Positions 1 through 26,400 of a DNA stretch of 26,400 nt are shown one piece after another. The notes below the pieces were generated by a model. That model had not been told where the DNA came from and did not search any database. It saw nothing but the letters and a program-made list of their open reading frames with translations. The position numbers were made by a program, and so were the translations under genes. The stretch lies in IMG/VR virus record IMGVR_UViG_3300030430_003553, positions 1-26,400 of that record. One strand, given 5' to 3'. The stretch is from a virus. How positions within the stretch are numbered: the first letter of the stretch is position 1; each line of letters opens with the position of its first letter.

Positions 1-99
1 GTTCGCCCTGGAATCACAAGTGATAATCAATGGGCCATGGCGAGAGTAAATGGTCTATTGTATGCTTTGAGAAATGGAAGGTATAGATCTGGAAAGTTT
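1..99. repeat. Terminal direct repeat (left copy), circular closure
   Basis: The first 99 bases are identical to the last 99 (26302-26400). The prohead protease frame reads through the join without a shift, which is what a circular or circularly permuted genome assembled with a k-mer overlap gives. One copy should be dropped, leaving 26,301 bp of unique sequence. Confidence 0.95.
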
Positions 100-831
100 G
101 ATGTTGATTTGTTACCGGCTGAACACCCAATAAAAAAACGGGAAAAGAAAATGAAAGAAGAAGACAAAGAAGAAAAGGCAGTTGTTCAACTCGAAGAAGA
201 ACAGATTTTAATGGTCAAAGATATCATTGCGGGTTTGCGATCTGCAGTTGAGATGCACCAAAAGCAGGCCGATATGCTACAAGATATGATCGATATGAAA
301 CAACCCGAAGAAGAAACAAGTTATCACGATGATGATGAAGATGAAGATTCAGAGGAAGAGAAATATCATCATGATGACGATGACGAAAAAGAAGATAAGT
401 ATTATATCAAGAAAACCGACTTCCCCAAAAAAGGCGATGACGAAAAGATAAGCATGAGGAACTCAAACCATAAAAGTTTCCCGTTGAGCTATGCCAGAAG
501 AATAAAATCTGATTATCCGGATATTTGGCGGGCCGGTGGAAACATCAAAGGGAATGCGCAATTTGCTATCTTGTCAAAGATACAAGATCAGAACAATGGT
601 GTTCCAAAAACCAAAAGCCAAGAGGACGCTATCAAGCTACGCGAAGCTTGGGCGGCCCGTCACAAACAAGACTTTCGTTTGGCTGGTGTGGTAGCACAAA
701 TGAAGTGGTTGGTTATCGGTGATCGTGGTTTGTCTCATATGAAAGACGTTATCAACGAAGAGATCGAAAAGCAGAATGAAAAAAGTTTTAATATGGCCTT
801 ATTGGCTGAACTACTCAACAATGGAGAATAA
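1..831 (+). CDS. Prohead protease, C-terminal part (continues from 25588)
   Basis: These are the last 276 residues of a 514-residue protein whose start is at 25588; the ATG at 37 is internal. The join is in phase, since 714 bases precede base 1. In order this part carries the rest of a domain with the signature WAMARVNGLLYALRNG, a Lys/Glu-rich coiled-coil segment (about residues 296-340 of the whole), a very acidic Asp/Glu/His run (about 345-372), and a second domain with DYPDIWRAGGNIKGNAQF and EAWAARHKQDFRLAGVVAQM. From memory, both of these domains recur as uncharacterised modules in marine and metagenomic phage head proteins. The acidic coiled-coil part could act as scaffold for capsid assembly and be removed on maturation; this is inference. 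The capsid gene starts 3 bases after the stop, with GGAG just upstream. Confidence 0.85.
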   Translation, partial: VRPGITSDNQWAMARVNGLLYALRNGRYRSGKFDVDLLPAEHPIKKREKKMKEEDKEEKAVVQLEEEQILMVKDIIAGLRSAVEMHQKQADMLQDMIDMKQPEEETSYHDDDEDEDSEEEKYHHDDDDEKEDKYYIKKTDFPKKGDDEKISMRNSNHKSFPLSYARRIKSDYPDIWRAGGNIKGNAQFAILSKIQDQNNGVPKTKSQEDAIKLREAWAARHKQDFRLAGVVAQMKWLVIGDRGLSHMKDVINEEIEKQNEKSFNMALLAELLNNGE

Positions 832-834
832 ATC

Positions 835-2301
835 ATGTCAAATGATAAATTGGCGAATGAGGCCCGACAGATAATTGACGGTATCCGCCGCCACCAAGTG
901 AACAGTGAAAACAAACTCACTAACGTTCAAAAGCAAGTTGCCGATCTGAAAGTTGCTATTCAAAAAATGACCGAAGCTCAAGAAAAGCCGGTTGTGATTG
1001 AAGGCAAAAACGACGGTTTGAAACAATATGTTCGTGATGAGGGATTACAACTTTTCACACAACAACGATCCGTCAATATTCATGGATATGGAACAGTTCG
1101 AATTAAAGAAGAAGGTTTGATTGATACTGAAAAAAATCATTCTGAATGGCATCATGAGCTTAAGCAGATTGTAAGCAAAAAGAACTTGTTGAAAACTTTT
1201 TGTGCACACACACCAAAGACCGATGCTGAGTTGATTCGTCATCTTGACAAAGCACCTTCTTTCATGAAGTCCGCAATTCAAAAGAGTTTGTATGACGCCG
1301 CCGGTCAAGGTGCTGAATTCATTCCAGATGAATTCCGGGACCAGTTGTATATGAGTTACAAGACACCGTCAATGCTTGCGGAACAATTTGAAGTGGTACC
1401 AACTCAATCAAACACAATCTTGATTCCAAGATTTGATAATCCCGGTGGTCGTCCTTACATTAAAGGCGCTTTGACTTCTGATACAGTAACAGACAATATC
1501 TTTACAGCATCAACTCCAACAACAGCCCAAGCAAGTATTGCAATCAAAGGATTCGCTGCTCGTTATCGTGTTTCAAGTGACTTGATTGAAGACAGCGCAA
1601 TTTCTATTTTGCCCTCCTTGCAACAATCTATTTTCCGTGATCTTACTGATGGCTATGAAGATTGTATGCTTAACGGTGATACAAGTGGAACACATGCGGA
1701 CGATATCGCCAACTGGAATATCCGATCTCGTTGGGGGACTTCGCCTGCTCTTGGTGGATCTTCTGATCACCGTCGCAACTTTAAAGGTCTTAGAAAGTTA
1801 GCATCTGACGCTTCAACAAGTGATATCGCTATTCTTGGCGGTGCAGCTGTATCAGCCGATGATATCATATCCGGTTTGGCTTTGATGGCTGAGTACTCAA
1901 GCCAAGATATGATGTTAGTTACAAGTCCTGAAATGCTTCTTACTCTTTTAAAGATCGATGCAGTTCAAACTATTGATAAGTTTGGCCCGGCTGCTACAAT
2001 TGTTAGTGGTTCTTTGGCTTCAATCTTTGGGATGCCTATTCTTGTAAGTCGTTATATGGGTGCTGATTTGAATGGTAGTGGTCTTTTTGATAATGTATTG
2101 AAAACCAAGTCAGGTATCATTCTTGTGAATCGTGCATCTTACAAGCATTATCAACGCCGTGGAATCACAGTTGAAACACAACGTGATATCAATTCCGATT
2201 CTGTTTCCGTTGTCGCTACTATGCGAAGAACATTCGCTAGTCCAGATCCAGCGTTAACAAAGAATGTTGCCTACCTTGCAAACTCCGAACCATTTAGCTA
2301 A
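835..2301 (+). CDS. Major capsid protein, HK97 fold
   Basis: This 488-residue protein sits directly after the prohead protease, the standard place for an HK97-type major capsid protein. Residues 1-60 are predicted coiled coil, rich in Lys, Gln and Glu, and match the delta (internal scaffold) domain that the protease removes in HK97. A linker follows to about residue 155. The shell domain starts around the segment with AAGQGAEFIPDEFRDQL, followed by PRFDNPGGRPY and a long E-loop/P-domain region. Length is slightly above the HK97 average because of the N-terminal region. The start ATG has GGAG at 8-11 bases upstream. Identity rests on order, domain layout and sequence style; a shell structure prediction would settle it. 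Confidence 0.9.
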   Translation: MSNDKLANEARQIIDGIRRHQVNSENKLTNVQKQVADLKVAIQKMTEAQEKPVVIEGKNDGLKQYVRDEGLQLFTQQRSVNIHGYGTVRIKEEGLIDTEKNHSEWHHELKQIVSKKNLLKTFCAHTPKTDAELIRHLDKAPSFMKSAIQKSLYDAAGQGAEFIPDEFRDQLYMSYKTPSMLAEQFEVVPTQSNTILIPRFDNPGGRPYIKGALTSDTVTDNIFTASTPTTAQASIAIKGFAARYRVSSDLIEDSAISILPSLQQSIFRDLTDGYEDCMLNGDTSGTHADDIANWNIRSRWGTSPALGGSSDHRRNFKGLRKLASDASTSDIAILGGAAVSADDIISGLALMAEYSSQDMMLVTSPEMLLTLLKIDAVQTIDKFGPAATIVSGSLASIFGMPILVSRYMGADLNGSGLFDNVLKTKSGIILVNRASYKHYQRRGITVETQRDINSDSVSVVATMRRTFASPDPALTKNVAYLANSEPFS

Positions 2302-2304
2302 ACT

Positions 2305-2916
2305 ATGGCCTTAGTAAGTGCATCAACATTAAGAGAATACTTGCCTGAGATCGCTGGTAACACTGCGATTGATGGCGAGCTTAATTCCTTGATAGCAAGG
2401 ATCGAGAAAGGTGTAGCAAACTTCTTGGGTTTTCCCTTCAACGAAAGTTTGCTATCACCTTCTCTTGAATCCACAACCTATACTTTCTATGTTGATGCAC
2501 CTACTTACAATGATATTTATACTCTCCAATTACCAATTTCACCCGTAACAAGTATTACAAGTATTCATGCCGACGGACTACGTGAATATGGTAGTGATAC
2601 TTTGGTGGATCCTACTACTTATGATCTTGATCAAAAGTATGGAAGAGTAATTTTGAAACCTCAATCAGTGACAACCTATTTTGTTTCAGCCTATCGAGGA
2701 AATAAAGTTGTGTGTACAGCTGGGTTTGTTACTGCACCTTCTGATCTTGAGCATGCGATTTGTGTTCTGGCCTCGATGGCACAAAGAAACAAGACAAACC
2801 AAGGAAAAGAATCATTGACTTCAAGAAATGGATCGATCAAACTCACCCCCAAAAATATGCCTTTGGAGGTCAAAGAGTTTTTGCGACCATATAGATCACC
2901 AACTTCTATCTTTTAG
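2305..2916 (+). CDS. Head-tail connector (gp6 / SPP1 gp15-like adaptor)
   Basis: This 203-residue protein lies just after the capsid gene. It has the usual adaptor build: an N-terminal helical part (residues 3-45, with LREYLPEIAG and ARIEKGVANFLGFPF), a central beta insertion of about 100 residues, and a C-terminal helix ending near DLEHAICVLASMAQRN with a charged tail. Proteins of this type form the ring under the portal. The start ATG is 3 bases after the capsid stop and has no good ribosome site of its own, so translational coupling is likely. Assignment is by position and fold pattern. Confidence 0.75.
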   Translation: MALVSASTLREYLPEIAGNTAIDGELNSLIARIEKGVANFLGFPFNESLLSPSLESTTYTFYVDAPTYNDIYTLQLPISPVTSITSIHADGLREYGSDTLVDPTTYDLDQKYGRVILKPQSVTTYFVSAYRGNKVVCTAGFVTAPSDLEHAICVLASMAQRNKTNQGKESLTSRNGSIKLTPKNMPLEVKEFLRPYRSPTSIF

Positions 2917-2923
2917 GTGATTC

Positions 2924-3292
2924 ATGAAGTTAAAAGATTTTATTAAAAGATTATTCAAACGGTCCGATCAGTTGGATGATGAGCTTCACAAAAAACTGGC
3001 TTTCATCTCAAGAAGGCTACAAGATCGGGCAAAGCTTAACGCTACAATTGATCCAAGAAAAAGAACCGGTCGATTGTATGATTCAATCACAACAAAGAGA
3101 AAGAAAGAAGCCGGTGGAACATCTATCACTTTGATAGCCGGATCTTCATCGGTCAATTACGCTGGTTATGTTGAGTTTGGAACATCAAGAATGTATCCAA
3201 GATTGTATTTATCAAGAGCACAAAAACAAGTTGATGAAACATTGCCGGATGAGCTAAAGCGATTGGCCACCATTTATTTGAGGGCTATCTAA
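2924..3292 (+). CDS. HK97 gp10-like neck / tail completion protein
   Basis: This 122-residue protein carries the classic gp10 signature YAGYVEFGTSRMYPRLYL at about residues 84-101. In this family the segment follows a helical N-terminus and a Thr/Ser-rich beta hairpin, both present here (RTGRLYDSITT at about 47-57). It is thought to act at the head-tail joint, helping attach the tail. AGGTGA lies 4-9 bases before the ATG. It is in the expected order between the adaptor and the tail terminator. Confidence 0.88.
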   Translation: MKLKDFIKRLFKRSDQLDDELHKKLAFISRRLQDRAKLNATIDPRKRTGRLYDSITTKRKKEAGGTSITLIAGSSSVNYAGYVEFGTSRMYPRLYLSRAQKQVDETLPDELKRLATIYLRAI

Positions 3293-3293
3293 C

Positions 3294-3749
3294 ATGGCCG
3301 ATAGTCGTATTGTAAAGATCCACAAAAAAATTGCCGAGTTGGTATCCGTCAACTTTAGTGCTGGCCATTCTGAACTTGACTTTTCAAACCGTGGATTTAG
3401 ATTTGTACAACTTGACAATATCATGATCCCGTCAGTTGGAATCAAGTTTGTGGATAGTCTAGAAGAGAACACAAATGTAACACTTGGCCGATATCGTGGT
3501 ACTGCAATATTTGAAGTCTATGCTTTTTGCGGTGGAACAACCAATGAAGCCAGAACAGACACGGCTTTAAATGCTTGCTCAGATATGATCAAAGCCATAA
3601 CTGCAAACCGTCAATTAAGTCTGGGGACAGATGTCGACGATGTCATGTGTGATTTTATGTCTATCGATGGTGATGTTCTTGGCGTTGATGGAGTAGGAAT
3701 TGGGTATATACGTGTTAAGGTATTTTATCAAAGTGATGATGGTGCATAA
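3294..3749 (+). CDS. Probable tail terminator protein
   Basis: This 151-residue protein starts two bases after the gp10-like gene, with GAGG upstream inside that gene. It has a short helix, then alternating strands with GRYRGTAIFEVYAFCGG, a helix (ALNACSDMIKAITAN) and a final strand GYIRVKVFYQSDD. This alpha/beta pattern and the place between the gp10-like gene and the tail tube gene fit the protein that caps the tail tube and stops its growth (lambda gpU-like). There is no diagnostic motif, so the call is mainly positional. The stop codon TAA overlaps the next ATG as TAATG. Confidence 0.65.
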   Translation: MADSRIVKIHKKIAELVSVNFSAGHSELDFSNRGFRFVQLDNIMIPSVGIKFVDSLEENTNVTLGRYRGTAIFEVYAFCGGTTNEARTDTALNACSDMIKAITANRQLSLGTDVDDVMCDFMSIDGDVLGVDGVGIGYIRVKVFYQSDDGA

Positions 3750-4522
3750 TGACCTGGTATAGTTCAAGTTTTAAAAGGCGATATCCGATTACGGTCAATG
3801 TTCTTGGTGGTGCTGAGACATCAGGAAGTCATGATATTGAAGTCGTGTTTCCTTCTGATTGGGATGACTTCTGGCAAAATATACGCTCGGATGGATTTGA
3901 TATAGTTCTTGCCGATTCAATGGGTACGCTACAAAATTTCAGAAGAACCACATTCAACTTTGCAAACCGTGAGTTAACGTTAGCCGGTGATTCGATTACA
4001 TTCGCAAACCAAAATAGCATAAATCTTGTTTATGTCTATTTTAACAATCCTGATCAATCAAGTGATCTATCGAGTGCATTTTCACCGAGCTCACCAAAGA
4101 CTGGTAAGATATATCTCAATGCACCGGCCAACCGAATAGTAACACAACCAAGTCAAAGAACAGGAACAACTACCCCCAACTTTGTCTTTCAAAAAACTTC
4201 TGATGATGAAATATACATATGGTTTAGAGTGGCCTCTTTGTTGGCTTCAAGAATAGCACCGTACAACGACAAACTTGACTTCGAATCTTTGGATTTCGTT
4301 AAGATTCAATCACTTGATTCAAGTGGATCAAATGATACTGGTCGCTACAATGATACACTCACCGCATTTATACCAGGTTATGTTGGTGTGAACGTCAAAG
4401 CGGGTTCTAACAATACAGATTATACTGTGGTTTGTGAGATCAGAACAGTTGCAACTGGACCATACAACCAAACAATAAGTTTGCGGTGTTTATTGCAAAC
4501 CAGAGATCTATTACCAATTTAG
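3749..4522 (+). CDS. DUF2341-like virion or tail protein
   Basis: This 257-residue protein has an N-terminal part (about 5-95) resembling DUF2341: FKRRYPITVNV, then a line with the pattern D-f-W-x-n-I-R-s-D-G-x-D-I-v-l-a-D, then a strand-rich stretch ending LVYVYFNNP. DUF2341 domains usually sit in surface or fibre-like beta proteins. The C-terminal half (about 120-257) is also strand-rich with FVKIQSLDSS and ends LRCLLQTRDLLPI. It lies between the tail terminator and tail tube genes, where an accessory structural gene would be packaged with the tail. It could decorate the tail tube; that is inference. It overlaps its neighbour by one base. Confidence 0.6.
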   Translation: MTWYSSSFKRRYPITVNVLGGAETSGSHDIEVVFPSDWDDFWQNIRSDGFDIVLADSMGTLQNFRRTTFNFANRELTLAGDSITFANQNSINLVYVYFNNPDQSSDLSSAFSPSSPKTGKIYLNAPANRIVTQPSQRTGTTTPNFVFQKTSDDEIYIWFRVASLLASRIAPYNDKLDFESLDFVKIQSLDSSGSNDTGRYNDTLTAFIPGYVGVNVKAGSNNTDYTVVCEIRTVATGPYNQTISLRCLLQTRDLLPI

Positions 4523-4533
4523 GAGAATAAAAA

Positions 4534-5502
4534 ATGGCTATTCAATTTGGAAGGAACGCATTTATTAATGTTTCATCAGTTGCTGAGGGTGCTTATGGTG
4601 ACGGATCAGGAACATTTAACGTATTTAACAGAATATTTTCTTGTTCATTACAAAGAACACAAACAAGAGAACAAGTAACACATCTATCAACTTCAAATGG
4701 TGCTTTCTCAAAAGCTCAATTTGCTGTTCAAACAGAAGTGAGTGGAACAATTGAGATGCCTTTGTATTACGCCGGATCTGGACCTTGGTTAAGATATGCG
4801 CTTGGGACTTCTTCCTCTTCTTCTGGACCTGCACCTTTTACACATGATTATGATGCTACCACCACCGATCTTGAGTCTTTTGCTTTGAAGTTTCAAAGGG
4901 GAACTGGCGGAATGGAGTTATTCGAAGGGTGTATGATCTCAACAATGACCATATCTTGTGCAGCTGGCGAAGAGGCCCGATTGAGTTGTGATATTATTGG
5001 TGAAGATAGCCAAACAAGGGCCGGATCAATATCGCCAAGTTACGGATCTGGAACTCAAGTATTACATAACCAATCAAATGCAAGCGCTCTTCGTTACACT
5101 CCTTCCGGTGGAGTTGCTCAAAATTACACACTCCGATCTTTTGAGTTCACACTTGACAACAAGCTTGAAGATAGAAGAACACTTGGATCTTTGCTGACTT
5201 CATCTCCAGCCGTTACCGATATTCGAGAAGTGACCTTGTCTTGTGTTGCTGATCTTGAAGATGAATTAATATACAACCATCAGCTCGATGGTACAAGTGG
5301 CGAGATCTTGGTTCAATTTACAAGTGGAACAGATGAATTTGTAATAAGACTATTTAATGCTGTAGTTATGGAATACAGCGACGAAGTTAACACAGTTGGT
5401 AGGCTGGAACGCACATTTACATTTAAAGGCTTTGCTGATGCTTCAAATGAAGCATGTAAAATCCAAGTTGTGAATAATGAGAACTCAGCTGTTAGTAATT
5501 AA
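4534..5502 (+). CDS. Major tail tube protein
   Basis: This 322-residue protein has a strong ribosome site (AGGAGAATAAAAAATG). It begins MAIQFGRNAFINVSSVAEG, the usual opening of siphovirus tube proteins that present a complex at the tip. Two similar beta halves follow: one with VSGTIEMPLYYAGSGPWLRY and ALKFQRGTGGMELFEGC, the second with RSFEFTLDNKLEDRRTLGS and ending in a strand pair before TFTFKGFADASNEA. A duplicated tube fold would explain the length, about twice that of a minimal tube protein. It sits directly before the tail chaperone genes. The gene is followed by an A/T-only spacer, so a new transcription or processing unit may start after it. Confidence 0.8.
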   Translation: MAIQFGRNAFINVSSVAEGAYGDGSGTFNVFNRIFSCSLQRTQTREQVTHLSTSNGAFSKAQFAVQTEVSGTIEMPLYYAGSGPWLRYALGTSSSSSGPAPFTHDYDATTTDLESFALKFQRGTGGMELFEGCMISTMTISCAAGEEARLSCDIIGEDSQTRAGSISPSYGSGTQVLHNQSNASALRYTPSGGVAQNYTLRSFEFTLDNKLEDRRTLGSLLTSSPAVTDIREVTLSCVADLEDELIYNHQLDGTSGEILVQFTSGTDEFVIRLFNAVVMEYSDEVNTVGRLERTFTFKGFADASNEACKIQVVNNENSAVSN

Positions 5503-5569
5503 AAATAAATAAATAAATATATAAAATTATTTATGTATAACTTATGTTCCTTTTATGAGTGAGATCTAA

Positions 5570-6067
5570 ATGAAAGACATATTGCAAAAAATCATTATCA
5601 ATTCTCGGTGGACATATCCGATTTTTGATGGACAAATAATCATCGAAGGTCGGATATTGTCGCCACAAGAGGCCGAGATTTGTGGCTTAAGTTCCGCATT
5701 AATAGCAAAGTCTATTATGACAGAACAACACTTAAGAGACTTAGCCCGTTTACAAGTCAAAGAAGAGATCAAAGAAGAGGATGAATTCGAAGAGGTTATG
5801 CGACTACTTCAAGGGTTTGATCCTGACAAGATCCTACAAATGGCTGAAAGTCAAGATAAGATTCTTGTGAACTGTGTAAGAAGAGCCTCAAGCGACAAAG
5901 GTGTAAAGTGGCAAGACTTCAGATTGGTTCTTGAGGAGTCAAAACAATCAGCCGTACAAAATCGTTTATGGGTTGGTATGTTACCGGACAAAGACCGAAA
6001 AGCAATGATTGATCTTTGTATGCAAGGACACAAAAAAGCAGATGAAGCAATCAGGAGGTCACTTTGA
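5570..6067 (+). CDS. Tail assembly chaperone (G-like), zero-frame product
   Basis: This 165-residue, mostly helical, charged protein lies between the tail tube and tape measure genes, where long-tailed phages encode the G and GT chaperones that coat the tape measure protein. An acidic helix (about residues 60-80) precedes GFDPDKILQMAES, and the frame ends RRSL-stop. The stop TGA at 6065-6067 sits in a prfB-like +1 slip site, so a share of ribosomes should continue into the next frame. The start ATG has only a modest site (GTGAG). No enzyme motif is present. The function rests on position and the slip site. Confidence 0.75.
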   Translation: MKDILQKIIINSRWTYPIFDGQIIIEGRILSPQEAEICGLSSALIAKSIMTEQHLRDLARLQVKEEIKEEDEFEEVMRLLQGFDPDKILQMAESQDKILVNCVRRASSDKGVKWQDFRLVLEESKQSAVQNRLWVGMLPDKDRKAMIDLCMQGHKKADEAIRRSL

Positions 6068-6068
6068 A
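6053..6068 (+). promoter_or_regulatory. Programmed +1 ribosomal frameshift site (prfB-like)
   Basis: The site reads AGG-AGG-TCA-CTT-TGA-A in the zero frame. Bacterial prfB uses AGG-GGG-TAT-CTT-TGA-C: an internal Shine-Dalgarno, three bases, the slippery CTT and a weak TGA stop. The spacing here is the same to the base. Slipping from CTT to TTT puts the ribosome on GAA at 6066 in the +1 frame, which is open to 6287. No start codon lies close enough behind AGGAGG for it to be an ordinary ribosome site; the nearest in-frame ATG, at 6081, is 22 bases away. Confidence 0.85.
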
Positions 6069-6287
6069 ACGGATAAAGAAATGTTTCAAATCTATAATTC
6101 TCTTTCAAGGGCTTATGGTTGTCTACCTTCTGATCTGCTTGGCTTAAGTTGGCACGAGCTTCTTTTTAATCTTCAATGTTTGCAAGTAAGATCTGATCAC
6201 CTACAAAAGATGATAAAGCAAAGTAACCGAAAAAAGGCTATGTTGTTTCCAGTTATATCGATGACTGATCTTGTTGATATTTTGTAA
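6066..6287 (+). CDS. Tail assembly chaperone T-extension, read by +1 frameshift
   Basis: This frame adds 73 residues to the upstream chaperone, giving a fusion of about 238 residues (zero-frame residues 1-165, then ETDKEMFQIYNSLSRAYGC and on). The added part has YGCLPSDLLGLSWHELLFNL, a typical pattern of GT extensions, where the helix after a short loop contacts the tape measure protein. It ends 9 bases before the tape measure start. A separate 68-residue product from the ATG at 6081 is possible but lacks a ribosome site at normal spacing. In lambda and most relatives the shift is -1; here the geometry requires +1. Confidence 0.8.
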   Translation, partial: ETDKEMFQIYNSLSRAYGCLPSDLLGLSWHELLFNLQCLQVRSDHLQKMIKQSNRKKAMLFPVISMTDLVDIL

Positions 6288-6296
6288 GGTGTAAAG

Positions 6297-8708
6297 ATGG
6301 CTAATGTGGTTGAGTATGTTCTCAAGATTACGGGTGGTAAATCAAAAAAAAACATCCGTGATCTTGCGAAAGAGTTGGATCAAACAAAAAAAGAATTAAA
6401 ATTGATAAAGAATAATGCAACGGCTGGATTTGATGGAATTTCAAGTTCCTCAAAAAAAGCCGGTCAAAGTATTTTATCATTGAAAAAAGATTTTACTCTT
6501 TTAACTGGTGTTGTCACAGCTGCAGCCGCTTCTTATTTTCAATTCAATAAAGAAGTCGCTGATTCTGTGAATGAGTTGGTTGATGCTTCTACAAGGTCGG
6601 GGATCGCTACAGAGAAATTAGCTGGTTTAAGACTTGCATTAGAGGGATCCGGAAAATCATTTTCTGAAGTTGAGAGAGGTCTTGATCAGTTTAAACTGAA
6701 GCTTGTTGAAGTCGCTAAGGGAACTGGCGATGTTTCTAAAATCATGGGCCCGGGTGGATTGGGTATTTCTGTAAAAAATCTTGATGGATCACTTCGTGAC
6801 GTCGATGATGTGTTCACAGAAGTTGTTGAAAAGTTATCATTGATGGAGGATGCAACCTCGCGAAATATTGCCCTTCAAAAACTTTTCGGTCGTTCAGGTT
6901 CAGCTTTGGCGCAATCTGGAGCGATAGAGGATCTTGATAAATTTATTGAACAGGCTAAGCAACTTGGGCCAGCATTGGATGAAAACGGGATTGAAAAGGC
7001 CGCAAAATTTCAAAGAGGTCTTGCCGAGTTAAAAACAAGTTTTGTTGGATTTGTTCAGGTAGTTCTCGAAGGTATAACGGGCGAAAAAGGCATTGGCTCA
7101 CAAATGTCTGTTTTGGCTGTGCAATTGAAAGATTTCGGAAAAGGGCTTGTAAAGTTTTTACAAGACATCAAAAAATTTGTTGATGGAATCAACAAAACCA
7201 TTGAGCCTCTTAAAAACTCTTTGGGTGGATTAACTGGTATTTTATCAAATGTTCCCGGTTTTGCAGGCCTGAACACTGTTGTAACAGTAAGCAAGCAGGC
7301 AAGTAAAGCAACACGGACAAGTGTGAAAAATACCAGTGAATTAGAAAAGCAATTTAAAAAATTGCAAACCAGACAAGAAAAAATTGTTTTTTTAGCGGAG
7401 AAGTTCGGGAACATTAGCAACAGAAGATTTATAAGATCAATAACTTCGGATCCTCTTAGTGGTATATCTTTTAAGGATGTTGCAAAAGCTGTTGAAGAAC
7501 TTGAAAAGTCCCAAGAGATTAAATTTGATGCCAATCTTTTCGCACCATCAACGAAAAAAACAAAAAAACCAAGTGTAGATGTTGAAGATGATGAGCTTAA
7601 AGAATTTATCGAATTACAAAAAGAACTTGCAAGTGTAACCGAAAAGAGCACAAAAGAAATTGACAAACAAATTAAAGCAATTGAGAAGGAAGAAAGAGAA
7701 GTTTCAAAAGCACAACAACAATTTCAAGAACTAAAAAAACAAGTTGACCAAATAGGCGAAGATGAAAGACCTTTTCAAAATATCCTTAATGATTTGGATG
7801 AAACGAAAAACAGGTTCAAAGAACTTGGTCAAAGTGTTGTTCCAGTGATTCAATTAAAAATGCAAGTACATGAATTGAGGAAAGAAGTTGAAAAATTGGC
7901 GACAACAAAAACAGCTATCAACATCACTACTGACATAATTGGAATCGCTGGTGGTGATATAATTGGCGGTGTTACTGGGATATTGCAAAAGACACTTAAA
8001 GGATCAGCCTTGGAATTGTTAGGTCCTGTATCTGGTGCAATTGGTGGTTTGGTTTCATTTGGTCAAGGTATGCAACAAGCAGCAGATCAAGCGATAGCCA
8101 AAAGAGAAGAAAAACTCGGAAGGTCCTTAACCGAAGAAGAAAGAGCCAAGTTATCCGATATTGCAATGAGAAGAAAAGCAGAGCAAGATGTTAAGCAGTT
8201 TGCAATGGCTATTGAAGTAGGTTTGAGAATGTTACCACAAATTCTTTTTGAAGTGTTGCCGCCTCTCTTCATTGATCTTGGTGCCAGTATAATAAAAGCG
8301 TTGTTTGAATTGCCTTTTAGAATAGCAAAAGCAATTGTTCAAGGTGTTTTTAACTTTGGCGCAAAGGTAGCCGAGGCACCATTAAACATAATGAAAGGCT
8401 TGGCTGACTTTTTTGGTCTCGATTCAAAAAGAAGTGGAGGGAGGATGATAAGTGCGAGAAGAGGCTTAAGGTTTACAGGTTCATCTGATACCATGGCCCA
8501 ACTTCATCGCAATGAATATGTTGTTCCTGAATCCGGGGCAAGACCACAAGCAGTTGAAAGAATCATGAATCAACAAAGCGGATCTGGCATAAATATTACA
8601 ATCAATGCCGATGTTGTTGAGCGAGACGCTATTGAAACTTTAGTTCGCAAAATAGAACAAAGGTTTCAGAACTTTGGTACAATGCAATCGAGTCTTTTTG
8701 CGGGTTAA
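6297..8708 (+). CDS. Tape measure protein
   Basis: At 803 residues this is the largest protein of the genome. It follows the chaperone pair as tape measures do. It has an N-terminal helical segment, a hydrophobic stretch at about 67-83 (TLLTGVVTAAAASYFQF), long coiled-coil runs (notably about 425-525, rich in Lys, Glu and Gln), and a glycine-rich hydrophobic part (about 535-600) likely to enter or contact the host membrane. Near the C-terminus GSSDTMAQLHRNEYVVP matches the conserved tape measure tail motif. Length sets tail length; at roughly 1.5 angstrom per residue a tail near 120 nm would be expected. No lytic transglycosylase or peptidase motif was seen. Confidence 0.92.
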   Translation: MANVVEYVLKITGGKSKKNIRDLAKELDQTKKELKLIKNNATAGFDGISSSSKKAGQSILSLKKDFTLLTGVVTAAAASYFQFNKEVADSVNELVDASTRSGIATEKLAGLRLALEGSGKSFSEVERGLDQFKLKLVEVAKGTGDVSKIMGPGGLGISVKNLDGSLRDVDDVFTEVVEKLSLMEDATSRNIALQKLFGRSGSALAQSGAIEDLDKFIEQAKQLGPALDENGIEKAAKFQRGLAELKTSFVGFVQVVLEGITGEKGIGSQMSVLAVQLKDFGKGLVKFLQDIKKFVDGINKTIEPLKNSLGGLTGILSNVPGFAGLNTVVTVSKQASKATRTSVKNTSELEKQFKKLQTRQEKIVFLAEKFGNISNRRFIRSITSDPLSGISFKDVAKAVEELEKSQEIKFDANLFAPSTKKTKKPSVDVEDDELKEFIELQKELASVTEKSTKEIDKQIKAIEKEEREVSKAQQQFQELKKQVDQIGEDERPFQNILNDLDETKNRFKELGQSVVPVIQLKMQVHELRKEVEKLATTKTAINITTDIIGIAGGDIIGGVTGILQKTLKGSALELLGPVSGAIGGLVSFGQGMQQAADQAIAKREEKLGRSLTEEERAKLSDIAMRRKAEQDVKQFAMAIEVGLRMLPQILFEVLPPLFIDLGASIIKALFELPFRIAKAIVQGVFNFGAKVAEAPLNIMKGLADFFGLDSKRSGGRMISARRGLRFTGSSDTMAQLHRNEYVVPESGARPQAVERIMNQQSGSGINITINADVVERDAIETLVRKIEQRFQNFGTMQSSLFAG

Positions 8709-8711
8709 ATT

Positions 8712-9575
8712 ATGGGTGCAAAGTTTTATTTTTATCCGATGCCAGTAGCCAATCATCTTGTAACAATTGATCTTGGTGAAGATTTGGCCGAGTACTATTG
8801 TGAATTTGAATATACAAAAGAAACTGCTCAGTCAATGAATGGTAAGATTCATCAAACCACAACCTTAAACCGAGAAGTAATTACAATTGTTCGGGATCGC
8901 ATGAGCGGAGGAGAAGATCTTGCACATAAGTTGCATGCCCTCCAGAATCATCTTGATCGTGGATTCTCTGTTGCGTTCGCAGCTGATAGCGCAAAAGCCT
9001 TTTGTCATCCTTTATCAAAAAATCCTGTTGGTGGCGATAACACTGTAATAGCACATGGGAACCCTTTTCGATCTATGGTCGGTAGTATCTCACCGAGTGC
9101 AAATGATTACTTTGTGATTGAAAACCAACCCCCGGCGATGATTCAAGAAGTGCAAAAGGTTTCTTCTTTACATGCAAGTTACACGCCGGCAACTGGTGGA
9201 ATAATAAACACAGTTAACCTGGTCAACTTCACTTTTCCGTCCATTTGTTTTATGCGTCACTATCGTTTTCACCCAGTTCTAAAACGTCATCCGGCTGATA
9301 TTGGAAAGTCGATTGTTACAAATGAACATGGATTGTTATGGTCGTTGGAGTTGAGACTAACCCCGGACTATGAAAACTACTTTGGTTTTCATCCGAATCA
9401 AGAGAATGATGTCCCTTCAGGATTGTTGCAAGATGGCTTGGTTGTTGGTGAAGCTGAGATATTTGAAAGACCATCAGTCAATCTGGACAACCCGCCACAA
9501 CTTAACGAGATCAACGCCAATCTTGATTTGAACAATAATTTGCCATGGAACAATTGGCGTAACTTCGGACAATAA
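8712..9575 (+). CDS. Minor tail / distal tail-like protein
   Basis: This 287-residue protein directly follows the tape measure gene, the place of the distal tail (Dit) or first tail-tip protein. It is strand-rich with an opening FYFYPMPVANHLVTIDLGED, a charged segment TLNREVITIVRDRMSG, and a helix DLAHKLHALQNHLDRG. The C-terminal 40 residues are rich in Asn and Pro with little predicted structure (NLDNPPQLNEINANLDLNN). No catalytic motif is visible. It probably joins the tube to the tip hub encoded next; this is positional inference. The start lies 3 bases after the tape measure stop, so coupling is likely. Confidence 0.65.
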   Translation: MGAKFYFYPMPVANHLVTIDLGEDLAEYYCEFEYTKETAQSMNGKIHQTTTLNREVITIVRDRMSGGEDLAHKLHALQNHLDRGFSVAFAADSAKAFCHPLSKNPVGGDNTVIAHGNPFRSMVGSISPSANDYFVIENQPPAMIQEVQKVSSLHASYTPATGGIINTVNLVNFTFPSICFMRHYRFHPVLKRHPADIGKSIVTNEHGLLWSLELRLTPDYENYFGFHPNQENDVPSGLLQDGLVVGEAEIFERPSVNLDNPPQLNEINANLDLNNNLPWNNWRNFGQ

Positions 9576-9576
9576 A

Positions 9577-11187
9577 ATGGCTTGGGATCCTGACTTTGTA
9601 AAGGCTATGGGAAGTGGTAACGTTACGCCAAAGTTTATTCTTCGGTTTAACAACTTACCCGACTTTGTTGGTAACACCTTAACGCTTACCGGTGGATTCA
9701 ATCAACTTGGCCTCCCTTCAATCTCAAACCAAGGACCATCTTTTCGTGGAACTTCTGTTATTCCTCAAACTTGGAATGTTTCATTTGGATCCTTTACTGT
9801 TCCTTTGTCCGGTGATATAAGGCCGATCTTCCCCACAATCAAAAAAGGGTCCATAGCTGAGTTGTTTGCATCGGTTGGCGGAATTGTTGAAAGAATAGCA
9901 ATTGGCCAACTGAGGAATATCCGGGGCTTTGGTGTAAAGTGGACACTTGACTTTGTTGATCTGATCAGTGCAATGACCGCCCGTGCAAGTGGTAAGATCG
10001 GAACAGATGCGGATGGTAATGATCCCGATGAGTTCTCATTTTTTCCCTTGGTTGGTAAAGAACAAGAAGTCACATCGAATTGGCATAAAACAGGGTCAAA
10101 CTTTCCTGTGCAAATAAGCGTTGATGACATAAGGCCATTCCAAGATATAGAACATAGTGGTTATCGGGTTGCAAAAGTTGATACAGGATCAACGGTGTTC
10201 TATATTCGTTATAGTGGAACAGTGACAACCAGCGCACCGGCCGGTAGATTAAATCTTTCCTTTACTCATACCGATACTACAATCGAGTATCCTGGAACAA
10301 ATGCCTGCGTAAATACAAATTCAGGAGCAAAGATAACTTCGGTCGGTTTGCTCAACGGTGTTCCATGGCGAATATTTGCGAGTATACTGCTATCAAAAAA
10401 TGGTGATGGAACACCGGCGTTTGACATATACGATCCACTTCACAACTTTGGTGCATTTTTCACGCAAGACGTTTTTGATTATGGTGATGCGGACAATCAA
10501 AAATACATACAGTCATCGAATGAATCCGCTTCGCCTTACAAGTGGAGTTATGTTTTCAATTCACCGTGGAACAATGGAATCAGAACATATATAGATACTA
10601 GTGCCCTTTGTGGTCAATGGCCAACTTGGCGACAGAACAGTGTAACTTGGAGAGGGTGCCAGGATCCAGATCAAGCGCAAACCATATCGGCTTACATTAC
10701 AACCAAAGATATCATTCAGATAACCAATATCGATATCTTCGATCCGAACAACAAAAGCACTTTCTATCGATCAAAGAATACATATGGCTTAACATCATCA
10801 AATGTAACTTTAACAAATTCCAAAAGCCAAACAACTGGCGAAGCGCAAACCTTACCAGCGGAATCTTTCAAGCAGAGAAATTTACAATTTGTCTATGGTT
10901 ACGATCCAAACACAGAACAAACAGATCGGTTACGTTGTTCAGTTGGTGACTTGAATCGCTTGTTCGTTTGGGATACAAACGTATGGAGTAAGATATCATT
11001 ACAAGTCAAAATGAAATATGCAAAGTTGACAGCTGGGGATATCGTTGAGATACAAAGCGAATACCTGAGAACATATTCAACATCTAATCCATTCACAACT
11101 GTATATCGGGCCATGGTCCTCAGTGTGGATTGGTCATTCTTGTCGGCAAAGTGTAATTTGCAACTGGCGATCATCATCAAAAGTTGA
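9577..11187 (+). CDS. Tail tip hub protein (Tal/gp27-like), probable
   Basis: This 536-residue protein has its start one base after the previous stop (TAAA-ATG), so it is coupled. A beta-rich N-terminus (about 15-140) is followed by a Ser/Thr-rich beta region. A segment with LLNGVPWRIFASILLSKNG resembles the helix-strand element of hub domains in siphovirus tip proteins. Near the end, KYAKLTAGDIVEIQSEYL and VLSVDWSFLSAKCNLQL look like the closing beta layer of the same hubs. No peptidoglycan hydrolase domain is visible. It would close the distal end of the tube and open on infection. The call is by position plus these weak resemblances. Confidence 0.6.
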   Translation: MAWDPDFVKAMGSGNVTPKFILRFNNLPDFVGNTLTLTGGFNQLGLPSISNQGPSFRGTSVIPQTWNVSFGSFTVPLSGDIRPIFPTIKKGSIAELFASVGGIVERIAIGQLRNIRGFGVKWTLDFVDLISAMTARASGKIGTDADGNDPDEFSFFPLVGKEQEVTSNWHKTGSNFPVQISVDDIRPFQDIEHSGYRVAKVDTGSTVFYIRYSGTVTTSAPAGRLNLSFTHTDTTIEYPGTNACVNTNSGAKITSVGLLNGVPWRIFASILLSKNGDGTPAFDIYDPLHNFGAFFTQDVFDYGDADNQKYIQSSNESASPYKWSYVFNSPWNNGIRTYIDTSALCGQWPTWRQNSVTWRGCQDPDQAQTISAYITTKDIIQITNIDIFDPNNKSTFYRSKNTYGLTSSNVTLTNSKSQTTGEAQTLPAESFKQRNLQFVYGYDPNTEQTDRLRCSVGDLNRLFVWDTNVWSKISLQVKMKYAKLTAGDIVEIQSEYLRTYSTSNPFTTVYRAMVLSVDWSFLSAKCNLQLAIIIKS

Positions 11188-11204
11188 ATCAAGAAGATAT
11201 GAAA

Positions 11205-11241
11205 AAATAAATAAATTATAGATATTAAATTTTATTTATTT
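11205..11241. terminator. A/T-only inverted repeat between convergent genes
   Basis: AAATAAATAAA (11205-11215) and TTTATTTATTT (11231-11241) pair perfectly over 11 bases with a 15-base loop. It lies between the end of the tail-tip gene and the end of the minus-strand endolysin gene, the expected place for a two-way terminator. With no G-C pair it would be weak as an intrinsic terminator, so it may instead mark an RNA end or processing point. Confidence 0.4.
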
Positions 11242-11259
11242 CTTACTTATCTCTTTGTT

Positions 11260-12096
11260 TTACTTTGTGATCTTGTCAATGAGTTTGGTAAGGTCAAGCC
11301 CGCCACAATCGATCTTGTTCTTTGTCAGGTTGTAATGATGCACAAACCCTCGGAACTGAACATTCATCGAAGCCGGGTGTGTGGTTCCATATTCAGAACC
11401 ATCTTTTTTTGTTGGAGTTTGGAATGGGACGTTGTAAGCGATATGTATCCCCTTCCACAACTGTATCAGTGATCTTATTTGTGCTGGATGAAAATCGAGA
11501 TGATCTTCCAAGGTCCGGTCATGAACTTTTGCACCCTTCACAATCTTCCTTGGATTCTTCTTGTCTTGATATTTGATATAGTACGGATTACAGATCTCAA
11601 CCCCAACCGAATAATTGTTCCAGCTCCTACCGCCAGCATGCCAGGCAACATGATTTGCATTCATGGTTTGATATATTGTTCCATCTGCATCAATAAGAAA
11701 CTGTGAACTGAGTTTTCTATTGTTCAAGATCTTGATTGTATCAGATGACTTGCGACATACATCCCAATGATTTACGAACATTCTCACATCACGATCTGAA
11801 AAGTCTTCTCGATAGCAACCCTTCTTTGCTGCGTAACCGCCTTTATCATTCCACCCGACAACTTTAGCTTTGATCTTTACATGCTTTAATCCGCAAACGA
11901 TATAATCTTGCTTGGATGTTCTTTGTGATCGTAAGACCTCAACCGTTTTAGGTCCGCAAAAACCATCGGGTGTTAGATTGTTCTCTCTTTGAAACTTTTC
12001 GATCTTTTCCACCAGGTCAGATCCAAACTTTTCACAACCAAACCAGCCTGCGTTCCAACCATGATTATGCGCGCTTTTTACATTGTAACTTGTCAT
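11260..12096 (-). CDS. Endolysin: N-acetylmuramoyl-L-alanine amidase with PG-binding domain
   Basis: This 278-residue protein cleaves the amide bond between muramic acid and L-Ala in peptidoglycan. Residues about 22-58 form a PG_binding_1 module (VEKIEKFQRENNLTPDGFCG then P-x-T). Residues about 100-268 are an Amidase_2 domain: VNHWD gives zinc ligand His110, QFLIDADGTIYQ and VAWHAGG are family motifs, NNYSVGVEI is the core strand, and HHYNLTKNKIDCGG supplies the second His (253 or 254) and Cys264. There is no signal peptide, so it needs a holin. The start has GAGGAA upstream (GAGGAATAAAAATATG). It is transcribed against the tail genes, unusual but consistent with a separate lysis unit. Confidence 0.92.
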   Translation of the reverse strand: MTSYNVKSAHNHGWNAGWFGCEKFGSDLVEKIEKFQRENNLTPDGFCGPKTVEVLRSQRTSKQDYIVCGLKHVKIKAKVVGWNDKGGYAAKKGCYREDFSDRDVRMFVNHWDVCRKSSDTIKILNNRKLSSQFLIDADGTIYQTMNANHVAWHAGGRSWNNYSVGVEICNPYYIKYQDKKNPRKIVKGAKVHDRTLEDHLDFHPAQIRSLIQLWKGIHIAYNVPFQTPTKKDGSEYGTTHPASMNVQFRGFVHHYNLTKNKIDCGGLDLTKLIDKITK

Positions 12097-12128
12097 ATTT
12101 TTATTCCTCGGCTATAGTTGTGTGTATA

Positions 12129-12365
12129 ATGATAACAAAAAAATTACTTAAATGGTGGGATCGTTTTATGTTGTGGCTTCAAGTGGTCAAAATTTTGATC
12201 AAACATGCAAAAAATATCAATAAAGAACTGAAACAAGAAAAGAGTAAAGCCGATCCAGATAGTCCCGGCGTGCTTACCAAAGAAGAAATATCCGAGGTTG
12301 TTCTTGATAACCTTCTTGAAGCAATCCCGGAAGTGGTTGACGTGTTCCACAAAAGAAAGCGATAG
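12129..12365 (+). CDS. Small hypothetical protein of the lysis region
   Basis: The frame from the ATG at 12129 encodes 78 residues: an amphipathic basic N-terminus (KKLLKWWDRFMLWLQVVKIL), a Lys/Glu helix, and an acidic C-terminal half with GVLTKEEISEVVLDNLLEAI and a basic end. No Shine-Dalgarno precedes 12129, and this ATG overlaps a TATAAT. The ATG at 12168 has GGTGGGA just upstream and would give 65 residues; it may be the true start. The stop is one base before the next start codon. The gene is divergent from the endolysin. The N-terminal helix could be membrane-associated, but no clear transmembrane segment is seen. Function unknown. Confidence 0.6.
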   Translation: MITKKLLKWWDRFMLWLQVVKILIKHAKNINKELKQEKSKADPDSPGVLTKEEISEVVLDNLLEAIPEVVDVFHKRKR

Positions 12366-12366
12366 T

Positions 12367-12639
12367 ATGCCAAACCAAGAAGAAAATCCTTTTGCATGGT
12401 TGAAACATGTTACAGGACCAGCTGGTGCGCTGGTCGTTATGGTCTTTGGAATTTATTTTCTTGGTCAATTTATTGATCGAATGGCTAACCGACACTTTGA
12501 AGCGATCGATTCAATGGTGGCGGATAATAAAGAGGCCAGAGATCAGCAAAATGAAAACATGATGAAGTTGACGCAAAATGTCAACGAACTCACAAAGCAA
12601 GTTGAAAAAATAAAAGAGTGCTGTAACGAAAAAAATTAA
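12367..12639 (+). CDS. Membrane protein with coiled coil, possible holin or spanin
   Basis: The 90-residue product has one transmembrane segment at about 17-37 (GPAGALVVMVFGIYFLGQF), preceded by a short polar N-terminus, and a long charged coiled coil from about 50 to 85 ending in a Cys-Cys pair. Single-span proteins with a following coiled coil next to an endolysin gene are typical of BhlA-like holins or inner-membrane spanins, and the amidase has no export signal. A start farther upstream is possible in frame, but the ATG at 12367 is one base after the preceding stop and gives the compact form. The lysis role is inferred from position and topology. Confidence 0.6.
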   Translation: MPNQEENPFAWLKHVTGPAGALVVMVFGIYFLGQFIDRMANRHFEAIDSMVADNKEARDQQNENMMKLTQNVNELTKQVEKIKECCNEKN

Positions 12640-12692
12640 TTTATTTTTTCCCACAATTGATCAGAAAACCGTGGGTAGGTTGGAGGTCAATT

Positions 12693-12854
12693 ATGAATGA
12701 ATACAAACTCAAAGCATACACAACAAAAGGCGAATACATAGAACAGTCGCTCGATGATTTTTATGAGATCGATCAGTTCTTATTTGAGATAGGCGATCAG
12801 CTATCTTGGTGCATTGTTGTTCGCTGGGATGGTATTACATACAAATACGTATAA
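12693..12854 (+). CDS. Small acidic hypothetical protein
   Basis: This encodes 53 residues starting MNEYKLKAYTTKGEYIEQSL, with a middle part rich in Asp, Glu and aromatic residues and an end of short strands (CIVVRWDGITYKYV). The start is fixed by GGAGG at 12682-12686, seven bases before the ATG; the frame is open further upstream but without a ribosome site. The pattern of two strands, an acidic helix and two strands suggests a tiny alpha/beta domain. No family was recognised. It is the last gene before the strong promoter at 12880. Confidence 0.55.
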   Translation: MNEYKLKAYTTKGEYIEQSLDDFYEIDQFLFEIGDQLSWCIVVRWDGITYKYV

Positions 12855-12879
12855 TTCCCTTATAGTCGTTGTTTTATTC

Positions 12880-12908
12880 TTGACAAAAGAGTAATATTCC
12901 TTTATAAT
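12880..12908 (+). promoter_or_regulatory. Consensus sigma70 promoter
   Basis: TTGACA (12880-12885), a 17-base spacer and TATAAT (12903-12908) form a perfect -35/-10 pair, followed by an alternating TA run and then AGGAAA before the HNH gene at 12933. It lets host RNA polymerase transcribe the 12933-14118 operon at once after infection. A 19-base element directly upstream (12861-12879) resembles one at 22169-22191. Confidence 0.85.
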
Positions 12909-12932
12909 ATATATATACAAAAGGAAAAAACA

Positions 12933-13352
12933 ATGACAAAAAGAAGAACTGAAAAGCGCAAACCCGGAAAGTGGATTTACAAGCCAACTCGACAAGCAAT
13001 CTATCTTCGTGACAATCACACCTGTTACTGGTGTGGAGCTACTGAAAAAGATGGCGCGCAATTGAGTCTTGATCATTTGGTTCCATGGGTTTATTTTGGA
13101 GCCGATAATCATCGGAATCTGGTCACTTGTTGCCGCAAGTGTAACAGCAAAAGAGGCGACAAGAAATTAAAACAATGGTATCAAGTTCTTGAAGATGAGT
13201 ATGGTAAAGACCTTGAAGAGATCCAAGTGATCCAAGAAAGAATAAAGAAGGTCCGCCGATCTTCTGATTCAAGCATACAAAAGTTTAGAGATATTGTGAA
13301 TGGTAAAAAACCATATTGCAAACTTGCACCCGGTCATTCATTGGCCAAATAA
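12933..13352 (+). CDS. HNH endonuclease
   Basis: The 139-residue protein has a full HNH core: Cys31-x-x-Cys34, LSLDHLVPW with Asp47-His48 (metal and catalytic His), NLVTCCRKCN with Asn62 and the Cys67/Cys70 pair, and SKRGDK. A basic N-terminus (KRRTEKRKPGKW) should bind DNA. HNH enzymes of this compact type assist terminase in cutting phage DNA in HK97-like phages, or act as free-standing homing or anti-host nucleases. Here the gene is far from the terminase genes and under a strong sigma70 promoter, which favours an early role. AGGAAAAAACA precedes the ATG. Confidence 0.88.
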   Translation: MTKRRTEKRKPGKWIYKPTRQAIYLRDNHTCYWCGATEKDGAQLSLDHLVPWVYFGADNHRNLVTCCRKCNSKRGDKKLKQWYQVLEDEYGKDLEEIQVIQERIKKVRRSSDSSIQKFRDIVNGKKPYCKLAPGHSLAK

Positions 13353-13364
13353 CAAAGAGGAAAA

Positions 13365-13856
13365 ATGAAAGCAAGAAAAATAGATCATAAAATTGACTTT
13401 GATATTGTTGACAATAAAATATTCGTCAACTGCCAAAGTTGCAACCATTCTTTTGAGTTGGGGCATCTTGAATGGTCGGCTATAATATGCCCAAGTTGTA
13501 AAGCGGTGATACGCCAAGAGGACGACGAAGAAGAATCAGAAGAGGAATTCGAAATGTTCGATGATGAAGGAAAAGCAAAGATTCCGGTGGTCGTTATGGC
13601 CAAAAAAGGAACAGAGCAACTTGAGGTCCTTTCTCCAACTGATGCCCTTATGTTTTTAAAGTCAAATGATTGTGTCGATGATGAAATACACTGGGTTCTT
13701 GAAGGTGAGTTTAAAATTGGAATGCAAAAGTTGGTTGATATTCTGATATGTCATCCTGAGTTCTTCCCATGTTTGGATGTCGCAATTGATAGTGATCCAA
13801 GAGATCGTAAAATCAAAAGAATGCTTATGAAGGCAAAAAGTCAACCCGAGAACTGA
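13365..13856 (+). CDS. Zinc-ribbon protein with acidic linker, unknown function
   Basis: The 163-residue protein has an N-terminal zinc ribbon with FVNCQSCNHSF (Cys23, Cys26) and IICPSCKAVI (Cys43, Cys46), then a run of Asp/Glu (about 52-66), and an alpha/beta C-terminal domain with PTDALMFLKSNDCVDDEIHW. The end is basic (RDRKIKRMLMKAK). Zinc ribbons next to acidic segments often bind nucleic acid or RNA polymerase, so a role in take-over of transcription is possible but not shown. GAGGAAAA precedes the ATG, and the HNH gene ends 12 bases upstream, so it is in the same operon. Confidence 0.7.
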   Translation: MKARKIDHKIDFDIVDNKIFVNCQSCNHSFELGHLEWSAIICPSCKAVIRQEDDEEESEEEFEMFDDEGKAKIPVVVMAKKGTEQLEVLSPTDALMFLKSNDCVDDEIHWVLEGEFKIGMQKLVDILICHPEFFPCLDVAIDSDPRDRKIKRMLMKAKSQPEN

Positions 13857-13899
13857 TCCTGGGGTTGATACAACTCAAATAAATAAAGAGGAAAATAGA

Positions 13900-14031
13900 A
13901 TGAGCAAAAAAACAATTGAAGAAGTTAGAGCAATTCTTGACAATAAAAAAGATGAATATGGAACGTTGAATTTCTTTGAAATTCAATGGTATAGAAAATA
14001 TTATTCTCAACTTTTAAAAAACAACAAATGA
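13900..14031 (+). CDS. Small hypothetical protein, 43 aa
   Basis: The product starts MSKKTIEEVRAILDNKKDEY and has a second helix FFEIQWYRKYYSQLLKNNK. The two-helix, charged build is consistent with a small helical hairpin. A strong ribosome site (AGAGGAAAATAGAATG) makes real translation likely despite the small size. It lies in the operon driven from 12880. No family was recognised; it could be a host-acting early protein. Confidence 0.6.
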   Translation: MSKKTIEEVRAILDNKKDEYGTLNFFEIQWYRKYYSQLLKNNK

Positions 14032-14043
14032 AAAAGAATACTC

Positions 14044-14118
14044 ATGAAACAATATCACTGGTTCGATAAACTTCTCTTCGTCTTGTTCTGGTTGTCTATT
14101 CTGCTATACGTAATCTGA
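14044..14118 (+). CDS. Micro-protein with single membrane span, 24 aa
   Basis: The frame encodes MKQYHWFDKLLFVLFWLSIL and four more residues. After an eight-residue polar start almost all remaining residues are hydrophobic, so one membrane span is expected. The ribosome site is weak (AAAGAA), and this is the last frame before the terminator at 14138. A second 24-residue membrane peptide occurs at 22511, also in a cassette of tiny genes. Being short, it could be chance; the ATG after a real gene and the clean hydrophobic profile argue for it. Confidence 0.45.
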   Translation: MKQYHWFDKLLFVLFWLSILLYVI

Positions 14119-14137
14119 GCACCCAAGAGAAAATAAT

Positions 14138-14166
14138 AAAGGCTACATGTTGAATGTAGCCTTTTT
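14138..14166. terminator. Strong two-way intrinsic terminator
   Basis: AAAGGCTACAT and ATGTAGCCTTT pair over 11 bases around a GTTGA loop, followed on the plus strand by TTTTTGTTTT and on the minus strand by a T-rich run. It separates the plus-strand HNH operon from the minus-strand fibre genes, which converge here, and can end both. Confidence 0.92.
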
Positions 14167-14186
14167 GTTTTGCAATCAGGTTGTGA

Positions 14187-15818
14187 TTATACCATGTACT
14201 TTACTATTACTTTGTCGCCATTTGGTGCAGCTCCGAAAGTGATACGACAAACGCCACCAACTCCACCGGTTAAACTCACAGAATACTCGGATTCATCGGA
14301 AGGGGATCCAACTTTTTGGCATAAAAGACCATTACGGAACACAAAGATAGCATCATCAAAGCCAGCAATAACCGCATTTGATAGATCATATGTAGTTGAT
14401 GACGTACCCGTAAAAACTTCTTGAGTGAAAGAAAATCCGCACTTCGCCAGAGTGACCGCATCATCGGCGATCTTAACAGTGAGAACAGCATTCGCCGCCA
14501 ACTCAGTTGATCCAATTGCATCATCGGCCACGGCGGCGGATGTTACGGAGTTTGCCGCCAACTCTGTTCCAGTGATACCACCAGAAGCAACTTTCAAACC
14601 ACTCGCACCCTTTGAAAGACTCGATCCGTCAAGATTGAGGTTAACGTTCATCGAGGCGCCGAGAGCCAAGGATCCAAGATTCGCAATTCCATCACCGGCT
14701 ACCAAAGTGACGGCCGATGAAGCGAGTTTGGAGTTGGTTACCGCCGAGTCTTGTATGGTAGCGGTAGCCACAGCGTTTGAGTTCAAGGTTAACGCACCGG
14801 AATCCGCCAAAGTTGCATCACCTGAAACCTGAACAAAGGCCGGTCTGTTAGATGAGTTACCAACCATGATTCTTGCTTGGTCCATGGCTTGAAGTTTATC
14901 AAGTGTGATATTCGCATCAGCTACCTTGTTTGTGGTCACTGAGTTTGAAGCTAACTTTGATGCCTGGAGAGAAGCATCAGCAACGCCTATTCCAGATCCG
15001 GAAACCGCGATTGTGTTAGATGCGTCAGATTGAACCGCCAAAGTTGATGATCCACCAAGAGCGGCGGATCCGCCTCCGGTAAGCCCGGCACCGGCCGTCA
15101 AAGTGATACTACTATTTTGTAGCTTTGCGTTGCTCAATGTTCCCGAAGAAACCATAACGTCAGTGATACCAGCCGCTTTAATTTCTAGTTGGCCGGATCC
15201 GTTGAAACCTACACTTGAATTATCGATCTTTACTGAGAAGGTGTTCCCGGTAAGGTCCATCCCTTTTGTTCCATCTGCTTGGCGACCGCCACCAGTTGCA
15301 GAGAACAAAATCCAATTTTGGCCACCGAAGTTTGTCAGAGTTGCACTTTGTTGATAGGCGTTTGATTCGAAAGTGTTACCTTCTTTGATAAACACAGCTG
15401 CACCGTCTTGCAACTCAGCAAAAGAATCAGCATCGGCCGCCCTGGTCATTGCGGATCCGGATCCAGCAAAAACATAGATTCCGTTTTCGGCTGATGAACT
15501 TTGAGAAGCTACAAGAACACGATCGTCACTCGCAAGTGTAACACCGTCAATTGCGGCGGGTGCTGAACTGAGATCAATGTTTCCGGTAGTCTTTACTCTG
15601 CATGCAGCCTTCCACGAAAGACCGTTGATTTTGCTATCTACGTAGCTTTTTCGAACAACTTGATTATCTGCGGTTGGGTCCGCCGATAAAGTCGGAATAG
15701 CACCAAAAGCGAACACCTGAGAAAGATCGATCTTGGCTGGTTGAATGGTTGAGTTTGCGATCTTGGAATTGCTGACTGCAGAATCCTTGATCTGATTACC
15801 TACGATTTGAATGGGCAT
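14187..15818 (-). CDS. Tail fibre / receptor-binding protein with degenerate repeats
   Basis: The 543-residue, Ser/Ala/Thr/Gly-rich protein starts MPIQIVGNQIKDSAVSNSKI and is full of short repeats of the form I-x-D-x-A-V-T-x-x-K-L-A, typical of beta-structured phage fibres. A globular stretch at about 65-190 has WKAACRVKTTGNIDLSSAPA and DDRVLVASQSSSAENGIYVF, a known fibre module. A near-tandem 20-residue repeat lies at about 420-460. The C-terminal 60 residues hold a module with FVFRNGLLCQKVG and PNGDKVIVKYMV, shared with the next gene. GAGGATAACAAATG gives the start. It probably binds the host surface. No chaperone or peptidase domain was seen at the end. Confidence 0.82.
   Translation of the reverse strand: MPIQIVGNQIKDSAVSNSKIANSTIQPAKIDLSQVFAFGAIPTLSADPTADNQVVRKSYVDSKINGLSWKAACRVKTTGNIDLSSAPAAIDGVTLASDDRVLVASQSSSAENGIYVFAGSGSAMTRAADADSFAELQDGAAVFIKEGNTFESNAYQQSATLTNFGGQNWILFSATGGGRQADGTKGMDLTGNTFSVKIDNSSVGFNGSGQLEIKAAGITDVMVSSGTLSNAKLQNSSITLTAGAGLTGGGSAALGGSSTLAVQSDASNTIAVSGSGIGVADASLQASKLASNSVTTNKVADANITLDKLQAMDQARIMVGNSSNRPAFVQVSGDATLADSGALTLNSNAVATATIQDSAVTNSKLASSAVTLVAGDGIANLGSLALGASMNVNLNLDGSSLSKGASGLKVASGGITGTELAANSVTSAAVADDAIGSTELAANAVLTVKIADDAVTLAKCGFSFTQEVFTGTSSTTYDLSNAVIAGFDDAIFVFRNGLLCQKVGSPSDESEYSVSLTGGVGGVCRITFGAAPNGDKVIVKYMV
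14458..14577 (-). repeat. 60-bp imperfect tandem repeat inside fibre gene
   Basis: GCATCATCGGC occurs at 14458 and 14518, and GCCGCCAACTC at 14494 and 14554, each pair exactly 60 bases apart. The encoded 20-residue units begin ELAANSVTSAAVADDAIGST and ELAANAVLTVKIADDAVTLA. Such units can gain or lose copies and change fibre length. Confidence 0.7.
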
Positions 15819-15858
15819 TTGTTATCCTCATGAGATGACCACAAGGACACAATGATCC

Positions 15859-16110
15859 TTATAGTCGATAATAAATTACATGTAATGTATCCGATGTCTC
15901 TGGAACAAAGGATGTTCTAAATCGGGTGCTACTCAGGAGGGTGATCTCGTTTCCTACTCTTTGCAACAGCCCATTGTAGTATACAAGCAATGTACCTTTT
16001 TGAAAAGGCTTAATTTGAAATTCATTGTTTGTTCCAGTGATTTGGTCGGTGATATCCTCACTTAGAAAGGATTCGGTAATCTGTCTTGTTTGTCGATATG
16101 ATATAGGCAT
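15859..16110 (-). CDS. Small fibre-associated protein with NGLL module
   Basis: The 83-residue protein is almost entirely one module: LLVYYNGLLQRVGNEITLLS followed by FVPETSDTLHVIYYRL. The same layout (strand, N-G-L-L/R, hydrophilic hairpin, strand with P-x-x-x-D-x-l-x-V-x-Y) closes the 543-residue fibre and is common at the tips of phage fibres. It may be a fibre tip or attachment protein, or a remnant from a domain duplication. The start ATG is 3 bases after the stop of the preceding minus-strand gene (TAA-ATT-ATG) and has no clear ribosome site, so it is translationally coupled. Confidence 0.7.
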   Translation of the reverse strand: MPISYRQTRQITESFLSEDITDQITGTNNEFQIKPFQKGTLLVYYNGLLQRVGNEITLLSSTRFRTSFVPETSDTLHVIYYRL

Positions 16111-16113
16111 AAT

Positions 16114-16509
16114 TTAATCATTGGATTCATAGGTGACGGATACGCTAGTCAAAGTGCATGATCCCGCATCAACTTTTGGGAAAATATAGAATGTTTCTGT
16201 CTCACAATACAACAAAGCATCTATATCGATTCCAACCGAACCAACTGTCGTTGTAGTTAGTCCGGTATCGATCGATCCGGTTGTGTTTTGGATTATGATA
16301 TCGTTTCCGGTTACGTCAGATGTCATTTTGAATTCAATGGTTGTTGCTGATGAGATATCAGATAGTTTGAACTGTAACGTACCAACCCGACCAAGAAAAT
16401 ATTTGCTACTACTGTGAGATAATGTAACCGAAACCTTTTTGTTAACGTCAAAGCTTGTTCCAACTGATGCAATAGATCCGGAAGCAATCGAAAAATTATA
16501 TTGTGCCAT
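16114..16509 (-). CDS. Structural protein of the fibre operon, unknown
   Basis: From the ATG at 16509 the product has 131 residues; the frame is open to 16632, but only this start has a ribosome site (AGGGATCAAAAGATG). It is beta-rich and rich in Ser, Thr, Gly and Asp, with MAQYNFSIASGSIASVGTSF at the start, KVSVTLSHSSSKYFLGRVG, and a final strand pair CTLTSVSVTYESND. This composition fits a small virion protein, perhaps a fibre connector. It is the first gene of the minus-strand fibre operon. No motif or family was recognised. Confidence 0.65.
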   Translation of the reverse strand: MAQYNFSIASGSIASVGTSFDVNKKVSVTLSHSSSKYFLGRVGTLQFKLSDISSATTIEFKMTSDVTGNDIIIQNTTGSIDTGLTTTTVGSVGIDIDALLYCETETFYIFPKVDAGSCTLTSVSVTYESND

Positions 16510-16603
16510 CTTTTGATCCCTAAAAAGATGCAAATGGGTTGAAGCTCTGACAACCCCAACCCATAACAAAAAGGAAAAACGTGTCATAGAATAAACACGG
16601 TTA

Positions 16604-16632
16604 ATCGTATCACAAAAAACAGATCTTCGCAA
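16604..16632 (-). promoter_or_regulatory. Possible promoter of fibre operon
   Basis: On the minus strand TTGCGA, a 17-base spacer and TACGAT match the sigma70 boxes at four of six positions each. The spacing is ideal and the place is right for the 16509 start, but the boxes are weak, so an activator would be needed. The phased repeats at 16631-16660 abut the -35 box. Confidence 0.3.
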
Positions 16633-16660
16633 ATGTAACCAATTGTATCTAATTGTAAAG
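16631..16660 (+). repeat. Three 10-bp phased repeats (AATTGTA type)
   Basis: AAATGTAACC, AATTGTATCT and AATTGTAAAG follow one another with no gap, with the core A-A-w-T-G-T-A at exactly one helical turn each. All three cores therefore face the same side of the DNA, as in protein-binding arrays (operator or iteron). The set is short and could be chance. Confidence 0.45.
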
Positions 16661-16702
16661 CCTTCGGAATATTATCAACAATGACTTGAAATATTATAAT
16701 AT

Positions 16703-16763
16703 ACTTGTTAAGTTTTTGCATGTAATGAAAACATGTTTTACTTACAGCAAAAACTTAACAAGT
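16703..16763. repeat. Large nested dyad with 17-bp perfect arms
   Basis: ACTTGTTAAGTTTTTGC (16703-16719) and GCAAAAACTTAACAAGT (16747-16763) are perfect inverted copies. Inside lie TGTAA (16721-16725) / TTACA (16742-16746), and at the centre the perfect palindrome AAAACATGTTTT (16728-16739). All three layers share nearly the same centre, with one bulged base at 16720. There is no T-run in place for a terminator, and the site is between divergent operons. Candidates are a replication origin, an operator for a multimeric regulator, or a partition site. Confidence 0.85.
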
Positions 16764-16787
16764 GACAAAAGATTCAGGAACATACGT

Positions 16788-16817
16788 TTGAAAAAAATAA
16801 ATATTAAAAATTATTAT
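16788..16817 (+). promoter_or_regulatory. Possible promoter of 16863 operon
   Basis: TTGAAA (16788-16793), 18 bases and TATTAT (16812-16817) match the sigma70 boxes at five of six positions each. The region is extremely A/T rich, so chance matches are likely. The position, about 45 bases before the strong ribosome site of the next gene, is suitable. Confidence 0.3.
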
Positions 16818-16862
16818 TAATTTATTTCTTTCTTTCGAATGTTCACAACAAAGAGGAAACAA

Positions 16863-17717
16863 ATGGAAAACAAAGTCATGAGTAAAATCACAATCACCAA
16901 AAAGATAAAGTCTCTCCCAAGAGATGAGCGTCTCTTTTGTGCTTTGTTTAACAAATATCGCTGGCTGAGCGAACTGAACAAACACCCGCTTACAACTTAT
17001 CGAGGATTTGAAAACCCCAATCAACTTGACTTGGAGTTTGAACTGATCGAGATTGATAACTATTTGATGAACCATGCAAAAGAAGGAAACCATAATCGCA
17101 TATGGTATAAAGACAGCTGGATAGTTGGAATTCAAAATTGGCTTAAGAAAACCAAGAGAGCAAAGATCAACCCGGATCTCTTTGTGTCTATCGATGATAT
17201 GGTTGAGAAAGACGAAGAGTCACAAACAGAACTTCAAGGTCTTGAAAAAGGATTTGATGAAGCGATAAACTCCAGCTGGGAAAGTGTATATTGTTCTGAT
17301 TGGGATGATGTTCTCGCTTACATTGTTGGGGATCTGAATCAAGCGCAATTGGTTTCGGTTTGGTGGGGTCCACAAAGTAACTATATAAGAAGTAGAGTAC
17401 TCAAAGCCAAGTCAAGAATAAAATATCACAATGAATTCTGTGGTTGGGTATACTCAAAGAAAGATATTCCTGATATTGTTGGTACCTACATTGTAGGAAT
17501 ATGGGCGGGAGAATATGACGTTGATATCATTGATGAGGATTACCCACCAAAAAAACAACCGGTTCAAGTTGAATCAAAAGAAGGAGAACCACAAGAAGAA
17601 AAGCTTTGTGGTACCATTCCAATAGACATGATACCAGGTGAGGATGATCCAATTATCTCTTTCACTGAACTCAAAGAACAACTAATTGCAAAAATGCAAA
17701 TGAAGGGTGATGAATGA
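16863..17717 (+). CDS. Unknown 284-aa protein, possible sigma-like or regulatory factor
   Basis: GAGGAAACAAATG fixes the start at 16863. No family was recognised with confidence. The protein has a helical N-terminal half (with SLPRDERLFCALFNKYRWL and YKDSWIVGIQNWLKKTK), an acidic linker after FVSIDDMVEKDEE, and a helical segment DDVLAYIVGDLNQAQLVSVW followed by SNYIRSRVLKAKSRIKYH, which reads like a helix-turn-helix ending in basic residues. This order loosely recalls sigma factors (core helices, acidic linker, region 4), but that is inference. A charged tail carries Pro/Lys/Glu repeats. It is the first gene right of the control region, and the next gene overlaps it by four bases (ATGA), so they are co-expressed. 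Confidence 0.6.
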   Translation: MENKVMSKITITKKIKSLPRDERLFCALFNKYRWLSELNKHPLTTYRGFENPNQLDLEFELIEIDNYLMNHAKEGNHNRIWYKDSWIVGIQNWLKKTKRAKINPDLFVSIDDMVEKDEESQTELQGLEKGFDEAINSSWESVYCSDWDDVLAYIVGDLNQAQLVSVWWGPQSNYIRSRVLKAKSRIKYHNEFCGWVYSKKDIPDIVGTYIVGIWAGEYDVDIIDEDYPPKKQPVQVESKEGEPQEEKLCGTIPIDMIPGEDDPIISFTELKEQLIAKMQMKGDE

Positions 17718-18145
17718 AAATACCATGCCGCAAATGTGGAAAGCTTAACGAAAAACCAAAAGCCTTTTCAACAAAGGATATGAATTGCGATTATTGTGAT
17801 TCTGTCTTGATGAAAAAAGAAGAGGGTAAGATAATCACGTCTTGCGAGGAATGCGGACTTGGTCAGCAAATACCAATTGACCAGTATGATTATTGGCGAT
17901 GTCGAAGTTGTGGAGCTAAACAGAATCATCCGATCAAGCGCCCGATCAATGGTGCCGGTTATGGGTTTGATGTTGAGTTTTCAAAGACGACAATCAACTT
18001 ACCCGATGATCTTATGAAAGCACTCGACGAAAAATTAAAAGAAATAAATCATTGGGACGGGCTAAAAAAAAACAAGCCGGCAAAGGTCAAGAGAGGGCAA
18101 TTTATCCGAATGTTACTGAAACAACATTTCGGATTCAAACAATAG
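17714..18145 (+). CDS. Double zinc-ribbon plus ribbon-helix-helix protein, probable regulator
   Basis: The 143-residue protein has four Cys-x-x-Cys pairs: 5/8, 25/28, 44/47 and 63/66, enough for two zinc ribbons (PCRKCGK...NCDYCDS and SCEECGLG...RCRSCGAK). Residues about 92-138 look like a ribbon-helix-helix DNA-binding unit: strand TTINLPDD, helix LMKALDEKLKEI, and a second helix KRGQFIRMLLKQHFGF. Together they suggest a DNA-binding transcription regulator, perhaps of the nearby control region. The ATG overlaps the upstream TGA. It is followed by the GC-rich structured segment, which it could act on; this is untested. Confidence 0.7.
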   Translation: MKIPCRKCGKLNEKPKAFSTKDMNCDYCDSVLMKKEEGKIITSCEECGLGQQIPIDQYDYWRCRSCGAKQNHPIKRPINGAGYGFDVEFSKTTINLPDDLMKALDEKLKEINHWDGLKKNKPAKVKRGQFIRMLLKQHFGFKQ

Positions 18146-18148
18146 AAT

Positions 18149-18200
18149 GTGGTTGGAGGTGAGATCGCGGGCCAACTCCAACCACGGCGGCCCAACTCAC
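18149..18200. other. Interleaved GC-rich stems (possible pseudoknot or RNA switch)
   Basis: GTGGTTGGAG (18149-18158) pairs perfectly with CTCCAACCAC (18176-18185). GTGAG (18159-18163) and GGGCC (18169-18173) pair with CTCAC (18196-18200) and GGCCC (18189-18193). The second stem's 5' half lies in the loop of the first and its 3' half lies outside, so the two either form an H-type pseudoknot or exclude each other. No T-run follows, so it is not a plain terminator. Confidence 0.7.
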
Positions 18201-18222
18201 AATAACATAAAAAAATAAAAAA

Positions 18223-18288
18223 GGCCGGGTAGTTCTTCAATCACTTAAAATCTAACCCGTTACCCAAAAAAAAAGTTTGAACCCGGCC
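18223..18288. other. Second GC-rich inverted repeat
   Basis: GGCCGGGT (18223-18230) and ACCCGGCC (18281-18288) are perfect inverted copies around a 50-base A/T-rich loop. The loop holds a second ACCCG (18255-18259) that could compete for CGGGT (18226-18230). With 18149-18200 it forms a compact GC-rich island in an AT-rich genome, between a regulator gene and the 18333 gene. Confidence 0.65.
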
Positions 18289-18332
18289 CCCGGTTGATCC
18301 CGGAATTTAAAACATAACAGGAAAAATCTACA

Positions 18333-18548
18333 GTGAAAACACAAAAAGATCAATTTGAAAAATATAGAAGAATGGCCAGGCATCTCTATCATCAGTGTGG
18401 AGGTGAAAAGACTTTTGTGGTTGTGAGTAATTCAAGCCTTTTTGTAGCAAAGAGAAATAGACGTTTCAAGGTGTTTGCAGAGAGCACATATACAAGTCAT
18501 TGGACAATCAAAAAAAAATATCCCTATGAGGTCTTTCGGTATGAGTAA
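18333..18548 (+). CDS. Small basic hypothetical protein
   Basis: The frame starts at GTG 18333, eight bases after AGGAAA, and encodes 71 residues. It is rich in Lys, Arg and aromatic residues with MKTQKDQFEKYRRMARHLYH at the start, strands around TFVVVSNSSLFVAKRNRRFK, and an aromatic, basic end. It may bind nucleic acid. The next gene starts inside its last codons (ATGAG overlapping the TAA at 18546-18548), so the two are coupled. No family was recognised. It lies just after the structured GC-rich segment, which would be its 5' leader. Confidence 0.6.
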   Translation: MKTQKDQFEKYRRMARHLYHQCGGEKTFVVVSNSSLFVAKRNRRFKVFAESTYTSHWTIKKKYPYEVFRYE

Positions 18549-20178
18549 AAAAGAGGCAGCTGCGATCTGGATGAACATTGACGATCTGTATCCAGCACCT
18601 GACAACCCAAGAGTCAATGATCATGTAGTTGATAAAGTGGTCCGGTCAATTCAACTTCATGGATTCGCCGCGCCGATCGTTGCAAACCTTCAAGGTGAAA
18701 TCTTGGCTGGTCATACCAGGTGGAAAGCCGCCAAGAAGATCAATATGGAAAAAGTTCCAGTTCGCCAAATGGATCTAACAGGTGATCAAGCAAGATTGTA
18801 CCGAATAGCCGATAATAAACTTTCAGAGTTTGCTGATTGGGATGAGGATATGCTCAAAGAACAACTTGCAGATCTTGAAAAGGCTTTTCCGGTTGACGTT
18901 GCTGATCTCTTTACTGATGATGAGTTAGAACAGATGTTGAGTGACAAAGATGATTTTCAACTTGAAGAAGAGCCCGACTACTCAAACGAGAATGAACACG
19001 ATTCCTATGATGTGCCAAATGAGTCAAGATTTAAAACAGGCCATATTGAGATGGTTGGAAAACAAAAAATAATATGTGGCGATTGTATTGAAGTCTTGAA
19101 GTCTATGTCAGACAACTCAGTTGATTCTGTTGTCTGTGATCCTCCTTATCAGATTGTGTTTATGGGTAAGAATTGGGATCAAGAGTTCAACACAGAAGAA
19201 TGGGCTCGTCAATGTCTTCGAGTACTCAAACCCGGCGGTCATTTGATCGCCTTTGCTGCTACAAGAACAATACACAAGATTATGTATTCACTTGAAAATC
19301 AAGGGTTTGAAATTCGTGATCTGATAAGTTGGTTGTATTTCTCTGGTTTCCCAAAAAGTCATAATGTTTCAAAGGCGATTGATAAACATTTTGGAGTTGA
19401 TCCGATTGATACTGGAGTGGAAGATCTCAATACAAAAGGAAGAGCCAAAAGAATAAATGGTTTTGTAAATGGTAAAAATTCAGAACCAAATTCAAGAGAA
19501 AGAAACATAACCAAGCCAGCCACAAAAGAAGCAATAAAATATGATGGTTGGGGTACAGCACTCAAACCCGCCCAAGAACCAGCCGTTCTTTGTCGCAAGC
19601 CACTTGAAAAAGGTTTGTCTATTGCGGAGAATGTTCTGAAGTGGGGTACAGGTGGATTGAATATAGATGCTTGTAGGTTTGGTTATGGTGATCCCTGTTG
19701 GGTTGGTCCTAATGATGAAGTTGAAAACATGGTTGGAAAAAAAAGATGTACTATTGGGCATAAGTTATCAGAAAATAATAGAATAATAAATACACCTCCT
19801 TCAAATCTTGGAAGGTGGCCCGCAAATATCTATCAATGTTCAAAAGCCTCCAGAGGTGAAAGAGAAGAAGGGTTGGAAGATCATGAAAGTAAAATAACGC
19901 CTTATGGTTCTTCTTCTTTGGTAGGAGTAAGTGACACAATTCAAAGAGGTGTCAAGAACTTCCACCCAACTGTCAAACCTGTGAAGCTGATGGGTTGGTT
20001 GGTTCGGTTGGTAACTCCGATCGATGGTGTTGTTGTGGATACATTTTGCGGATCTGGAACTACACTTGTAGCTACTGAACTCGAAGGAAAATACAACGGA
20101 ATAGGGATCGAGATGAATCCAGAATATTGTGATATCATTTATGGAAGGGTGAAACATGCCAGCAAAAAAGAAAAGTAA
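18541..20178 (+). CDS. ParB-domain / DNA N6-adenine (or N4-cytosine) methyltransferase fusion
   Basis: The start at 18541 has GAGG at the usual distance; an upstream in-frame ATG at 18475 lies inside the previous gene and was not chosen. The protein is 545 residues. Residues about 8-115 form a ParB-like N-terminal domain with LYPAPDNPR, SIQLHGFAAPIVA and the box GEILAGHTRWKAAKK. The methyltransferase follows: motif IV DPPY (200-203), a long target-recognition region, HPTVKPVKLM (475-484) and motif I DTFCGSGTTLVA (500-511). This order is the beta class; DPPY usually means adenine N6. It would modify phage DNA, either to evade restriction or as a switch. The ParB part may direct it to sites or to the packaging machinery encoded just after it. 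Confidence 0.9.
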   Translation: MSKKEAAAIWMNIDDLYPAPDNPRVNDHVVDKVVRSIQLHGFAAPIVANLQGEILAGHTRWKAAKKINMEKVPVRQMDLTGDQARLYRIADNKLSEFADWDEDMLKEQLADLEKAFPVDVADLFTDDELEQMLSDKDDFQLEEEPDYSNENEHDSYDVPNESRFKTGHIEMVGKQKIICGDCIEVLKSMSDNSVDSVVCDPPYQIVFMGKNWDQEFNTEEWARQCLRVLKPGGHLIAFAATRTIHKIMYSLENQGFEIRDLISWLYFSGFPKSHNVSKAIDKHFGVDPIDTGVEDLNTKGRAKRINGFVNGKNSEPNSRERNITKPATKEAIKYDGWGTALKPAQEPAVLCRKPLEKGLSIAENVLKWGTGGLNIDACRFGYGDPCWVGPNDEVENMVGKKRCTIGHKLSENNRIINTPPSNLGRWPANIYQCSKASRGEREEGLEDHESKITPYGSSSLVGVSDTIQRGVKNFHPTVKPVKLMGWLVRLVTPIDGVVVDTFCGSGTTLVATELEGKYNGIGIEMNPEYCDIIYGRVKHASKKEK

Positions 20179-20611
20179 TCCGAAGAAGTCATATCTTGAA
20201 TCGAGACCGGAATCGGTAAAAAGATTCATATCGGCTATCAAGCAAGGAGCCACAATTGAGTCAGCAGCTGGGTTTTCTGGTCTATCGGTTTCAGTAATTT
20301 ATCACTATCTCTCAAAAGGAAGACAAGAAGAAAAAGGGATATACAAAACATTCTTCGATGAGTACAAAAAGGCTAAAGGATCTTTGATGTTGAAACATCT
20401 GATGATCATACACAAAGCAGCTGAAAAGGATTGGCGGGCTTCAAAATATATTCTCGAATCACAGTTCGGAATGGTGCCACAATACAAACCAGAGATCGAG
20501 ATTAATATTAATGTTGATCAAGTTGACACAAAAGACCTAATTGAACAACTAAAGAAGACCGATGATCTCTTGAACCTCAAAGGCCCGATTATCGATATCG
20601 AAGAAGAATAA
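20156..20611 (+). CDS. Terminase small subunit
   Basis: The 151-residue protein has a very basic start (PAKKKSNPKKSYLESRPESV), a helix-turn-helix around TIESAAGFSGLSVSVIYHYL, then two helices (SLMLKHLMIIHKAAEKDWRA) for ring formation, and an acidic C-terminus with ITIDVD-like strands and a helix ending DIEEE that would touch the large subunit. It overlaps the methyltransferase end by 23 bases and lies directly before the large subunit gene, which is the usual order. It recognises phage DNA and starts packaging. GGAAGG precedes its ATG. Confidence 0.85.
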   Translation: MPAKKKSNPKKSYLESRPESVKRFISAIKQGATIESAAGFSGLSVSVIYHYLSKGRQEEKGIYKTFFDEYKKAKGSLMLKHLMIIHKAAEKDWRASKYILESQFGMVPQYKPEIEININVDQVDTKDLIEQLKKTDDLLNLKGPIIDIEEE

Positions 20612-20673
20612 GATCTAAATAAATAAATTTCAATATTTATCTATATACAACAAATGTTCCTGAGAATGTCATT

Positions 20674-22149
20674 ATGACAAAAGACAAAACCGATCTTCGG
20701 GATCAAGTCAAATTGAGAAATCAACTTCTTGAAATACAGAAGAATACGCCTTTGGCTTTGGCGAAGTTGTGGATCCCTCATTGTCATCGGTTTGATGGTT
20801 TGGCCTCGAAGTCAAAGAGAAAGATAGGTTGTGGAAAACCTATGAAAAGAGTTAAGGGGAATATCTGGGAGTGTTCCACGTGTAACATCCAAGAACAAAG
20901 AACAAGTCAACAAGATCCCTTCTTTGATCTTGGTCAAGAAGCTACAAGCGTGTTCGGAGGAAACAGAGCCGGCAAGTCTGAGATCGGCGCGATGTTTTCC
21001 GTTGCTACTTGTGCGGGCTCGGATGAATGGTGGGTGCGTCAATGGTTGGAGAACAATAATTTGCCTCTTGGTATTGTTCCAAAGAAACCAAGTGATGTTT
21101 TGGTGAGTGCATTATCATATTCTGACGCGCTTGCTTACGTAAGGCCAAAGATCACAAAATACCTTCCGATCGGTTGTAAGTTCAAAAACTGGAATAGTCA
21201 CAACCGGGCAAAAGTTATCTTGCCCAATGGTGGATCAATCATATCCATGTCGGCCGATTCCGGTCGCAAGAAATACCAGGGAATTGGTAATATCAAACTT
21301 GCATGGTTGGATGAAGAACACGCAAGAGACATATTTGAGGAATGTCTCTTGCGTGTGGTCGATGCACGTGGTCAGGTGCTACTAACGATGACGCCCCTTT
21401 TGGGTATAACTTGGCCAAATGAATTGTTTGTGAATACCGAGAAAACTGAATCATTCAAGTATCATTTTTTATCCGGTCTTGACAATCCTTGGGTTAGTTC
21501 AGTTAAGATGCGAAAAGCAACCGATCATCTTTCGCAAGCATCACAACAATCAAGATTATATGGTAGATTTACAAATCAAACCGGTCTTATCTATCCTGAA
21601 CTTAACAAAAAGATACATATCATAAAACCATTTGAGATCCCGAAAGAATGGCCTCGTTATCTCACCATTGACTTCGGCGTTGTGAACCCTTTTGCCTGTT
21701 TGGTGATTGTGCACGATCAAAAAGACAACACAATCTATATTGTAAATGAATACTACAAAAAGAACCAAACCACGATATACAATGGGAATGAGATCAATAG
21801 ACGATTCAAAGATAAGTATGGTCCTTTTGAGTATGTCGTTTGTGATCCCGAAGACAAAAACGGCCGGATGCTTCTTACTCGTCATTGTGGGTTGTACAAC
21901 AAGCCCGCACCGAAATCAATAGGTGTGGTCAATACGATCAATCTTGTAAAAGAGAGATTAAAGCTCCAAGCAGACAACAAACCGAGGCTTTTCATTTTTG
22001 ATACTTGCAAAGAGTTGATTCGCGAATTTAGATTATATTCTTGGGCAAAGAACCATCAAAAAGACCAACCCAAAAAAGAGAATGATCACGGCCTCGATGC
22101 ATTGAGATATTTGATCGCTTTTTTGTACAAAATGAGCCTACATATTTAA
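20674..22149 (+). CDS. Terminase large subunit
   Basis: The 491-residue ATPase-nuclease packages DNA into the head. Walker A is GGNRAGKS (95-102), Walker B is LAWLDEEH (209-216, catalytic Glu after Asp213), and motif III is LLTMTP (236-241). The RNase H-like nuclease has TIDFG (Asp333), Asp391 in VVCDPED, and DHGLDALRY (Asp471/Asp475). The N-terminal 75 residues carry Cys37, Cys53, Cys67 and Cys70, a likely zinc ribbon that most large subunits lack. The start has no strong ribosome site. A 62-base A/T-rich spacer with ATGTTCC precedes it, so it may have its own transcript. Confidence 0.93.
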   Translation: MTKDKTDLRDQVKLRNQLLEIQKNTPLALAKLWIPHCHRFDGLASKSKRKIGCGKPMKRVKGNIWECSTCNIQEQRTSQQDPFFDLGQEATSVFGGNRAGKSEIGAMFSVATCAGSDEWWVRQWLENNNLPLGIVPKKPSDVLVSALSYSDALAYVRPKITKYLPIGCKFKNWNSHNRAKVILPNGGSIISMSADSGRKKYQGIGNIKLAWLDEEHARDIFEECLLRVVDARGQVLLTMTPLLGITWPNELFVNTEKTESFKYHFLSGLDNPWVSSVKMRKATDHLSQASQQSRLYGRFTNQTGLIYPELNKKIHIIKPFEIPKEWPRYLTIDFGVVNPFACLVIVHDQKDNTIYIVNEYYKKNQTTIYNGNEINRRFKDKYGPFEYVVCDPEDKNGRMLLTRHCGLYNKPAPKSIGVVNTINLVKERLKLQADNKPRLFIFDTCKELIREFRLYSWAKNHQKDQPKKENDHGLDALRYLIAFLYKMSLHI

Positions 22150-22170
22150 TAATAAAACAATATTATTCTA

Positions 22171-22199
22171 TAGACGTTCGTCGTTTTATTCGTTATACT
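22171..22199 (+). promoter_or_regulatory. Possible promoter of tiny-gene cassette
   Basis: TAGACG (22171-22176), 17 bases and TATACT (22194-22199) match the sigma70 boxes at four and five of six positions. An element reading TATAG-A-CGTT then GTTTTATTC overlaps it and is shared with the stretch just before the 12880 promoter. A second -35-like TTGATA lies at 22201. Confidence 0.45.
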
Positions 22200-22243
22200 A
22201 TTGATACAAGATCTTTCACTTGTACTAACAAAAAGGAAAAAAT

Positions 22244-22462
22244 ATGTTTATAGAAGAAAAATATGATTCGGGTGAAATTGTATATCCAGCCGATTATGAT
22301 GAAGTTATGGATGAACTTCATCAAGATGAATTTGATTGTGATGAGTACTTTGGAGCAACCATTGATTTATTGCATCTTGAAACCGGGTTCCAGGTTACCG
22401 TTCTGCTGTCTTGGTGGCTTGATCAAGACGTTGATAATAACTTCATCATTATCAACGACTAA
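22244..22462 (+). CDS. Small acidic hypothetical protein
   Basis: AAGGAAAAAATATG gives the start. The 72-residue product is strongly acidic, with MFIEEKYDSGEIVYPADYDE at the start, a run of Asp and Glu around DELHQDEFDCDEYFG, and a hydrophobic strand region VTVLLSWWL near the end before DVDNNFIIIND. Small acidic early phage proteins often mimic DNA or bind host enzymes; this is a suggestion only. It is the first gene of a four-gene cassette that ends at the terminator near 22982. Confidence 0.65.
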   Translation: MFIEEKYDSGEIVYPADYDEVMDELHQDEFDCDEYFGATIDLLHLETGFQVTVLLSWWLDQDVDNNFIIIND

Positions 22463-22472
22463 CAACCAACCC

Positions 22473-22490
22473 GGGCCTCTTCGGAGGCCC
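22473..22490. other. cUUCGg tetraloop hairpin
   Basis: GGGCCTC, TTCG and GAGGCCC form a perfect 7-bp stem closed by the ultra-stable C(UUCG)G loop. No T-run follows on either strand, so it is unlikely to be an ordinary terminator. It lies 11 bases after one gene and 20 before the next, whose ribosome site starts right behind it. A role in mRNA stability or in shielding translation is possible. Confidence 0.8.
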
Positions 22491-22510
22491 ACAACAAAAA
22501 GGAAACAACT

Positions 22511-22585
22511 ATGAATGAACAAACCAAGGAAGCGATCTCAACAATCTCTCTTTTCCTCTTAATTTACATTCTCTTTGGAGTTTAA
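22511..22585 (+). CDS. Micro-protein with single membrane span, 24 aa
   Basis: The product is MNEQTKEAISTISLFLLIYI plus four residues (LFGV). After a polar start of about eight residues it is hydrophobic to the end, a single membrane span. AAGGAAACAACTATG is a good ribosome site, better than that of the similar 24-residue frame at 14044. It sits between the tetraloop hairpin and another small gene in one cassette. A membrane peptide acting on the host or on lysis timing is possible; function is unknown. Confidence 0.6.
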   Translation: MNEQTKEAISTISLFLLIYILFGV

Positions 22586-22588
22586 AAA

Positions 22589-22717
22589 ATGATCCGCATA
22601 ATCTATAAAGATGGAACTTACCTGGATATTGATACAAGCCTAAAGTCGGCCACAAGGTTCTTAATCTCAACTCTTGATATCGATAAAGAAAAAATTGAAA
22701 AGGTGATCACAGTATGA
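22589..22717 (+). CDS. Small hypothetical protein, 42 aa
   Basis: The product begins MIRIIYKDGTYLDIDTSLKS and ends with a charged helix (DIDKEKIEKVITV). A strand-strand-helix layout is likely. GGAG at 22577-22580 is the ribosome site. The stop overlaps the next start (ATGA at 22714-22717), so it is translated together with the 82-residue protein that follows. No family was recognised. Confidence 0.6.
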   Translation: MIRIIYKDGTYLDIDTSLKSATRFLISTLDIDKEKIEKVITV

Positions 22718-22962
22718 GTTTTCACCAACAGCAAATCAGAAGAAGTCAAGACTTTGACTATTTCAAAGAAAATAAGAAGTTTGTCGGAGGTGTGCTTAGA
22801 AATAGAATACCCCATGATTGTGTATCGATCATCATCCGATCAGAGGTGACCGGTAAATACTTGCAATTTGAAAAGATGCAAATCTTTGATAAAGAATCAA
22901 TATGGTTCAAGTCGTCAAAGCCAGAATTGATCCTTGAAATAAAAAGAGATAACCTGGTATAG
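22714..22962 (+). CDS. Hypothetical protein, 82 aa
   Basis: The product starts MSFHQQQIRRSQDFDYFKEN. A basic helical N-terminus (about 1-25) is followed by strands around CVSIIIRSEVTGKYLQFEKM and a final strand pair with PELILEIKRDNLV. The ATG overlaps the upstream TGA, and the gene ends 20 bases before an intrinsic terminator, making it the last gene of the 22244 cassette. It is probably a small alpha/beta protein. No family or catalytic motif was recognised. Confidence 0.65.
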   Translation: MSFHQQQIRRSQDFDYFKENKKFVGGVLRNRIPHDCVSIIIRSEVTGKYLQFEKMQIFDKESIWFKSSKPELILEIKRDNLV

Positions 22963-22981
22963 ATTAAACCAACAATAAATC

Positions 22982-23007
22982 AAGAGGCCCGTAAGGGTCT
23001 TTTTTTA
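22982..23007 (+). terminator. Intrinsic terminator
   Basis: AAGAGGCCC, a GTAA tetraloop (GNRA type) and GGGTCTTTT form a stem with two G-T pairs, followed by an unbroken run of T. It ends the cassette started at 22244 and separates it from the head gene block. Confidence 0.88.
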
Positions 23008-23066
23008 TTTTCTCTTTTCAGTTATTTATTTTTTTACAACCTATCTATATTTTTTCCGTCAATACT

Positions 23067-23098
23067 TTGACAACCTTCTCGATCAAAAATGCTATAAG
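23067..23098 (+). promoter_or_regulatory. Possible promoter of head gene block
   Basis: TTGACA (23067-23072) is a perfect -35 box, and TGC-TATAAG (23090-23098) is an extended -10 box with five of six matches. The 20-base spacing is longer than ideal, though an extended -10 tolerates it. It follows the terminator at 22982 and precedes the 23121 gene, the right place for a promoter. Confidence 0.42.
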
Positions 23099-23120
23099 AA
23101 GTTGAGGTCAAGGACATGAA

Positions 23121-23468
23121 ATGGAAAATGAATTATTAAAATATGCCTTAGATTTTGGCTCAATGGGCATAATGGCCTACATATTTTTTTGGCTATACTT
23201 ACGACAACAAAAAAAGATTGATCAAATGATGGTTAACCAAAAAGAAGAAGAAGAAAAGATTCGAAGTCGATGGACCGCAGTGATTGAAAAATACGACAAA
23301 GAAAAAGACGAGTTGATCAAGGAGCGTCTTGAATCGCTGGTCAAATTAAAGAATGAAGTATATAATCTGAAAGAGATTAACGAGAAACAAGATCAACAAC
23401 TGTTTCAAGCTATCGAACAATTGAAACTTCTTAAAACAGAAATTCAAATATTGAACCGGGATAAATAA
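23121..23468 (+). CDS. Membrane-anchored coiled-coil protein, possible holin-like
   Basis: The 115-residue protein has a short N-terminal stretch MENELLKYALDFGSMG, one membrane span at about 14-29 (MGIMAYIFFWLYL), a basic edge (RQQKK), and then coiled coil to the end, rich in Lys, Glu and Gln. BhlA/UviB-type holins share this layout, but the gene precedes the portal gene instead of the endolysin, so a second role, such as anchoring head assembly to the membrane, is also possible. AAGGA seven bases before the ATG is the ribosome site. An ATG at 23116 is out of frame. Confidence 0.6.
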   Translation: MENELLKYALDFGSMGIMAYIFFWLYLRQQKKIDQMMVNQKEEEEKIRSRWTAVIEKYDKEKDELIKERLESLVKLKNEVYNLKEINEKQDQQLFQAIEQLKLLKTEIQILNRDK

Positions 23469-23469
23469 G

Positions 23470-25521
23470 ATGTCTATCTGGAAAACCTTTACAAACTTCT
23501 TCACAAGATCGGCCAAGATCGAGATGAAACCAGAGAAACAGAACTTTGGTGCTTCTTGGGGTGCAAGTCCGAACGGAGTTCAAGCACCTTTTCCACCAAA
23601 AGAAACATTGAATGCTTATGGTGAACATGCTTATCTTTATGCAGCTGTGACAAGAGTCTCGGAAGATTTGGCGGCGCTACCCTTGGTCCTCACAAAAGGA
23701 TCAGGAAAAGACAAACAGATCATTACCGATCACCCTGTTCTCGACCTGTTGAAACAACCATCTTCGAATGTGGATGGTTATCTTTTCCGTCAACAGGTCG
23801 TGATGGACTTGATATTGAATGGTACGTTTTGGATACTGAAATTGGGGAAATCAGATATTCCAACCTCATTGATTCGCCTTCATCCTGAGGAAACGAAATT
23901 TGTAACCGATGACAAAAAGGGCTTGGTTGGTGTGATTAATACAAGTTACGGTCAATCGGTCGAGTATCCAATTGACCGGATCCTTCTTGGCCGTGGTCCT
24001 ACTTATGCAAAAGGTCCACAAAGTAATTACGGAACACCAGTTGTTCAACCTTTGTATCAAGAACTCCTTGCAGACGTCAACGCCATGATGCTCGCCAGTA
24101 CTTCCAGCAAGTCAGGTCGGCCCGATGTTGTCATATCACCCAAATCAGAGGATGACATTTGGCCAAAGCAAACAAGAGACGAAATTATCAATAGTTACCA
24201 ATCGATGGCCAAGGCTGGCGGGGTTATTGCTTTAAGTGGTCAAGCCAATATTGATATGCTCAACTTGACGCCCAAGGATATGGAGTACGAAAAGTCTCGA
24301 ATCTTTGCGCGCCAAAGTATAAGTAGTGCGGTTGGAGTTCCGGGTAGTGTTTTGGGGTTACCATCTGCAAATTACGCCACAGCCCTCGAACAGAGAAAAA
24401 CATATTGGACCAATCAAATGATGAAGGCGCGAAAGATTGACGTTGTGTTTACCCAGTTAGCCAAGTTGTATGATCCGACTCTTGAGATAAAACATTCTTT
24501 TGCTGATGTCGAGGCTTTACAAAATAGAGATCAAGCTCTGCAAAGAATAAAGTTACACATAGAAAATGGAATGGGTGTTTCTGATGCTTATGCTTATGAG
24601 GGCTTAGAGGATGCACCGTTTGGACAAAATGATAAATCTGAACCACAACCGATTGACGAAGAGAGCAAGAATATTCTTTTGAAGTTAATAACCAAGAATA
24701 ACGAAGAGCGGGATCTCAAGTGGAGAACATGGATTGAGCAAAGACAAGCACCCGCAGAAAAGGAGTTTTTAGATGCCTCTAAATTGTATCTTTCCAAAAG
24801 TAAAAAGCTGATACTTAAAAAATTCAACCAACTGAAAACCAAGTCAATCATAACCATACATGGTGATCCACTGCAATATTTCGAAAGAGATATTTCATTA
24901 ACGACTGACATGATCACACCTGATGAAAAAAGAGAGATCCTGCAGGATACAATGGGTCGAGTTTTTGAAAAGCAATTTAACCAGACCAATCAAAAAGAAC
25001 TTGTTGATATCTATCAAAAGGCAAGACGTGATCTGGACATTGCACCAACCACAAACCCAGATGTAATTGGAAACTTTCTTGAAACCATGAATAACAATCT
25101 AATGACAACAACGATCAAAGAAGTCAACAAAGAAATTAATCGTGGTATAAATCAAGGTCTTTCAGTTAGTGAAATCAGATCCAAGATAAACAATTCAAAG
25201 GTGTTCAATGTTGGCCGGGCGAAACGAATAGCAAGAACCGAAGCGACAAAATGCATCAATGCTGCTCAACTTAACGCAATGAACCAAGCAGAGAATGAAG
25301 GAATACCAATTCAAAAAGAATGGATTAGTGAAAGAGACGATTCAGTTAGAGAAGCGCATGAGGAACTTGACGGTCAAATTGTTAACATCAATCAGAACTT
25401 TGTTATTCCGGCTGGTGAGTTTGCTGGCGAACAAACGACTTCACCCGGTCAATTTGGTATTGAAGCCTTAGATGTCAATTGCCGTTGTGTGGTTGTTTCA
25501 AATGTTCAAATACAAGAATAA
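23470..25521 (+). CDS. Portal protein fused to Mu F-like head morphogenesis domain
   Basis: At 683 residues this is longer than the usual 400-450 residue HK97 portal. Residues about 40-400 are portal: EHAYLYAAVTRVSEDLAALP, the wing and stem with FRQQVVMDLILNGTFWILKL, and AVGVPGSVLGLPSANYATAL. A helical linker follows (about 400-560). The C-terminal about 120 residues match the SPP1 gp7/Mu F family: RAKRIARTEATKCINAAQ, WISERDDSVREAHEELDGQI, and the closing LDVNCRCVV with conserved Cys. The portal is the dodecameric DNA gate of the head; the Mu F part is usually a separate minor head protein. The start overlaps the upstream stop region with a modest ribosome site. Confidence 0.9.
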   Translation: MSIWKTFTNFFTRSAKIEMKPEKQNFGASWGASPNGVQAPFPPKETLNAYGEHAYLYAAVTRVSEDLAALPLVLTKGSGKDKQIITDHPVLDLLKQPSSNVDGYLFRQQVVMDLILNGTFWILKLGKSDIPTSLIRLHPEETKFVTDDKKGLVGVINTSYGQSVEYPIDRILLGRGPTYAKGPQSNYGTPVVQPLYQELLADVNAMMLASTSSKSGRPDVVISPKSEDDIWPKQTRDEIINSYQSMAKAGGVIALSGQANIDMLNLTPKDMEYEKSRIFARQSISSAVGVPGSVLGLPSANYATALEQRKTYWTNQMMKARKIDVVFTQLAKLYDPTLEIKHSFADVEALQNRDQALQRIKLHIENGMGVSDAYAYEGLEDAPFGQNDKSEPQPIDEESKNILLKLITKNNEERDLKWRTWIEQRQAPAEKEFLDASKLYLSKSKKLILKKFNQLKTKSIITIHGDPLQYFERDISLTTDMITPDEKREILQDTMGRVFEKQFNQTNQKELVDIYQKARRDLDIAPTTNPDVIGNFLETMNNNLMTTTIKEVNKEINRGINQGLSVSEIRSKINNSKVFNVGRAKRIARTEATKCINAAQLNAMNQAENEGIPIQKEWISERDDSVREAHEELDGQIVNINQNFVIPAGEFAGEQTTSPGQFGIEALDVNCRCVVVSNVQIQE

Positions 25522-25587
25522 TATTTTGAAAATATAATTATATTGATATTTTTTTATTTATTTGGTATGTAGTAGTGAGGGCTTAAC

Positions 25588-26400
25588 ATGCAATTCAAGC
25601 AGATTCAGATCAAAAAATACAAAAAGCAAAGTGACGACAAAGTAACGTTTATCGCCTCAACTGATGACGTGGATCGCTATTCAGATATCATAGATCAAAA
25701 AGGGTGGTTGTTAGATAACTACAAAAAGAATCCAGTTATACTTTTTAATCACAACTCACAAGCCCTACCAATCGGTCGTGGTTACCCAAGAGTTGAAAAT
25801 GATAAACTGATGATCGATGTCGAGTTTGATATGGATGACGAACTCGGCGCCAAGATAGCCCGCAAAGTGAAAAATGGTTTTATGAGTGCGGTTTCAGTTG
25901 GCTTCAATCCGAAGAAGGCGATTGAAAGAAGTGATCTACCAACCGAACACCGATACTATGGTGAGCGGGGAATGTTCTTTGAACAAGCAGAGTTGCTGGA
26001 GGTCTCAGTTGTAACCATACCAGCGAACGCAGCTGCGATCGCCGCCAAAAGTTTAGATCTTGAATTGCTCATTGCCAAATTGCTAACAATCACAAAAGAT
26101 AAGATTGATTATGGTTTGAAGTCAAACGCAAAAGAAGCCATGGAAGTTCTCAGCGCAGGAACACAAACCGCATTGAAGAACAAAGCCAAAGACCACAATG
26201 AAAAACACGGCGATGATCCAGCCAAGAAAATCACCAACTCAAATTATTTAGCTGTGTCCTATCATCGAGGGTTGGCCGCCTTCCACAATAACCCGGCCTC
26301 CGTTCGCCCTGGAATCACAAGTGATAATCAATGGGCCATGGCGAGAGTAAATGGTCTATTGTATGCTTTGAGAAATGGAAGGTATAGATCTGGAAAGTTT
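25588..26400 (+). CDS. HK97-type prohead protease, N-terminal part (continues at base 1)
   Basis: The frame starts at ATG 25588 and runs off the end of the window into base 1 in phase (bases 26302-26400 repeat 1-99), giving 514 residues in total. Residues 1-150 are the protease: VILFNHNSQALPIGRG with His55, FMSAVSVGF with Ser103, and the family block ELLEVSVVTIPANAAA (135-150). From about 185 follows KAKDHNEKHGDDPAKKIT and a module continued in the 1-831 part. The protease matures the prohead by cutting the scaffold part of the capsid protein encoded next. A weak site (GTGAGGG) lies 8-14 bases before the ATG; the spacer before it is A/T-rich. Confidence 0.9.
   Translation, partial: MQFKQIQIKKYKKQSDDKVTFIASTDDVDRYSDIIDQKGWLLDNYKKNPVILFNHNSQALPIGRGYPRVENDKLMIDVEFDMDDELGAKIARKVKNGFMSAVSVGFNPKKAIERSDLPTEHRYYGERGMFFEQAELLEVSVVTIPANAAAIAAKSLDLELLIAKLLTITKDKIDYGLKSNAKEAMEVLSAGTQTALKNKAKDHNEKHGDDPAKKITNSNYLAVSYHRGLAAFHNNPASVRPGITSDNQWAMARVNGLLYALRNGRYRSGKF
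26302..26400. repeat. Terminal direct repeat (right copy), circular closure
   Basis: Identical to bases 1-99. It lies inside the prohead protease gene, so it cannot be a duplicated functional end without a repeated gene part; an assembly overlap of a circular or permuted molecule is the simplest reading. Confidence 0.95.

Follow-up and report, generated by a model that had tools for sequence, protein, structure and literature searches.

A probable prfB-type +1 frameshift site at the end of a predicted tail assembly chaperone gene, and an upstream Shine–Dalgarno and hairpin at the homologous codon in related phages

Introduction

The tail assembly chaperone genes G/GT of long-tailed phages are located between the tail tube and tape measure genes, and frameshifts in tail chaperone genes are usually −1. 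A +1 frameshift takes place in prfB, for which the consensus is described as a Shine–Dalgarno (SD) sequence, a spacer of 3 nt, CTTT, TGA, and a C after the stop (PMC12421855). The account of PRFect ranks CUU first in slipperiness before a stop codon, followed by CCC and UUU, and every CUU-stop +1 case that it reports from RECODE is prfB (PMC10885494). On the 70S ribosome, a hairpin located by the E site was reported to stimulate +1 frameshifting at CUUUGA with ca. 60% of the effect of the SD (Huang et al., 2018; PMC6321510).

Here we describe a site in a virus of the IMG/VR collection (record IMGVR_UViG_3300030430_003553, positions 1 to 26,400; this whole stretch of 26,400 nucleotides is referred to as the window). 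The site shares with the described prfB consensus AGGRGG, the 3-nt spacer, CTTT, the in-frame TGA, and the +1 direction (PMC12421855). It differs from prfB in that it ends a phage tail-chaperone gene instead of lying in the release factor 2 (RF2) gene, that TGA is followed by A instead of the termination-weak C (PMC12421855), that the spacer codon is TCA instead of TAT, and that the short product is presumably functional, not abortive. With lambda-type G/GT genes the locus has in common overlapping frames between the tube and tape measure genes, with a long form made by frameshifting, but the shift would be +1 instead of −1 and probably stimulated by an upstream SD. Among tail genes, the tsh genes of Listeria PSA, A118, and A500 are described as shifting +1 at CCC_UGA, also with a stop codon in the A site, and in HF1-group haloviruses a TTT-CGC +1 shift has been proposed between the tube and tape measure genes, which equals the TTT_CGN motif of most relatives of the window; the portions of these reports that we consulted describe for them neither a prfB-like SD-N3-CTTTGA nor an upstream SD with a hairpin (PMC5009743, PMC7230728). 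Influenza A PA-X and plant amalgaviruses are reported to use the UUU_CGN motif as well, but these are eukaryotic viruses without an SD, and the window and its closest relatives are without UUU_CGN (PMC5052127, PMC7230728).

Results

G, T, the site, the two neighbouring genes, and the alternative starts described below are on the plus strand. The first tail-assembly-chaperone frame, G (5570..6067), has 165 codons and ends with TGA. The first-pass annotation had stated that the +1 frame stays open past the site for 73 residues, and we confirmed this: the extension T (6066..6287) has 73 codons and ends with TAA at 6285–6287, and the GT fusion reads ...RRSL-ETDKEMF... across the junction. The upstream neighbour is the tail tube protein gene (4534..5502), which matches Pfam Phage_tube_2 (E 1.3e-23) and the tail family phrog_290 (E 1.4e-24). 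The downstream neighbour is the tape measure protein gene (6297..8708), with matches to phrog_8462 and phrog_2276 (tail length tape measure) and to PhageMin_Tail at an E-value of 8e-8, just under the cut-off of that profile. Flanked by these two genes, G and T take the position expected for tail assembly chaperones, and the same gene order is common to six related contigs (L008, L009, and L013–L016). No clear match to a curated chaperone family was found for G and T; the tail assembly chaperone family phrog_4336 gave weak matches in 4 of 19 G members, with a best E-value of 0.025. The predicted structure of G is poor (pLDDT 43.7), and Foldseek with the T model returned annotated chaperones only at an E-value of about 1, none at good E-values. 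Alignment of T from 19 members reveals conservation from the first residues on, with D3, R15, Y17, L20, P21, L27, and W29 among the invariant positions. On the basis of position, architecture, and weak profile matches, we infer that G and T are tail assembly chaperones.

Two further features of the window were observed. Positions 1–99 and 26302–26400 share one sequence of ca. 100 bases, which makes it probable that the record is a complete genome, either circular or terminally redundant, with a size of ca. 26.3 kb. A 567-codon ORF at 18475–20178 appears by eye to combine a ParB-type domain (LHGFAAPIVAN..LAGHTRW) with a DNA methyltransferase (VCDPPYQ, FCGSGTT). No match to an RF-1 domain or a release factor gene was found in the 26,400 bases of the record.

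AGGAGG-TCA-CTT-TGA with the three-base spacing, which the first-pass annotation had placed at the end of the first chaperone frame, is indeed there, at 6053–6067 and in the same frame as ORF 5570–6067. The SD-like putative stimulator AGGAGG (6053–6058) ends 3 nt 5′ of the slip codon, as in prfB-type sites, and the spacer between them is the codon TCA (6059–6061). The slippery CTT_T (6062–6065), on which the P-site tRNA-Leu would slip from CUU to UUU, is invariant in the window and its three sister contigs, the four members of what we call the window's clade; all four also have GGAGG. CTT directly adjoins the in-frame TGA (6062–6067), again as in prfB-type sites, and this TGA (6065–6067), the stop of G, would occupy the A site when slippage occurs. 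The base 3′ of TGA (6068) is A in all four members, and hence the C of prfB-type sites is missing. In this clade the duplex with the anti-SD at the 3-nt-spaced position has an energy of ca. −10 kcal/mol. The 26.4-kb window has a single AGGRGG-N3-CTTTGA, and 100 dinucleotide shuffles gave none. By itself the DNA motif is unspecific, as GGAGGTCACTTTGA is present in at least 119 viral DNA stretches, mostly away from G/T-like junctions. The DNA motif alone was therefore rejected as a family-wide marker, and the weight of the case rests on position and conservation.

The G proteins of the three sister contigs L007, L008, and L009 are 96, 93, and 68% identical to that of the window, L009 being the most distant, and those of other relatives are about 30–44% identical. 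GGAGGTCACTTTGAA is unchanged in all three sisters, though L009 diverges at many other places, and each of them retains the 73-codon +1 extension. The dN/dS of T is about 0.04–0.46 in the +1 frame, which indicates purifying selection. The open +1 frame of L009 has no ATG, GTG, or TTG ahead of T codon 26. The RF2-type site was found in these four genomes only: a search for AGGAGG-N3-CTTTGA at the same overlap, as proposed in the initial annotation, recovered it in the three close sisters and in none of 61 more distant junctions.

The wider family, which is composed of uncultivated phages, was gathered by tube-protein and chaperone-profile searches. It comprises 65 distinct junctions with a complete G, including the window's four. 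All 65 have T in the +1 frame, with a length of 72–74 codons in every untruncated one, while lambda-type −1 entry into the second frame was seen in none. TTT serves as the slip codon in 61 junctions (TTT-type), and CTT in the four of the window's clade. C or T invariably comes next, which would allow the P-site tRNA to re-pair in the +1 frame. Since Phe elsewhere in the same genes is encoded by TTT 145 times and by TTC 93 times, the invariant TTT does not reflect codon bias alone. Of the 61 TTT-type relatives, 47 have CGN directly after TTT, which forms a UUU_CGN motif that is absent from the window with its CTT_TGA. At the shift sites of L173 (3875–3883) and L181 (4493–4501) stands TCC_TTT_CGT, the same nine bases as cited for influenza A PA-X. 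When fused proteins from two distant clades are aligned with that of the window over the junction, their TTT falls opposite its CTT, and the T alignment is gapless from just past the slip codon. The stop codon of G lies 0–4 codons after the slip codon over the 65 junctions (TGA 54, TAG 8, TAA 3). L144 is the sole TTT-type relative with a stop in the A site; in this hairpin-type locus (L144:4472–4477) TGA comes right after TTT, an arrangement intermediate between the site types. Pattern scans of sequenced prokaryote genomes found no relatives, and 50,697 phage records held no relatives of G from the window or from two hairpin-type subclades, nor of one GT fusion. By the criterion of the initial annotation, relatives in which both frames persist but the SD or CTTTGA is missing would speak against its reading. 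The distant relatives literally match this description without refuting frameshifting: at the homologous codon they have a different +1 signal. This strengthens the case for frameshifting and makes the RF2-type site a feature of one clade.

We then inspected the sequence upstream of TTT. An SD-like element is located ca. 27 nt upstream in all 44 distinct TTT-type sites compared, in forms such as AAGGAGG, GAGGAGG, AAGGGAGG, and GGGGAGG, among others. Its anti-SD energy averages −10.2 kcal/mol, compared with −1.2 kcal/mol at the remaining codon positions of these genes. Between this element and the slip codon, a Watson–Crick stem of 4–6 bp ending 4–6 nt before TTT is present in 17 of the first 17 TTT-type loci examined; stems of 4 bp or more occur at 4–17% of other codon positions. 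Over all TTT-type sites the hairpin energy averages −6.9 kcal/mol versus −1.4 kcal/mol at other positions. A folding energy of −2.5 kcal/mol or better is reached by 95.5% of the TTT-type sites versus 22% of other positions, so that in a few of these sites the stem is weak or not clearly present. Paired stem positions covary. In one subclade 93% of the aligned stem cells are paired versus 24–38% when the stem is slid, with 0 of 500 shuffles reaching the score; because the stem sequences share ancestry, which the slid controls preserve, the shuffle counts are not to be read as probabilities. In a second subclade 85% are paired versus 24–54%, with the outer pairs less constant. In the window's clade both the SD at −27 and the hairpin are absent, and the SD is at −9 to −4 instead. 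In a tree of 63 fusions this clade forms a single branch (support 100/100) among hairpin-type rows; the tree is unrooted and hence gives no direction for the exchange of stimulators, for which one change suffices. Deletion of the hairpin is unsupported as the origin of the window's site: from the conserved CAC to the slip codon, G is one codon longer there than in L173. On balance, the family appears to represent natural +1 frameshifting driven by an upstream SD and a small hairpin before UUU_CGN.

T could also be a separate protein initiated by translational coupling at one of two ATG codons in the +1 frame, with the motif being incidental. Both candidates (6044..6046, upstream of the site, and 6081..6083) exist in the window, L007, and L008, but both are missing in L009, which has ATT at the position of ATG 6081. 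The placement of AGGAGG, downstream of ATG 6044 and 22 nt from ATG 6081, is wrong for either. Many TTT-type relatives have their first possible T start deep in the conserved T domain (at codon 19–49 of 72 in several hairpin-type ones), with conservation extending to the slip codon. Unconserved in L009 and in the TTT-type relatives, an independent T start at these codons was rejected, and we consider this explanation very improbable. A similarly improbable candidate is that AGGAGG serves as the ribosome binding site of a third-frame TTG ORF (6064..6147, 27 codons), with the frameshift layout as a by-product. The 5-nt spacing between AGGAGG and TTG (KRIKKCFKSIILFQGLMVVYLLICLA) is good for initiation, and none of the four clade members interrupts the ORF, which encodes a basic and then hydrophobic peptide; across the overlap, T shows little synonymous change. 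However, the first half of the peptide is radically altered in L009 (KCFKSIILF to KFLLSTMRL) while changes in the +1 frame are conservative, the ORF has no conserved counterpart in the other relatives examined, and it leaves the production of T unexplained. Such a second use of AGGAGG could possibly coexist with frameshifting. Positions 6045–6059 are complementary to 6125–6140 over ca. 15 bp, and pairing would mask the internal SD; this possible long-range helix has p values of 0.002–0.01 against synonymous recoding in the three closest genomes and is unsupported in L009.

Entry into the +1 frame by a −2 shift, transcriptional slippage, an assembly error, or decay into a pseudogene is extremely improbable. 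Shifting by −2 likewise reaches the +1 frame in phage Mu, as reported (PMC5009743), but here it would leave the P-site codon poorly paired, whereas +1 re-pairing is good (CUU to UUU; UUU to UUC or UUU), the next base being a pyrimidine in every junction. Most sites have only three or four consecutive U, too short for polymerase slippage, and an assembly error or a pseudogene is at odds with the 65 distinct sequences that have the junction and with the purifying selection on T. The reading of the first-pass annotation, that an RF2-type +1 site joins the two chaperone frames, is supported by its retention in all three close relatives and by the lack of a conserved T start. That annotation had also suggested that the GT:G ratio follows the RF2 level of the host, tying tail assembly to the translational state of the host. 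In all four clade members, UGA stands in the A site beside the slippery codon and the SD, the same arrangement is described as rendering prfB RF2-sensitive (PMC12421855), and hairpin-driven +1 shifting at CUUUGA in vitro is reported to have been seen only without RF2 (PMC6321510). Set against these points, 60 of the 61 relatives have a sense codon in the A site for the equivalent shift, their TGA, TAG, or TAA following 1–4 codons on. The stop of G is TAG or TAA in 11 of the 61, TAG being read by RF1 only. Since the conserved +1-frame codon GAA imposes UGA on the window, the identity of this stop is no evidence for RF2 sensing. Coupling of GT/G to host RF2 is therefore unsupported, and we regard it as doubtful.

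Discussion

Our comparison makes it very probable that GT of the window is produced by a programmed +1 frameshift of RF2 (prfB) layout at the end of G; its relatives probably shift with the help of an SD and a hairpin. Most ribosomes would terminate at UGA and yield G. In a fraction of them, AGGAGG would pair with the 16S anti-SD at the unusually short spacing of 3 nt while CUU occupies the P site and UGA the A site; tRNA-Leu would slip from CUU to UUU and reading would resume at GAA, giving G-T. G and GT would then coat the tape measure and recruit the tube protein. In the relatives, tRNA-Phe would slip from UUU to UUC or UUU, in most cases before a sense codon in the A site, aided by the upstream SD and the hairpin. 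From these sequences we infer the slip and its efficiency, the roles of the stimulators, and the equivalence of the two. In the window's clade, the SD beside the E site would stand at the position of the relatives' hairpin. As a hairpin is reported to mimic the SD duplex on the 70S ribosome (PMC6321510), the two site types look like a natural exchange of equivalent stimulators. The engineered hairpin of that report, like that of the relatives, is located just upstream of the E site; as described there it is synthetic with a long stem, whereas the relatives look like a natural example with a short stem and a further SD upstream of the hairpin (PMC6321510).

The module of SD and CUU_UGA has been reported essentially only from prfB, as far as the PRFect account goes (PMC10885494), and within the openly accessible literature that we found, a hairpin stimulator was tested only in engineered reporters (PMC6321510). 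The present loci suggest a rule for recognizing such genes in phage sequences: ahead of a tape measure gene, an ORF that has near its 3′ end a TTT before C or T, preceded by a hairpin and, at −27, by an SD-like element. A family that would always shift +1, with two stimulators at one homologous codon, may offer a ready comparison of SD duplex and hairpin.
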